Below the pieces are notes generated by a model. It had not been told where the DNA came from and ran no database searches. It saw only the letters and a list, made by a program, of their open reading frames with translations. From contig JBBEBQ010000005.1 of the NCBI GenBank assembly GCA_040882285.1, forward strand, positions 303,681-367,680: 64,000 bases of DNA, in the 5' to 3' direction. Numbering within the stretch: the stretch's first letter is position 1; each line of letters opens with the position of its first letter. The stretch comes from Gemmatimonadaceae bacterium (GTDB taxonomy: Bacteria > Gemmatimonadota > Gemmatimonadetes > Gemmatimonadales > Gemmatimonadaceae). Positions 1-64,000 of this stretch are shown piece after piece. Made by a program: the position numbers and the translations under genes.

Positions 1-378
1 GACACGCCGAAAGCCGCGATCCAGCCGCGCGTGCACCGCGTGCTGGCGCAGGTGGGACTGGCATCGAAGGCCACTTCGTTTCCGCGCGAGCTGTCCGGCG
101 GCGAGCAGCAGCGCGTCGCGATCGCGCGCGCGCTGGTCAACGATCCGTTCGTGCTGATCGCCGACGAGCCGACGGGAAATCTGGACGACCGCGCGACGCG
201 CGGAATCTTTCAGTTGCTGCGCGACATCAACTCGACCGGCACCGCCGTCCTCATGGCGACGCACGACCTCGAACTGGTGCGGCGGACCGATTATCGCGTG
301 ATCGAGCTGAACCACGGACGCATCGTGTACGACTCGGCCGAGCCCCCGCCGACTGAAGCGGCCGGAGGCGCGCCGTGA
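1..378 (+). CDS. ftsE: Cell-division ABC ATPase FtsE, C-terminal part
   Basis: This is the C-terminal 125 residues of an ABC ATPase; the start lies outside the window. Visible are the signature motif LSGGEQQR, the Walker B segment [12 protein letters not shown] and the switch histidine in MATHD. FtsE partners FtsX at the septum, where ATP hydrolysis drives activation of peptidoglycan hydrolases. The stop codon overlaps the GTG start of ftsX (GTGA), so the two are translationally coupled. FtsE resembles LolD and MacB ATPases, but the ftsX and envC neighbours settle the assignment. Confidence 0.95.
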
Positions 379-1223
379 GGCTCGCGACGCGCGAGGCGTT
401 CACCGGCTTCCGGAAATCGCCGCTGCTGAGCGTGCTCGGCATCGTCACGATCGCGTTCTCGCTGTTCGCCTTCGGGCTGTTCGCGCTGGTGGCGCTGAAT
501 ATCCGCAACGCGCTGCAGGCGGTCGAGGAGCGGGTCGAGATCCGTGCGTTTGTCGCCGACGGGACGTCGCCGGAAGCCATCGCGACCGCGATGGGCGACA
601 TCGGCTCGTTTCCGGAGGTGCAGCAGGTCACCTACGTGTCGCCGGATGACGCGCTGGTGCGCGCCAAGGAGGAGCTGCGCGAGTTCAGCGACGTGTTCGA
701 GAGCGGCTTCCTCCCCGGATCGATGGACATCCGCCTGCGCCCCGGGTTCCGGGACCCGGCGACGGTGAAGTCGGTGGCCGACCGGGCCGGCACGTACGAG
801 TTCGTCGACGACGTCCGCTACGGCCAGGAGTGGGTCGAGAAGCTGTACCGGCTGCGCACGCTGGCGACGTTCGCGGGGCTCGCGCTCGGCGCGGCGTTCG
901 CGCTCGTGGCCGTGATCATCATCGGCGCGACGATACGCACGGCCGTGCTCGCGCGCAGCCGCGAGATCGCGATCATGCGGCTCGTCGGCGCGACCGACGG
1001 ATTCGTGCGCATGCCCTTCCTCATCGACGGGTTCGTGAAGGGAGTGCTCGGCGGCCTGCTGGCGCTGGGCATGACGTGGTTCGCCGCCCAGACGATCACC
1101 CGCCACATGATTCAGACGGAGTTCTTCGACGCGCGCGTGGCGGCCGTCGGCGTGATCGCCGGCGCGCTCATCGGATTGCTGGGGAGCCTCTTCTCGGTAG
1201 GCCGGCACCTGAACGAGGTATGA
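375..1223 (+). CDS. ftsX: Cell-division permease FtsX
   Basis: A 282-residue inner-membrane protein with the FtsX layout: one membrane segment near residues 15-42, a periplasmic domain of about 115 residues, then three membrane segments near 165-190, 210-235 and 250-275. The motif [14 protein letters not shown] before the third segment is typical of FtsX/MacB permeases and contacts the ATPase. The GTG start overlaps the ftsE stop, and the TGA stop overlaps the ATG of the next gene (ATGA). In the known system FtsX transmits the FtsE ATPase cycle to the periplasmic activator EnvC, whose likely gene follows here. Confidence 0.96.
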
Positions 1224-2416
1224 AGCGCTGTTGGCTGTTGGCTGTTGGCTGTTGGCTTTCCGTCGGCGCGGCAACGGCGGTCCACGCCCAACAACAGCCG
1301 CAGACCACCGAGGCGCGGCTCAGGGCGCAGCGGGACGAGCTGGAGCGGGTACGCCGCGAGCGCGAGGAGCTGCAGCGGCGGATTGCCGGGCTCCAGCGCA
1401 CCGCGCACAACCTCACGGACGAAGTCCAGCTCCTCACGCGGCAGCGCGAGGCCACCAGGCGCGTCGTGCAGTCGCTCGACCGGCAGCTCATCGCGATCAC
1501 CGAGGAGGTCCGGACCACCACCACCAACCTCGTGCGGGCCGAGGACGAGGCGGCGATCAAGCACGCCATCCTTCGCAAGCGTGTGGCGGACATTTACAAG
1601 CGCGGCCCGCTGTTCACGGCGGAAGTCCTGCTCTCCGCGCAGTCGTTCGGGGACTTGATCGCGCGCTACAAGTACCTGCACCTCCTCGCGCAGCGCGATC
1701 GCGCGCTGGTGCGCCGCGTGGACGACCTGCAGCGGCGCATCAGGGACAACCGCGCGCAGCTGGTGCGGCTCCAGGGCGACGTGCGCCAGAACATGCTGGA
1801 CAAGGCCGACGAGGAGCAGCGGATCGCCGGGCTGCAGGAGCGCGAGCGGCAGGCGCTGCGGAACGTGCAGGCGGACACGCGCCGCACGAGGCAGCGCCTC
1901 GCCGAGCTCGAGCGGACTGCGCGCCGCCTGACGAGCGTCATCGAGAACTTCGAGGCGGAGCGCCGGCGGGCGGCGGCGCGGACGGGCGCGACACGCGCGC
2001 CCAGCACCATTCGCACCGCCGATCTCGGCCAGCTGGACTGGCCGGTGGAAGGCAACATCCTGTACAACTTCGGCCGCGTGGTTAATCCCAACAACACGAC
2101 CACGCGCTGGAACGGAATCGGCATAGCCGCCGACGACGGCACGGCGGTTAAGTCGGTGTCCTCAGGCACCATCGCGCTAGCGGAAGTCATGGGTACGTAC
2201 GGCAACACCGTGATCGTCGAGCACGGCGGCGGCGACTATTCCGTGTACGGCTCGCTTCGCAGCATCAGCGTGCGAAAGGGCGCGCGCGTGACGAAGGGCC
2301 AGGTCCTCGGTACGGTCGGTGCCACCGACCCGACATTTCCTCCCCATCTCCACTTCGAGATCCGCCGCGGCGGCCCGGCGGTAAATCCGCTGACTTGGCT
2401 GCGTGGCCGGCAGTAA
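1220..2416 (+). CDS. envC: EnvC-like murein hydrolase activator
   Basis: A 398-residue secreted protein. The start is the ATG overlapping the ftsX stop. A signal peptide spans residues 1-24 (cleavage after VHA), a long Arg/Glu-rich coiled coil runs from about 28 to 265, and a LytM/M23 domain fills about 272-395. The first M23 zinc-ligand motif is degenerate (NGIGIAADDG in place of an HxxxD pattern) while the later HLHFE is kept. This suggests a non-catalytic activator, as in E. coli EnvC, which FtsEX uses to switch on amidases. Oddly, the hydrophobic core of the signal peptide (CWLLAVGCWL) is encoded by four perfect 7-bp repeats. Confidence 0.9.
   Translation: MKRCWLLAVGCWLSVGAATAVHAQQQPQTTEARLRAQRDELERVRREREELQRRIAGLQRTAHNLTDEVQLLTRQREATRRVVQSLDRQLIAITEEVRTTTTNLVRAEDEAAIKHAILRKRVADIYKRGPLFTAEVLLSAQSFGDLIARYKYLHLLAQRDRALVRRVDDLQRRIRDNRAQLVRLQGDVRQNMLDKADEEQRIAGLQERERQALRNVQADTRRTRQRLAELERTARRLTSVIENFEAERRRAAARTGATRAPSTIRTADLGQLDWPVEGNILYNFGRVVNPNNTTTRWNGIGIAADDGTAVKSVSSGTIALAEVMGTYGNTVIVEHGGGDYSVYGSLRSISVRKGARVTKGQVLGTVGATDPTFPPHLHFEIRRGGPAVNPLTWLRGRQ
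1229..1256 (+). repeat. Four TGTTGGC heptamers inside the envC signal peptide
   Basis: Four perfect tandem copies of TGTTGGC begin three codons after the envC start. A 7-bp period read in triplets gives a 7-residue repeat (CWLLAVG) that supplies the hydrophobic core. The same heptamer word occurs at 23858-23880 between hppD and hmgA. Confidence 0.95.
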
Positions 2417-2474
2417 GCCGGCGCCCCTCGGCGCGCACGGAAGCGCTCGGACTGAATTGAGGAGTTTTATAGAG

Positions 2475-3068
2475 TTACAGAACGTGCCGCACGTCCTCGG
2501 CGATCTCTTCCGGTCTCAAGCCCGGGGGAAACACGAACCGGATCCGCCCGCGGCGATCCACCAGATAAACGCGGCTCGGGTGCGCCATGGCCGTGTGGCC
2601 TGACGGCAGCGTTCCTTCGGCGAAGGCCGTCACGCCGAAACCCTGCGCGACCGTGGCGATCTGGTCGGGGGAGCCGGTCAGGCCCACGAAGGCGGTGTCG
2701 AATTTCGCCAGATATTGCTCGACCACCTCGGGAGTGTCCGTCTCCGGGTCGATCGTGACGAACACGAAGTTCACGTTCAGCGCCGCGCTGCCCAGCGCCT
2801 CCTTCACCCGCGTCCAGTCGGCCAGCGTCGTGGGACAGATGTCCGGGCAGTTGGTGTAGCCGAAGAAGACCAGCGAGGCCCTTCCCCGCTCGGCACCGAT
2901 CGAGAAGCGCGAGCTGTCGTCGCGTACGAGCGGCTCGATGGGCGCGGTCACCATGGGGTTGAGCGGAATGCCGTAGAACTTGTACTCGTCGCGGCAGCCA
3001 CTCAGGAGGAGCAGACACGAGGCGGCTCCAACGGCTCGGGCGAACTGGCGCAGCAGGCGTCGACTCAT
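2475..3068 (-). CDS. SCO1/SenC-family copper lipoprotein
   Basis: A 197-residue thioredoxin-fold protein of the SCO1/SenC/PrrC family, which delivers copper to the CuA site of cytochrome oxidase or acts as a thiol reductase. An N-terminal signal ends in the lipobox LLSGC (Cys25), so it is probably a lipoprotein on the outer face of the inner membrane. The copper-binding CPDIC (Cys74, Cys78) and a histidine in AHPSRVYLVD (His163) are present. It is convergent with envC and divergent from the metal-uptake operon starting at 3272, with about 200 bp between them for promoters. No oxidase genes lie nearby. Confidence 0.9.
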   Translation of the reverse strand: MSRRLLRQFARAVGAASCLLLLSGCRDEYKFYGIPLNPMVTAPIEPLVRDDSSRFSIGAERGRASLVFFGYTNCPDICPTTLADWTRVKEALGSAALNVNFVFVTIDPETDTPEVVEQYLAKFDTAFVGLTGSPDQIATVAQGFGVTAFAEGTLPSGHTAMAHPSRVYLVDRRGRIRFVFPPGLRPEEIAEDVRHVL

Positions 3069-3271
3069 ATTGTGTCCTCCGAGATCGCTGCTGGTGGATC
3101 GTGAAATCTAGGCCGTGGCGCCCTAGGGAACGCGGCTCTGGATCGGGAGTCGAACAAATTCCTCGCTGCCGGGGTTTAATTGGTGTGGGAGTTGCAGCGC
3201 CCCGGTTGTTTCCCGGGCTTTGAATCCTGAACGACCGCATCCACCGCAGCGGTCGGTATCTTTCCGCGGAC

Positions 3272-3613
3272 ATGAGCCTTATCGCACTCCGTCGCCGAAC
3301 GCTCACCATCCTTTTCGCCGCCGTCCAGCTTGCGCTGCCGGTGGCGTTGAGCGTTGCGCACGCGACGGCGAGCACCGGGCTCGGGGCACCGGCCCATGTC
3401 GAGGAGACATCCGGGAGCAAGTGCAGCGCCGCCCACGTCGACGAGTGCATCGTCTGCCGTCACCTGTCTACCAACGCCGCGAAGAGCCCGGCCCCGCCGT
3501 CGATCGCCGCCCGCTCGGCTGTCGCGCAGCCCGGAGCGGCCAGCGCGCTCGCCGCCCGCTCGCTCTCCCCCCACGCATTCCAATCGCGCGCACCCCCTGA
3601 CCTGAGCGCTTGA
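3272..3613 (+). CDS. Small secreted Cys/His-rich protein
   Basis: A 113-residue protein with an N-terminal signal/membrane segment (about residues 8-31) followed by a compact Cys/His cluster: His at about 43, then KCSAAHVDECIVCRHL with three cysteines and two histidines. The rest is Ala/Ser/Pro-rich. I do not recognise a named family; the pattern resembles small periplasmic metal-binding peptides of the DUF2946 type. It is the first gene of a run with an outer-membrane protein, a metal-binding protein and a permease, so a metal-handling role is likely but inferred. Confidence 0.65.
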   Translation: MSLIALRRRTLTILFAAVQLALPVALSVAHATASTGLGAPAHVEETSGSKCSAAHVDECIVCRHLSTNAAKSPAPPSIAARSAVAQPGAASALAARSLSPHAFQSRAPPDLSA

Positions 3614-3666
3614 CGGACGCCGGAGCACTTCGCTCCCGGCGAAAGCTCAGTTCAGGAGAACCACAA

Positions 3667-4914
3667 ATGCGATTGTTGGCAACGACTACGAATCTCTCAG
3701 TCGCCGCGATGCTGTGCGCCGCTCAGCTCACTGCCCAGCAGACTCCCGACACCACTGCCACCACGCCGGGTACGGTGCAGCAGCCGTCAGCGACCGCTCG
3801 CGCTGCGATGTACATGAACATCGGCTTCACTGCCTTGGTGGACGCCGGCTGGTCCACGGAGCCGGATGTCCCGTCGCTACAGCTCGGTGACCACGATCCG
3901 CGCGTCCGCGGGTTCACGATCCCCAACACCGAGCTGACGCTGGACGGTGCGGTCGACCCGTACTTCAAAGGCTTCAGCAATATCGTCTTCAAGCTCGACG
4001 AAGGTGGTGAAACCGGCGTCGAGCTGGAGGAGGCCTACCTCCTCACAACGTCACTGCCCGCGAATTTGCAGCTGAAGCTCGGCCAGTTTTTCACGGAGTT
4101 CGGCCGGCAGAATCCGCAGCATCCGCATTCCTGGGCCTTCGTCGATCAGCCCCTCGTGCTCAACCGGATGTTCGGACCGGAGGGACTTCGCAGCCAGGGC
4201 ATGAGACTCTCGTGGCTCGCGCCGACGCCGTTCTATACCGAGGCGATGCTCGGCGTCATGAACAGCGTCGGTGGAACGACTTTCAGCTTCCAGTCCGAGG
4301 AGTCCCCGGAGATTCACGGGGGCGTCGTACCGGGGCCGGCGGTAGAGTCGCCGGGGGACATGCTGATCGTGCCGCGCATCGTCAGCTCGTTCGAGCTGAC
4401 CGGGACCCAGACATTGCTGTTCGGCGTGTCCGCTGCGCTGGGGCCGAATAATTCCGGACCGTCAGCCAGGACCCGGATCTTCGGCGTCGACGCCTACTAC
4501 AAATGGAAGCCGGCCGCGGCGCAGCAGGGTTTTCCTTTCGTGTCGCTCCAGGTGGAAGGGCTCGCCCGCCGGTACGAAGCGGCCGAGCGGGAGGCGGCGG
4601 AAGACGCGTCGATCCTCTTGCCGAACGAGACACTGCGCGACCGCGGCTGGTACGGCCAGCTGTTGTACGGCATTCGGCCAAGGATCGTCGCCGGCCTTCG
4701 CGCCGATGTCGTGTCCGGCGACGAGGCCTCGTTCGCCTCCGAGCTGCGCACCGATCGATTCCGGCTTTCGCCCAACGTGACCTGGTATCCGACAGAGTTC
4801 TCGAAGATCCGCCTGCAGTACAACTACGATGACAGAAAGAGCGTGGGAACCGATCACTCGGTCTGGATGCAGTTCGAGTTCCTGCTCGGCGCCCATGCTT
4901 CTCACAAATTCTAG
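3667..4914 (+). CDS. Outer-membrane barrel of a metal-uptake operon
   Basis: A 415-residue predicted outer-membrane protein. The ATG at 3667 is chosen because AGGAG lies seven bases upstream and a signal peptide ending LTAQ follows. The sequence alternates short aromatic-ended strands and ends in a barrel-like strand (WMQFEFLLGAHASHKF). It has no TonB plug domain, so it is more like a porin than a TonB receptor. It sits nine bases before the binding-protein gene and is presumably co-transcribed. The inferred role is passage of a metal ion or chelate across the outer membrane to that binding protein. Confidence 0.75.
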   Translation: MRLLATTTNLSVAAMLCAAQLTAQQTPDTTATTPGTVQQPSATARAAMYMNIGFTALVDAGWSTEPDVPSLQLGDHDPRVRGFTIPNTELTLDGAVDPYFKGFSNIVFKLDEGGETGVELEEAYLLTTSLPANLQLKLGQFFTEFGRQNPQHPHSWAFVDQPLVLNRMFGPEGLRSQGMRLSWLAPTPFYTEAMLGVMNSVGGTTFSFQSEESPEIHGGVVPGPAVESPGDMLIVPRIVSSFELTGTQTLLFGVSAALGPNNSGPSARTRIFGVDAYYKWKPAAAQQGFPFVSLQVEGLARRYEAAEREAAEDASILLPNETLRDRGWYGQLLYGIRPRIVAGLRADVVSGDEASFASELRTDRFRLSPNVTWYPTEFSKIRLQYNYDDRKSVGTDHSVWMQFEFLLGAHASHKF

Positions 4915-4923
4915 AGGTACATC

Positions 4924-5847
4924 ATGAACAAGCTCACTGCAATCAAGCTCGCGACAGTCGCGCTGATCGCGCTTGCCGGAACGGCGGCCTCGTCCGCCGC
5001 TAGGCTCCGCGTCGTCGCCACGACGCCCGATCTCGCGGCGCTCGCGCGGGAGATCGGCGGCAGCGCGGTCGAGGTGACCGCGCTGGCGAAGCCGACGGAG
5101 GATCCGCATTACGTCGACGCCAAGCCCAGCCACATCGTGACCCTCAATCGCGCTGATGTGCTGATCGAAGGCGGTGCAGAGCTCGAGCTCGGCTGGCTGC
5201 CGCCGTTGCTCGAGAGCGCGCGCAACTCCAAGATCGGGTCCACGGCTCCCGGCAGAGTCGTGGCGTCGCAGGGAATCAGGATGGCCGAGATTCCCACGAC
5301 ATTCGATCGGTCGCGGGGAGACGTCCATTCCCTGGGGAATCCGCATTTCCTGATCGATCCGCTGAGCGCCAAGGTCGTCGCCGCCAACATTGCCACTCAT
5401 TTCGCGCAGGCCGATCCCGCGTCGGCGGCGCTGTACCGGGCGAACCTCGCGAGCTTCATGGCCCGGATCGACGCGAAGCTCCGCCAGTGGGAAGGGCAGC
5501 TCGCACCTTTCAGAGGCGCGAAAATCGTGACCTATCACAAGGACTTCGTGTACTTCGCGAGTCGGTTCGGCCTGGAGGTCCTCGAGACGCTGGAGCCAAA
5601 GCCCGGCATCGCGCCGTCCCCCGCGCATCTCGCGCAAGTCATCGGCGCAATGAAGGCCGCCAACGCTCGCGTGATACTCGTGCAACCGTACCAGAATCGG
5701 AGAACCGCCGAGACGGTCGCGCGCCAGACCGGGGCGCGCGTACTGGACATCGCGCAGCAGCCGGGCGCGCGCAGGAACACCACGACGTACTTCGACATGA
5801 TGGACTACATGGTCACCACGCTCGCGACGGCCCTTCGGGGAGGCTGA
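4924..5847 (+). CDS. Zinc/manganese ABC transporter binding protein
   Basis: A 307-residue periplasmic solute-binding protein of the ZnuA/TroA cluster A-I family with a signal peptide of about 26 residues. The expected ligand histidines are visible: His62 in EDPHYVD, His141 in NPHFLID and His205 in TYHKDF; the fourth ligand is not obvious. The usual long His-rich loop of high-affinity ZnuA is absent, so zinc versus manganese or iron cannot be decided. ATG start at 4924 with AGAGG upstream. The permease gene follows after two bases. Confidence 0.9.
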   Translation: MNKLTAIKLATVALIALAGTAASSAARLRVVATTPDLAALAREIGGSAVEVTALAKPTEDPHYVDAKPSHIVTLNRADVLIEGGAELELGWLPPLLESARNSKIGSTAPGRVVASQGIRMAEIPTTFDRSRGDVHSLGNPHFLIDPLSAKVVAANIATHFAQADPASAALYRANLASFMARIDAKLRQWEGQLAPFRGAKIVTYHKDFVYFASRFGLEVLETLEPKPGIAPSPAHLAQVIGAMKAANARVILVQPYQNRRTAETVARQTGARVLDIAQQPGARRNTTTYFDMMDYMVTTLATALRGG

Positions 5848-5849
5848 CA

Positions 5850-6686
5850 GTGAACGCGCAAATCGCGTGGGAAGTCATGAAGTGGCCGCTGGCAGCATGC
5901 CTCCTGCTGCCGCCGTTGCTCGCATATCTCGGACTGCACGTGGTCAAGCGGGAGGTCATTTTCGTCGATCTCGCGCTCGCGCAGGTTGCCACGCTCGGCA
6001 CCTGCGTGGCGCTGCTCATGGGCTATCACTTCGACGACCGCGTCACCTTCTGGATCTCGCTCGCCGTAACGTTCGTGGGCGCGGCCTTCTTCAGCTGGTC
6101 GCGCAGTACCCGCAAGAGTGAAGTTCCGCAGGAGGCGATCATAGGCATCACTTTCGTCGTCGCCGCCGCGGGCGTGATTCTCCTCCTCAGTCGTGTGGCC
6201 GGAGGAAAGGAGGAGCTCGAGCATCTGCTGACCGGCGACATCCTGAACGTCACGAAGGGCGAAGTGGGGCAGCGGGTGGTCCTCTTCGGCGCGCTGGGCG
6301 CTTTCTACGGCGCGTTCCATCGCAAGTTCGCGCTCATCTCATCCGATCCGGCGCGGGCCTTCGCGCAGGGCATGCGGGTCAGGCTGTGGGATTTCCTGTT
6401 TTATGCCGCGTTCGCGATAGTCGTCGTGAGCTTCGTGCGGATCGCCGGCGTGCTGCTGACGTTTGCGTACCTGATCGTGCCCGCGGTGTGCGGCGTGATG
6501 CTCGCCCGGCGATGGATCCATCAGCTCGTGGTCGGATGGGCCACAGCCGCTGTCGCGAGCCTGCTCGGACTCTGGGCGTCGTACCAGATGGATCTGCCGA
6601 CGGGGGCGGCGATCGTGGGCACCTGCGGCCTAATGCTGGCCGTCGTCGCGGTCGCCGCGACGCTGCGGCCGCGAGCGCCTGCGTGA
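5850..6686 (+). CDS. Metal ABC transporter permease (ABC-3 family)
   Basis: A 278-residue integral membrane protein with seven or more hydrophobic segments, typical of ZnuB/TroC permeases. The GTG at 5850 directly follows the binding-protein stop; an ATG nine codons later (5877) is an alternative. The conserved segment GDILNVTKGEV (about residues 130-140) is in the region that docks the ATPase in this family. The unusual point is what follows: an operon of this type needs an ATPase, but the next gene is maeB and no cluster-type ATPase gene lies in the window. Residue count and ends look normal, so the gene itself seems intact. Confidence 0.9.
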   Translation: MNAQIAWEVMKWPLAACLLLPPLLAYLGLHVVKREVIFVDLALAQVATLGTCVALLMGYHFDDRVTFWISLAVTFVGAAFFSWSRSTRKSEVPQEAIIGITFVVAAAGVILLLSRVAGGKEELEHLLTGDILNVTKGEVGQRVVLFGALGAFYGAFHRKFALISSDPARAFAQGMRVRLWDFLFYAAFAIVVVSFVRIAGVLLTFAYLIVPAVCGVMLARRWIHQLVVGWATAAVASLLGLWASYQMDLPTGAAIVGTCGLMLAVVAVAATLRPRAPA

Positions 6687-6785
6687 GCTGACGACGGCAT
6701 CCATTCTGCCCCGCTCGACACGCCCGGGTTGGGACGGGCTGCCGGCTCCGTTCCACGCGGGGCGCGCGGCCGATAGATTCGCAGG

Positions 6786-9083
6786 ATGAAGCGCAAAGAC
6801 GCCCTCGACTACCACTCCTCCGGACGGCCCGGCAAGATCGCCGTCGTCCCCACCAAGGCCCTCAACAACCAGCGCGATCTCTCGCTCGCCTACTCCCCGG
6901 GCGTGGCAGAGCCGTGCCTGGAGATCGAAAAGACGCCGGAGGACGCGTACAAGTACACGGCCAAGGGAAACCTCGTCGCGGTCGTGACGAACGGGACGGC
7001 CGTGCTCGGCCTCGGCAACATCGGAGCGCTCGCCGGCAAGCCGGTGATGGAAGGAAAGGGGAACCTGTTCAAGCAGTTCGCGGATCTGGACGTGTTCGAC
7101 CTCGAGATCGGATCGGAGGATCCCGACGACGTTATCAGGTTCTGCCAGCTGCTCGAGCCCACGGTCGGCGGGATCAATCTCGAAGACATCCGTGCGCCGG
7201 ACTGCTTCTACATCGAAGAGACGCTCCGCAAGACGCTCAAGATCCCCGTCTTCCACGACGATCAGCACGGCACCGCGATCATCACCGGCGCGGCCCTGCT
7301 CAACGCGCTGGAGATCGCCGACAAGCGGATCGAATCAGTGCGGGTGGTGTTCTCCGGCGCCGGCTCAGCGGCGATCGCGACAGCGGAGCACTACGTGCGG
7401 CTCGGAGTCCGGCGCGAGAACATCGTACTGTGCGACAGCCACGGGGTGGTGCACGACGGGCGCACGGACCTCGATCCGTACAAGTCGCGATTCGCGGTCA
7501 AGACCAAGTTGCGGAACATCACGGAGGCGCTGAAAGGCGCGGACGTATTCGTCGGGCTCTCGATCGCCGGCGCCGTGACGGGCGACATGATCGCGGGCAT
7601 GGCGGAGCAGCCCATCATCTTCGCGCTGGCCAACCCGGTGCCGGAGATCCTGCCGGACGAAGTCGCCGCTGTCCGGTCCGACGCCATCGTGGCCACCGGG
7701 CGCAGCGACTACCCGAACCAGGTCAACAATGTCCTCGGATTCCCGTCCATCTTCCGCGGGGCGCTCGACTCGCGCGCGACGGAAGTGAACGAAGCGATGA
7801 AGATGGCCGCGACGCGCGCGCTCGCCGCGCTCGCCAGGGAGAATGTGCCGGAGAGCGTGTCTCGGCTGTATGGGCTCCGCTCGGTCAAGTTCGGCCGCGA
7901 ATACCTGATCCCCTTCCCCTTCGATCCCCGCGTGCTGCTGTGGGTCGCGCCGGCGGTCGCGTGGGCCGCGGTCGCGAGCGGAGTCGCGAAGGAATTCATC
8001 GACCTCGACGACTACCGCCACCAGCTCGAGGCGAGGCTCGGCCGCGCGCACGGGCTGATGCGCGGCATCATGATGCGCGCGATCCAGGACCCGAAACGGA
8101 TCGTATTCCCCGAGGGAGAGGAGCCGAAGATCATTCGCGCAGCCCGGCTCCTCGCGGACGAAGGGATCGCCTATCCGATCCTGCTCGGCAACCGCGAGGC
8201 GATCGAGGCGTCCGCGGCGGCGAGCGCCACTTCGCTCACCGAGATCGTCATCGAGGATCCGGCCACGTCGCCGAGGCGCGAGCAGTACGCGCATTACCTG
8301 TGGCAGCGGCGGCAGCGCAAGGGTTTGAGTCACGCCGAGTCGTTGCAGCGGCTGTTCAACGGAAACTACTTCGGCTCGGTGATGGTCGCGCTGGGCGACG
8401 CCGACGCGCTGGTCTCGGGCGTCAACATGCACTACCCCGAGACGATCCGTCCCGCGCTCGAGGTGATCGGTGCGCACCCCAAGGCCGGCGTCGTCAGCGG
8501 GCTGTACATGCTTGTCTTCGACAAACACGTTATTTTCTGCGGGGACACCACGGTCAACATAGATCCCTCGGCCGAGCAGCTCGCGGAGATCGCGTTTTCG
8601 GCGGGCAGGATCGTGCAGACGTTCGGAATCACGCCGCGCATAGCGCTGCTGTCGTTCTCGAACTTCGGATCCGTTCGCCACCCGGAAGCGGAGAAGATGG
8701 CCAGGGCGGTGGCGCTGCTGCGCGAACGCGATCCCTCGCTGATGGTGGACGGCGAGATGCAGGCCGACACCGCGCTGGACGAGGCGACTCTAGCGAGCTC
8801 GTATCCGTTCAGCACTTTGAAGGAGCGCGCGAACGTTCTGATCTTCCCGAACCTCAGCGCGGGCAACATCGCGTACAAGCTGCTCAATCATCTTGGCGGC
8901 GCCACGGCGATCGGCCCGATCCTGGTCGGGATGAATCGTCCGGTGCACGTGCTCGAGCAGGGCGCGGACGTGCAGGAGATCATCAACATGTCGGCCGTGG
9001 CCGTGATCGACGCGCAGGAGCGCACCGGCCCGGACAGACTGGGTCGAACCGATACCGAAGAGGCGGCGGGCGCGCTGGCCTGA
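6786..9083 (+). CDS. maeB: NADP-dependent malic enzyme with phosphotransacetylase-like domain
   Basis: A 765-residue two-domain protein, the normal MaeB length. Residues 1 to about 420 form the malic enzyme part (decarboxylation of malate to pyruvate), with [23 protein letters not shown] and the nucleotide-binding GAGSAAIA. About 430 to 750 form the phosphotransacetylase-like domain, which in MaeB is regulatory (acetyl-CoA). ATG start at 6786. The last residues run on as a short tail (TEEAAGALA). It lies just upstream of pckA on the same strand, so two enzymes of the C4/C3 node sit together and may be co-transcribed. Confidence 0.96.
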
Positions 9084-9102
9084 CGCTGGAGAGCTAGAGA
9101 GA

Positions 9103-10770
<1,668 letters not shown>

Positions 10771-10826
10771 TTTCGCGCGCCCGCGCGGGTTTGCGGTTCC
10801 GCGCGCTGATTGGATTAGGCAGGGAT

Positions 10827-10865
10827 GAAGCGGCGCCGCGACCATTCGGTCGTGGCGCCTTCTTC
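10827..10865 (+). terminator. Hairpin after pckA
   Basis: The inverted arms GGCGCC and CGACC around an ATTC loop, extended by GAAG/CTTC, form a stable stem with two mismatches 57 bases after the pckA stop. There is no strong T-run, so termination is inferred. Confidence 0.55.
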
Positions 10866-10905
10866 AATCCCGCGAATTCCTGCCAATCAACTAAGCCGTC
10901 AACCG

Positions 10906-11645
10906 GAGCCCCAGCGAAAGTTCCGGCTGCTGGAGAGCGTGCGTCACCGGCTGCGGACGCGGCGGTGCGCGCGAAGCGCGGCCGGCGGTTGCCGGTGGTC
11001 CTTTCTCCCGCCGAGGTGCGTGCGATACTCACGCGAATGCCCGGCCCGCCCAAGCTTTGCGCGACGCTGATGTACGGAAGTGGTCTCCGGGTCCTGGAGT
11101 GTGTCACCCTGAGAGTCAAGGACATCGACTTTGACCGCGCGGAAATAACCGTCCGGGCTGGCAAAGGCGACAAAGACCGCAGGGTCCCCCTTCCGCAGGT
11201 AGCTGCACGTCCGGTCCAGAAGCACTTGTCGCGGGTGCACGCGGAGTTCCTGCGCGATCTCACCGCAGGAATTCGTGGGTCGGCCTTACCCGGAGCACTC
11301 GGCGTGAAACTCCCTGGCGCGGATAACAAGTGGGCGTGGCAGTACGTGTTTCGCGCTACGCGCTCGTACCGCGAGGCTGCCACGGGGATCAGACGGCGCC
11401 ATCACCTGCACGAGAGCGTTGTGCAGCGGGCGTTCGCGAACGCTTTACGGGAAAGCAAGTTGGCGAAACGCGCAACGTGCCATTCGCTGCGGCATTCATT
11501 CGCCACCCATCTGCTCGAAGTGGGCGCGGACATCCGGACGATCCAGGAGCTCCTGGGCCACACCGATCTGAAAACAACCATGATCTACACGCACGTCCTG
11601 CATCGCGGCGGGCTTGGCGTGCGGAGCCCGGCCGACCGGCTCTGA
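10906..11645 (+). pseudogene. intI: Integron integrase IntI with internal deletion and frameshift
   Basis: The C-terminal part (from about 10956, frame 3) is a clear integron-type tyrosine recombinase: LPVVLSPAEV, GSGLRVLE with catalytic Arg, GKGDKDRRVPLP, HSLRHSFATH, LLGHTDLKTTMIYTH with the catalytic Tyr, and the IntI-specific insert (WAWQYVF...RRRHHLHESVVQRAF). The N-terminal SAM-like domain is missing. A short remnant that fits the IntI N-terminus (KFRLLESVRHRLRTRR) lies in frame 1 at about 10918-10965 and meets the C-terminal part at a shared GGACGCGG-type junction. About 80 codons appear deleted with a frame change. An ORF reading through from 10767 has 75 unrelated residues in front, so a functional enzyme is unlikely. 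Confidence 0.85.
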
Positions 11646-11944
11646 TGAACGCAGCGTGTACCGGCTCACGATGCTCGGCTCGACGGCCATTTCAGGCACC
11701 GTTAGACAGCAGGCCCCTAGCAGCCTAATCTCCATCAGCCTTTTAAGCGCTGCGGCTACGTGCCTGCGTTTCGGGCACTTGCGCTGTCCGCCGTTGTCAG
11801 CGCCGGAAAATTAGACTGCAACCTCTTGCAGCCTTTGCCATTCCGCTGCAGTCTATTCCACCATGTTTCGCAACTTCCGCGATCTAATTGGTAGTTAGAC
11901 AGCTGACAACTACCTATCTCGAAGCAACAGCCCGAGGAGCCTCC
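11646..11944 (+). other. Gap after the integrase remnant, integron-like core heptamers
   Basis: No gene is visible. The decamer GTTAGACAGC occurs at 11701 and again at 11895; GTTRRRY is the integron core-site consensus. The second copy lies in a perfect 7-bp inverted repeat (GGTAGTT/AACTACC, 11890-11914). A convincing attC partner (RYYYAAC plus long imperfect stem) was not found. The segment is visibly richer in A and T than the flanking genes. Confidence 0.4.
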
Positions 11945-12370
11945 GTGGACAAGAAGGAACTCATCAAACGCCTGAATGAAGATCTCGCCGGTGAGTTTGG
12001 CGCGATCATTCAGTACCTTACCTACGCGGCCAAAGCCACTGGCCCCTATCGACCCCAACTAACCCAGTTCTTCCTCGCGGAGGTCGCCGATGAGCAGGCC
12101 CATGCTCAATTCCTGGCCAACAAGATCGTAGCGCTGGCCGGGGAACCGACTGCCCACGCACGACCGGTCCCCGGCGCCAAATCGAATCGGGAGATGCTCC
12201 AAGCTGTCCTCGAGGCGGAGCGGAAGGCGGTCGCCGATTACACGCAGCGCGCCAAGGATGCCGACGAGTTCGGCGACAAGGGGTTGGTGGTACAACTCGA
12301 AGACATGGTCCGGGACGAGAGCACCCACGCGGAGGAGACGGAGCGCATTCTGCGCGACTGGCCGCTGTGA
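11945..12370 (+). CDS. Ferritin-like diiron protein
   Basis: A 141-residue four-helix ferritin-like protein. The GTG at 11945 is chosen because GAGGAG lies three to nine bases upstream; upstream codons in frame do not look coding. Ligand-type residues fall in the expected spacing: Glu in GEFGAIIQY, the DEQAHAQFL helix (ExxH-like), Glu in EAERKAV and DESTHAEE. This matches bacterioferritin-like or rubrerythrin-like domains that bind two irons; no rubredoxin tail is present. It lies just downstream of the integrase remnant in an AT-richer block and could be a former cassette gene, but the evidence for that is positional only. Confidence 0.8.
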   Translation: MDKKELIKRLNEDLAGEFGAIIQYLTYAAKATGPYRPQLTQFFLAEVADEQAHAQFLANKIVALAGEPTAHARPVPGAKSNREMLQAVLEAERKAVADYTQRAKDADEFGDKGLVVQLEDMVRDESTHAEETERILRDWPL

Positions 12371-12404
12371 GCTCGTAATCCGTTAGGCCACGACCGGAGT
12401 CCAC

Positions 12405-12902
12405 TTGGGACCACCTACAAAGCAGCAGCAGATGGTTGGCCTTGCAGGCTGGCTCATTGTCAGCTTCATCGCTGCGGCCATTGGCGGCGCCGCATCCATT
12501 CAGGCTGGTCCGTTCTACACCCAGCTCGTCCGCCCCGATTGGGCACCGCCACCCTCGATCTTCGGGCCGATTTGGACGGCGCTATATGCCCTGATGGGTA
12601 TTGCTGCGTGGCTGGTTTGGCGTGTAGGCGGCTTTCGCGCAGCCAGATTCGCGCTCACTCTATTTCTTGTACAGCTCGCGCTCAATGCACTGTGGAGCTG
12701 GTTGTTCTTCGGCTGGCATCGTGGCGCGTTGGCCTTCGCCGACGTCATGTTACTGTGGGCGCTGATCCTCGCAACCCTGATCGCCTTCTGGCGAATCAGA
12801 CCGTTAGCGGGCGCGCTGCTCGTCCCGTATCTGCTATGGGTCAGCTTCGCGTCCGCGCTCAACTACGCTGTGTGGCAGCTCAATCCGCAGGTCTTGGGGT
12901 GA
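12405..12902 (+). CDS. tspO: TspO/MBR family membrane protein
   Basis: A 165-residue protein with five membrane helices and family motifs in order: PFYTQLVRPDWAPPPSIFGPIW (split: FYTQLVRPDW, then FGPIWTALY), LNALWSWLFFG, and PYLLWVSFASALNYAVWQLNP. TspO proteins bind porphyrins and affect tetrapyrrole and stress physiology. The TTG at 12405 gives the longest form; an ATG at 12432 is an equally good start. The core-like heptamer GTTAGGC at 12382 lies between this gene and the ferritin-like gene. Base composition is visibly lower in GC than maeB or pckA. Confidence 0.92.
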   Translation: MGPPTKQQQMVGLAGWLIVSFIAAAIGGAASIQAGPFYTQLVRPDWAPPPSIFGPIWTALYALMGIAAWLVWRVGGFRAARFALTLFLVQLALNALWSWLFFGWHRGALAFADVMLLWALILATLIAFWRIRPLAGALLVPYLLWVSFASALNYAVWQLNPQVLG

Positions 12903-12973
12903 TGCGGTCATTGCCAGAGTCCAGGCCGGAAAACCCGTCGTGATCAATCGCTCCGCGCCAACCGCTCCGGTCG

Positions 12974-13417
12974 GTGGCGCTGCGTAACCGCTGGGCGCTG
13001 GCGTGGGCCGCCCTCACGGCAGCCTTCGCAATTCATGTGTTCGACGAAGCCACGCACGATTTCCTGACATGGTACAACCCTTCGGCGCTCGCGGCGCGCG
13101 AGTGGCTGGGCGGAGTTCCCTTCCCACCTGTCTTTTCCTATCCGGTCTGGCTAGCCGGTCTCTGCGCCGCCGTCGTCATCCTCGCAGCAATGACGCCGTT
13201 GATCCAACCGCATCGTCGCTGGGCCGTCTTCGCCGCCTACGCCTACGGCGCCGTGCATGCGGCGAACGCTATTGCCCACCTCACCGTCTCCGCTCTCGGG
13301 CAGTGGCTGGCACCGGGCGTGCTTTCGTCGCCGCTGCTGCTGCTCGCGGCGGGCTGGCTCCTCCTCGAAACACGCCGCGTGCAGTCCGTCCGGGCGGCAA
13401 GCGGCACGGCCGGTTGA
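12974..13417 (+). CDS. Four-helix membrane protein, HXXEE-like
   Basis: A 147-residue integral membrane protein with about four hydrophobic segments. Near the start it carries AIHVFDEATHDF, with histidine and acidic residues in the first helix. This resembles the HXXEE family of small membrane proteins, but I cannot confirm the match. A second His pair occurs in AVHAANAIAHL. It starts with GTG at 12974 without a clear ribosome-binding site. Function unknown. It belongs to the same block of small membrane-protein genes that follows the integrase remnant. Confidence 0.6.
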   Translation: MALRNRWALAWAALTAAFAIHVFDEATHDFLTWYNPSALAAREWLGGVPFPPVFSYPVWLAGLCAAVVILAAMTPLIQPHRRWAVFAAYAYGAVHAANAIAHLTVSALGQWLAPGVLSSPLLLLAAGWLLLETRRVQSVRAASGTAG

Positions 13418-13473
13418 CAGGACCGTTCATCTGCCCGTACCAATCGAAAGATACCCCGACCGGAGGCACCCTC

Positions 13474-13638
13474 ATGCAACGCGGCCTGACCCTGTTCGCC
13501 GCTACCCCTGCTCCCGCTCTCGATAGTCGACTGCACTGGCGAGCAGCCGCCTGGCGCCCGAGCTGGCTGGTGCCATTCACCGTGGAGTGGGTGCATCCTG
13601 ACCATCAAGCCGGTGCTGCACGTTCCTGCCTTGCCTAG
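13474..13638 (+). CDS. Small ORF with good ribosome-binding site
   Basis: A 54-codon ORF preceded by GGAGG seven bases before the ATG. The product is Ala/Trp-rich (for example LHWRAAAWRPSWLVPF) and not recognised. It overlaps the start of the next gene (13613) by 26 bases in another frame. It may be a leader peptide coupling translation, or the 5' end of a frameshifted ancestor of the next gene. Neither can be decided from the sequence. Confidence 0.35.
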   Translation: MQRGLTLFAATPAPALDSRLHWRAAAWRPSWLVPFTVEWVHPDHQAGAARSCLA

Positions 13639-14185
13639 GTGGCCGGCCTGGTTGTCTGGTCGCCGAGTCGGCGTTGCTGCCCTCTTCCTCTATGGCGTAG
13701 TGTGTATCCGGCGGCCGGACGAACACCGCCTGCTCGATTCCGTTGACCTGGCGATCCATGAGACAGGTCACCTGGTATTTGCTCCGTTCGGCGAGTTCCT
13801 CGAGATGCTTGGTGGCACACTATTCCAACTGATCGTACCAGTCGCCTTCGTATGGTATTTCTGGAGGCGGCAGGAACGGTTCTCGTCCGCTGTGGTCCTG
13901 TTTTGGGTTGCGCAGAATTGCTGGAACATCGCGCGCTACATCGCCGATGCGCGGGCTCAGGAACTCCCGCTGGTAGGTGGCGGAGAACACGATTGGACTT
14001 ACCTGCTAGGAACGCTGGGGTGGTTGCGGCACGATCAAACCCTGAGCACGTCAGTGACTGTTGTCGGATTCCTGGTATTTGCCACGTCGATTTGGTTCGG
14101 CTGGCGGTACGGTGGTGCTGCGGGGAAGGACCACGGAACCGACATGGAGAGGAAGGCGCGCGGTAGGGCGACAACGGCCGCGTAA
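13613..14185 (+). CDS. Membrane protein with HExxH motif, putative metalloprotease
   Basis: A 190-residue membrane protein. After a short N-terminal segment it has AIHETGHLVFAPFGEFLEMLGG, i.e. an HExxH zinc motif (HETGH) at the mouth of a hydrophobic segment, followed by about four further membrane segments. Intramembrane M50 proteases have an HExxH in the first core helix, but the second ligand motif (NxxPxxxLDG) is not seen, so this is not a standard M50 enzyme. GTG start at 13613; no Shine-Dalgarno is apparent and the preceding small ORF may couple its translation. Function is inferred only from the motif. Confidence 0.6.
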   Translation: MLHVPALPRWPAWLSGRRVGVAALFLYGVVCIRRPDEHRLLDSVDLAIHETGHLVFAPFGEFLEMLGGTLFQLIVPVAFVWYFWRRQERFSSAVVLFWVAQNCWNIARYIADARAQELPLVGGGEHDWTYLLGTLGWLRHDQTLSTSVTVVGFLVFATSIWFGWRYGGAAGKDHGTDMERKARGRATTAA

Positions 14186-14269
14186 CCTCAGTGACGCTGA
14201 CGAGGGAACCGTGAAAGGAAGATACCGTGGCGTGCATCCGGTCCGCGGAGGAGCATTAACTTCTCGCGT

Positions 14270-15502
14270 GTGACATTCGAGATCATTCGCGACCCGCTCT
14301 GGAACAACATCCGGGTGGACGCGTTCACCATGCGGCTGGTGGACACGCCGGCATTCCAGCGCCTGCGGTACGTGCGGCAACTCGGGCTCGCGTACCTCGT
14401 CTACCCCGGCGCCACGCACTCGCGCTTCGAGCACGCGCTCGGCACCTACCACCTCTCCCGGCGGACGATCGCGCTGCTGGAGGAGCGCGGCGAGCTGGCT
14501 TCCCTGCCGGCCGACGAGCCCGCGATCATCTACGCCGCCGCGCTGCTGCACGACATCGGGCACTACCCGTTCTCGCACGCGCTCGAGGAGATCGGCGCGC
14601 TGCACCACGAGAACGTCGCGGGACCGTTGATCACCGGCGGGGAAATCGGCAAACTGCTGAACGAGGAGCTCGGCAAGGGTGCCCCGGCGCGCGTGCACGC
14701 CCTCGTCACGGGCAAGAGCGACAGCCCGCTCCAGGGACTCATCTCCGGATCGCTCGACCTCGACAAGATCGAGTACCTCAAGCGCGACGCGTTGATGTGC
14801 GGCGTTCCCTACGGCGAAGTGGACGTGGACCGCCTCACCAACTCGATGGTCGTCGTCGCGGATCCGGTGTCGGGTCGCAAGCGCATCGGCGTCGTGGAGA
14901 AGGCGCTCGCGGCCATCGAGTCGCTGCTGTTCGCCAAGTACCAGATGTACCGCAACGTGTACTGGCACCACACGGTGCGCAGCGCGACCGCCATGTACAA
15001 GCGCATCGTGGACGACGCGCTGCGCTCGGGCGCGATCCGCTCCGAGGAGCTCGGTACGTTCACCGACGAAGGCCTGCTGCACCGCCTCGAGCCCGCGCGC
15101 TCCCCGATCCTCTCGGCGCTGCGCGAGCGGCGGCTGTACAAGCGCGCCGCGGAATGGCCGGCGGCTACGCTGGAGGAAGGGTTCGGCGACTGGATCGCGG
15201 AGGACCGCGCGCGCGTCGTCGCCATCGAGGATTCGCTCGCGCGCGAAGCCGGGCTCGCGCCGGGCGAGCTGCTGCTCGATTTCCCGCTCAAGACGCAGAT
15301 GCTCGGCCTCGACCTGCCCGTCGTCCGGCGCGACGGCAGCGTGGAGCGGCTCACCGAGAGTGGCTGGAAAGGCACGATCGACCTGCCGTCGCTGTCGGAG
15401 CAGCTGTATCGCTCGACGCGCTGGCTCAGGGTCTTCAGCGCGCGCGCGATCACGCTGGACCGTGACGCGGTCATGCGCACCATCACCGCCGAGGGCTCAT
15501 AG
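14270..15502 (+). CDS. HD-domain phosphohydrolase, SAMHD1/YdhJ-like
   Basis: A 410-residue protein of the COG1078 type. It shows the order expected: FQRLRYVRQLG, THSRFEHALGTYHL (first His), AALLHDIGHYPFSHALE (HD pair), LISGSLDLDKIEYLKRD (final Asp), YWHHTVRSAT. Relatives include SAMHD1 and bacterial dNTP triphosphohydrolases, so nucleotide hydrolysis is the best guess. GTG start at 14270; GGAGGAG lies about 20 bases upstream. Its stop overlaps the GTG of the next gene. GC content returns to the chromosomal norm here, marking the end of the AT-richer block. Confidence 0.9.
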   Translation: MTFEIIRDPLWNNIRVDAFTMRLVDTPAFQRLRYVRQLGLAYLVYPGATHSRFEHALGTYHLSRRTIALLEERGELASLPADEPAIIYAAALLHDIGHYPFSHALEEIGALHHENVAGPLITGGEIGKLLNEELGKGAPARVHALVTGKSDSPLQGLISGSLDLDKIEYLKRDALMCGVPYGEVDVDRLTNSMVVVADPVSGRKRIGVVEKALAAIESLLFAKYQMYRNVYWHHTVRSATAMYKRIVDDALRSGAIRSEELGTFTDEGLLHRLEPARSPILSALRERRLYKRAAEWPAATLEEGFGDWIAEDRARVVAIEDSLAREAGLAPGELLLDFPLKTQMLGLDLPVVRRDGSVERLTESGWKGTIDLPSLSEQLYRSTRWLRVFSARAITLDRDAVMRTITAEGS

Positions 15503-16050
15503 TGCTGCCGCGATTGCGCGTACAGCTCGACGGCCTGCTGGCGAGACGCACGACATTCGAGGCCGAGACGCGGGCGCTGTCCGATGCGCAGCTCCGGTTC
15601 AGGCCCGCGGAAGGCGCGTGGTCGATCGCGGAAGTCGCCCAGCACGTGCTGCACGTCGAGCGCGAAGTGACAAAGGCGGCGATGAAGCCCGGCGTGGAGC
15701 GACGCGGGCGCAGGCGCACTCCGCGCGAATGGGCGGGGATGATCGCGTTCCTCGCGGTCGTGAAGCTGAACTTCCGCATTCGCGTGCCGCAGAAGGTGGC
15801 GGGCCGCGTCACGCCCGCGGCGGATCCCGACATGGACGCGCTCTGGTCGGAGTGGCGTGAGCTGCACGAGAACCTCGCGCGCCATCTCGAGACCGTGCCA
15901 GAGGAGAACCTCGGCGACATGGCGTTCAAGCACCCGATCGTCGGGCCCACGAGCGTTCGCGGAATGCTGCCGTTTCTCACGCAGCACTTCGACCACCACA
16001 TGCGGCAGGTGCGGCGGATCCGCGCGGCGCCGGCCTTCCCGCGGACCTAA
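15502..16050 (+). CDS. DinB-like four-helix protein
   Basis: A 182-residue protein with DinB/YfiT-superfamily features: a helix starting LDGLLARRTTFEAETRAL, the AEGAWSIAEVAQHVLHVER segment with a metal-site histidine, and a late HFDHHMRQVRRI with paired histidines. Members bind a divalent metal; many act as thiol-dependent transferases, others are uncharacterised. The GTG start overlaps the HD-gene stop (TAGTG), so it is likely translated together with that enzyme. The partner substrate is unknown. Confidence 0.75.
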   Translation: MLPRLRVQLDGLLARRTTFEAETRALSDAQLRFRPAEGAWSIAEVAQHVLHVEREVTKAAMKPGVERRGRRRTPREWAGMIAFLAVVKLNFRIRVPQKVAGRVTPAADPDMDALWSEWRELHENLARHLETVPEENLGDMAFKHPIVGPTSVRGMLPFLTQHFDHHMRQVRRIRAAPAFPRT

Positions 16051-16119
16051 ACGCGAGAACGGAACAACGCGTTAACGGGCAACTCACAACGCTCCCGTCG
16101 CCGCCGACTGACCTGGCGG

Positions 16120-18285
<2,166 letters not shown>

Positions 18286-18314
18286 TCTGCTCAGCACCGC
18301 GGCGAGAGAGGCGG

Positions 18315-20564
18315 CTATTTCAGTCCGATGCGCCTTACCAGATCGTCGTACCGGGGATCAGCCCGCAACGTCTTGTAGCCGGGTTCCAGATGCAGATAGA
18401 TCAGTCCGCCTGACCGGGTCTGATACGCGCGCTCGAGCGACGCGAACGCTTCATTGTTCTTGCCGAGAGCGGCGTACCCCATCGCCACAATCTCCCACCG
18501 CACATAGTGCTGTCTGCCTTCTTCCTCGAGCCGCGCGAGGATCTCCTCGGCCTCGTCGCGGCGATCCAGCTCCGCAAGCGCGCGCACGATGAATGCGTCG
18601 TAGGATCGAACGCTCGACTCCAGCCGCTGACCCTTCTGGTACCACTCCAGGGCCTTCTCCGGCTCCCCTTGCGCGAGGCGCGCTGAGCCGAGATCGATGT
18701 AGGCGAGAAAGAAGTTCTCGTCCAGCTCCACGATTTTCTCACCCTGCGCGATGGCGCCCGAGTAGTCTCCGGCGTACAACAGATACCGCGCGAGCCACCG
18801 GCTGTACCACGGGTCCAGGGGATTCAGCGTCAGCGCCTTCCGAATCTCCGCCATCCCTTCGCCGAGCTGCCCAACAGTCGGCAGAACGGATCCGAACGCC
18901 CAGTGAGCATCCGCGTCGTTCGGAGCGAGCGAGACCGCTCTGCGCAGATGCTGTTCCGCGCCGGCGAAATCCCATTCGTACCACGCCAGTACTTTTCCGA
19001 CTGACGTCATCGCCTCGGCGAGGTCAGGCTCGCTCTGCAATGCCCGCATCGCGATCATTTTCGCCTGCGGATACGCTTCGTCCGGCGCAACCCAGTCGTC
19101 GGCGAGCCGGCACCAGCAGTCCGCCATGCCGGCATAGGCGCGCGCGTAGCCGGGCTCGAGCAGGAGCACGCGCTGGAAGAAATCGATGCTCTTGCGGAGG
19201 TTGGGCTCGCTGGACCGGTTATAGAAAAAGCGCGCCTTCAGGTACAGTGTGTAGGCCTCGATGTTCTTCGTCGGGATTACGAGCTGTTCCCTGCTCGACG
19301 TCAGGCGGAGCTTCAACGATTCGACGATCGCGCGGGAAATCTCCTCCTGGATCTCGAAAACGTCCTCGAGCTGGCGGTCGTATGTCTCCGACCAGAGATG
19401 GTGGCCGCTCTGCGCATTGACGAGCTGGGCGGTGACTCGAATCCTGTTTCCTATCTTGCGAACGCTCCCTTCCAGAACCGAGCCGACGCCGAGCTTTTCG
19501 CCGACTTCGCGCGTGTCCACCGCCTTTCCCTTGAACGCAAAGCACGAGCTGCGCGACGCCACCTGAAGCCCGGGAATCTTTGCTATGGCGCTGATGATCT
19601 CTTCGGTCATCCCGTCGCTGAAATATTCATTCTCCGGATCCGCGCTCATGTTGGCGAACGGCAGCACGGCGATAGCCTTGTTGGCGTCGGCGCTCGCTTG
19701 CGGCTCGTGGCCGCGCACCGGCGCTCTTCCTGCATCAGTCGAGATCTGTCGCAACGCTTCGGCGAAGTCGGCTGTTGTGGGAAAGCGGTCAACGGGAGTC
19801 CGCGACAGCGCTCGACTGAGAGCGTCATCCACCTCGACCGGAACGTCTCGGGCGGTGCGGACGCTCGGGATCGGCGATACGAAGCGCTTGGCGATGATCG
19901 CCTGCGCCGTCGCGCCGGTGAACGGTGGCTCGCCGGTCAGCATCTCGTAGAGGACGCACCCCAAACTGTACAAATCGCTGCGGCCGTCCACGTCGATGTC
20001 ACCACTCGCCTGTTCGGGGCTCATGTACGCGGGAGTTCCTACGGCTATTCCAGTCTGGGTGATCCCAGCGCGGCTGCTCAGCGCCTTGCCGATGCCGAAG
20101 TCGGCCACCATCGCGTTCCCTTCGTGCAGCAGAATATTCTCCGGCTTGATGTCGCGGTGGACGACGCGACGCCGGTGAGCGTAATCCAGGGCGGACGCGA
20201 CTTCCCTCGCGATACGAAGGCTCTCGTCGAGCGGTAGCTGTCGCTCGCGATCGAGTCGCTCGCGCAACGAGCGGCCCTCCATGCTCGGCATTACGTAGAA
20301 GAGGAGGCCGTCCGCCTCGCCCGAGTCGTACACAGGAAGGATGTGAGGATGAGTCAGACCTGCGGCAAGCTTGATCTCTCGAAGGAAGCGCTCGGCGCCG
20401 ATCTCGGCGGAGATTTCGGGCCGGAGGACCTTGACCGCAACCTCCCTTTCATGCCGGGCGTCGTGCGCAAGAAACACCACGGCCATCCCCCCCTGTCCGA
20501 GCTCTCGCTCGACGCGATACCTGCTTCCGAGTGCCTGCTCAAGCCGTTCGTGGAGAGTCATCAT
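18315..20564 (-). CDS. Ser/Thr protein kinase with TolB-like and TPR domains, no membrane segment
   Basis: A 749-residue protein. The kinase domain spans residues 15-275 with the glycine loop GQGGMA, Lys45, HRDIKPEN (Asp138) and DFG (155-157). Residues 297-425 form a TolB-like/FlgO-type domain (AIAVLPFANMS, YFSDGMTEEIISAIAKI) that in many bacteria precedes TPR arrays. From about 430 to 740 there are roughly eight TPR units. The usual transmembrane helix between kinase and sensor part is missing, so it should be cytosolic. It precedes aacS by 29 bases, and a PP2C phosphatase is encoded at 25582. Confidence 0.93.
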   Translation of the reverse strand: MMTLHERLEQALGSRYRVERELGQGGMAVVFLAHDARHEREVAVKVLRPEISAEIGAERFLREIKLAAGLTHPHILPVYDSGEADGLLFYVMPSMEGRSLRERLDRERQLPLDESLRIAREVASALDYAHRRRVVHRDIKPENILLHEGNAMVADFGIGKALSSRAGITQTGIAVGTPAYMSPEQASGDIDVDGRSDLYSLGCVLYEMLTGEPPFTGATAQAIIAKRFVSPIPSVRTARDVPVEVDDALSRALSRTPVDRFPTTADFAEALRQISTDAGRAPVRGHEPQASADANKAIAVLPFANMSADPENEYFSDGMTEEIISAIAKIPGLQVASRSSCFAFKGKAVDTREVGEKLGVGSVLEGSVRKIGNRIRVTAQLVNAQSGHHLWSETYDRQLEDVFEIQEEISRAIVESLKLRLTSSREQLVIPTKNIEAYTLYLKARFFYNRSSEPNLRKSIDFFQRVLLLEPGYARAYAGMADCWCRLADDWVAPDEAYPQAKMIAMRALQSEPDLAEAMTSVGKVLAWYEWDFAGAEQHLRRAVSLAPNDADAHWAFGSVLPTVGQLGEGMAEIRKALTLNPLDPWYSRWLARYLLYAGDYSGAIAQGEKIVELDENFFLAYIDLGSARLAQGEPEKALEWYQKGQRLESSVRSYDAFIVRALAELDRRDEAEEILARLEEEGRQHYVRWEIVAMGYAALGKNNEAFASLERAYQTRSGGLIYLHLEPGYKTLRADPRYDDLVRRIGLK

Positions 20565-20667
20565 GATCTACAAGATGGCGGAAGGCCGCACGCGGCGCTG
20601 AACAAAAGCGCGACGGCACCGGAGCCAGCGCCCCGGGGAATTCCCGGAACGACTCCATAAATGTAGA

Positions 20668-20693
20668 AATGCCGCGCCAATCGGCGCGGCATT
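20668..20693 (-). terminator. GC-rich hairpin after the barrel remnant
   Basis: An 11-bp perfect stem (AATGCCGCGCC / GGCGCGGCATT) with a four-base loop, followed on the minus strand by TTCTACATTT. It lies downstream of the truncated barrel gene at 20750 and would also separate it from the kinase promoter. Confidence 0.75.
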
Positions 20694-20749
20694 CCCATCA
20701 GATACCTCTGACGGCTGTTCTCGCCAGTGACCGCGAAACTAGTTACCCA

Positions 20750-20923
20750 CTACATCCCGCGGAAGGAAAAGCGCCCGCCGATCTGGATCACGCGGTTCTT
20801 CGCGTCTTCCGTGCTGTCGTCGGAGAGGTTCGTGAGACCGAACTGGTACCGGGCGAAGATGTTGAAGTTTCCGAAGTCCATAGATGGCTTCCACGTCGGC
20901 TCGCTCGCGATGTCACTCGGCAT
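20750..20923 (-). pseudogene. C-terminal remnant of an outer-membrane barrel protein
   Basis: Fifty-seven codons ending in a stop read as a barrel C-terminus: WKPSMDFGNFNIFARYQFGL, then NRVIQIGGRFSFRGM, with alternating residues and a terminal aromatic-containing strand. The full-length family is about 180-230 residues, so at least two thirds are missing. The 5' side ends at a terminator hairpin (20941-20960) instead of coding sequence. The next gene upstream (21108-21650) is another small barrel protein. I infer a decayed or recombined former neighbour of it. Confidence 0.7.
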
Positions 20924-20940
20924 CCGTCAAAAATGCACAA

Positions 20941-20960
20941 AGCCGCGCGTTTGCGCGGCT
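20941..20960 (-). terminator. Hairpin upstream of the barrel remnant
   Basis: A perfect 8-bp stem AGCCGCGC / GCGCGGCT with a GTTT loop, followed on the minus strand by TTGTGCATTTTT. It is a second intrinsic-terminator candidate within 450 bases, with only short ORFs between it and the next one. Confidence 0.7.
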
Positions 20961-21064
20961 CCCTCCGGGCCTTCGGCGCCTAATCACGCGGTCGCATTTC
21001 TTCAGAGAAGTCGGTCCCCGTTTCGCGTTTTGTCGCGTGCCGAGATCACCCCGTACCGGGGACA

Positions 21065-21092
21065 CCAAGGGCCGCGCTTGCGCGGCCCTTGG
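21065..21092 (-). terminator. Terminator of the barrel gene at 21108
   Basis: A perfect 12-bp stem CCAAGGGCCGCG / CGCGGCCCTTGG with a CTTG loop, 16 bases after the stop of the gene at 21108-21650. There is no T-run after it on the minus strand. Confidence 0.65.
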
Positions 21093-21107
21093 ATTGCAAT
21101 TCGGATA

Positions 21108-21650
21108 TCAGCGGGTGAAGAAGGACAGCCCAATCGCCGCGCCATAAGCGTTCACATCATCCGGATTGCTGAATTGTCGCGCGTACCCAACTTCAAACCG
21201 CCATCGGAAACGATTGCCCAACATAAGCGGCGTTTTCAAGCCGATCCCTATACCGGCGGTCGGATCGGTTTCGTCCTCGCCCTCGCCGTCAGCGTCGGCG
21301 CTTATACCGGTTATCCCCACAAACGGACGTGCGTACACAACAGTCCCCGCCGAGGCTGGGTTGAAGTGCCATAGAAGGCCGGCCTCCGCACTCCATGCCG
21401 TGAGACTAGCGTCATCGCTAGCGATGCGCTCAAGGCCGAAAGACGGCTCGAAGGACAGCGCATCGGAAAAGAAAAAGCCGACGCGCAACTGACCCGCCGG
21501 AATCGAAATGGCGGTGACGCTTGGATCGGTATCGAAGTAGGTAAACGTCGCGTCCATCCCTAACTCAATCGGACGTTGCGCCTGGGAAGTGCTCGATGCG
21601 ACGAATACGGCAAAAACAGCCGCCAACACTGCTCTCAGCGTGCTACGCAT
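21108..21650 (-). CDS. Small outer-membrane beta-barrel protein
   Basis: A 180-residue protein. The ATG at 21650 is chosen because GAGGA lies six bases upstream and a signal peptide (MRSTLRAVLAAVFAVFVASS, ending SQAQ) follows. The mature part alternates short strands (VGFFFSDALSFEPSFGL, WRFEVGYARQF) and ends AAIGLSFFTR with aromatic residues near the end, as in small OmpA-like or PorT-like barrels. No function is assigned. A barrel remnant lies downstream, and 261 bases of non-coding sequence with a GGCGCCGCCG/CGGCGACGCC hairpin (about 21848-21876) lie upstream. Confidence 0.8.
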   Translation of the reverse strand: MRSTLRAVLAAVFAVFVASSTSQAQRPIELGMDATFTYFDTDPSVTAISIPAGQLRVGFFFSDALSFEPSFGLERIASDDASLTAWSAEAGLLWHFNPASAGTVVYARPFVGITGISADADGEGEDETDPTAGIGIGLKTPLMLGNRFRWRFEVGYARQFSNPDDVNAYGAAIGLSFFTR

Positions 21651-21911
21651 TTGTCCTCGCTCGTTAGCGTGATAGCCGCGGTCGCCGCCAAGACGGAAGC
21701 GAGCGCGAGTCTGCCTCGCCGACCTGGGCCGGCGACGCGCAACGTTATGTGTGAGTGGATTGTCGCGCAAGCGGAAACGCCACGTGCAGGGATTACCCGA
21801 CGCCGCCGTAGGCGAAACCCGGAAGGCTGCGTCAGATGTGAGAGAGGCGCCGCCGACTGCTGCACGGCGACGCCTCCCGGCGCAGATATGTCAGATCTTG
21901 CTGCCAATCAG

Positions 21912-22211
21912 TTACGCGATCGCTAGAACGACCACGACCAGGAGCAGTATGACCGCGCCGATCACGATCCAGCGCACCATCTGCCCTTCCGACTGCATCG
22001 CCGCGGCCTTGGCCTCGGCTTTCGACTCGGCGCGGCTGATGCCGAGCCGCGCGGCTCCTTCCGTCGCAAGGACCTGCGTGGCGCGCGCGCCGTCCTGCTT
22101 CACCGCGGCCGGGGGAGTCGCGTCCTGCAACGCGGACTGCGCTGCGGCGGGCGATCCGGCGAGCGAGAGAGCAGCTACGGCGATCAGTGATGCGCGCATG
22201 TGTCTCTTCAT
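21912..22211 (-). CDS. Secreted/membrane protein, tandem paralogue A
   Basis: A 99-residue protein with a signal peptide (MKRHMRASLIAVAALSLAGS, then PAAAQ), a short central region with ATQVLATEGAARLGISRAES, and a C-terminal membrane helix (about residues 77-98, ILLLVVVVLAIA). The ATG at 22211 is chosen because GGAGG lies five bases upstream. It is a close paralogue of the product at 22309-22608, with the same length and architecture and an almost identical central 20 residues. Family not recognised. The central segment, LGISRAE, is the likely conserved function. Confidence 0.75.
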   Translation of the reverse strand: MKRHMRASLIAVAALSLAGSPAAAQSALQDATPPAAVKQDGARATQVLATEGAARLGISRAESKAEAKAAAMQSEGQMVRWIVIGAVILLLVVVVLAIA

Positions 22212-22308
22212 GAACACCTCCGAATGAGTACGTGAACCTGCGGGACCAGCGTGTGATGACGGGGGCGAAGCGAGCCCGGCTGCGCCGAGCTCGCTCGCCT
22301 TGAGCTGC

Positions 22309-22608
22309 CTACTTCGCGACCGCTATGATCAGAATCGCGGCGAGAACCGCGACGCCGAGGATGATGATCCACTTCATCGTCTCGCTCTGCTGCTGCATGG
22401 CGGGCGCCTTCGCGTCCGCGGCAGCTTCGGCCCGGCTGATTCCCAGCCGCGCCGCGGCTTCGGTCGCCAGAACCTGCGTGGCTTTCGCGCCGTCATTCCG
22501 CACTTCAGCCGGTGGTGATCCCTCACGCACCGACTGCGCGGCGAGCGGTGACGCCACGAGAGTGAAAGCAGCTACTGCGATCAGCGATGCGCGCATCTGT
22601 CTGTTCAT
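22309..22608 (-). CDS. Secreted/membrane protein, tandem paralogue B
   Basis: A 99-residue paralogue of the product at 21912-22211, transcribed first in the same direction with 97 bases between. It shares MRASLIAVAA, ATQVLATEAAARLGISRAE and the C-terminal membrane helix (IIILGVAVLAAILIIAVA), while the linkers differ. GGAGG sits six bases before the ATG at 22608. The conserved sequences together with diverged linkers point to a local duplication kept under selection. Function unknown. Confidence 0.75.
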   Translation of the reverse strand: MNRQMRASLIAVAAFTLVASPLAAQSVREGSPPAEVRNDGAKATQVLATEAAARLGISRAEAAADAKAPAMQQQSETMKWIIILGVAVLAAILIIAVAK

Positions 22609-22649
22609 TGACCACCTCCGAACGGTATGTGGACCTGCGTGACCTGCAG

Positions 22650-23843
22650 CTATGACGTCGGCGGGTTGAACTCCATGTGCTGGCCTTCAACCCACGACTT
22701 GTGATAAGCGGGATCCTCGATCTCCAGCGCGGGCAGCGCGACGTGCAGCGGACGGAACGAGTCCATCATGACCGCCAGCTCGTCGGTGTACTTGGCCCCG
22801 ATGCTCGCCTCCGCGCGCCCCGGGTGCGGGCCGTGCGGGATTCCGTCGGGATGGTGCGTGATGCTCCCGAACTCGATTCCCTTGCGACTCATGAACTCGC
22901 TGGACGCGTAGTACAGCACCTCGTCCGAATCCACGTTGCTGTGGTTGTACGGCGCCGGCACGGCTTCGGGATGAAAATCATATGGCCGCGGACAGAAGGA
23001 GCAAATAACGAACCCGTCGCCCTGGAAGGTCTGGTGGACGGGGGGCGGCTGGTGCACGCGGCCCACTATCGGCTCGAAGTCGTTGATGTTGAACGCCCAC
23101 GGATAGAAGTAGCCGTCCCAGCCCACGACGTCGAAGGGATGATGGTCGAGCACGATCTCGTTGATGCCGTTGGTCTGCTTCACGAGGATCGGGAAGTCGC
23201 CCATCTCGTCGTGCGTGTTGAGCTGCAGCGGCCGGCGAATGTCGCGCTCGGAGTACGGCGCTCCCTCGAGCAGCTGCCCGAACTCGTTCCGGTAGCGCGT
23301 GGGCCAGCGTACGTGTCCGCGGCTCTCGAACACCAGCAGCTTGGGCGCCTCGGCGCCGAGGTCGAGCTTGTACCGGTGCATGATCCCGCGGTGGATCACG
23401 AGATAGTCGCCTTCGTGAAACGGCAGGTCGCCGAAGATCGTTTCCAGCATCCCCTGCCCCTTCGCGACGTACACCACCTCGTCGCCCTGCGCGTTGCGGT
23501 AGAAGTGCGCGTCGTTCTCGTCGGGCTCGACGTACAGCATCGCGATGTCGGGGTTGAACAGGAGCGGCGTCCGGTCGAGCGTGGGACTGCCTCCCTTCTT
23601 CGCGCGGGAAGTGAGAAAGTGCCGGTGCTTCAGCGTCTGGTCGGGGTCGGGCTGGTACACCACTTCCTTGATCCGCCGCGCGGACTTCACGGTCGTAGGC
23701 GGATACGTGTGATACAGCAGCGACGACGTGCCCGTGAATCCCTCGTGCCCCATCAGCTCCTCCGCGTACAGCCCGCCGTCGGGCTTGCGGAACGCGATGT
23801 GTCGCTTGCGGGGGATCTGGCCGAGGGTGTGGTAGATGGGCAT
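22650..23843 (-). CDS. hmgA: Homogentisate 1,2-dioxygenase
   Basis: A 397-residue iron enzyme that opens homogentisate to maleylacetoacetate. The family features YHTYPPTTV, FHEGDYLVIHRG, GWDGYFYPWAFNI and the iron-site cluster SDEVLYY and THHPDGIPHGPHPG are present. It lies directly downstream of the 4-hydroxyphenylpyruvate dioxygenase gene, giving consecutive steps of tyrosine breakdown. The later enzymes (fumarylacetoacetase, isomerase) are not in the window. No Shine-Dalgarno is visible: the 77-bp gap upstream is almost wholly a heptamer element (23851-23920). Confidence 0.96.
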   Translation of the reverse strand: MPIYHTLGQIPRKRHIAFRKPDGGLYAEELMGHEGFTGTSSLLYHTYPPTTVKSARRIKEVVYQPDPDQTLKHRHFLTSRAKKGGSPTLDRTPLLFNPDIAMLYVEPDENDAHFYRNAQGDEVVYVAKGQGMLETIFGDLPFHEGDYLVIHRGIMHRYKLDLGAEAPKLLVFESRGHVRWPTRYRNEFGQLLEGAPYSERDIRRPLQLNTHDEMGDFPILVKQTNGINEIVLDHHPFDVVGWDGYFYPWAFNINDFEPIVGRVHQPPPVHQTFQGDGFVICSFCPRPYDFHPEAVPAPYNHSNVDSDEVLYYASSEFMSRKGIEFGSITHHPDGIPHGPHPGRAEASIGAKYTDELAVMMDSFRPLHVALPALEIEDPAYHKSWVEGQHMEFNPPTS

Positions 23844-23850
23844 GGGAAAA

Positions 23851-23920
23851 AGCTATTGGCTGTTGGCTGTTGGCTGTTGGTAGTTAGCCAAGAGCCAATA
23901 GCTAACAGCCAACAGCTCTC
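23851..23920. repeat. Heptad element between hppD and hmgA
   Basis: Ten 7-bp units in one phase: CTATTGG, three CTGTTGG, TAGTTAG, CCAAGAG, CCAATAG, CTAACAG, CCAACAG, CTC... The second half is the reverse complement of the first, and AGCTATTGGCT pairs perfectly with AGCCAATAGCT. It begins at the hppD stop and ends seven bases before the hmgA start, so it must be transcribed within the operon. Confidence 0.92.
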
Positions 23921-25045
23921 TCACAGGTTCCCTCTCAAGGCCTGCTCGCGCTCGATGGCTTCGAACAGGGCTTTGAAATTTCCTTTCCCGAAGCTGCGGG
24001 CGCCTTTGCGCTGGATGATCTCGTAAAAGACCGTGGGCCGGTCCTGCACGGGCTTGGTGAATATCTGCAGCAGGTAGCCGTCCGGATCGCGGTCCACGAG
24101 AATGCCCAAATCCTTGAGCGGCTCCACGTCCTCGTCGATCTTGCCGACGCGCTCGATGAGGTCGTCGTAGTAGGTCGTGGGCACCCGGAGAAACTCGATC
24201 CCGCGGCGCCGTAGCTCGCTCACCGTGTGGATGATGTCGTCCGTGGAGAGCGCCATGTGTTGCACGCCCGGGCCGTGATAGAACTCGAGGTACTCGTCGA
24301 TCTGCGACTTCTTCTTGCCGGCCGCGGGCTCGTTGATCGGGAACTTGATGCGCTCGTTGCCGTTGCTCACGACTTTCGACATCAGCGACGAGTACTCGGT
24401 GGAGATGTCCTTGTCGTCGAACGAGATGAGATTCTTGAACCCCATCACGTCCTCGTAGAACTTCACCCACGCGTTCATCTTGCCGAGCTCGACGTTGCCG
24501 ACGCAGTGGTCGACGTACTTCAGGCCGACGGGCTCGGGACTGTACTCGCTCGCCGCCGGCTGGAACCCGGGCATGAACAGCCCGCGGTAGTTCCGCCGCT
24601 CGACCAGCGTGTGGATGGTGTCGCCGTACGTGTGGATGGCGGCGGTGATGAATTCGCCGTCCTTGTCCTTGCTGACCTCCGGCTCCTTCGCGGGCCTGGC
24701 GCCCCGCTCGACCGCGAGCTGGAAAGCCTCGCGCGCGTCGTCCACCCACAAGGCCAGGTCGCGCACGCCGTCGCCGTGCCGGTGCACGTGCCCGGCGATC
24801 GGCCCGTCAGGTCCGAGCGCCGACGTCAGCACCAGCCTGATCTTGCCCTGCTCGAGGAGATAGCTGACCCGGTCGCGCACGCCGGTCTCGGGGCCGCGGT
24901 AGGCGGTAACCTTGTAGCCCCACGCCGTCCTGTAGTACAGGCTGGCCTGCTTGGCGTTGCCGACCCAGAACTCTATGTAATCGGTCCCGTTGATCGGGAA
25001 GACGTCCGTCGTGGTCTCGGGACCAGCCAGAGTTGCCGTACCCAT
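23921..25045 (-). CDS. hppD: 4-Hydroxyphenylpyruvate dioxygenase
   Basis: A 374-residue iron enzyme making homogentisate from 4-hydroxyphenylpyruvate. The ATG at 25045 is chosen because GGAG lies eight bases upstream; upstream in-frame codons do not match the family. Iron ligands appear as His in VDHCVGNVE, His in GVQHMALSTDD and Glu in FYEIIQRKG near the C-terminus. The typical bacterial length is 350-380. The stop codon directly abuts the heptad element before hmgA. Confidence 0.95.
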   Translation of the reverse strand: MGTATLAGPETTTDVFPINGTDYIEFWVGNAKQASLYYRTAWGYKVTAYRGPETGVRDRVSYLLEQGKIRLVLTSALGPDGPIAGHVHRHGDGVRDLALWVDDAREAFQLAVERGARPAKEPEVSKDKDGEFITAAIHTYGDTIHTLVERRNYRGLFMPGFQPAASEYSPEPVGLKYVDHCVGNVELGKMNAWVKFYEDVMGFKNLISFDDKDISTEYSSLMSKVVSNGNERIKFPINEPAAGKKKSQIDEYLEFYHGPGVQHMALSTDDIIHTVSELRRRGIEFLRVPTTYYDDLIERVGKIDEDVEPLKDLGILVDRDPDGYLLQIFTKPVQDRPTVFYEIIQRKGARSFGKGNFKALFEAIEREQALRGNL

Positions 25046-25189
25046 CGATTGCTCCGCGTAAAGACGATCAGGGAGTCCGCGCGCCTCGCCGGACAACCCC
25101 TTCCGCATCATAGAAAGCTACCTGCTTTCTGTCCAGCGAGCAGGAAACGGACCGCGATAAATGGGCGTCAGTTTGGCCGGCGTCGTTTG

Positions 25190-25380
25190 CGACTACGGAC
25201 TGAGGACCCTTGCGGCCTCAGGACTAACGGCCATCGCGGATCGGCGATTAATCGAGGACCGAGGATCGCGGAATTCCTACCTCCTTAGTCCTCAATTAGT
25301 CGTCGATCGTCGATTGTAGTTAGTCCTGAGGCCGCAAAGGTCCGCAATCCGCAATCCGCAATCCGCAATCCGCAATCGCA
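25190..25380. repeat. Large heptad element with 25-bp inverted arms
   Basis: The 341-bp gap between hppD and the next gene holds this element. Arms 25204-25228 and 25319-25343 match as reverse complements at 24 of 25 positions, 90 bp apart. Five perfect TCCGCAA units follow at 25341-25375, and GAGGACC/GAGGATC words lie inside. The word CTTTGCGGCCTCAG is shared with the element at 54355-54410. The bases from 25046 to 25189 show nothing recognisable. Confidence 0.9.
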
Positions 25381-25386
25381 GGCCTA

Positions 25387-25575
25387 TCAGCCGGCGCCTC
25401 GCTCTTTGCCGCGCGCGGCGGCGAGCCGCCGGGCGATCCCGCGATAAAAGGCCGCGTCGTCCGGGCGCTGCTGCTCCTCCAGCCACAGCGCCGTCGCTTC
25501 CAGCGCGTACAGGATGTTGCCGAGATAGAGCTCGGCAAGCTGCGCGACGGATTCAGGACGATCGGGCTCGTCCAA
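25387..25575 (-). CDS. Small helical protein downstream of PP2C
   Basis: A 62-residue acidic-then-basic helical protein (DEPDRPESVAQLAELYLGNI, then ATALWLEEQQRPDDAAFYRG, then IARRLAAARGKER). The TTG start lies six bases after the PP2C stop, so translation is probably coupled. The sequence has a coding look: amphipathic leucine-rich helices and no low complexity. Family not recognised. A role with the phosphatase is suggested only by position. Confidence 0.6.
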   Translation of the reverse strand: MDEPDRPESVAQLAELYLGNILYALEATALWLEEQQRPDDAAFYRGIARRLAAARGKERGAG

Positions 25576-25581
25576 GCTCGC

Positions 25582-26445
<864 letters not shown>

Positions 26446-26446
26446 A

Positions 26447-28327
26447 CTACCGGACCGCCCCCACGGGCGGCAAGCGATTGCCCGCAGATGGAGTGAGAGC
26501 CTCGCCTGCTCCGAACTGCAGCCGCCACAGCCTTTCGTAGATTCCGCCCTTGCGGACGAGCGCGCGGTGAGTACCGCGCTCGACGACTTCGCCGTGGTGC
26601 AGGACCAGGATCTCGTCCGCCGATACGATGGTGCTCAAGCGGTGCGCCACCGCGATGGTCGTGCGCCCCGCCTGCAATACCCGCAGCGCGCGCTGGATGT
26701 CGCCTTCGATCTCGCTGTCAACTGCGCTCGTGGCTTCATCGAGAAGTAGCAACGGGGGATCTGCCGCGATCGCGCGCGCGAACGACAGAAGCTGTCTCTC
26801 ACCGACACTTATGGAAGCACCACGCTCGCCGAGCACGTGGGAGTATCCCCCCGGCAGGCGGCGAACGATCGGGTCCGCGCCCACCTGGCGCGCTGCTGAC
26901 ACTACGGCCGCCTCGTCCAAAGGATTCGCCAGGCGGATGTTCGTGGCTATGTCCCCCGCGAAGAGAAAGATCTCCTGCTGAACGTAGCCCATGACGCTAC
27001 GGAGCGCCGCCAGGGGAAGTTCCCGTATGTCCATGCCGTTCAGGAGGATGCGCCCGCGCTGCGGGTCGTAGAACCGCAGCAGCAGGTTCACTATCGTGGT
27101 CTTTCCCGCCCCGGTGTGGCCGACGAGGGCGGTCGTCTTCCCCGGGCTGGCCGTGAAGGTCACGCCCTTGAGGACCCATTCCGGCTCGTCGCCGCCGCGG
27201 TCCTCCGCGCGCCCGCTGGCCGTGTGGGCGACGTCGTACGCGAACCAGACGTCCTCGAACCGCACCTCCACGGACCGTCCGACCAGGGGCGTCGGACCCG
27301 GCGCGAGGTCCGGCACGGTCGGGGGCGTGTCGAGCAGCTTGAACACGCGCTCCGACGATGCCATGGCGCTCTGGATGATGTTGTACTTCTCGGACAGGTC
27401 CTGGACCGGCTCGAAGAACCGGCGCACGAGCTGGAGGAAGGCGGCCACCGTCCCGATGGTCAGCGTCCCCACCTCGACGCGCGAGGCGCCGGCGACGATC
27501 AGGCTGGCTAGCGCGACGGACGTCAGCAGCTCGATCGTCGGAAAGTACAGAGCGTAAGCGGTGATCGAGCGAAGGTTCGCCGCGAGGTGATCACGATTGA
27601 GCTGCTCGAAGCGCCGCTGCTCGTCCGCCTCGCGCCCGAACAGCTGCACCACCCGCATTCCGCTGATCCGCTCCTGGAGGAACGAATTGATGCGCGCGAG
27701 CCGCACCCGCACGTCGCCGTACGACTCGCGCACCGTCTTCCGGAAGAGCCGCGAGACGAGCAGCACGAACGGGATGACGACGAACGCGGCCGTGGCCAGC
27801 CGCCAATCCACGATCCACATCGCGATAGCGATCGCGACCAGCGTAAAGAGATCGCCTATCCCGGCGACGACGCCCGCGGTGAACAGCTCGTTCAGCGTCT
27901 CCACGTCGCTCGTGACGCGCGTGATGAGCCGTCCCGCCGGATTCCGGTCGAAGAACGACACCGACAGCCGCTGCAGGTGCGAGAAGATCTGCATCCGGAG
28001 ATCGCGCATCACCCGCTGGCCGAGCATGCTCGTGAGCCACGTCTGGCCGTACGAGCAGGCGAACTGGGCGAGCAGAGCCAGCACGAACGCCGCGGTGGCC
28101 TGCGCGAGGAACGTCGTGTCGCCCGCCGGGATGGCGACGTCGATCACCTGGCGGGTTAGGAACGGCCCTACCAGCTGCAGCACTCCCTCGATGCCCAGCA
28201 GGATTAGCGCGCCTACGACCAGCCCCATGTACGGCCGGACGTACCGGAGCAGCCGCCGCATCAGCTGGGCGTCGTAGCTCTTGTCGAGTGCTTCTTCCTC
28301 GTGGATGGTGTCCGTTGGCGTAGTCAT
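26447..28327 (-). CDS. ABC exporter, fused membrane and ATPase domains
   Basis: A 626-residue half-transporter of the MsbA/MdlB type. Six membrane helices lie in residues 30-330, and the ATPase domain spans about 350-600 with Walker A GHTGAGKTT, the signature ISVGERQLLSFARA, Walker B LLLLDEATSAVD and the His-switch VAHRLST. The signature ISVGERQ varies from the common LSGGQ. A homodimer should be the active unit. The substrate is unknown (lipid, drug or peptide). ATG at 28327; the following gene in this direction is the PP2C gene, one base away. Confidence 0.93.
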   Translation of the reverse strand: MTTPTDTIHEEEALDKSYDAQLMRRLLRYVRPYMGLVVGALILLGIEGVLQLVGPFLTRQVIDVAIPAGDTTFLAQATAAFVLALLAQFACSYGQTWLTSMLGQRVMRDLRMQIFSHLQRLSVSFFDRNPAGRLITRVTSDVETLNELFTAGVVAGIGDLFTLVAIAIAMWIVDWRLATAAFVVIPFVLLVSRLFRKTVRESYGDVRVRLARINSFLQERISGMRVVQLFGREADEQRRFEQLNRDHLAANLRSITAYALYFPTIELLTSVALASLIVAGASRVEVGTLTIGTVAAFLQLVRRFFEPVQDLSEKYNIIQSAMASSERVFKLLDTPPTVPDLAPGPTPLVGRSVEVRFEDVWFAYDVAHTASGRAEDRGGDEPEWVLKGVTFTASPGKTTALVGHTGAGKTTIVNLLLRFYDPQRGRILLNGMDIRELPLAALRSVMGYVQQEIFLFAGDIATNIRLANPLDEAAVVSAARQVGADPIVRRLPGGYSHVLGERGASISVGERQLLSFARAIAADPPLLLLDEATSAVDSEIEGDIQRALRVLQAGRTTIAVAHRLSTIVSADEILVLHHGEVVERGTHRALVRKGGIYERLWRLQFGAGEALTPSAGNRLPPVGAVR

Positions 28328-28464
28328 GCGGGGCGAATCCTAGCGGCGGCCCCCGGCCGGGGCCACATTGCCGGTGAAGCGAACCTCATTGCTGGTACGC
28401 AGGTTGCACGCTCGCGCGGTCGTACGACTCAACCGCACGGGGCCACTCACTTACCGGAGGTTTC

Positions 28465-28728
28465 ATGTCCATCCTTGCCTGGATCGTGCTGGGGCTCATC
28501 GCCGGCGCGATAGCGAAAGCTCTCATGCCGGGGGATGATCCCGGCGGCTTCATCGTGACCGCGATAATCGGAATCGTAGGAGCGGTGATCGGTGGATTCC
28601 TCGGCAACACCCTCATGGGGGCGCCGCTCTCGGGGTTCTCGCTCTGGAGCCTCCTTCTGGCGGTGATCGGCGCGCTGATCCTGCTGTGGGTCTACCGCCT
28701 GACTACGAAAGGAAAACGAGTTCCCTGA
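28465..28728 (+). CDS. GlsB/YeaQ/YmgE-type small membrane protein
   Basis: An 87-residue protein with three membrane helices of the transglycosylase-associated family (GlsB/YeaQ/YmgE): SILAWIVLGLIAGAIAKALM, then GGFIVTAIIGIVGAVIGGFL, then SLLLAVIGALILLWVYRL. Members are general-stress-induced and of unknown function, and the glycine-rich helix pattern is typical. GGAGG lies four to eight bases before the ATG. The transcript probably ends in the heptad-hairpin element at 28742-28804. Confidence 0.9.
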   Translation: MSILAWIVLGLIAGAIAKALMPGDDPGGFIVTAIIGIVGAVIGGFLGNTLMGAPLSGFSLWSLLLAVIGALILLWVYRLTTKGKRVP

Positions 28729-28741
28729 CTGCCCGTTGACT

Positions 28742-28804
28742 ACCACATAGAACGGATAAGCTGCGAGCTACCAGCTAGAAGCTTATCCGTTCTAAGTGGC
28801 AGTT
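28742..28804. repeat. Heptad element forming a near-perfect hairpin
   Basis: Nine 7-bp units in phase, four of them ending in AGCT (ATAAGCT, GCGAGCT, ACCAGCT, AGAAGCT). TAGAACGGATAAGCT (28748-28762) pairs perfectly with 28780-28794, and CCAC/GTGG extend the stem. A CAGTTTT tail follows. The shared words GCTGCGAGCT and GTGGCAGTTT mark it as a sibling of the element at 45486-45652. Confidence 0.92.
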
Positions 28805-28852
28805 TTCCGCCCGCCTCTCGGTTTTTGTTCGGGTGGTCGCTAAGTTGCTTGC

Positions 28853-31717
<2,865 letters not shown>

Positions 31718-31723
31718 GATCCG

Positions 31724-32536
31724 CTACAAACGCCGCCGCTGCATCCGCCGCATCGCTAGGGCGACCAGCCGGCGTGGCACGAAGCGCTGCGCCTGGACCA
31801 CGAGCTTGTTCCGCGCCCCGGGAACCGCCACGCGCCACCCGGCCAGCATCGCGCGGTAGCCGAACTCCGCGACGTCGCCCGCGTCGGCCACGTCCAGGTT
31901 CGGGAGCCTGACGCTCTTCATCCCGGCGACCCGCGCGAACTCCGTCTCGGTGGGGCCCGGGCAGAGGCACGTCACGCTGATTCCGGAATGCGCGAGCTCC
32001 TCCGCCACCGCCTGTGAGAAGCTGAGCACGAAGGCCTTGCTGGCGTAATACACGCTCTGCAGCGGGCCCGGGAAAAACGCCGCGGTGGATGCCACGTTCA
32101 GCACGTACCCCGCGCGCCGCTTGAGCATGGGCGCGATGAACAGCTTGGTGAGGTGCATGAGCGCGGTGATGTTCACCTGCACCATCGTGATCTCGCGCTC
32201 GATCGGCGTTTCGCTGAACTCGCCGGCGAGCCCGAAGCCCGCGTTGTTCACGAGCACGTCCACTTCGATGCGGGCGTCCCGCACGGCGGCGAAGATCCGC
32301 TCCGGCGCTTCGGGGTCGCCGAGGTCGTCGACGATCACGGTGGCGGTGATGCCGTGCTTCCCTTCCAGCGCGCCGGCGAGGGCTTCGAGCGCGTCGCGCC
32401 GGCGGGCTACGAGCACTACGTCGTGGTCGTGCGCGGCGAAGACTTTGGCGAGCTCGGCGCCGATTCCGGCGGATGCGCCGGTGATCAGCGCTGTCTTTCG
32501 CCGGCGCGGGTCGAATTCAGGAAGGATTTGGCTCAT
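31724..32536 (-). CDS. Short-chain dehydrogenase/reductase
   Basis: A 270-residue NAD(P)-dependent oxidoreductase of the SDR superfamily. The glycine motif TGASAGIG, NNAGFGL, the catalytic serine segment NVASTAAFF and the YYASKAF Tyr-Lys pair are all present. The substrate is unknown; the closest general class is the fatty-acyl/steroid-like SDRs (COG0300). The ATG at 32536 is chosen over in-frame codons further upstream, which are encoded by the inverted repeat at 32537. No Shine-Dalgarno precedes it: a perfect hairpin starts at the adjacent base. Confidence 0.93.
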   Translation of the reverse strand: MSQILPEFDPRRRKTALITGASAGIGAELAKVFAAHDHDVVLVARRRDALEALAGALEGKHGITATVIVDDLGDPEAPERIFAAVRDARIEVDVLVNNAGFGLAGEFSETPIEREITMVQVNITALMHLTKLFIAPMLKRRAGYVLNVASTAAFFPGPLQSVYYASKAFVLSFSQAVAEELAHSGISVTCLCPGPTETEFARVAGMKSVRLPNLDVADAGDVAEFGYRAMLAGWRVAVPGARNKLVVQAQRFVPRRLVALAMRRMQRRRL

Positions 32537-32579
32537 GGTTCGTGGTTTGTTCCGCAAACCACGAACCACGAGCCGCAAA
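32537..32579. repeat. Heptad hairpin touching the SDR start codon
   Basis: A perfect 13-bp stem (GGTTCGTGGTTTG, 32537-32549, and its complement 32555-32567) with a five-base loop, followed by ACCACGA and GCCGCAA units on the same 7-bp period. The first base next to the stem is the last base of the SDR ATG, so the usual ribosome-binding region is inside the stem. Confidence 0.92.
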
Positions 32580-32586
32580 CCGACAT

Positions 32587-33474
32587 TTATGGCGAGCCGA
32601 GGTTTATCGCGAAGGGACCCATCCCGTGCAACTGCACCACGGTGACGCCGCGCGCGCCGCCGAAGTGCGGCAACCTCGCCGGAGCGTACAGGAAATCGCC
32701 CGCCTGATACTCCTTGATGGCGGCCGCGTTGAACGTGCCGCCCATTCCGAGGCGAAATACCCCCGACAGCACTGTGATGTGCTCGCTCATCGGATGCCAG
32801 TGCGGCGGGAACTCGTAGCCGTCGGGGAACCGGAGCCGCAGGGTGTAATCGCCGGTGCCCCCCGGGTCCCCGTGGATCACGGCCATCGTCGCGCCCGCGG
32901 CGAAGCCCGGGACCACGAGATCGGTCCAGGTGATTGCGGACGCCGCGCGAGTCTCCATGTCGGACATGTCGGCGACGACAGCGGGTCCGGCGGGAGCCGG
33001 TTCGGGCATGGGCTGTGAGCTGGTCACGATGTCGCTGGCGATCACCCAGTTACCGTCGACCTTGTGCCAGACAGTCGTGTAGCTGCCGGCGTCATTGACT
33101 CGACCGTGCGGAGCGTCGAAGCGCATCGTGTAGCTGCCTACTTCGGTGGCGATGTCGCCGCTGCGCGCGACGGTGACGGTCGTGGGCTGCCAGTTGAGCG
33201 AGAGATTCGGCAGCGCCACCGTGCCGCGCCATCCTTCTCTGATCGCGTTGACGCCGGTCATGACCGGTGTGTTCGGCATCATCGCGGTCGCCGAAGGCGC
33301 GTGGAATGCCGCGATCGCGTCTACGTCTTTCGCGGTGACCGCGCGGTTCATCGCCGCGCTTCGGGCGCGGATCGCCTCCTCTTCCGTCGCGGGATTGACG
33401 GAAACCGTCGCGCAGGCCGAGATGGCCATTATGAGACCGGAAGCCAGCGCGACGTGCCGCAGTCCTGGAGTCAT
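32587..33474 (-). CDS. Lipoprotein with NTF2-like and cupin domains
   Basis: A 295-residue predicted lipoprotein (lipobox ISAC, Cys21). Residues 30-150 resemble an NTF2/SnoaL-like (DUF4440) domain: RARSAAMNRAVTAKDVDAIA, GVNAIREGW, YTTVWHKVDGNWVIASD. Residues 180-290 form a cupin: PDGYEFPPHWHPMSEHITVL carries the HxH...E metal pattern and ends GDFLYAPARLPHF. The two folds normally occur separately, so this is a fusion of two small ligand-binding domains. Substrate unknown. AGGAGG lies four bases before the ATG at 33474. Confidence 0.85.
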   Translation of the reverse strand: MTPGLRHVALASGLIMAISACATVSVNPATEEEAIRARSAAMNRAVTAKDVDAIAAFHAPSATAMMPNTPVMTGVNAIREGWRGTVALPNLSLNWQPTTVTVARSGDIATEVGSYTMRFDAPHGRVNDAGSYTTVWHKVDGNWVIASDIVTSSQPMPEPAPAGPAVVADMSDMETRAASAITWTDLVVPGFAAGATMAVIHGDPGGTGDYTLRLRFPDGYEFPPHWHPMSEHITVLSGVFRLGMGGTFNAAAIKEYQAGDFLYAPARLPHFGGARGVTVVQLHGMGPFAINLGSP

Positions 33475-33546
33475 GAGTCCTCCTTTTTGTCGTGAAGCGC
33501 GGAAACTTTCAGCTTTCGGGAAAGCCTGTCAAGCGAGCCCGGCCGA

Positions 33547-33573
33547 CCGGCGTTGGGTCAAACCCAACGCCGG
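33547..33573. other. Strong hairpin with flanking direct repeat
   Basis: A perfect 12-bp stem (CCGGCGTTGGGT at 33547-33558 with its complement at 33562-33573) around a three-base loop, flanked by two copies of GGCCGACC. It lies 73 bases upstream of the lipoprotein start and 54 bases before tRNA-Asn. It may be a terminator of minus-strand transcripts or a protein-binding site; no T-run is visible. Confidence 0.5.
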
Positions 33574-33626
33574 CCGACCTCGCGGGTTGAAGCGGCGGCC
33601 GCGAACCGGTTAGATTTCAAGGTTAT

Positions 33627-33699
33627 TCCCGAGTAGCTCAGTTGGTAGAGCAGGTGACTGTTAATCACCGGGTCGGGGGTTCGAGTCCCTCCTCGGGAG
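33627..33699 (+). tRNA. tRNA-Asn (GTT anticodon)
   Basis: A complete 73-base cloverleaf. The acceptor arms TCCCGAG/CTCGGGA pair and are followed by discriminator G. The D-loop AGCTCAGTTGGTAGAGC and T-arm GGGGGTTCGAGTCCC are canonical, and the anticodon loop CTGTTAA gives GTT. CCA is not encoded. A terminator hairpin follows at 33721. Confidence 0.98.
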
Positions 33700-33720
33700 C
33701 TGACTTACCCAAATAACAAA

Positions 33721-33748
33721 CGGGCCGATCTCTCGGCCCGTTTTTTTT
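33721..33748 (+). terminator. Terminator after tRNA-Asn
   Basis: CGGGCCGA / TCGGCCCG, an 8-bp stem with a TCTC loop, followed by eight T residues: a textbook intrinsic terminator. It also lies 24 bases downstream of the converging gene at 33772. Confidence 0.95.
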
Positions 33749-33771
33749 CGTCCGGCGCGGTGAGACGCCGT

Positions 33772-34485
33772 TCAGCTTGCTTCGGTCGTGCAACACCCGG
33801 CACTGCAGCTGACCCATGCCGGCCCGTCCATAGCCGGGACGAGAAGGTCGTCGCCGCTGGCGTTCGGCCCCGAGCCAGCGTCGCTCGAACGGCTGCGACG
33901 GTGCATCTCGGCCTTCTCATCGCATGTATAAAACGACGCCTCCGAAACGGGCGGCGGGCCGCCATGCTGGCAATACCGGAACAGTCCGTTCTCCTTCACC
34001 ACCCTGACCTTGTCGCCTGGAACCGAGTTCGCAGAGACTTCAAGAATGGCATACTCCCCCTCCGACGCCGCCTTCGGAAATGAGATGATGTACGAGGTGT
34101 CACCCGAAGTCAGATTCCACCTCGCGTCTCTGCTCGTGCCGAAGTTGACCAGGCGCGCGGTCAGCACCCCCGTGTTGGCCGTGTTTCCTTGACCGAGAAT
34201 GCGGGAATAGCTCGCCGCGCAAATCTGGATGACGGTGGGGGTGGGCGTGGTAGAGGTGCGTGCTGCCCACGTGCAGCCTTCCCACGTAACCTGCTCTCCT
34301 AGACCTCTGAGCACGGCTCGAGGTAGCTGATTGAGAGGTCCTGCTGGCAAACTAACCCCGGTGAAGAATCCCGCGCCCGGCGCGGGCGCGGGCGCCGGCT
34401 CCGGAACCGGAACGGGAGCGCACGCACCCAGTGCGACGGCCATCGCCGAGATCGTGCAGGTCCACCTCGAGTATCGGGACTTCAT
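33772..34485 (-). CDS. Lipoprotein of unknown function
   Basis: A 237-residue predicted lipoprotein (lipobox ALGAC, Cys22) with a Pro/Ala-rich tether after the cysteine. The ATG at 34485 is chosen because GGGAG lies eight bases upstream. The mature part has about ten cysteines in total, including a cluster near the C-terminus (WVSCSAGCC), and a central beta-rich segment (ARLVNFGTSRDARWNLTSGD). No family recognised. It is the gene after the big kinase at 34534 on the same strand, 48 bases downstream. Confidence 0.65.
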   Translation of the reverse strand: MKSRYSRWTCTISAMAVALGACAPVPVPEPAPAPAPGAGFFTGVSLPAGPLNQLPRAVLRGLGEQVTWEGCTWAARTSTTPTPTVIQICAASYSRILGQGNTANTGVLTARLVNFGTSRDARWNLTSGDTSYIISFPKAASEGEYAILEVSANSVPGDKVRVVKENGLFRYCQHGGPPPVSEASFYTCDEKAEMHRRSRSSDAGSGPNASGDDLLVPAMDGPAWVSCSAGCCTTEAS

Positions 34486-34533
34486 TCGGATCTCCCGCGC
34501 AAAATGTGAATCGGGCAACCGATCGCGATGTTC

Positions 34534-37500
34534 CTACCGGATCGGCCTTCGGACGCTGTCCACGCTGGCTCTGAGCGCCGGGTCGGCGTTCATCCATAAT
34601 ATTGCAACCGCCTGCGACCACTTGCGAGCCTTGGCTCCATCGCGTGCCGCTAGCCGCCAGCGCGTCGCCATCATCCGGGTGAGTATGGCATACTCCAACG
34701 GATACCTCAGCGTCGACGCGCTGATGCTCGACAAGCCGTCGAGAGTTCCATCGAGCCTCCTGATCGCTGCCGACGTGTCTCCCAATGCCAGGAGCAGCGC
34801 CACTTCCCGCGTGATGAGCATCGGACTGACGTCAGCTGCTCGCAAGTCCGACCGGCTGAGCTCCACTGAATCGAGCACCGCCCGGGCACGACGCGAATCT
34901 CCCGCCGAGAAGGCCTGCTGCGCCGCCACGACGCTTTCCTGTCCGCGAATGGCACCGAGCCCCCGACCCTCCGCACATGGCACGGAAAACGAGAGGACTG
35001 TTCCAACGACGCGGTCGCTGAGACCGTTTCGTCGATCAGGCGGCGCATGAATTCGAATCAGGTCACCGAGGCTTCGCTCGACGGCGGGAGGACGGACGTG
35101 GCAGATGCCCAGGGCCGCGTTTGCCAGAGCCTCGCCGGCAGCCCGGCTCACCGCTTGATGCAAGTCTTCAGCGCCGGCATAACTCGGCCAAAAAAACTGC
35201 AACGCGGCCGCGAGTCGGTCGCTCCTGCCTGTAAGTCCGCTCAGCCGCGCAACAGATTGCCAGTTCTCCTCCGTTGTTTCATCGAAAGTCGTCAACGCGG
35301 AATCCCCTATCAGCCGAGCGCCAGCGAAGTCCCCGGCCTTGAGGCTCACTCGCGCCTGCGCCTCAGCCAAGAGCAACCGTTCCAATGTCGTCTTGGCGTA
35401 GCCTTTGGCTGTCCGCAGGCTCGCGGTCGCGGCGTCAAAATCTCCGCGCACTTCGAATATCGAGGCGCGGGCCGTATGTGCCTCCGAGCTTCGCGGGTAA
35501 ATGCGCGTCCATGTCTCCGTGAGCTCGAGCATGATCCGTCGATTTCGCTCCAGCGCCCGAAGTCGCAGTGCGCGCGAAGCGGGATCGCGCTCCTTCTCGA
35601 AGTAAGGACGCGGATACGGCGTGTGAGAAAGCGTATCGGGGGACAGGAGAGGCCACGCTCCAAACTCGACGGCACTGGGCCCGCCAGTGACCCCTGTACG
35701 AATCTGGTTGTGCGCAGTTGGAAAGACCTGATTAAGACGCCGGAAGTGAGGTATTGCATGCAGCTTTGGATCGATCTCCAGTGCGCGAAGTAGCGCCTGC
35801 CCGGCCTCATGCCAACTTGTCCGGAAACGGAACCCGGAACGAGTCCGCCCGCTAGCCAGAACTGCGTCGTCTTCGTGCAGACACTCGCCCAGCCCATGCC
35901 AGGCGAAAGCGTCGAGCGTATCTCGCCGGATTAGCTCCTGGTACTGCTTACAGGCTTCCGGATAGTCCTCCTCGGCTTGCGCCAGGAGCGCGGACGCCCG
36001 AAGAGCGTCGCGCGGGCCGAGCTCTTCTCGCAGCGCCACAGCCCGCCTCGCGCTGGCAAGCCATGTTGGCTTCGCGTCCGGCTGCAGCCAGCTCTGTACG
36101 CGCGCGAGCTCGAGATGCGCGGCGGCGAAATCAGGATCCAGCTCGACAGCCCGCGCCAGCTCGGCGCGCGCGGAGTCCAGCTCGAACCGGCCGAGCGCCA
36201 TGATCCCGCGGCGGTATGCCTGCAGCGCTTGGTACACGCGCGTACCGTGGTATCCATTATCGAAGCGGGCGGGAAGCGATCCGAACGCCAGTAAACCGCT
36301 CGCAAGACCGTGCGCCGTGCTGTCGGCGATCGTGTCCCCCAGCAGGACCAACATTTGCTCTGTCAGCTCCACTGACCGATTCACGTCATACAGGCGTGCT
36401 ACCACTCGACGGCGCTCACCCGCGGTAGCGACCGTGCCCCAGATGAGTCGACCCGCGCCTAAATCGCGAGCGACCGCGATGGCGTCGGAGAGCGAACGGA
36501 TTTCACCCCCGGCCTCTGCGACGGCTTCCCGCACTACGACGTCAGCCTCGACGCCAAGCCCCTCCCATTCGCTCAACACGGCCTGCAATCCGCCACCCAC
36601 CCGTTTCCCGAGTGCTGGATCATCGTCGGAGAAGAACGGCAGGACAACGAATCTGGCAGTGTCCGCCTTAGGGCCGAACACGTTACGCGCCCATTCCGAG
36701 CCCGGGCCCGCGGCCATCACCGCCAGCGTCACGACCGCCGCCACGGCGCCGACCACAAACCACCGCCGGCGGATCGAATGAGCGGAAACCCGCTCCGCCA
36801 TCGCGCCCGGATCGTGCAGCGCGGCGATGAAATCCGTCACGCTCGGAAATCGATCCGCGGGCACCGCCGCCATCGCCCGCTTGACCGCGCGCTCCACGTG
36901 CTCCGGCACGTTCGGCCGGTGCGCGCGCATCGACGGCGGCGGCTGCGTGAACCGCTGCGAGATCACGGACTGCTGCGTCGCGCCGATGAACGGCGGAAGA
37001 CCCGTGACCATCTCGTACAGCAGACACGCCAGGCTGTACTGGTCGCTCCGCGCGTCCACGGTCTTCTCGCCGCTCGCCTGCTCGGGACTCATGTACGCGG
37101 GGGTCCCGACAACGAGCCCGGTGGACGTGAGCGTATCAACCGCTACCGAATCCACCGCACGCGCGATGCCGAAGTCGGCGAGACAGGCGCGATTTCCCGA
37201 GAACAGGACGTTGTCGGGCTTGATGTCCCGGTGCACGATCCCGTGGGAGTGCGCGTACGCCAGCGCCTCGCCCACGTCGCGGGTGATCGCTATCGCTTCC
37301 TCTACCGGGAGTTGCTTCTCCTTCGCGATGCGGGTCCGGAGCGAACCGTCCGCCATGTACGGCATGACGTAATACAGGGTCCCGCGGGATTCGCCCGAGT
37401 CGAGGATCGTGAGCAAATGGGGATGCTGCAGCGAGGAGCTGTGCTTGATCTCGCGGAGGAAACGCTTCGCGCCGATCGCCTGGGCGAGCTCCTTGTGCAG

Positions 37501-37635
37501 CATCTTGAGCGCGACGTGCCGTTCCTGGCGATTGTCGTACGCGAGATACACGATCGCGGCGCCGCCGCGGCCGAGCTCGCGCTCGATGGTGTATCTGCCG
37601 GTGAATTCGCCGGTAACCGTGGGGTCTTCTTCCAT
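34534..37635 (-). CDS. Membrane Ser/Thr kinase with large extracellular TPR-like part
   Basis: A 1033-residue protein. The kinase domain spans residues 15-275: loop GRGGAA, Lys44, HRDIKPDN (Asp137) and DFG (154-156). One transmembrane helix lies at about 291-310. The remaining 700 residues would be periplasmic: a TolB-like part (VVLPFFSDDDPALGKRVGGG) and then alpha-helical TPR-like repeats (for example FELDSARAELARAVELDPDF). The layout matches a receptor kinase, unlike the cytosolic relative at 18315. The stop is 48 bases before a lipoprotein gene on the same strand. Confidence 0.92.
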   Translation of the reverse strand: MEEDPTVTGEFTGRYTIERELGRGGAAIVYLAYDNRQERHVALKMLHKELAQAIGAKRFLREIKHSSSLQHPHLLTILDSGESRGTLYYVMPYMADGSLRTRIAKEKQLPVEEAIAITRDVGEALAYAHSHGIVHRDIKPDNVLFSGNRACLADFGIARAVDSVAVDTLTSTGLVVGTPAYMSPEQASGEKTVDARSDQYSLACLLYEMVTGLPPFIGATQQSVISQRFTQPPPSMRAHRPNVPEHVERAVKRAMAAVPADRFPSVTDFIAALHDPGAMAERVSAHSIRRRWFVVGAVAAVVTLAVMAAGPGSEWARNVFGPKADTARFVVLPFFSDDDPALGKRVGGGLQAVLSEWEGLGVEADVVVREAVAEAGGEIRSLSDAIAVARDLGAGRLIWGTVATAGERRRVVARLYDVNRSVELTEQMLVLLGDTIADSTAHGLASGLLAFGSLPARFDNGYHGTRVYQALQAYRRGIMALGRFELDSARAELARAVELDPDFAAAHLELARVQSWLQPDAKPTWLASARRAVALREELGPRDALRASALLAQAEEDYPEACKQYQELIRRDTLDAFAWHGLGECLHEDDAVLASGRTRSGFRFRTSWHEAGQALLRALEIDPKLHAIPHFRRLNQVFPTAHNQIRTGVTGGPSAVEFGAWPLLSPDTLSHTPYPRPYFEKERDPASRALRLRALERNRRIMLELTETWTRIYPRSSEAHTARASIFEVRGDFDAATASLRTAKGYAKTTLERLLLAEAQARVSLKAGDFAGARLIGDSALTTFDETTEENWQSVARLSGLTGRSDRLAAALQFFWPSYAGAEDLHQAVSRAAGEALANAALGICHVRPPAVERSLGDLIRIHAPPDRRNGLSDRVVGTVLSFSVPCAEGRGLGAIRGQESVVAAQQAFSAGDSRRARAVLDSVELSRSDLRAADVSPMLITREVALLLALGDTSAAIRRLDGTLDGLSSISASTLRYPLEYAILTRMMATRWRLAARDGAKARKWSQAVAILWMNADPALRASVDSVRRPIR

Positions 37636-37797
37636 TGGCGCCGCCGTTCAACTGGGCAGGGCAAACATATGCCCGTCCCTGTAAACCGCCAACTAAATGA
37701 CGTTAGCTCTCCCATTCCATCGGTAGCCCGGCGCCCGCCATGCATTCCGCGGCCGCCCCGACCGGCGGACGGCTCGAGCCGCGTGGTTGCGACGCGC

Positions 37798-37827
37798 AAA
37801 AAAAACCGGGACCCTCTCGGGTCCCGG
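37798..37827 (-). terminator. Terminator of the Spy/CpxP-like gene
   Basis: A perfect 9-bp stem CCGGGACCC / GGGTCCCGG with a TCTC loop and an A-run on the plus strand (a T-run on the minus strand), 23 bases past the stop of the gene at 37850. Confidence 0.93.
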
Positions 37828-37849
37828 CTGTCATCCTTGCTTCGGTCGG

Positions 37850-38398
37850 TCAGTTCCCGGCGTTCGGCCGCGCGGGACGAGCCGGCCGGGCGGGGCGATT
37901 GCCGCGCATCGGGCTGCGGCCGTCCGCGCCTCGCGCGCGTCTGGTCGAATCACGCTGCGCCATGCGCTCACGCATCTGCGCCTGGCGGGCGTCGAGTCTC
38001 GAGCGCTGCTCGGCGTTCAGGACAGCGCGAACCTCCGCGTGCTCCTGCTGCCGCAGCGCCGCCACCTGCGTGCCGTTCGCGCGGGCGCGCGTCATCGCGG
38101 CGCGCGCGGCGGCCGTGTCCCCGGCCTGGCGCGCAGCGCGGGCGGCCTCGACGTCCGGACGCGACTGCTCTCGGAGCTGCTCGAAACGCACGCGATACTT
38201 GGCGTGAATCGCCTTGATCTGTTCCTTCTGCGTGTCGGTGAGGTTCAGGTCCGCCATCATGCCATGCGGGCCCTGGTGCCCCTTCGCACCGCGCTGGCCC
38301 TGGCGACCTTCCTGGGGTGTCGGAGCCTGCGCGCTGGCAACGGTCGCGGCACCCACGAGCATCGCGACCACGGCGGCCGCTGTACGAATGCGATTCAT
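37850..38398 (-). CDS. Spy/CpxP-like periplasmic protein
   Basis: A 182-residue protein with a signal peptide (MNRIRTAAAVVAMLVGAATV, then ASAQ). The start at 38398 is chosen because GGAGG lies four bases upstream. It has the family motif LTDTQKEQI (LTxxQ) at about residue 53 and a second ALRQQEHAEVRAVLNAEQ helix, both followed by long Arg/Ala-rich amphipathic helices, ending in a Pro/Arg-rich tail. Spy and CpxP are ATP-independent periplasmic chaperones or stress sensors, so a similar role is likely. Its own terminator is at 37798. Confidence 0.8.
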   Translation of the reverse strand: MNRIRTAAAVVAMLVGAATVASAQAPTPQEGRQGQRGAKGHQGPHGMMADLNLTDTQKEQIKAIHAKYRVRFEQLREQSRPDVEAARAARQAGDTAAARAAMTRARANGTQVAALRQQEHAEVRAVLNAEQRSRLDARQAQMRERMAQRDSTRRARGADGRSPMRGNRPARPARPARPNAGN

Positions 38399-38507
38399 CA
38401 TGCCTCCAATCCTTGTTGAGTGGACCCGGCACAGAGTGTGGGGTCGCATACTTAGACTGGGTGGGCAGACGCTTGTTAAGGCTCTGTGGCTCCAGGGATC
38501 TGGACGG

Positions 38508-38603
38508 GGAATCCAAGTTTGGAGTGTGGCAGTTCGGAGATCGAAGTTAGGAGTCACTCCTCACTGTCCCACTCCCTACTGCCACACTCCCTACTTGGAT
38601 TCC
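38508..38603. repeat. Heptad element with 26-bp inverted arms
   Basis: Arms 38508-38533 and 38578-38603 are reverse complements at 24 of 26 positions. Between them the 7-bp period continues (TTCGGAG, ATCGAAG, TTAGGAG, TCACTCC), with a symmetric centre GGAGTCACTCC. It fills the gap between uppS and the Spy/CpxP-like gene. Confidence 0.92.
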
Positions 38604-38634
38604 GGCTGGAAAGCCCTCGGAGTCCGCGCTACGG

Positions 38635-39441
38635 TCAGCCTGCCGCCGCGGCTGCCGGCACTCCACCATACCGCCGCTCCCTCGCGTGGAACTCCGCCAC
38701 CGCCGCGTGCAGATCCTTCGCGGAAAAGTCGGGCCAGAGAATCTCGGAGAAGTACAGCTCCGCGTACGCACACTCCCAGAGCAGAAAGTCGCTCAGGCGC
38801 TGCTCCCCGCCGGTGCGGATCAGGAGGTCCACCTCGCGCGACGGGCCGCGGTCGTGCTCGACCTCGCCCAGCAGCCGCATGAACTGCTCGCGCGAGAGAT
38901 GGTCGCTGCTCGCGCGGCGCGCCGCCCGCAGAATCGAGTCGCGCGCGGAGTAGTCCACCGCGATCCGGAGATCGAGCACGGTGCCGTCGGCGGTCGCGGC
39001 TTCGGCCGACTCGATGGCCTTGCGCACCTCGCTCGGAATTCTGTCGCGCCTGCCGATCACGGTCAGCCGCACGCCGTTGGCGATGCAGCGATCCACCTCC
39101 GACAACAGATACCGCCGGAACAGGCGCATCAGCATCATCACTTCGCGCTGGGGCCGGTTCCAGTTGTCGGCGGAAAACGCGTACAGAGTCAGCACGCGAA
39201 TGCCGCACTGCGGCGCCGCTTCGACGATGCGGCGGGCCGTGCGCGCGCCTTCCATGTGTCCGGTGGGACGGCTGCTCCCGCGAGTGATCGCCCAGCGGCC
39301 GTTGCCGTCCATGATGATCGCGACGTGGAGGCCCGGAGCGCTCTCGTCCCGCTGCTCGGGGGTGTGCACGGGCGCGCCGTGCCGGCGGCGCGCGCCCTGC
39401 CGCGCGAGATCCATCCGCCTACTTGCGGTCACGCGTGGCAT
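38635..39441 (-). CDS. uppS: Undecaprenyl diphosphate synthase
   Basis: A 268-residue cis-prenyltransferase making the C55 lipid carrier for peptidoglycan and O-antigen. Key motifs are [10 protein letters not shown] (Asp45), [46 protein letters not shown] and the late [14 protein letters not shown]. The first 35 residues are an extra Arg-rich tail. It overlaps the preceding regulator gene (39419-39805) by 23 bases, so it may be translated from the same message as the regulator and its membrane partner. The usual cdsA neighbour is not seen here. Confidence 0.96.
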
Positions 39442-39805
39442 GAATGAGAGCTTCCATGTGATCGAGGTAGCGCTCGAGCGCGCGCCGCCCCTCGGCCGTC
39501 AGGCGGTACTCCGTGCGCGGCATGCGTCCTTCGAAGGTCTTCGTGCAGCTCACGTACTTCGCGTCCTCGAGCTTGCGCGCGTGCACGCTCAGATTCCCGT
39601 CGGTGATCTTGAGCAGCTTCTTCAGATCGTTGAAGGTCAGCTTCTCGTTCACCGCCAGCGCGCTCACGATTCCGAGCCGCACGCGCTCGTGGATCAGCCG
39701 GTCGAATTCGCCGGTGTCCGGGCCGATGGCGCGGCCGCGCACCGACTGCAGCTTCGCCGGGTCGGGACTGCCGCGATCCTGCCGGACGGCTCCCTGTTTA
39801 GCCAC
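39419..39805 (-). CDS. Winged-helix transcriptional regulator (HTH_34 type)
   Basis: A 128-residue DNA-binding protein. The winged-helix region is about residues 37-115: [40 protein letters not shown], then [11 protein letters not shown]. It resembles the PF13601-type regulators of about 100 residues. GTG at 39805, with GGAGG upstream and an 8-base overlap with the membrane-protein stop. The three-gene order membrane protein-regulator-uppS is coupled. An 8-bp inverted repeat at 40405-40427 over the first gene's start is a plausible self-operator. Confidence 0.85.
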
Positions 39806-40418
39806 CGTGCCTCCTGGCGATCGGGATTCCGAAGACGATGTGCAGTCCGCCGAACGCGGCGGCCATGAGGATGTCGTTCGCCGCCGCCGGAGTGAACAGC
39901 GCGATCGCGCCGGCGAGCATGAAGCAGAACCCCATCACCGGCACCACGCGCACGGAGAACGCGCCGCCGGCGACCACCGCCGTTCCGTAGATGAGGAGCC
40001 AGAGGCCCGGGAGCACGTCGTACATCCCGAGGTTGTACAGCTGGATCGTGAGCAGCGCTCCTACGAGCATCGGCGGCGAGAAGCTCAAAAGGAATTTCCT
40101 GCCGGCGCCGGACATCAGCGGCAGCCGCGCGGCCCGCGCCTTCCGGATGATGGCCGCGATCATGATCACCGGCGCGAGGATGGCGGCGGCGAGCCACGTG
40201 TTGAGCCAGGCCACTTCCGTCGGCTGGCGCGCGGCAATGGAGGCGGCGGTGAGCGCGGCAACTCCCACGATCACCATTCCCCAGCCCGACACGGCCGTGA
40301 ACGCGCCGGCGCGCTCCATCGTGTCGCGGATGAACGCAAGGTTGTCCATCGCGCGCATGTGCAGCGCCGGCTCCTCCGCGGGCGGCGCCTCTTTTCGGAT
40401 CGGCCTAACTGACGACAT
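39798..40418 (-). CDS. Six-helix membrane protein paired with regulator
   Basis: A 206-residue integral membrane protein with six hydrophobic segments (about 39-62, 70-90, 109-128, 134-155, 158-174, 180-199) after a charged N-terminus. No family name is certain. Small six-helix proteins of this kind often sit directly before a winged-helix regulator as here. The regulator may control or sense its substrate, but that is inference. The ATG sits inside an inverted repeat, which would let the regulator block both transcription and translation initiation. Confidence 0.75.
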
Positions 40419-40427
40419 ATCAGTTAG
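40405..40427. promoter_or_regulatory. Inverted-repeat operator over the start codon
   Basis: CTAACTGA (40405-40412) and TCAGTTAG (40420-40427) are perfect 8-bp inverted arms spaced by seven bases. The spacer holds the start codon of the minus-strand membrane-protein gene. The 15-bp centre-to-centre spacing suits a homodimeric winged-helix protein, and the regulator gene is the next one downstream. Confidence 0.65.
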
Positions 40428-40487
40428 TTTAGAAGGTGGGCTCCCTCTGGGTCAAGTACTTTACCGAATAAAGCGAGTTCTCCGCCC

Positions 40488-41027
40488 TTGTCGTGGACCC
40501 TGATGCTGGCCGCGCTCATCGTCGCCGTGCTGGCCGTGGTTACCGCCGTCGGTTGGAAGCTCCCGGCGGAGCACCGGATAACGCGCGAAGCCGAGCTGCC
40601 CCACGGTCCGGACGCTGTCTGGACGGCGATTAGCGACTTCTCCGCGCTACCGGCCTGGATGCCGGGGATCCGGCGCGTCCAGAGACTCGACGACGCCATC
40701 GAAGGCAGGGAGCGCTGGCTGTACGAAACCGCCGAGGGCGACATGACGATCGAGGTCGTCACGCGGTCCGCGCCGACCGAGCTGACCATCCGGAGCGTGA
40801 GCTCCGACCTCGCGTTCGGCGGCACCTGGACCCACAGGATCTCGCCCGCCGCCGCCGGCTCTCTGGTCAGCGTCACCGAGCATGGCTGGATCTCGAACCC
40901 GTTCTTCCGCTTCATGTACCGGTACGTGTTCGCGGGCGCGACGACACCGGACGAAGCGCTCGCGGCGCTCCGGCGGCATCTGGGCGGACGGGTCCGGACA
41001 TCGGCGAGCCGGCCTACTATGGAATAG
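40488..41027 (+). CDS. SRPBCC-fold (polyketide cyclase/START-like) protein
   Basis: A 179-residue protein with an N-terminal membrane anchor (MSWTLMLAALIVAVLAVVTA) followed by an SRPBCC ligand-binding fold: HGPDAVWTAISDFSALPAWMPG, then EVVTRSAPTEL, WTHRISPAAAGSLVSVTEHG and a C-terminal helix. TTG start at 40488; an ATG at 40503 gives a slightly shorter anchor. Bound ligand unknown. The last 11 bases overlap the converging PfpI-family gene. Confidence 0.8.
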   Translation: MSWTLMLAALIVAVLAVVTAVGWKLPAEHRITREAELPHGPDAVWTAISDFSALPAWMPGIRRVQRLDDAIEGRERWLYETAEGDMTIEVVTRSAPTELTIRSVSSDLAFGGTWTHRISPAAAGSLVSVTEHGWISNPFFRFMYRYVFAGATTPDEALAALRRHLGGRVRTSASRPTME

Positions 41028-41640
41028 AGATCGGGCCGGGCAGCGGATCGCTGGCCGGAAAGCTCTGCTCACCCATCCGGTCGAGCCGCCGCTCGTCGAT
41101 CGCGGTCACCAACAGACTCACAAGCTTCTGGTTGAACGCTGGCAGATCATCCGGCTTTCTGCTGGTGAGGAGCTTCTGATCGACTTCCACCTGCTTGTCC
41201 ACCCATTCGCCGCCCGCGTTGACGATGTCGGTCTTCAGGCTCGGCCACGACGTCAGCGTCCTTCCCTTCACGGCCCCCGCTTCCACCAGCAGCCACGGGC
41301 CGTGACAGATCGCCGCCACCGGCTTGTCGGCTTCCATGAAGCCGCGCACGAATTCCACCGCCTTCGGGTTGGTGCGCAGCTTGTCCGGACTGCGCACGCC
41401 GCCGGGCAGCACCAGCGCGTCGAAGTCGCTCGCCGTCACCTGGTCGACGAGCTTGTCGACACGGAACTTGTCGCCTTTCTCGCCGTGATTGACTCCCTGA
41501 ATCTCGCCTTCCTTGTCGGCGACCAGGTACAGATCGGCCTCGGCGGCGCGCAAAGCGTTCCACGGCTCGGTCAGCTCGATCTGCTCCACGCCGTCCGTCG
41601 CGAGAAACGCGACTTTTCTGCCTTTGAGTGACTCAGCCAT
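41017..41640 (-). CDS. DJ-1/PfpI-family protein
   Basis: A 207-residue protein of the DJ-1/PfpI superfamily (class I glutamine amidotransferase-like fold). Nucleophile Cys112 sits in AAICHGPWLL with His113, and Glu near residue 18-21 is in VEQIELTEP. The fold's other pieces KVAFLATDGVEQ and ALVLPGGVRS are visible. Relatives include general-stress proteins, deglycases and proteases; which is right here cannot be told. A 31-residue Arg/Pro-rich tail is extra. It overlaps the SRPBCC gene tail-to-tail by 11 bases. Confidence 0.9.
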   Translation of the reverse strand: MAESLKGRKVAFLATDGVEQIELTEPWNALRAAEADLYLVADKEGEIQGVNHGEKGDKFRVDKLVDQVTASDFDALVLPGGVRSPDKLRTNPKAVEFVRGFMEADKPVAAICHGPWLLVEAGAVKGRTLTSWPSLKTDIVNAGGEWVDKQVEVDQKLLTSRKPDDLPAFNQKLVSLLVTAIDERRLDRMGEQSFPASDPLPGPISIP

Positions 41641-41688
41641 CGCACTCTCCTGTTATCCCGGCGCTTTCAGCGCGCCGGCGTTTGCGGC

Positions 41689-41946
41689 TCAATCCTCGGA
41701 GCGATCTTCCGCGGCTTCCTCACGCCTGCGGCGCAGATCCTCGAGCGCGGGGTTCTGGTGAGTTCTTGGGATCAGCGATTCCTTGTCGTCCGTCTCGGTC
41801 TGCGCCACGCGGGTCTTGTCCTCCGCGTACACCCGCTCATCGGCGGGATTGCTCTTCTGATCGGTAACGGAAGACCCGCGCGGACTGTGTCCGCGCCCGG
41901 TCGGATCGAACTTCCCGGGACCGTGCACTCCTTTTTTCCCTGGCAT
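41689..41946 (-). CDS. Small hydrophilic protein
   Basis: An 85-residue protein made almost only of charged and polar residues ([17 protein letters not shown], then [20 protein letters not shown], then [17 protein letters not shown]). It has no signal peptide and no membrane segment; the composition suggests disorder. The start ATG at 41946 is preceded by GGAG (complement of CTCC). Family not recognised; small hydrophilic proteins like this are often stress-linked, but that is only a guess. It lies between the PfpI-family gene and holB. Confidence 0.6.
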
Positions 41947-41991
41947 GCTGTCTCCTGATGATGGTTCGCGGATTCATAGGGGTCACGAACC

Positions 41992-43068
41992 GTGCCATAT
42001 TCCGGCATGCCTCTGATTCCGCTGTACGGACACGCCTCGCTGCGCAAACGGCTGGCGCGGAGCGCGGCGGCGGGACGGCTGCCGTCCAGCCTGCTGCTCC
42101 ACGGCCCCGCGGGGATCGGCAAGCAGCGTCTCGCGCTCTGGCTGGCGCAGCTGCTGCTGTGCTCGGGAGAAGATCGCCCGTGCGGCAAGTGCCAGCACTG
42201 CCGCTACATGCGCGAGCTGCAGCACCCCGATCTGCACTGGTTCTTTCCGCGGCCGCGGCTCAAGGATTCCGATCCCGATCCAGACGACGTGCGGGACGAT
42301 TACCGCGAGGCGGTCGTCGAGCGCGTCGAGGAGGGCGGGCTGTACGCGGCACCGTCGGGGAGCGAGGGGATCTTCATCGCCGCAGTGCGCTCGCTGACAC
42401 GCGACGCGCTGCTCTCGCCCGCGCTGGCGGCGCGCAAAGTCTTCGTGATCGGCGATGCCGAACGCATGGTGTCGCAGGAGGGAGCCGACCAGGCGGCGAA
42501 CGCGCTGCTCAAGCTGCTGGAGGAGCCGCCGGCGGACACCTTCTTCATCCTCACGTCGAGCGAGCCCGCGGCCCTGCTGCCCACCATCCGCTCGCGAGTG
42601 GCGGCCGTGCGCGTGCCGCGGCTGACGGAAAAAGAGGTAGCGGAGTTTCTCCAGGACGAGGCCGTGCGGGTCTTTCTGAAGACGACGAAGCGCTCGGAGC
42701 CGCGGGCGGATCTGCTCGGCGGAGCGCCCGGACGCATCCTGAACGAATCCGAGGACGCGCAGGCGATCACGGTCGCGCGCCGGATGCTGGACGCCGCCGC
42801 GGGCCGGACGCCGGAGCGATTCTCCCTCGCCCTCACGCGCGGCGTGAGCAATGCGCGCGGCGCGTTCACCGATTCGCTCGACGCCTTGACCGTGCTGCTG
42901 TCCGAGCGGACCCGCGAGGCGGTGTCGCGCGACGACCGGCCGAGAGCCGCGCGGCTCGCGGCGGCCGCGGACCTCGTGGAGATCGCCAAGGAGCGAGCGG
43001 CGGGCAACGTGAATCCGCAGCTCGTCACCGCCAAGCTCGTGCTCGACCTGAGCGAGCATCTGTCGTGA
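41992..43068 (+). CDS. holB: DNA polymerase III delta-prime clamp-loader subunit
   Basis: A 358-residue clamp-loader protein that helps load the beta clamp. The P-loop [10 protein letters not shown] (about residues 36-45) is kept. The zinc site CGKCQHCR (about 64-71) is a three-cysteine form plus an upstream Cys. [19 protein letters not shown] and the TIRSRV sensor region follow. GTG start at 41992; the in-frame ATG at 42007 is an alternative. The stop overlaps the moaC GTG (GTGA). Confidence 0.95.
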
Positions 43069-43550
43069 GCGAGCCGGGCGACGCGGGCGCGAAGCTCAGC
43101 CACGTGGACGCGAGCGGGCGGGCCCGCATGGTGGACGTGACCGCGAAACCGGCGACGGAGCGGATGGCGCGCGCGCGCGGAGAGATCCGCATGCAGGCGG
43201 CGACTCTGACGGCGATCCGTGAGAACCAGGCGCCGAAGGGCGACGTGCTGGGAGTGGCGCGAGTCGCCGGCGTCCTCGCCGCGAAGCGAACGGCGGAGCT
43301 GATTCCGCTGTGCCACTCGCTTCCGCTCACCGACGTGGACGTCGCTTTCGAGCTGGACGACGCGCTCCCGGGTGTGCGCGTCGAAGCGATCGCGCGGACG
43401 GTGGGCCGCACGGGCGTGGAGATGGAGGCGATCGTCGCGGTGTCGGTGGCGCTGATCACCGTGTACGACATGGCCAAGGCGATCGACAAGACGATGGTCC
43501 TTGGAGGGATCGAGCTGGTAGAGAAGCGCGGGGGTAAGTCAGGCCAATAG
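43065..43550 (+). CDS. moaC: Cyclic pyranopterin monophosphate synthase MoaC
   Basis: A 161-residue enzyme of molybdenum-cofactor synthesis, acting after MoaA to form cyclic pyranopterin monophosphate. [32 protein letters not shown] and [20 protein letters not shown] are hallmarks, and the catalytic lysine in the last of these is kept. The GTG at 43065 overlaps the holB stop, so DNA replication and cofactor genes share a message. No other moa gene is in the window. Confidence 0.97.
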
Positions 43551-43576
43551 GAGTGTGCACGTGACGCAATGCGTGT

Positions 43577-43615
43577 GGTCAGGCTCGAGCCCGGGTGCCG
43601 GGGCCGATCCTGACC
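43577..43615. terminator. Hairpin after moaC
   Basis: The arms GGTCAGG and CCTGACC with an inner GCCCGG/CCGGGGC pairing form a stable structure 27 bases past the moaC stop. No T-run follows, so it may end transcription with Rho or only protect the 3' end. Confidence 0.45.
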
Positions 43616-43731
43616 GGCTCCCCAAACCATCACGCGGCTTCCCCCTCCCCCTTCCGCGCGTCACGGCGGGAACGTCTATTTACGCCCGCTAACGCTGGCT
43701 TGAGTTCGGCACACCACCGACTGAGGCACAC

Positions 43732-45330
43732 TTGAGCACGTCATCTTCTCACGAGGCATGGGGCACCCGCATCGGGTTGATCCTTGCCATGGCGGGCAAC
43801 GCCGTCGGGCTGGGTAATTTCCTGAGGTTTCCACGACAGGCCGCGGTGAACGGCGGCGGGTCGTTCATGATCACCTACTTCATCGCGCTGCTCCTGCTCG
43901 GCATCCCGCTGATGTGGATCGAGTGGGGCGTGGGGCGGAACGGCGGCCGGTTCAGGAAGGGCCACATCCCCGGGATGTTCGCGGCGATCTGGAAGCATCC
44001 CGCGGCCAAATACCTCGGCATCATCGGCATGATCGTGCCGTTGACCGTGATGATCTACTACACGTACATCGAGAGCTGGACGCTCGCGTTCTCCTTCTTC
44101 TCGATCACGAAGGACTACTGGGGCAACACCTCGCAGGAAGCGATGGTGGGGTACCTCCAGTCGTATCAGGGGATCACCGCGGGCAGCAGCCACATGACCG
44201 CGCTCGGCTTCTTCCTGGTTACGCTCGCGATCAACATCTGGGTGCTGTCGCGCGGGATATCCGGGGGAATCGAGAAGCTGGCGCGGATAGGAATGCCGAT
44301 CCTGTTCCTGTTCGCCGTGGTTCTCATGGTCGTCGTGATCTTCCTTCCGGCGGGCCCTGGCGGCGAGACCGCGTGGCAGGGACTGCAATTCATCTACAAC
44401 CCGGATTTCTCCCGCCTCGACGAGCCGAGCGTCTGGCTGGCGTCGGCCGGACAGATCTTCTTCACTCTGTCCGTGGGCATGGGCTCTTTGCAGGCATACG
44501 CATCCTACCTGTCGAAGAAAGACGACATCGCGCTGAACGGCATCGCCACCGCGGCGACCAATGAGACCGCCGAAGTCATCCTCGGCGGCACGATCGCGAT
44601 CCCGGCGGCGGTAGTGTTCTTCGGCGTCACCGGCGCGATGGCGGTGGCGCAGTCCGGCTCGTTCAACCTCGGCTTCGCGACGATGCCGGTGGTGTTTCAG
44701 CAGATGCCGATGGGCAACGTGCTCGGCTTCATGTGGTTCATGCTGCTCTTCTTCGCCGGCATCACTTCGTCGGTCGCGATGCTCACGCCGATCGTGGCGT
44801 TCTTCCGGGAGGAATTCGGCTGGAAGCGCGAGATCATCGCCTGGTCGTTCGGACTGGTCACGCTGCTGTTCGGCCTGATGAACATCTTCTGGCTGCAGTA
44901 CGGCTTCCTCGACGAGTGGGACTACTGGGCGGGGACGTTCGGCCTGGTGGTGCTCGCCGTGATCGAGACGGTGCTCTTCATGTGGGTGTTCAAGCCGGAG
45001 AACGCGTGGGCGTCGATCCACCAGGGCGCGGACATCCAGATCCCGCGCATCTTCAAGTTCGTGATGACGTACGTCACGCCGGTGTACCTGCTCTTCATTC
45101 TCGGATGGTGGGGCTTCCAGGACGCCATTCCGATTCTCACCAACGCCAAGGCGGCCGGCGGCGGAACGCTCACGGCGGAGATGCATCCTTACGTCACGAC
45201 GGCTCGACTGGTGATCGTCGGCTTCGCCGTCGTGTTCGCGTTCCTCATCCGGATCGCGTGGAAGCGCAACAACTATGACGACCGCGCCGGCTTCGTGGAA
45301 GTCGACCAGTCAGGGAGGACGGCGGTATGA
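43732..45330 (+). CDS. Sodium:neurotransmitter-symporter family transporter
   Basis: A 532-residue inner-membrane transporter of the NSS (LeuT-like) family with twelve hydrophobic segments. TM1 carries MAGNAVGLGNFLRFPRQAAVNGG, the sodium- and substrate-binding unwound helix; TM6 to TM8 lie around FFTLSVGMGSLQAYASYL. These proteins take up amino acids or related solutes with sodium. The TTG start at 43732 lacks a clear ribosome-binding site. The ATG of the small partner gene overlaps the stop (ATGA). Confidence 0.94.
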   Translation: MSTSSSHEAWGTRIGLILAMAGNAVGLGNFLRFPRQAAVNGGGSFMITYFIALLLLGIPLMWIEWGVGRNGGRFRKGHIPGMFAAIWKHPAAKYLGIIGMIVPLTVMIYYTYIESWTLAFSFFSITKDYWGNTSQEAMVGYLQSYQGITAGSSHMTALGFFLVTLAINIWVLSRGISGGIEKLARIGMPILFLFAVVLMVVVIFLPAGPGGETAWQGLQFIYNPDFSRLDEPSVWLASAGQIFFTLSVGMGSLQAYASYLSKKDDIALNGIATAATNETAEVILGGTIAIPAAVVFFGVTGAMAVAQSGSFNLGFATMPVVFQQMPMGNVLGFMWFMLLFFAGITSSVAMLTPIVAFFREEFGWKREIIAWSFGLVTLLFGLMNIFWLQYGFLDEWDYWAGTFGLVVLAVIETVLFMWVFKPENAWASIHQGADIQIPRIFKFVMTYVTPVYLLFILGWWGFQDAIPILTNAKAAGGGTLTAEMHPYVTTARLVIVGFAVVFAFLIRIAWKRNNYDDRAGFVEVDQSGRTAV

Positions 45331-45485
45331 CACCGGGAGCGATCATCTTCATGGCCCTGAGCTGGGGGTTCGTGCTCGGGCTGGTCTCGTGGGCGTTTTA
45401 TCGGCTGCTGACTCACAAGAAGCATCACGATCCGGATGGAATCGGGCCGGCAGTGCCGCCGGAGGGGTCGGTGACGGGCAGATAG
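45327..45485 (+). CDS. MetS-like small NSS transporter subunit
   Basis: A 52-residue, single-helix membrane protein whose ATG overlaps the transporter stop. It starts TPGAIIFMALSWGFVLGLVS with the helix, ends in a His/Pro-rich cytosolic tail (THKKHHDPDGIGPAVPPEG), and matches the MetS family. In Corynebacterium, MetP (NSS) needs such a MetS subunit for methionine uptake. The usual length is about 50-60. It suggests a neutral amino acid substrate, without proving methionine. It is too short for common gene-finding limits. Confidence 0.88.
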   Translation: MTPGAIIFMALSWGFVLGLVSWAFYRLLTHKKHHDPDGIGPAVPPEGSVTGR

Positions 45486-45652
45486 TTCCACTGCCACTTC
45501 GACTGCCACTTAGAACTGCCAAGCTGCGAGCTGCCAGCTGGAAGCGGCCAGCTGCGAGCTGCCTACGATTCTGACCGTCAACATCGTTCGCAGCTCGTAG
45601 CTGGCGGCGTTTTTCGCTGGCCGCTCGCAGCTTGGCTGTTCTATGTGGCAGT
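45486..45652. repeat. Heptad element with 37-bp inverted arms
   Basis: Arms 45502-45538 and 45616-45652 are reverse complements at 34 of 37 positions. From 45513 on, the 7-bp period is exact (CAAGCTG, CGAGCTG, CCAGCTG, GAAGCGG, CCAGCTG, CGAGCTG). Its right end carries the stop codon and the last four codons of the MFS gene. It shares GCTGCGAGCT and GTGGCAGTTT words with the element at 28742. Confidence 0.93.
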
Positions 45653-46840
45653 TTCCCGTCTGAGCCGCGCTAGCCGTTTAATCGCGACGATCCCCGCCGC
45701 CGGGCCGAGTGCCAGAAAAAAGAGCGCCCACCGCCATCCCACGCGCGCGGCGAACTCCGGAACGAGCTGCATCGGCAGCATCGTCAGCAGAAACCCGAGC
45801 GACGTCTGCATCGTGAGCGCGGTACCCACCGCGTGCCGCGGCACCGACTCCGTCACGAGCGTGCTGAATTGCGCGCTGTCTGCGATCACGAAGAAGCCCC
45901 ACGCCATGGCGAAGGGCGCGAGCAGCCAGAGCGAGGTTCCGAACAACAGCGCGCTCAGGAGGCAGCATGCGCCGCTGGCCACGAGCGAGATGGTGACGAG
46001 CTTCTCTCTCCCTTCCTTGTCGGCGAACAGTCCGCCCCAGACGCATCCCGCTCCACCGATGGCGATGGCGAGGAACGAGAGCAGCGTGACGGGTGCGGTG
46101 GAATCCGGATTGCGCGCGAGCACGCTCGCCGCGAGGAAGGCGGGGATCCACGTCCACACCGCGTACAGCTCGAACATGTGGCCAAGGTAGCTCGCCGTCG
46201 CGAGCCGCCACTCGCGGACGCGCGCGACCGAGCCGACCAGCCCCCAGGAGAACGGCCGCGATGCGAACGCGTACGGCCCGTCCCGGAATCCGATCCACAC
46301 CAGCAACGCGGCGATGGCCGCGCCCGCCGACGCGGCGAGCACGACGGGCGCGGGGCCCGTCTCGGGAATCGCGTTCACCAGATACGGCGTGGCTTTCCCG
46401 ATCGTGAGCGCTCCGACGATCGTGCCGATCGCGAGTCCCCGCTGGGTCAGGAACCACGTCGCGATCATCTTCATCGCCGGCGGATACACTCCCGCGAGGA
46501 AGAATCCGGTGAGGAACCGTAGCGCCAGCGCGCCCTGGTAGCCGTCCACCGAGAGAATCGCCGCGTTCGCGGCGGCGCCCGCCAGCGCGGACAGCGCGAA
46601 CAGCGTGCGCGAGCGGACGATGTCGGCGAGGTTGAGCGTCGCGGCGACGGCCGTCCCGGCGACGAAGCCGAGCTGCACCACCGTGGTGAGCCAGCCTGCC
46701 TCCGACGCGGACAGCCCCCACAGCGCGGCGAGCTGCGGCGACACCGCGCTCGCGGAGAACCAGAGCGACATTCCGAGCAGCTCGGCACTACCGAGCAGGG
46801 CCAGCGCCCGCCACTTTCCGGAGTCGGCCACCTCTTGCAT
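45641..46840 (-). CDS. Major facilitator superfamily transporter
   Basis: A 399-residue transporter with about twelve membrane segments. The ATG at 46840 is chosen because longer in-frame extensions are low-complexity. TM1-2 carry ALLGSAELLGMSLWFSASAV and the loop motif LNLADIVRSRTLF; TM4 has GFFLAGVYPPAMKMIATWFL. It resembles nitrate/cyanate (NarK/CynX)-like and sugar-phosphate-type MFS families, but the substrate is not clear. Its last four codons and stop (ETAT, TAG) are provided by the right arm of the heptad element. Confidence 0.9.
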   Translation of the reverse strand: MQEVADSGKWRALALLGSAELLGMSLWFSASAVSPQLAALWGLSASEAGWLTTVVQLGFVAGTAVAATLNLADIVRSRTLFALSALAGAAANAAILSVDGYQGALALRFLTGFFLAGVYPPAMKMIATWFLTQRGLAIGTIVGALTIGKATPYLVNAIPETGPAPVVLAASAGAAIAALLVWIGFRDGPYAFASRPFSWGLVGSVARVREWRLATASYLGHMFELYAVWTWIPAFLAASVLARNPDSTAPVTLLSFLAIAIGGAGCVWGGLFADKEGREKLVTISLVASGACCLLSALLFGTSLWLLAPFAMAWGFFVIADSAQFSTLVTESVPRHAVGTALTMQTSLGFLLTMLPMQLVPEFAARVGWRWALFFLALGPAAGIVAIKRLARLRRETAT

Positions 46841-47180
46841 GGCCGAAAAGGTAGCAAGGGGAAATAGATGCAGGACGAGCGCCGCGCGCTGGTGCTGCCC
46901 TCCGTCGCCACGGTGCGGCCCGACCTGGGATCCGGCGGACGAGCGCGAGGAGTCGTTGCCCCGCGCGAAGGAAGTTGGGGCGGGCCGCGCGCCCAACCCG
47001 GCGCTGCGGATGATGTCGCGACCCCACAATGCTCCAGACGAAAAAAAGGGCTGACGAAAGTCAGCCTTTTTTTTGTCGGAGGGGCGCTTCCGATCAGTCC
47101 TGCTAGACTGCCGCCCCGGAGCGAGGACGGAGGGTCCGGACAACGCCCCTCCGCCTCGTTCTTCGCGACGGCATCGCTAC
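46841..47180. other. GC-rich gap, no gene seen
   Basis: 340 bases between the MFS start and the DUF3494 gene end. About 46868-47030 is GC-rich and partly self-complementary (GTTGGGGCG / CGCCCAAC) and ends in a bidirectional terminator at 47041-47074. No ORF of coding character is present. A plus-strand RNA of about 200 bases ending at that terminator would be possible but is not supported by any known RNA family I could recognise. Confidence 0.35.
47041..47074. terminator. Bidirectional terminator
   Basis: AAAAAAAGGGCTGAC-GAAA-GTCAGCCTTTTTTTT: a 7-bp perfect stem with a GAAA loop, an A-run in front and a T-run behind. It ends the minus-strand gene at 47181 and could end plus-strand transcripts too. 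Confidence 0.95.
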
Positions 47181-48107
47181 TTACTTGTTGCCACCCTTGC
47201 GGCCCGGGTTGCCGGGGGTCCCGTCGAGCTCGTCATTCGACCGGCTCGGATCGCCCTGGTTCGAGTTGCCCGGATCGCAGATCTCGGGTCCGTTCCCCAC
47301 GCCCTGGTTGCAGCGCTGCCCCGCGTTGCCGCTGCCTTTGCGACCCTCGCAGCCGGTAACGTCGGTGCCTGTGATCGTCACGTCGCCGACGCCGGAGGCT
47401 CCCGCCCAAGCATTGCCGTCGAACGTTCCACGGGTCAAGGTGATGCCCGCCCAAGCGAGAATCGTTCCGATGAAGTGCGAATCGGTCATGGTCGCGGCCG
47501 CGGTGGTCAACCATGTGACGTCGCACGCCTGAGCGCCGTTGGCCAAGATCACATTGAAGCTGCTGCCCGTGAGTGCGCCAGAAACCAGGAAGGTATACGA
47601 CCCGCCGCCGTTGAGCGTCAACGTGCCGGTCTTCGTCACCGCGGTGACACAGTAGGTACCGGGCGAGAGCGTCACGCCAGCGAGGGTACCCGTCAAGGTA
47701 TTGGCCGCGGTGCAGTCCCCCAGTTCTGGCGCGAGCAACTCATACTCATTGACGAAGGCGTTGAAAGCCGCCTGGGCGGCTGCATCCCCCACGTGAACCG
47801 ACCCCGTGATGGGGCACCTGGTCCTGGTGACCGAGCCGGTGGGGGGGCCTTGGAAGGTGCCCACGTCTCCGGTGATCTTCCCGTCGGTGCAGGTCACCTC
47901 CGCGTTGGCGAGCACCACGAAATTCGACCCCTGGGCCGAATGGCCGTTGCTCGAGCTGGAGAGGAGCGGGGGCGCGATGATCGGGGACGCGGGGTCGCTG
48001 TCGCTGCACGCCGCGGTGAGCAGCGCCAATGTGAGGAGGATTCCTGCGGCAAATCCGGGCGGAGCGAACGCCCGTGCCAGTTGCAGTGGATGGTTGTGCG
48101 TGCGCAT
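47181..48107 (-). CDS. DUF3494 (ice-binding-like) lipoprotein
   Basis: A 308-residue predicted lipoprotein (LLTAAC, Cys34). The ATG at 48107 is chosen because AAGGAG lies seven bases upstream. Residues 50-250 match the DUF3494 beta-helix: NFVVLANAEVTCTDGKITGD, GTLTLNGGGSYTFLVSG, and ATMTDSHFIGTILAWAGITL, which build the ladder of turns used by ice-binding and adhesin-like proteins. A Gly/Asn/Asp-rich C-terminus (NQGDPSRSNDELDG) lies after the fold. Binding of ice or other surfaces is inferred from the fold only. Confidence 0.9.
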   Translation of the reverse strand: MRTHNHPLQLARAFAPPGFAAGILLTLALLTAACSDSDPASPIIAPPLLSSSSNGHSAQGSNFVVLANAEVTCTDGKITGDVGTFQGPPTGSVTRTRCPITGSVHVGDAAAQAAFNAFVNEYELLAPELGDCTAANTLTGTLAGVTLSPGTYCVTAVTKTGTLTLNGGGSYTFLVSGALTGSSFNVILANGAQACDVTWLTTAAATMTDSHFIGTILAWAGITLTRGTFDGNAWAGASGVGDVTITGTDVTGCEGRKGSGNAGQRCNQGVGNGPEICDPGNSNQGDPSRSNDELDGTPGNPGRKGGNK

Positions 48108-48555
48108 GTGGGTCTCCTTGGGGTAATCGTGGTTCTCAGTCATCAAATTTCTGAAAGGAGCTGGGCGCGGTCTCCCGCACCCGGCGAATCCTCTCTGAGT
48201 TCCATCTATTATTTCTTTCGGCGCCGTGAGTAGTGCTCCCACCACTCCGCGGCGATGACGTTTCCAATCCGAACCCCAGTGATACCCGGTAAGACGATGA
48301 GCAAGGAGAGTGTCCCAACGATTCGTTGTTCTGCATTTTCGCGGCCACAGCTGAGTTGGACCGTGCCCGCGAAGGTTAACCATCGTTAACACTTTGGTCC
48401 CACGTCTCGCGGCTACTCCTATGAAAACACGAACGCCGGGCCTTTTTGGGGCGCCGGCGAACGGTTCTTGCTCCCAGAAACCCGCAGCGGGCTGGCTTTG
48501 GATAAATCATTGGATACGGCTGGTTTTCCTATCCCGAAAAACGCGTAACTCCTTA
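48108..48555. other. Long gap upstream of the DUF3494 gene
   Basis: 448 bases without a gene. Next to tRNA-Lys (about 48430-48465) a GC-rich inverted repeat (CGCCGG / CCGGCG) could end that transcript. A stretch of AT-rich bases near 48200-48230 and 48380-48420 suits the promoter of the lipoprotein gene. Nothing else is recognisable. Confidence 0.4.
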
Positions 48556-48628
<73 letters not shown>

Positions 48629-48792
48629 TGATGCTCTGCCAATATAACCCGGAGAAAAATCGGACCGATCAGGTCGGGTCGCCATCGTCGTCGTGGGCGG
48701 ATATTCGACCGACATCCCAATGCCGCGCCGCGGTCGGCAGCGTACGGTAAACACGCTCGCCAAACACCGCCTTCCGGCCTATCTTTGGGAAA

Positions 48793-49323
48793 GTGAAAAT
48801 CACCTTCTCCCTCCTGCACAAGCTCGACCGCCGCGATCGCGCCCTCTTCACGCGCTGGGCGATCGGCTCCGCGGCTACCCACGCGGTCCAGCGCTTCTGG
48901 CGCATCATCACGCACCTCGGCGGGGTTCAGGTAACGGTGACGGCGGGGCTGGTGCCGCTGGCGTTCGGCCAGGACCTGCTGCAGCTCGCCGCCTGGAACG
49001 CGCTCGTCACGCTCGGCATCTCGCACTTCGTCGTGCAGATCATGAAGCGCAAGCTGAGCCGGCCGCGTCCGTCCACCGGCATCGGCTGCTCGACGTTCAT
49101 CGAGGAGCCGGACCGGTTTTCCTGTCCTTCGGGGCACGCCGCCGCCGCAATGTCCGTCGCCTTCGTGTACGCGATGGCGTTCCCGGCATGGGCCGCGCCG
49201 TTGCTCGCTCTTGCCCTGGCGGTTGGCGCGTCACGCGTCTTCCTCGGTGTGCATTACCCGGGTGATGTCGTTATCGGTCAGGCGATCGCGATTCTCACCG
49301 GAGCGTTAGTAATCGCGAGCTGA
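48793..49323 (+). CDS. PAP2-family membrane phosphatase
   Basis: A 176-residue membrane protein with five or six helices and the three PAP2 catalytic motifs: KRKLSRPRP, PSGHAAA (with SCPSGH at about residue 110), and SRVFLGVHYPGDV. These enzymes remove phosphate from lipid phosphates such as phosphatidate or undecaprenyl diphosphate. The GTG at 48793 gives a hydrophilic start. Its TGA overlaps the next gene's ATG (TGATG), tying it to two glycosyltransferases; a shared glycolipid path is therefore likely. Confidence 0.92.
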   Translation: MKITFSLLHKLDRRDRALFTRWAIGSAATHAVQRFWRIITHLGGVQVTVTAGLVPLAFGQDLLQLAAWNALVTLGISHFVVQIMKRKLSRPRPSTGIGCSTFIEEPDRFSCPSGHAAAAMSVAFVYAMAFPAWAAPLLALALAVGASRVFLGVHYPGDVVIGQAIAILTGALVIAS

Positions 49324-50606
49324 TGGCCGGCACGCGATCGCCGGCCGCGCAGGACTCCCGCTCGGAAGTGACGCTCGAGCAGACTCTTTTTCCGGCCGGT
49401 ATCCCCGCGGCAATGGATCTCCGCACGGCCGCGCTGCCGGCGAAGCTCAGACCTGACGCGCGCATCGGCGTCCTCGACATCACCGAATTCTTCGGCGAAA
49501 CCACGGGCGGGATCCGCACGTACCTCCTGGAGAAGGCGAAGTACGTCGAGGCGTCGCCGTCGCTGCGGCACGTGCTGGTGGTCCCCGGGCCCGGCGACTC
49601 CGTCACCGAGAGCGAAGGCGTGCGCTGCTACCGCCTGCGCGGCCAGCCGGTGCCGACGCAGCACCCGTACAGGTTCATGGCCGGACTCCGCGCCAACACG
49701 CGCATTGTCGCGCACGAGCGCCCGGACATCATCGAGGTCGGAAGCACGGGCATCGTGCCGTGGATAGTGAGCCGCGCGTCGCGCGGCACGGACATCCCGA
49801 TCGTGTGCTTCTTTCACAGCGACTTCCCCAACATCATCGCGCCGCACCACAAGACCGGCGTCGCCTGGACCGCGGCGAGGGAGATGGCGTACGGCTATCT
49901 GCGCGCGCTCGACAAGCTGTTCGTCACCACCCTGGTCGCGTCCGACTTCTCCGCGTCCGAGCTGCGGCGGGTCGGCGTGGAGAACACGGTGCGCGTGCCG
50001 ATGGGAGTGGATCTCGACGGCTTCCATCCGCGCAGGAAAGAGCACGCGGCCGAGACACGGCGGAAGCACTCGCTGCCCGAGGGTCCGCTGACCGCGTACG
50101 TCGGCCGGTTCGCGCGCGAGAAGGACCTGCACGTCCTCATCGACGCGTGGAGCATCGTCGAGCGCCGCACCGACGCAACTCTGTTGCTGATCGGAGACGG
50201 ACCGCTCAAGGCGGAACTGCGCGCCCGCGCGAAATCAAAGCGCATCCTCTGGCTCCCCTTTGAGAAGAGCCGCGACGCGCTGGCCGACCTGGTAGCGGCG
50301 CTGGATTTCTACATCGCGCCCGGACCGGTGGAGACGTTCGGGCTCGCGGCGGTGGAAGCGCTCGCGTCGGGGATCCCGGTGCTGTCGTGCGATCGTGGCG
50401 CGGTAGCCGAGCACGTCCAACGATCGGGCGCGGGCCGCCTGTTCGTCACCGGCAGTGCGCCCAATCTGGCCGAGGAAGTCTCCGCGATGCTGCGGGAAGA
50501 TTTGCCCGCGCTCGGCGCGAAGGGCCGGGAGCACGCGGAGCGCGAGCACAGCTGGTCGGGAACCTTCGACCGCCTCTTCCAGGTGTACGCCGGGATCGCG
50601 AAGTGA
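49323..50606 (+). CDS. GT-B glycosyltransferase, GT4-like (first of pair)
   Basis: A 427-residue GT-B enzyme. The N-terminal half (FGETTGGIRTYLLEKAKYVE) contains the acceptor site. The C-terminal half has VGRFAREKDLHVLIDAW, LLLIGDGPLKAEL and the donor motif GPVETFGLAAVEALASGIPV (E-x7-E). Sugar donor and acceptor unknown; the fold family includes mannosyl- and glucosyltransferases on lipids. It overlaps both the PAP2 gene and the next glycosyltransferase. The first 45 residues are an extra segment with no clear function. Confidence 0.9.
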   Translation: MAGTRSPAAQDSRSEVTLEQTLFPAGIPAAMDLRTAALPAKLRPDARIGVLDITEFFGETTGGIRTYLLEKAKYVEASPSLRHVLVVPGPGDSVTESEGVRCYRLRGQPVPTQHPYRFMAGLRANTRIVAHERPDIIEVGSTGIVPWIVSRASRGTDIPIVCFFHSDFPNIIAPHHKTGVAWTAAREMAYGYLRALDKLFVTTLVASDFSASELRRVGVENTVRVPMGVDLDGFHPRRKEHAAETRRKHSLPEGPLTAYVGRFAREKDLHVLIDAWSIVERRTDATLLLIGDGPLKAELRARAKSKRILWLPFEKSRDALADLVAALDFYIAPGPVETFGLAAVEALASGIPVLSCDRGAVAEHVQRSGAGRLFVTGSAPNLAEEVSAMLREDLPALGAKGREHAEREHSWSGTFDRLFQVYAGIAK

Positions 50607-51760
50607 CCGCGCCGGCGGTGTCGGCCGAAGGGATGCGGCTCGCGATCTTCAGCGACACCTATCCGCCGCACATGAACGGCGTGGCTGCCGCGCTCGGCCG
50701 CCTCACTCACGCCGTGCGCGAGCGGGGCGGCGAGGTGCGGGTCGTGACGACGACCGACCCGCGCGCTCCCGGAGCCGAATCGGCCGTTCGGCGCTGGCCG
50801 AGCATTCCGTTCTGGGCGTATCCGCAGCTCCGCGTCTCGCTGCCGCCGGCGCGGCTGGTCGCGCGCGAGCTGTTCGCCTGGCGGCCCACGCTGGTGCACG
50901 TCGCGACCCCGTTCGGCGTGGGGCTCGCGGCGCGGCGCGCGGCGCGCTCGCTGGGCATTCCCGTGGTGACGTCGTACCACACGAGCTTCAGCCAGTACGC
51001 CGCGTTCTACAAGCTCGGGAAGCTCAGCGCCCCCGGCTGGTCGTTTCTCCGCTGGTTTCACAACGGCGGGCTGCGCACCTATTGCCCGTCGAAGGCGATC
51101 CGCGCCGAGCTGGACGAGAGAGGATTCCGCAACACCAGGATCTGGGGTCGCGGAGTCGACATGTCGCGCTTCAATCCGGCCAAGCGGAGCGCGGCGATGC
51201 GGGCGCGCTTCGGAGCGAGACCGGACACGGTCGTCGTCGCGTACATCGGCAGGATCGCCGCGGAGAAGGGTCTCGCCGTGGCCGCGGCGGCGATGCGCCG
51301 GCTGGAAGGCGAGAAGTCGATCCGCTTCGTCGTCGTGGGCGAAGGACCATACGAGGAGCGGCTGCGGTCGCTTGCGCCGCGCGTCGCCGTCTTTGCCGGG
51401 CGGCTGTCCGGCGACGCCTTGAGCGAGGCGTACGCGTCAGCCGACCTGTTCGTCTTCCCGTCAACGACCGACACGTTCGGGCAGGTGCTGCTGGAAGCGA
51501 TGGCTTCCGGACTACCGGTGGTCGCCGCCGATGCCGGACCGACGCGCGAGGTGGTGGGCAACCAGGCGGGCGCGTTCGTCCCGCCCGGGGACGACGCCGC
51601 GCTCGCCGAGGAGATCTACCGGCTGGCTACGGCTCCGGCGGAGCGATCCCGCATGGCGGCGGCCGCTCTCCGCGCGGCGGGCACACGGTCGTGGAGCTCG
51701 GTGTTCGACGATCTGGTGCGCGACTACAACGAGATCGCGCTCGCTCCCGGGGCTATCTAG
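50603..51760 (+). CDS. GT-B glycosyltransferase, GT4-like (second of pair)
   Basis: A 385-residue GT-B enzyme that overlaps the first one (GTGA). The N-terminal MRLAIFSDTYPPHMNGVAAA is typical of diacylglycerol glucosyl/mannosyltransferases. VTSYHTSFSQYAAFYKLGKL and the donor-site TTDTFGQVLLEAMASGLPV follow. GTG at 50603; the ATG at 50633 directly before the conserved region is an alternative. With the PAP2 phosphatase upstream it may make a membrane glycolipid; this is an inference from order and family. Confidence 0.9.
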   Translation: MTAPAVSAEGMRLAIFSDTYPPHMNGVAAALGRLTHAVRERGGEVRVVTTTDPRAPGAESAVRRWPSIPFWAYPQLRVSLPPARLVARELFAWRPTLVHVATPFGVGLAARRAARSLGIPVVTSYHTSFSQYAAFYKLGKLSAPGWSFLRWFHNGGLRTYCPSKAIRAELDERGFRNTRIWGRGVDMSRFNPAKRSAAMRARFGARPDTVVVAYIGRIAAEKGLAVAAAAMRRLEGEKSIRFVVVGEGPYEERLRSLAPRVAVFAGRLSGDALSEAYASADLFVFPSTTDTFGQVLLEAMASGLPVVAADAGPTREVVGNQAGAFVPPGDDAALAEEIYRLATAPAERSRMAAAALRAAGTRSWSSVFDDLVRDYNEIALAPGAI

Positions 51761-51770
51761 CGGCGCTGGA

Positions 51771-54230
51771 TCACAGCCGCCACTCGAGCCCCGCCGACAC
51801 GGTGCGGGGCAGCCCCGGCTTGATCCCTTCCGGCCGGCGCGACGCGATGTACTTGTCGCCGGCGAGATTCTTAACCGCGGCGGATAGCGAGAGATCGCGC
51901 AGCATCGGCAATCGGTAGCGCGCCGCGAGATCGAACACGCGATACGCCGGAATCAATCCGGTCCGCCCGTTGGCCGACCCCTGGCGCGTCTCGAAGTTGT
52001 CGGCGAACTGCTCGCCCACGTGCAAGCCGTCCAGCCGGAGCAACAGACCCGACGGATGATCGAAGGTCAGCGACGCGCTGGCCGTGATCTCCGGCGCGTA
52101 CGGCAGGCGATTCCCGCGCACGTTCACCGTGTCGCCCGACGCGGACCGGAGAAAGCGATCCTTCGAGAACTTCGCCGCGGTGCGCGTCGCCGCGAAGCGC
52201 GCGATCAGGCCGAACGGCTGCCCCATCGCCTTCGCGACGTCGAGCGACAGTGCGGCCTCGACGCCGCGGTGGCGCGTCGCGCCCTGGTTGGCCAGAGCGA
52301 CGTCCGCGGCGCTGCCCGCGGACAAGGAAGGCTCGATGATCTGGTTCGTGAAATCCAGATAGAACGCCGTCGCCTCGAGCGACAGATATGGCCGCGGCGT
52401 CAGCCGCGTGCCGAGCTCGTAGTTGAGGCTGCGCTCGGCGTCGAGGCTGAGCGTCTGGAGCTCCGGGATCTGGTCGTCCGCGCCGAGCGTCGGATCCGGA
52501 TACACCAGCCCGTCCTTCACGCGCGGCGGCGAGAAGCCGCGATGCACGCCCGCGAAGAGAGTGAACAGCGGGGACGGAGTCCAAGCGCTGCCGATTCCGG
52601 GAATGACTTCGGCGACGGCGTCGCTGCCCTGGATGCTCACGTCCTCGACGTTCCGCGTCGTCCCGCTGCCGGTGGATCGACGGACGCGCGCGCGGAGGAT
52701 GTTGCGGTCGTAGGTGAACCGCTCCAGGCGAAGGCCCGGAGTCACGTGTAACGCGGGCGTGATGAAGAACCGGCTCTGCACGAACGCCGACACCGCCTTG
52801 CCGACGCGGATCTCGTCGTCGCGCACTTCTCCCGTCGAAGCCGTCGCGGTCGCGCCGTTGATGTGCTGGTCGCGCGCACGCTCGTAATGCAGGCGCGCGC
52901 CGAAGTCGAGCTCGACCGGCCGGCCGCCGCGCGGCCACACCGTGCGGAACCGCGGCTCGATGCCGGCCACGTCGAAGCTTCGGTTTCGGTTGCCGGTGCT
53001 GTTGCGGAACACGTGCTGCGTCCCGTCGGCTGTGTAGCCGTAATCCTGCCGGCGCCAGTTACGCGTGGTCTGATAGGCGTACGCGCTCGTACGCACGCTG
53101 CTGTTCCCGAGGAAGCCGGTCTCGTGCGACGCCGTCACGGCATACCGCCGGATGTGCAGCAGATCGTTCGGCGCGGGATGCGTGTACGGCGAGGCATCGT
53201 ACATCGCCTGCGTCAGACCCACGTAGGTGGAGTTGGACCGCTCGTCGTAGTAGGTCGCCTTCACTCCGAGCTCGCCCGCCGCGGTGCGAGCGCCGACCTT
53301 CGCCGTGACGTCGCTCACATTGAACCAGAGTCCCGCGAGATCACTGGCGCGCTTGTCGAACGCGCCGATGTTGCCGCGGACGCCGCTCCAGCTGCCGCCG
53401 TAATTCGCCTGAATGAGACGGGAGTGTCCTTCGCCTGCACGCAGCGTGACGCTGCCAGTCGCGACCGAGGGCGCGTCGGCCGTCACGTAGTTGAGCACGC
53501 CACCGATCGTCTGCGGGCCGAACAGGATCGAGCCGCTCCCCTTCACCAGCTCGACGCGGTTCATGCGATCGATGGGGGGCGAGTAGTACATCTCGGGCTC
53601 GCCGTACGGCGCGAGCGCTACCGGCACGCCGTCCTCGAGCACGAGCAGCGTACGGCTGCGGTCGGGATCGAGTCCGCGGATGCCGACGTTGGCGCGGAGG
53701 CCGACGCCTTCCTCATCCTGCACGTGCACGCCGGGGAGCGTGCGGAGCGCCTCGTTCGCGGACAGCGGCTGCATCGCCTGCAGCTCGTGCGCGGGGATTA
53801 CCGCCGCGGAGCCGGGGAGGCGCGACAGCGCGTCGGAGCGCGAGCCCACGACTTCCACTCCGACGATCTCGACCGGCGCTTCGGCCACGCGCAACGTGAC
53901 GTCCGCGACGGCTCCCTCGCGGACCGTCACGACCGCGCGCGCCACCGTGGTGCCGATGCGCTTGCCCTCGATCTCGTAGTTCCCCGGCGTCAGTCCGGTG
54001 AGCTGGAACGACCCGTCGTCATTCGTCTGCGTCGCGCGCGAGGTGCCGGCCACTGACACGATCCCACCGCTGACCGGAGCTCCAGTCCCGGAGAGGACGA
54101 GGCGCCCTCGGACGATTCCTGTCTGGGCCTGGGCGGAAGCGACTCCGGCGAACAGCAGGGCGAAGAGAAGGGTGGACACGCAGTGCGGGAATGCGCGACC
54201 GCTGCCGAAGGCGTGACGGGAAGCTTTCAT
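51771..54230 (-). CDS. TonB-dependent outer-membrane receptor, FecA/CirA-like
   Basis: An 819-residue protein with a signal peptide ending ASAQ. A carboxypeptidase-regulatory-like beta domain (about 38-115) is followed by the plug (about 130-245: SANEALRTLPGVHVQDEEGV, NVGIRGLDPDRSRTLLVLED) and a 22-strand barrel ending in LPRTVSAGLEWRL. No clear TonB box was found. It should import iron chelates: a Fur-type operator (54265-54281) lies 35 bases upstream of the ATG. No siderophore genes are nearby. Confidence 0.94.
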   Translation of the reverse strand: MKASRHAFGSGRAFPHCVSTLLFALLFAGVASAQAQTGIVRGRLVLSGTGAPVSGGIVSVAGTSRATQTNDDGSFQLTGLTPGNYEIEGKRIGTTVARAVVTVREGAVADVTLRVAEAPVEIVGVEVVGSRSDALSRLPGSAAVIPAHELQAMQPLSANEALRTLPGVHVQDEEGVGLRANVGIRGLDPDRSRTLLVLEDGVPVALAPYGEPEMYYSPPIDRMNRVELVKGSGSILFGPQTIGGVLNYVTADAPSVATGSVTLRAGEGHSRLIQANYGGSWSGVRGNIGAFDKRASDLAGLWFNVSDVTAKVGARTAAGELGVKATYYDERSNSTYVGLTQAMYDASPYTHPAPNDLLHIRRYAVTASHETGFLGNSSVRTSAYAYQTTRNWRRQDYGYTADGTQHVFRNSTGNRNRSFDVAGIEPRFRTVWPRGGRPVELDFGARLHYERARDQHINGATATASTGEVRDDEIRVGKAVSAFVQSRFFITPALHVTPGLRLERFTYDRNILRARVRRSTGSGTTRNVEDVSIQGSDAVAEVIPGIGSAWTPSPLFTLFAGVHRGFSPPRVKDGLVYPDPTLGADDQIPELQTLSLDAERSLNYELGTRLTPRPYLSLEATAFYLDFTNQIIEPSLSAGSAADVALANQGATRHRGVEAALSLDVAKAMGQPFGLIARFAATRTAAKFSKDRFLRSASGDTVNVRGNRLPYAPEITASASLTFDHPSGLLLRLDGLHVGEQFADNFETRQGSANGRTGLIPAYRVFDLAARYRLPMLRDLSLSAAVKNLAGDKYIASRRPEGIKPGLPRTVSAGLEWRL

Positions 54231-54264
54231 CGGATTTTCGAGGGCTTTTGGTTCAGAACGCTAG

Positions 54265-54281
54265 TTGAGAACGATTCTCAA
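54265..54281 (-). promoter_or_regulatory. Fur-type operator
   Basis: TTGAGAA-CGA-TTCTCAA, a perfect 7-3-7 inverted repeat 35 bases upstream of the receptor start. It fits Fur-box variants of the form TGAGAAT-N-ATTCTCA and predicts iron repression. Confidence 0.7.
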
Positions 54282-54311
54282 GAGTCACACTTGGAACTTA
54301 GAGCCCAGGAA

Positions 54312-54340
54312 TCAATCCCGTCAAGATCTATCGGGATTGA
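54312..54340. terminator. Hairpin between the receiver and receptor genes
   Basis: A perfect 9-bp stem TCAATCCCG / CGGGATTGA with an 11-base loop. It lies between the receiver gene and the receptor promoter and may end upstream transcription. Confidence 0.4.
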
Positions 54341-54354
54341 GTATTTGGCCGTTC

Positions 54355-54410
54355 ACCTGGGATTACGGACTGAGGCCGCAAAGTCCTCAATCCGAAGTCG
54401 CAACGACTAA
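54355..54410. repeat. Heptad element at the receiver-gene stop
   Basis: A short element on a 7-bp period (GGATTAC, GGACTGA, GGCCGCA, AAGTCCT, CAATCCG, AAGTCGC, AACGACT). It shares the words TACGGACTGAGG and GAGGCCGCAAAG with the large element at 25190-25380. It overlaps the TAG stop of the gene at 54407. Confidence 0.8.
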
Positions 54411-55078
54411 GCTGATCCCTCAGGATTCAAATTTTGCTGCTTAATGCCCGGCGCTCTCCGCTCGAGGCAGCGCGCTACGGCGGCCGTCAGGTCGGTACCG
54501 CTGAACGGCTTCTGTAGAAGATCCAGTCCTGCGGGGATCGACTGCCCGAGCTCCTGGCTGTCGCTGTACCCGGAGATCAGGAGGATCGGCAGCGCGGGGA
54601 AAGCGCTCGCCACCCGGCGGGCCAACTCGAGTCCGCCCATCTCCGGCATGATGATGTCGCTGACGAGAATGTCGATGCCGCCGTCGGCCGCCGCGAGCAT
54701 CCGCAATGCCTCTGCCCCATTCGCGGCCTCGCGCACGTCGTAGCCGTTCCGCACGAGCAGCCGGGACGCCACCCGGCGCACCGGCTCCTCGTCGTCCGCG
54801 ATCAGCACCGTTTGTCCGCGCGGCTCGCGGGCGACCGGCCGCGGCGGCGGCGGCACGACGTCGGACTTCGACCCCGACGCCGGGTCGGCGAGGAGCTTCC
54901 GCGCCAGATCGCGCGCGCGCGCCACCGCCCTGTCGATCTCGTCCAGCCCCTCCCTGATTGCCTCGACCCCGCCGAAGTCGCCGCGCATCAGGTCGGCGTT
55001 CCCCTGAATCGCGGCGAGCAGGTTGTTCAGCTCGTGCCCGATCTCGGCTCTGCGCGCACCCGGTCCCGTGTCGCTCAC
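54407..55078 (-). CDS. Histidine-phosphoacceptor and receiver protein lacking a kinase ATPase domain
   Basis: A 223-residue protein. Residues 11-62 look like a two-helix DHp domain with the H-box AEIGHELNNLLAAIQGNADL (His15). The receiver domain covers residues 88-205: VLIADDEEPV (Asp95/96), phospho-acceptor Asp141 in VSDIIMPEMGG, ISGYSD and KPF (Lys190). The linker of about 25 residues is Pro-rich, and no ATP-binding (N/G1/G2 box) domain lies between. It may be a phosphotransfer hub or a truncated hybrid kinase. The GTG start overlaps the purK stop. Confidence 0.8.
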   Translation of the reverse strand: MSDTGPGARRAEIGHELNNLLAAIQGNADLMRGDFGGVEAIREGLDEIDRAVARARDLARKLLADPASGSKSDVVPPPPRPVAREPRGQTVLIADDEEPVRRVASRLLVRNGYDVREAANGAEALRMLAAADGGIDILVSDIIMPEMGGLELARRVASAFPALPILLISGYSDSQELGQSIPAGLDLLQKPFSGTDLTAAVARCLERRAPGIKQQNLNPEGSA

Positions 55079-56178
55079 GCCGGCACGCCCTCCGGCACCA
55101 TTGCCCGCACCACCGCCGCCGCGCGGTCGCGAGCTTCCGCGGCGTCCTCTCCCGTTACAGTGACGTGCCCCAGCTTGCGGCGCGGCGCCGGGGCCTTGCC
55201 GTACATGTGCACGTGCGCGCCGGCAATGCTTTCGATGCGCGCGACGTCGGGAACGGTGCCGAGAATGTTCAGCATCACTGAATGTCCGAGAGCGCCGGCG
55301 CCGCCGAGCTCTCTGCCGCAGATTGCGCGAACGTGATTCTCGAACTGGCTGGTCTCGGCGCCTTCGATCGTCCAATGCCCCGAGTTGTGCACCCTCGGCG
55401 CTATCTCGTTCGCGATCAGCTTCTCGCCCGACTCGAACATCTCGAGCGCGAGCACGCCGACGTAGTCGAAGCTCGACATCAGCCGCCGCACGTAATCCCG
55501 CGCAGCTCGGATCTTCGTCTCGCTCACTTCCGCGGGAGCGACCGAGCGGCTCAGGATTCCTTCCCTGTGCTCGTTCTCCACCATCGGATAAAAAACTATC
55601 TCGCCCGAGCGCGACCTCGCCCCGATGATGGAGAGCTCCCGGTCGAACTCGATGAACTGCTCGAGAATCAGCGGAACTCCACCGAGCCTGTCCCACGCGT
55701 CCGCCAACCCGTTCTCGTCGCGGATCACGACCTGTCCCTTGCCGTCGTACCCGAGGCGGCGGGTCTTGAGCACAGCCGGCAGCCCGATCTCGTGCGCGGC
55801 CTTGTCGAGGTCGCCGCGACTCGCGACGTCGCGGCACGGCGCGGTGCGGATGCTCATGTGCTGGAAGCTGCGCTTCTCGAGCACGCGGTCCTGCGAGACC
55901 TTCAGCGCCTGCACGGACGGAAACACGGGAACACGCCTGGCGACGGCCTCGACGGCGGCGACCGGGATGCTCTCGAACTCGTACGTGGCGACGTCGAGTC
56001 CTTCGGTGAACCGCTCCAGCGCGGCCGGGTCGGAATAATCGGCGGCCGTCAGCTCTCCGACGTCGCGAGCCGGCGAATCGGGATTCGGATCGAAGAAGCT
56101 GAATCGGATCCCGAGGCCGCGGCCGGCCAGCGCGAGCATCCTGCCGAGCTGGCCCGCCCCGAGAACGCCGACGTTCAT
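55075..56178 (-). CDS. purK: N5-carboxyaminoimidazole ribonucleotide synthase
   Basis: A 367-residue ATP-grasp enzyme that carboxylates AIR with ATP and bicarbonate in purine synthesis. The N-terminal [40 protein letters not shown] and [26 protein letters not shown] (split: [11 protein letters not shown] and [10 protein letters not shown]) are diagnostic. Its ATG overlaps the purE stop, and its own stop overlaps the receiver gene. The last residues after TVTGEDA are slightly shorter than in E. coli. Confidence 0.97.
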
Positions 56179-56708
56179 CGCTTCCCCCGCTTGCTCGCCG
56201 GCTTGCGCGCGCGCGCGGGAGCAGCGGGATCGGGCTGCTCCAGCACCGCGTCCCGCATCCCGTCGCGGCGCGTGCTGAGCGCCGCCTGAAATTTCACGTG
56301 CTTGCGCGCGACTATCTGCGCCGCCAGCAGCGCCGCGTTGATCGCGCCGGCCTTGCCGATCGCCAGGGTTCCGACGGGAACTCCCGCGGGCATCTGCGCG
56401 ATGGACAGGAGCGAGTCCAAACCCTTGAGCGTCTTCGATTCGACGGGCACGCCCAGCACCGGGAGCATCGTCTTGGCGGCGGTCATGCCGGGCAAATGTG
56501 CCGCGCCGCCGGCTCCCGCGATGATCACCTCGAGCCCGCGCTGCTCCGCCGACGAGGCGTACTCGAACAGCAGGTCGGGTGTCCTGTGCGCTGAGATCAC
56601 TTTGGTCTCATGCGGGATGCCGAGCTCCGCGAGCGTATCGGCCGCGTGCGACATCGTCTCCCAGTCGGACCGGGAGCCCATGATGATGCCGACGAGAGGA
56701 GCGGGCAT
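56175..56708 (-). CDS. purE: N5-CAIR mutase
   Basis: A 177-residue enzyme converting N5-CAIR to CAIR. The active-site segment [25 protein letters not shown] and [15 protein letters not shown] are intact; the last 15 residues form a Lys/Arg-rich tail not usually seen. It overlaps purK by four bases. There is no Shine-Dalgarno: one base upstream of the ATG begins a tandem array of twelve 7-bp units, so translation must start from unusual leader sequence. Confidence 0.97.
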
Positions 56709-56709
56709 G

Positions 56710-56793
56710 GTGATTGGTGACTAGTGACTGGTGACTGGTGACTGGTGACTGGTGACTAGTGGCTAGTGATTAGTGATTAGTGACTAGTAACTG
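56710..56793. repeat. Twelve GTGAYTR heptamers in the purE leader
   Basis: An exact 84-bp array of twelve 7-bp units fitting GTGAYTR with a few variants (for example GTGATTG, GTGACTG, GTGACTA, GTGGCTA). It ends one base from the purE start codon, replacing the usual ribosome-binding site. Unlike most other elements, it has no inverted half. Confidence 0.95.
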
Positions 56794-56831
56794 ACGCGGG
56801 ACGCACGTTGCCAATGGGCTGATTGCGACTG

Positions 56832-57569
56832 CTATGCCAGAAGCTGGGGCGTGTCACTCTCCGTCTGTGCAGCCAGCAGTTGCGCCAGATGTTCAATCCC
56901 TTCGTCGCTCTCGGTTACCACGGAATCGAAGTCGAACGTGAGCTGGCCGATGCGCCAGAAACTGCGCCGGTGATGCGCGGTTATCCCCTGCGAAGCGAGC
57001 CCGGCGACGTGATCGCGCGTGGTGTATCCCGCGTTGGTGTCCCAGCAGTAGCCGGGGTGTCTGCGCCCGAGCGCGGCCATCAAACGGTCTCGGGTCACCT
57101 TCGCGAGAATGGACGCGCAGGCAATGCTGAAGCACCGCGAATCGCCATGGACCACCGCAGTATGCGGTACCGGCAGGGTGCGTATGCGATTGCCGTCGAC
57201 CACGACGTGATCGGGCGTGAGCGGCAGTCTGGCGAGCGCGCGGCGCATGGCGAGCACGCTCGCCTGGTAGATGTTGATGCGGTCTATCTCGCGGACCGAC
57301 GCGGCGCCGAGGGCGACGCACACCGCGCGCTCGCGAATCTTGAGCGCAAGCTTGAGGCGCGTGGCCGGGAGCAGCTTCTTGGAATCGTCCACGCCGGGGA
57401 TGGCGCGCTCGTTGGGAGGCATGATCACGGCGCAGGCGACGACCGGGCCGGCAAGCGGACCACGTCCGACTTCGTCCACTCCGGCGAGCATCGGTCCCAT
57501 CGAAGCGCGGAGGTCGCGCTCGATGGTGCTCCAGCGTTTTCGCGGGTGCGGCCGGCGCGCGCCGGTCAC
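56832..57569 (-). CDS. rnhB: Ribonuclease HII
   Basis: A 245-residue enzyme that removes RNA from RNA:DNA hybrids. The DEDD active-site pieces are present: AGVDEVGRGPLAGP, DDSKKLLPATR, VVDGN and the later FSIACASILAKVTRDRLM. The N-terminal 25 residues and the C-terminal 30 are extra. GTG at 57569. It follows rplS in the classical ffh-rpsP-rimM-trmD-rplS-rnhB order. Confidence 0.95.
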   Translation of the reverse strand: MTGARRPHPRKRWSTIERDLRASMGPMLAGVDEVGRGPLAGPVVACAVIMPPNERAIPGVDDSKKLLPATRLKLALKIRERAVCVALGAASVREIDRINIYQASVLAMRRALARLPLTPDHVVVDGNRIRTLPVPHTAVVHGDSRCFSIACASILAKVTRDRLMAALGRRHPGYCWDTNAGYTTRDHVAGLASQGITAHHRRSFWRIGQLTFDFDSVVTESDEGIEHLAQLLAAQTESDTPQLLA

Positions 57570-57611
57570 ACCTAACCCCGCGACCCGTTACCGGGCTCGG
57601 GGCGAAGCACT

Positions 57612-57983
57612 TTACTCGCCGGTGACCGGGACCGTGACCTTCACTTTCCGCTCCTTGATGCGCGTCGCCTTGCCGGTGAGCTGGCGGAGGTAATAGAGCT
57701 TGGCTCTGCGCACGCGGCCGCGACGAACGACCTGCAGGCTCCCGATCATCGGGGAGTGCACGGGGAAGATTCGCTCGACGCCGATGCCGCTGGAGATCTT
57801 GCGGACCGTGAAGGTCTGGCTGACGCCGGCGCCGCGGCGGGCGATGCACACACCCTCGAACGCCTGGAGCCGCTCCTTGTCGCCTTCCTTGACGCGGACG
57901 TTGACGCGGATGGTGTCACCGGCGCGGAAAGGTGGGATGTCGTCCCGCAGCCACTCTTTTTGGGTTTCGCTGAATGCGTGCAT
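57612..57983 (-). CDS. rplS: 50S ribosomal protein L19
   Basis: A 123-residue ribosomal protein at the 30S-50S interface. Motifs include [40 protein letters not shown] and [20 protein letters not shown]. Length and sequence are normal. Next upstream on this strand is not trmD but a stretch with a long hairpin and an unrelated gene, so the usual trmD-rplS linkage is broken here. Confidence 0.98.
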
Positions 57984-58087
57984 AAACGGAGCTCCGACGC
58001 TGGCTAGAGCGCCCGGTGAGGAATGTCTGGGATAGACCCATCAAATTAATCACGCAGGCGCGCTAAGGCCAGTTGCCCCCCATGGTC

Positions 58088-58168
58088 GCCGAGGGGCAGC
58101 GGTCCGCTTTTCTGGAGCTACGGCCTTCGGCCTAAGACGCTCCTGAAAAGCGAACCCTGCCCCTCGGC
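58088..58168. other. Long imperfect hairpin upstream of rplS
   Basis: GCCGAGGGGCAG (58088-58099) pairs with 58157-58168; CGCTTTTC with GAAAAGCG; GGAGC with GCTCC. The loop contains GGCC-TTC-GGCC, another small stem. The 81-base structure is 105 bases before the rplS start and 43 bases after the stop of the gene at 58212. It may terminate that gene or form an rplS leader. Confidence 0.6.
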
Positions 58169-58211
58169 TCCCGCAGGCATTGTCGCAAGCGCTTACCGGC
58201 CGGAACGGCGG

Positions 58212-59444
58212 TCAGTCTTTACCGACTTCTACCAGCGCGACGCGGTTCACGCCGCTCAACGCCAGGACGAGGTTGCCGTCCGGCGTGGCCATGATGTGGC
58301 GCACGATTCCGCCGCCCGACGGGATCGTCCAAGTCTGGAATTTCTCGGTCGCGGGATCGAATCGCACGAGCGTGTTGGGCCGCACCCCCGATTCGCTGTA
58401 CCAGACAACGTTGCCCGTGGCCGCGATGCCGTACGGGCGGGACTGCCGTCCGCCCGGCGACGGCCATTCGCGCACGTCGCCGGTCTTCGGATCGAACCTG
58501 CCGAGGTAGCCGCGCGCGTGGTCCGTGTACCAGACCACGTCGTCCGACGTGATCGCGATCCGGCGCGGGCGCGCGCCCGTGTCGGGCAGCGTGTATTCGC
58601 GGATCGCCATCGTCGCCGGATCGATGCTCCCTATCCGGTTCCCGCGGAAATCGACGTACCAGGGGATCCCCTGTGAGTTCACGGTGATTCCGTACGGATA
58701 CGTCCTCGCGGTCGGCGTTCGCACGACCTTCACCTCGCCCGTCGAGGGCACGATCCTCCCGACCATTCCCGATTGCAGCGTGAACCAGAGGTTGCCCTTC
58801 TGGTCGAAGATCGGCGTGTGGGGTCCGCGCGCGGCGGTGTCGGGCATCTGATACTCCGTCACCTCACCCGTCAGCGGGTCGAGCTTGCCGACGTGCCGCT
58901 TGCCTTGTCCGGTATACCAGATGTTGCCGGCCTGGTCGGCGATGAGACCGTGCGGACCGGAGTCGGGCGTCTTCAGTGTGTACTCCCGCATCGCACCCGT
59001 CGCGGGATCGAGCCGGCCGAGGACGTTGTTCCATTGCCCCGTCCACCAGATGGAGCCGTCGGGCCCGGGCGCGGGATCATGCGGCCGCTGGCCGAGCGTC
59101 GGGAGCATCCATTCCCTGATCACGACGGTCGCGTCTCCCGGCACGAGCACCGCTTCCGGGCGCGCCTTCACCGGAAAGTGCGCCGCGAGGTACGTAGCCA
59201 CGGTGTCTTCCCGTTCCGCGCGCATGGAAATCATCGAGCGGATCAGCTCCTTCCACCCCTCGCGCGTATATCCGCCCGAGTTGGCCACGCTGTTCAGCGA
59301 GTGGCATTGAGTGCACAACACCTGGACGACCTGCCTGCCCTCGCCCTCCGGGAGCTGGACCTGCCGCTGCTGACCCTGGGCCGCGGCGGAGGCCGTCGCA
59401 AACGACAGGGCTGTCGCGAAAACGAAGAATCGTCCATTCAACAT
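58212..59444 (-). CDS. Cytochrome c fused to NHL/SMP beta-propeller (Vgb-like)
   Basis: A 410-residue secreted protein. The ATG at 59444 is chosen because GGGAG lies nine bases upstream; the signal peptide is residues 1-23. The heme-binding motif CTQCH (Cys44, Cys47, His48) sits in a small cytochrome c-like domain (to about 100), and the rest is a beta-propeller with repeated GPHGLIADQAGNIWYTG-like blades, as in virginiamycin B lyase and SMP-30 families. The Met axial ligand of the heme is not certain. Function not known; a periplasmic dehydrogenase or binding role is possible. Confidence 0.85.
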   Translation of the reverse strand: MLNGRFFVFATALSFATASAAAQGQQRQVQLPEGEGRQVVQVLCTQCHSLNSVANSGGYTREGWKELIRSMISMRAEREDTVATYLAAHFPVKARPEAVLVPGDATVVIREWMLPTLGQRPHDPAPGPDGSIWWTGQWNNVLGRLDPATGAMREYTLKTPDSGPHGLIADQAGNIWYTGQGKRHVGKLDPLTGEVTEYQMPDTAARGPHTPIFDQKGNLWFTLQSGMVGRIVPSTGEVKVVRTPTARTYPYGITVNSQGIPWYVDFRGNRIGSIDPATMAIREYTLPDTGARPRRIAITSDDVVWYTDHARGYLGRFDPKTGDVREWPSPGGRQSRPYGIAATGNVVWYSESGVRPNTLVRFDPATEKFQTWTIPSGGGIVRHIMATPDGNLVLALSGVNRVALVEVGKD

Positions 59445-59502
59445 CGTCACTCCCGGGTTATGCGGCTCGTCGAGTTCACTGCAAGAGAAACGCCTGTGTC
59501 AA

Positions 59503-59889
59503 TCAGCGCCCGCGAAAGCGGTCGATCTGGCGCCGCTGCTGCTTGGTCGGCCTTCCTTTTATCAGCGCGTCGCCCATCGCCTTGTTCATGGCCGCGATCC
59601 GCTCGCGCGCTTCGCGGCTCGCGGCGGTCTCCTCGTACAGCGTCGCCGCGACCGGCGCGGCACCGCGCACCTCGGACAGCGCGCGCACCGTGACCACCCG
59701 CTCGTACGGCCCGCTCCGGATAGACAGCTCCTCGCCCACGGCAATTGTCCGGGACTTCTTCACCCGCTCGGCGTTCACCTTGACCTTCCCCGAATCGATG
59801 GCCTGGGCGGCCAGGGAGCGCGTCTTGTAGAACCTCGCCGCCCAGAGCCACTTGTCCAACCGCACGGAAGCGGGCGTAGCTTTCTCCAT
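59503..59889 (-). CDS. hslR: S4-domain RNA-binding protein, Hsp15-like
   Basis: A 128-residue protein. RLDKWLWAARFYKTRSLAAQAI is the S4 domain; then KVKVNAERVKKSRTIAVGEELSI and a basic C-terminal tail (IKGRPTKQQRRQIDRF) follow. Hsp15 (HslR) binds 50S subunits with stalled nascent chains. The ATG at 59889 overlaps the ATG of the diverging gene; a GTG at 59865 is a possible shorter start. The S4 and tail parts make the assignment firm. Confidence 0.92.
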   Translation of the reverse strand: MEKATPASVRLDKWLWAARFYKTRSLAAQAIDSGKVKVNAERVKKSRTIAVGEELSIRSGPYERVVTVRALSEVRGAAPVAATLYEETAASREARERIAAMNKAMGDALIKGRPTKQQRRQIDRFRGR

Positions 59890-61240
59890 GCCCAATTCTA
59901 TCCGATACTCCATCTCCGGCGCATTGGCGGCCCTCATGTTCGCCGCGCCCGTCGCAGCCCCGGCGCAAACCCTGGCGCGCGCGGAGCAGCGCATCCGCGA
60001 CCACGTCACCGCCAACACCGAAGCGGGGATCGCTCTGCTCGAGCGCTCCGTCAACATCGGCAGCGGCACGATGAACCACGCCGGCGTCGAAGCGGTCGGC
60101 ATGCTGTTCGCCGGCGAGCTGCAGCAGCTCGGCTTCCGCACGAGCTGGCTCTCACAGGCGGCGGTGAACCGGGCGGGGCACCTGCTGGCCGAGCGCCCCG
60201 CGAAGCGCAGGCGCGGACGCGCGGCGCCATTGCGCGTCCTGCTGATCGGCCACCTCGACACCGTGTTCGAGGGCGAGGGCCAGCAGTTCGTGCGCGCGGA
60301 CACGACCGCCGGCGGCGCCGGCACCGCGGACATGAAGGGCGGCATCGTGATCATCGTGCAGGCGCTCAAGGCGCTGGCGAGCGTCGGCGCGCTGGACGAC
60401 ATGCACGTCATCGTGCTGCTGACAGGCGACGAGGAGAGCGCGGGCGAGCCGCATTCGATATCGCGTGACGACATGGTGCGCGCCGCCCGGCGCAGCGATC
60501 TCGTGCTGTCCTTCGAGGGCGGCTCCGACTCGACCGCGGTCGTCGCGCGCCGCGGGTCGAGCGCCTGGGTCCTGACGGTGACGGCGCGGCAGTACCACAG
60601 CTCCGGCATGTTCGGGGAGCGGGCCGGATACGGCGCCATCTACGAAGCCGCGCGAATCCTCAACGATTTCCGAAGCGCGCTGGAAGGCCAGCCGTATCTG
60701 ACGTTCAGTCCGGGCGTGATGCTGAGCGGCGAGAAGGTGAGCTACGACACGACGATGATGACCGGCACCGCGTCGGGGAAAACGAACATCGTCCCGCCCA
60801 CCGCCGTGGTGCACGGAGATCTGCGGTTCATCACGTCGGGCCAGCTCGATTCGGCGCGCGCGGTGATGCGCGAGATCGTGTCGCGGAATCTCCGCGGGAC
60901 TTCCGCCGAGATCCTGTTCGGCGAGTCGTACTATCCCGCCATGGCTCCGACGCCGGCGAATTACGCGCTGGTCGCGGTGTACGACACAGTGAGCCGCGCG
61001 CTCGGCTACGCGCCGGTCGCGGGCAACGATCCGAGCCGGCGCGGTGCCGGCGACATCTCGTTCGTCGCGCCGCTGCTGCCGGGGCTGGACGGGCTGGGAC
61101 CGTTCGGGCGCGGATCGCACTCGCCGGACGAATGGGTGGACCTGTCTTCGCTGCCGAAGCAGACCGCGCGGGCGGCGCTGCTGATGTACCGATTATCGAG
61201 AGATTCGAACCGGACCCGAAGGCGGTTGGGGCTCAATTAA
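59888..61240 (+). CDS. M20-family metallopeptidase (carboxypeptidase G2-like)
   Basis: A 450-residue secreted peptidase with a signal peptide (MPNSIRYSISGALAALMF, cleaved near PAQ). Zinc-site motifs: LLIGHLDTVFEG (His, Asp), TADMKGG, TGDEESAG (catalytic Glu) and FGRGSHSPDE near the C-terminus. The lid domain has SSGMFGERAGYGAIYEAARI. Close relatives are glutamate carboxypeptidase and CPG2. Its ATG overlaps that of hslR on the opposite strand (CATG), so no intergenic promoter space exists. Confidence 0.9.
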   Translation: MPNSIRYSISGALAALMFAAPVAAPAQTLARAEQRIRDHVTANTEAGIALLERSVNIGSGTMNHAGVEAVGMLFAGELQQLGFRTSWLSQAAVNRAGHLLAERPAKRRRGRAAPLRVLLIGHLDTVFEGEGQQFVRADTTAGGAGTADMKGGIVIIVQALKALASVGALDDMHVIVLLTGDEESAGEPHSISRDDMVRAARRSDLVLSFEGGSDSTAVVARRGSSAWVLTVTARQYHSSGMFGERAGYGAIYEAARILNDFRSALEGQPYLTFSPGVMLSGEKVSYDTTMMTGTASGKTNIVPPTAVVHGDLRFITSGQLDSARAVMREIVSRNLRGTSAEILFGESYYPAMAPTPANYALVAVYDTVSRALGYAPVAGNDPSRRGAGDISFVAPLLPGLDGLGPFGRGSHSPDEWVDLSSLPKQTARAALLMYRLSRDSNRTRRRLGLN

Positions 61241-61256
61241 CAACAGGTTAGGGAGA

Positions 61257-61400
61257 CAGGTTTCAGGCATTGGTATTGGTTAACTGACGGGTGATCGGTT
61301 GACGGTTGGGTGGTGACTGCGGACCGACTTACAACCGTCCAACCATCAACCGGTCGTTAACCAAAACCAAAACCCAGGACCTGTCGCCCAAACCTGTTTT
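61257..61400. repeat. Heptad element between M20 and trmD
   Basis: The gap between the converging M20 and trmD genes is filled with GGT-spaced words on a 7-bp period (GGT at 61290, 61297, 61304), then mirrored ACC words (61341-61351). ATTGGTTAAC and GTTAACCAAA are the outermost inner arms; ACAGGTTT and AAACCTGT the outer ones. Confidence 0.8.
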
Positions 61401-61410
61401 TGATCTGGCG

Positions 61411-62064
61411 TTACTCCCTGCGCCTGCCGTCTCGCTCCTGCTCCTGTCTCCACTTCGCGATCTTCGCATGATCGCCCGATAGCAACACCTCCGGCACGTC
61501 GTGGCCCCGGTACGACGGCGGCCGCGTGTAGCTCGGCGCGCTGATCCCCCGGCTGTCGTGAAACGAGTCCCCACGCGCGCTGTCCGGATCCGACATCGCG
61601 CCGGGCAGCAGCCGCACCGTCGCGTCGATCACCAGGAGCGCGGCGGCCTCGCCCCCGCTCAGCACAAAGTCGCCGACCGACAGCTCCTCGGTCGCCAGAA
61701 AATCGGCGACGCGCTGATCCACGTCCTTGTAGTGGCCGCACAGCAGCGTCAGCTCGCTCCCTTCGCTGAAGCGCCGCGCGTCGGCCTGGGTGAAGCGGCG
61801 CCCGCGCGCGGACAGCAGCACGATCGGCGCGGCCGCGTCGAGCGATTCCACGGCCTCGAAGAACGGATCGGGCTTCATCACCATCCCCGGCCCGCCGCCG
61901 TACGGCGCGTCGTCCACGGTCCGGTGCTTGTCATGGGTGAAGTCGCGCAGATCCACGACGCGGTACTCGACGGCGCCGGCTTGTTGCGCGCGCGCGGGGA
62001 TGCTGAGCGCCAGCGGATCGGTAAAGAACTCCGGGAAAATGGTCACGACGTTCACGCGCAGCAT
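61411..62064 (-). CDS. trmD: tRNA (guanine-N1)-methyltransferase, short C-terminus
   Basis: A 217-residue SPOUT methyltransferase that makes m1G37 in tRNA. FPEFFTDPL, DDAPYGGGPGMVMKPDPF, LLSARGRRFTQADAR, CGHYKDVDQR and EELSVGDFVLSGGEAAALLVIDA are intact, so the SAM-binding knot is complete. The usual length is 240-255, and here the protein stops soon after HAKIAKWRQEQ with the tail ERDGRRRE. The C-terminal domain that contacts the tRNA is therefore shortened. The stop is 11 bases from the heptad element. The ATG overlaps the rimM stop. Confidence 0.93.
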   Translation of the reverse strand: MLRVNVVTIFPEFFTDPLALSIPARAQQAGAVEYRVVDLRDFTHDKHRTVDDAPYGGGPGMVMKPDPFFEAVESLDAAAPIVLLSARGRRFTQADARRFSEGSELTLLCGHYKDVDQRVADFLATEELSVGDFVLSGGEAAALLVIDATVRLLPGAMSDPDSARGDSFHDSRGISAPSYTRPPSYRGHDVPEVLLSGDHAKIAKWRQEQERDGRRRE

Positions 62065-62591
62065 CAGTCGAACAGCCCCTCGACCGGCGTGACGATCACC
62101 TTCCCCTCGTGCACCCGCACCTCGCGCACCATTTCCGGGCGGTACGGCAGCAATACGGGTGTGCCGGAATCGCGCGCGATCTCCAGCAGCAATCCCTGGG
62201 GGACTTTCACGACGTCGGCCACGCGGCCGAGCCGCTCGCCTTCCGGCGTCTCGGCGACGAGACCGAACAGCTCCTCGACGAATACCTCGTCGTCGGCAGG
62301 CGGGGCGAGCTCGCTCTCCGGCGCGAACAGGTAGCGATGGCTCCACAGCTCCGCCGCGTTCCGGTCTGCGACCTCGGCGAACTTCACGATCCTGAGCGTC
62401 TCCTTGAAGGGGTTCGCTTCGGTGATCGTGAGCGCCTCGGGATTTTCCGGAGCGTTTCCGAACGAGTCGCCCACAAAAACACGACGGCCGGACGCGAAGA
62501 GCGCGTCCGGCGTGTCTGTGATCGGTTCGACGAGCAGCTCGCCCTTGATCCCCTGGGCCTTACGAATCCGCCCGATGATCGCGAGGCGCAA
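62064..62591 (-). CDS. rimM: Ribosome maturation factor RimM
   Basis: A 175-residue factor for 30S assembly that binds S19. The N-terminal IGRIRKAQGIKGELLVEPIT and the PRC-barrel with EVFVEELFGLVAETPEGERL, GRVADVVKVPQGLLLEI and LPYRPEMVREVRVHEGKVIV are typical. The length is normal. It overlaps trmD by one base of its ATG and follows rpsP by five bases; both are classical neighbours. Confidence 0.96.
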   Translation of the reverse strand: MRLAIIGRIRKAQGIKGELLVEPITDTPDALFASGRRVFVGDSFGNAPENPEALTITEANPFKETLRIVKFAEVADRNAAELWSHRYLFAPESELAPPADDEVFVEELFGLVAETPEGERLGRVADVVKVPQGLLLEIARDSGTPVLLPYRPEMVREVRVHEGKVIVTPVEGLFD

Positions 62592-62596
62592 TCACG

Positions 62597-62938
62597 TCAC
62601 GCGCCGGCGGCTTCGCCCGCGCTCCCCTCGTCGCCCGCGTCGGAGATCGGCACTGCATTGGCGCTGAGCGTGCGGCCAAGCCGCGCCTCGTGCCGGGCCT
62701 TGAGGATGCCGGCGCGGCGCAGCAGCGAGCGCGCGGTGTCGCTCGGCTGGGCGCCGTTGTCGAGCCAGTAGCCGGCGCGATCGGCGTCGATCTTGAGCCC
62801 GCCCTCTGCCTGCCTGGGAGCGTACTGTCCGATGATCTCGATGAACTTGCCGTCCCGCGGACTCTTCGAGTCGGCGACGACGAGACGATACACGGGCGCT
62901 TTCTTGCGTCCGACCCTGCGAAGTCTGATGCGAACCAT
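62597..62938 (-). CDS. rpsP: 30S ribosomal protein S16
   Basis: A 113-residue ribosomal protein needed for 30S assembly. [40 protein letters not shown] and [20 protein letters not shown] are diagnostic. The tail is longer than in E. coli (82 residues), mostly Ala/Glu/Gly. The gene is preceded by GGGAG and lies 96 bases after ffh. Confidence 0.97.
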
Positions 62939-63034
62939 TTTTCGTAACTCCCTGCGGCGGTGATGGGTCGAGCTCCGGGCTCATCGCGTGCCCGGTGTCT
63001 CCGAGCCGCACCCGGTACTAGGTAACCTGTAAAG

Positions 63035-64000
63035 TTAACGCATTCCGAACGGCATCATACCCTGGCGGCCCCCCGAGGCCGCCTTCTTCATCATTTTCTG
63101 CATTTCCCGGAACTGGGTCAGCAGCCGGTTGACCTCGTTGATCGGCCGGCCGGAGCCCTTCGCGATCCGGGCGCGGCGCGAGCCGTTCAGGATCCCCGGC
63201 TCCTTTCGCTCCTCGGCCGTCATCGAGAGCACGATCGCCTCGACGTGCTTCATCCGCTTCGGGTCGAGGCCCTTGGCCTGCTTGAGCGCCGCCGTGTTGA
63301 CGCCGGGCAGCAGCTTGAGCACCCCCTCGAGCGGGCCGAGCTTCTCCATCTGGCGCATGGCGGAGAGGAAGTCGTTCAGGTCCATCCCCTGCTTGCGGAT
63401 CTTCTTCTCCATCCGCTTCGACTCGTCCTCGTCGAACGCGGCCTGCGCCTTCTCCACCAGCGAGACCACGTCGCCCATCTGGAGGATGCGGCCCGCCATC
63501 CGCTCCGGGTGGAACTCCTCGAGGGCGTCCGACTTCTCGCCCACGCCGATGTACTTGATGGGCTTCTTCGTGACGCCGTAGATCGAGAGCGCGGCCCCGC
63601 CGCGCGCGTCGCCGTCCATCTTCGTGAGGATCACGCCCGTCACGCCGAGCCGGTCGTCGAACCCCTGCGCGATCTTCACCGCCTCCTGTCCGGTCATTCC
63701 GTCGGCGACGAGCAGGATCTCGTCGGGCGAGATGGCGGACTTGAGCCGGGAGAGCTCCTCCATCATGGCGTCGTCGATCTGGAGCCGGCCGGCAGTGTCG
63801 ACTATGACTACCCGGTCGCGCTCTCGCCGCGCCGCTTCGATTCCCTGCTTCACGATCCGCACGACGTCGTTGGTCGAGCGATCCGCATGCACCGGGATCT
63901 CGAGCTGCTTGCCGAGCGTCTCCAGCTGGTCGATGGCGGCGGGGCGATACACGTCGGCGGCGACGAGCCGAACAGCGCGTCCCTCTGACTTGAGCTTGCG
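63035..64000 (-). CDS. ffh: Signal recognition particle protein Ffh, C-terminal part
   Basis: The C-terminal 321 residues of the SRP GTPase; the N-terminus lies beyond the right edge. Visible are RLVAADVYRPAAIDQLETLG, the G3 motif DTAGR, TKMDGDARGG (G4) and the Met-rich M domain (about the last 120 residues) with GSRRARIAKGSGRPINEVNR, which binds 4.5S RNA. It ends in a Met/Gly tail. The first gene of the ffh-rpsP-rimM-trmD run. Confidence 0.98.
   Translation of the reverse strand, partial: RKLKSEGRAVRLVAADVYRPAAIDQLETLGKQLEIPVHADRSTNDVVRIVKQGIEAARRERDRVVIVDTAGRLQIDDAMMEELSRLKSAISPDEILLVADGMTGQEAVKIAQGFDDRLGVTGVILTKMDGDARGGAALSIYGVTKKPIKYIGVGEKSDALEEFHPERMAGRILQMGDVVSLVEKAQAAFDEDESKRMEKKIRKQGMDLNDFLSAMRQMEKLGPLEGVLKLLPGVNTAALKQAKGLDPKRMKHVEAIVLSMTAEERKEPGILNGSRRARIAKGSGRPINEVNRLLTQFREMQKMMKKAASGGRQGMMPFGMR

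Follow-up and report, generated by a model that had tools for sequence, protein, structure and literature searches.

The long palindromic repeat at the end of an MFS transporter gene in the Gemmatimonadaceae genome studied here is probably a non-autonomous (ORF-less), intergenic, intervening-sequence-like element, a relative of the rRNA intervening sequences. Related copies are dispersed through the genus, occur in forms with and without a gene for an intervening-sequence protein (IVP; PF05635), carry arms that are co-inherited with this protein, lie at gene ends and, at one locus, can be compared with a precise empty site. The element was studied in its window, that is, the whole stretch of 64,000 nucleotides analysed (G000:C5:303681-367680, in a MAG of 2.89 Mb), and in three further members of the genus (G001, G002 and G003).

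The element and the stop codon of the MFS gene

The element spans 45501-45653, has no assigned strand and is a long imperfect palindrome in which the terminus AACTGCCACATAGAAC is followed by a heptad arm and a variable centre, as delimited by arm alignment, family consensus and RNA fold. A preliminary description of this DNA had reported mirrored 37-bp arms matching at 34 of 37 positions, and this was borne out: the left arm (45502-45538, + strand) and the right arm (45616-45652, + strand), each of 37 nt, are 92% complementary. Folded as RNA, positions 45486-45660 reach -118.1 kcal/mol against -62.0 +/- 3.8 for shuffles (z = -14.7), and a 67-bp sibling at 28738-28804 has a z of -9.3, so the palindrome is far beyond chance. 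The same description called the repeat a heptad element running from 45486 to 45652. The period of 7 is real, although the heptads are degenerate (73% matches), and the consensus terminus moves the limits to 45501-45653, with 45486-45500 (+ strand) being an additional, incomplete copy of this terminus, CACTGCCACTTC, which lies outside the left arm and is no arm itself. The sibling, also unstranded and earlier placed at 28742, does end with the same word (GTGGCAGTTT) beside a different gene: it lies directly 3' of the stop of a small + strand gene, and a UvrA-like gene follows 48 bp further.

Other heptad repeats occur in the window. An ORF-less member of another heptad family, GGAATCCAAGTTTGGAGTGTGGCAGT, occupies 38503-38603 (also given from 38488; no assigned strand); this family has dozens of copies in G003 and G001, and its IVP-coding form is found in the window's own genome at G000:C5:295025. 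Tandem GTGACTA/GTGATTA heptads lie at 56708-56793; heptads of this type also make up the family that occupies the G000:C12:8134 site in G001 and G003. GCTGTTG heptads at 1227-1257 and 23852-23880 resemble the arms of the IVP gene at G000:C25:172454, while TCCGCAA heptads at 25320-25400 stand beside CCTGAGGCCGCA, which is a motif found in the GGACTGA family of IVPs (G003:C91).

Two genes converge on the element. On the plus strand, a small ORF conserved in the genus (45327-45485) ends with a TAG at 45483-45485, 15 bp before the element; on the minus strand, the MFS gene (45641-47143; PF07690, predicted start uncertain) has its stop, 45641-45643, inside it. The right arm had been credited with the last four MFS codons and the TAG; it holds ACT GCC ACA TAG, i.e. 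the stop and three sense codons, whereas the fourth codon (GAA) straddles the boundary. The site is occupied in all four species, by versions of the element that have diverged or been shortened, and in every one of them the MFS stop lies inside the element terminus, at offsets of +10, +16, +16 and +19. The earlier suggestion that the element invaded the gene end and provided a new stop holds insofar as the element supplies this stop in all four genus members, but it did not visibly cut off a conserved end of the protein. The longer native C-terminus proposed as a check in orthologues lacking the element was not seen: MFS relatives outside the genus carry no element and have, after AIRRL, a variable C-terminal tail of similar length. 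These tails give no evidence for the loss of a conserved end, and truncation of the MFS protein by the element is not supported.

A family of arms shared with IVP genes

Each copy consists of the 16-bp terminus AACTGCCACATAGAAC, then TGCCAAGC, heptads of the CTGCGAG/CTGCCAG/CTGGAAG type, a variable centre and the mirror image. The arm is ~58 bp long with GTGG at its outer end, and ORF-less copies, which measure from ~60 to 215 bp, are the majority. The terminus form AACTGCCAC is also used to name the ends of this family, and ACTGCCAC arms designate the family whose cognate IVP gene is of the G000:C5:173723 type. Searching the window's own genome with the element gave 63 local matches, in many cases a palindrome matched once on each strand. 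Across the loci retrieved from the four members of the genus, 108 termini were recognised by score, compared with 5 after shuffling, and grouping the termini that scored at least 18 gave 57 elements (~57 copies in four genomes), counts that cover the loci and matches fetched. Among the 41 genomes searched, the element was present in all four of the genus and in none of the 37 others from the family or order, and it was not found in phage, plasmid or IMG/VR viral-contig searches. Rfam returned no family at threshold, with sub-threshold fits to long-hairpin miRNA models only.

The heptads adjacent to the terminus are lineage-specific, with GCGA in G000 (18/25) and G001 (15/18) and GGTA in G002 (21/28) and G003 (9/16). 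Given that this split holds even at shared sites, it suggests homogenisation or repeated re-insertion, and may reflect concerted evolution of dispersed copies. Within a genome, arm likeness is 0.829 for the two arms of one element and 0.823 for arms taken from different elements, which gives no indication that the arms of an element correct each other.

Full-length members connect these arms with IVPs. At G000:C5:173517-174159, a segment of ~520 bp between these arms carries an intact PF05635 ORF ('23S rRNA-intervening sequence protein', E 2.7e-25; solved relatives 2GSC and 2RLD), and IVP ORFs lie between the same arms at G002:C166 and G003:C163 as well; the window copy has no IVP ORF. Both forms are found at one and the same site, as a 643-bp IVP-coding element in G000 and a 149-bp ORF-less element in G001 (G001:C23). 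PF05635 has 10-14 matches in each genus genome, with an internal stop in one match only, and none in 14 control genomes, and 32 of the 39 IVP genes examined in the genus sit between significantly inverted arms. The arm families differ (GCTATTG, GTGATCA, CAGGTAT, CTGCGTG, GGAATCCAAGTTTGGAGTG, GGACTGA and the window-element type) and have a 7-bp period in common; at IVP loci, arm autocorrelation is 0.48 at lag 7 and 0.40 at lag 14, compared with ~0.25 elsewhere. Arm similarity tracks IVP similarity (Mantel r = 0.53, 0/5000 permutations). In the wider class, PF05635 occurs in 50 of 149 genomes; significant inverted arms were found at 15 of 28 IVP loci sampled outside the genus, and the other half or so, which lack them, are counter-evidence.

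The armless exceptions within the genus include a PF05635 class, KDLKLWQEAVAL, present once per genome (G000:C27:18310, G001:C221:1137, G002:C165:58601 and G003:C298:2285), which is apparently vertically inherited and perhaps domesticated. Where the neighbours of an IVP locus in G000-G003 are co-oriented, the IVP gene is mostly antisense to both (14 vs 4).

In full-length members, the centre between the inverted arms is the gene for a four-helix-bundle protein (S23/IVP) that may recognise the arms of its own family and help them to move or spread in trans. We infer that the IVP mobilises the element; no transposition was observed. We know of no catalytic activity of PF05635 proteins.

Position at gene 3' ends

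When genes were predicted with a simple caller based on codon usage, 55 element ends proved to be no more than 25 bp from the 3' end of a gene, compared with 11 near a 5' end. The IVP-coding elements lean the same way (22 vs 6), as does the window's own genome by itself (~17 vs 2, counted by hand). Among 74 termini with a scored neighbouring ORF, eleven stops are TAA codons formed by a flanking T and the AA of the element (offset -1), three lie 10 bp inside the element (the TAG of CACATAG) and two 16 bp inside, with most others no more than 20 bp outside. Convergent gaps account for 24 of the 56 gaps with an element but for only 9 of the 72 without (Fisher p = 1.8e-4); such p values make the case look stronger than it is, since sites shared between species are not independent.

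The comparison of species yielded a single clean empty site, that of G001:C342, where G001 and G002 have the element and G000 (G000:C11) and G003 (G003:C123) lack it. In the empty-site sequences (GATAGGACAACCTATC in G000 and GGTAGGCTATCC in G003), two convergent stops nearly touch, and the comparison places the insertion exactly between them, with no target duplication. Unrelated families can also occupy the same site: at G000:C12:8134, G001:C311, G001:C361 and window position 28738, sister species hold a different heptad family in the same gap. The C6:102168 site was left outside the orthologue comparison, as no alignment was obtained.

Taken together, the 3'-end excess, the convergent enrichment, the empty site and the presence of unrelated families at the same site indicate that gene ends are preferred, and the other alternative raised in the preliminary description, that gene ends are preferred targets, is well supported. 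The preference may reflect survival rather than targeting, because selection would remove hairpins elsewhere; either targeting of, or survival at, gene 3' ends would explain the stop supplied to the MFS gene. At the RNA level, the hairpin is predicted to occupy the final stretch of each of the two convergent transcripts, where RNase III would probably cleave it, as it does rRNA intervening sequences.

A hairpin already present at the insertion point was considered separately. Flank complementarity was 5.4 vs 5.06 of 12 (p 0.04), a signal carried by three elements with longer arms, and this reading was therefore not accepted. The palindrome GATAGG-ACAA-CCTATC is seen at the one empty site, a single anecdote.

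Alternative explanations and known systems

Among the alternatives, the one that survives best is that copies are selected by the host as bidirectional terminators or 3'-end stabilisers, being kept to end or protect both convergent transcripts. Location directly 3' of stops and between convergent genes agrees with such a role. An intrinsic terminator, however, combines a G+C stem with a T-tract, and at 45300-45900 there is no T-tract and there were 0 terminator calls; moreover, sister-species sites are empty or held by other families, and neither the spread of the element nor its IVP gene would be explained. As the main explanation we consider this rather unlikely, while as a secondary role it is compatible with the intervening-sequence-like reading that we prefer.

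It is improbable that the element is a MITE derived from a common DDE-type insertion sequence whose transposase moves it in trans. Like IS-derived MITEs, the family has long inverted terminal repeats and small dispersed copies, with ORF-less forms beside ORF-bearing ones. Unlike them, it leaves no target-site duplication: across 35 elements, duplications of k = 3-8 were as frequent as in shuffled sequence, and the empty-site pair has none. The only ORF type found between such termini is the IVP, and the element occurs in no plasmid or phage record. No transposase gene or IS with these ends was found in the window's own genome, an absence that is not absolute in a MAG 96.6% complete.

Retro-mobilisation, in which a reverse transcriptase would copy the hairpin RNA with the Avd-like IVP as its partner, appears more doubtful still. 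The Avd protein of diversity-generating retroelements is reported to be homologous to PF05635, both being four-helix-bundle proteins (2GSC for PF05635 and 4DWL for Avd; PMC10053308), and insertion without target duplication would fit. Unlike in those retroelements, however, a reverse transcriptase is missing from three of the four genomes: RVT_1 (PF00078) is absent in G000, G001 and G002 and present in G003 only.

That the element is a repeat of the REP/REPIN kind, moved by a RAYT (Y1 transposase), is very improbable. As in REPIN/RAYT systems, short dispersed intergenic palindromes far outnumber the gene that may serve them in trans. REP units measure 20-40 bp and carry a tetranucleotide tag; GTGG does stand at the outer end here, but as part of a ~58-bp heptad arm, far longer than a REP. 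The cognate gene encodes a four-helix-bundle protein, and Y1_Tnp (PF01797), detected in 10 of 14 control genomes, was not found in the window's own genome, for which RAYT mobilisation is largely ruled out, apart from the 3-4% that the assembly lacks. Expansion of heptads by local slippage, with no mobile element, is hardly credible. Heptad tandem repeats do change in number, and heptads are the most frequent long repeat unit in most of the bacterial genomes that were surveyed (PMC4679880), but both ends carry a fixed 16-bp terminus that is not a heptad and recurs at dozens of loci; this and the exact insertion at the empty site refute slippage as the sole cause. The TAACTGA heptad repeats of Beggiatoaceae are likewise intergenic, contain stop codons within heptads and can form gene ends; unlike this element, they are direct, lie mostly upstream of start codons and have no reported link to S23 (PMC4679880).

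The preferred reading, that of an intervening-sequence-like element, has its closest working model in the published rRNA intervening sequences, which are excised by RNase III and suspected of past mobility; the one in Coxiella 23S rRNA has inverted ends, an S23 ORF and tandem GACAGAT heptamers upstream of the ORF (PMC4990558). With the rRNA intervening sequences of Coxiella, Leptospira and Xanthomonas, the family shares heptameric repeats, a long stable hairpin from inverted ends (z = -14.7 here; arms at 32/39 IVP loci) and a PF05635 ORF between inverted arms, the latter in full-length members with the same arms and not in the window copy. It differs from them in being intergenic at the ends of protein genes, in its many copies per genome and many arm families, and in its ORF-less majority. 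The defining location is a 16S/23S rRNA helix; this element and its siblings are found between protein genes instead, and for this reason we do not file it as an rRNA intervening sequence.

Work on intervening sequences and the S23 protein goes back to the early 1990s; to our knowledge, they have no accepted role or mobility mechanism. A search of the open-access literature, with most subscription papers outside it, turned up no account of comparable S23/IVP elements in intergenic DNA. The window repeat is a member of a class of intervening-sequence-like gene-end elements and not a one-gene curiosity, and the IVP gene of the longer members suggests that the rRNA insertions are one branch of this larger class. 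More tentatively, S23/IVPs might be the mobility or arm-recognition proteins of a widespread, little-described class of gene-end mobile hairpins. Each subfamily would recognise its own heptad arm and position copies, with or without an ORF, exactly at stop codons and chiefly where two genes converge; the rRNA intervening sequences would then be the branch that landed in rRNA and was noticed first. With dozens of intergenic relatives in one genus, arm families that go with protein subfamilies, derivatives that lack the ORF and one exact empty site, this becomes a testable problem of arm-protein recognition. A mobile hairpin can rewrite bacterial gene ends by supplying stop codons, and such elements could account for many of the anonymous heptad repeats in metagenome-assembled genomes.
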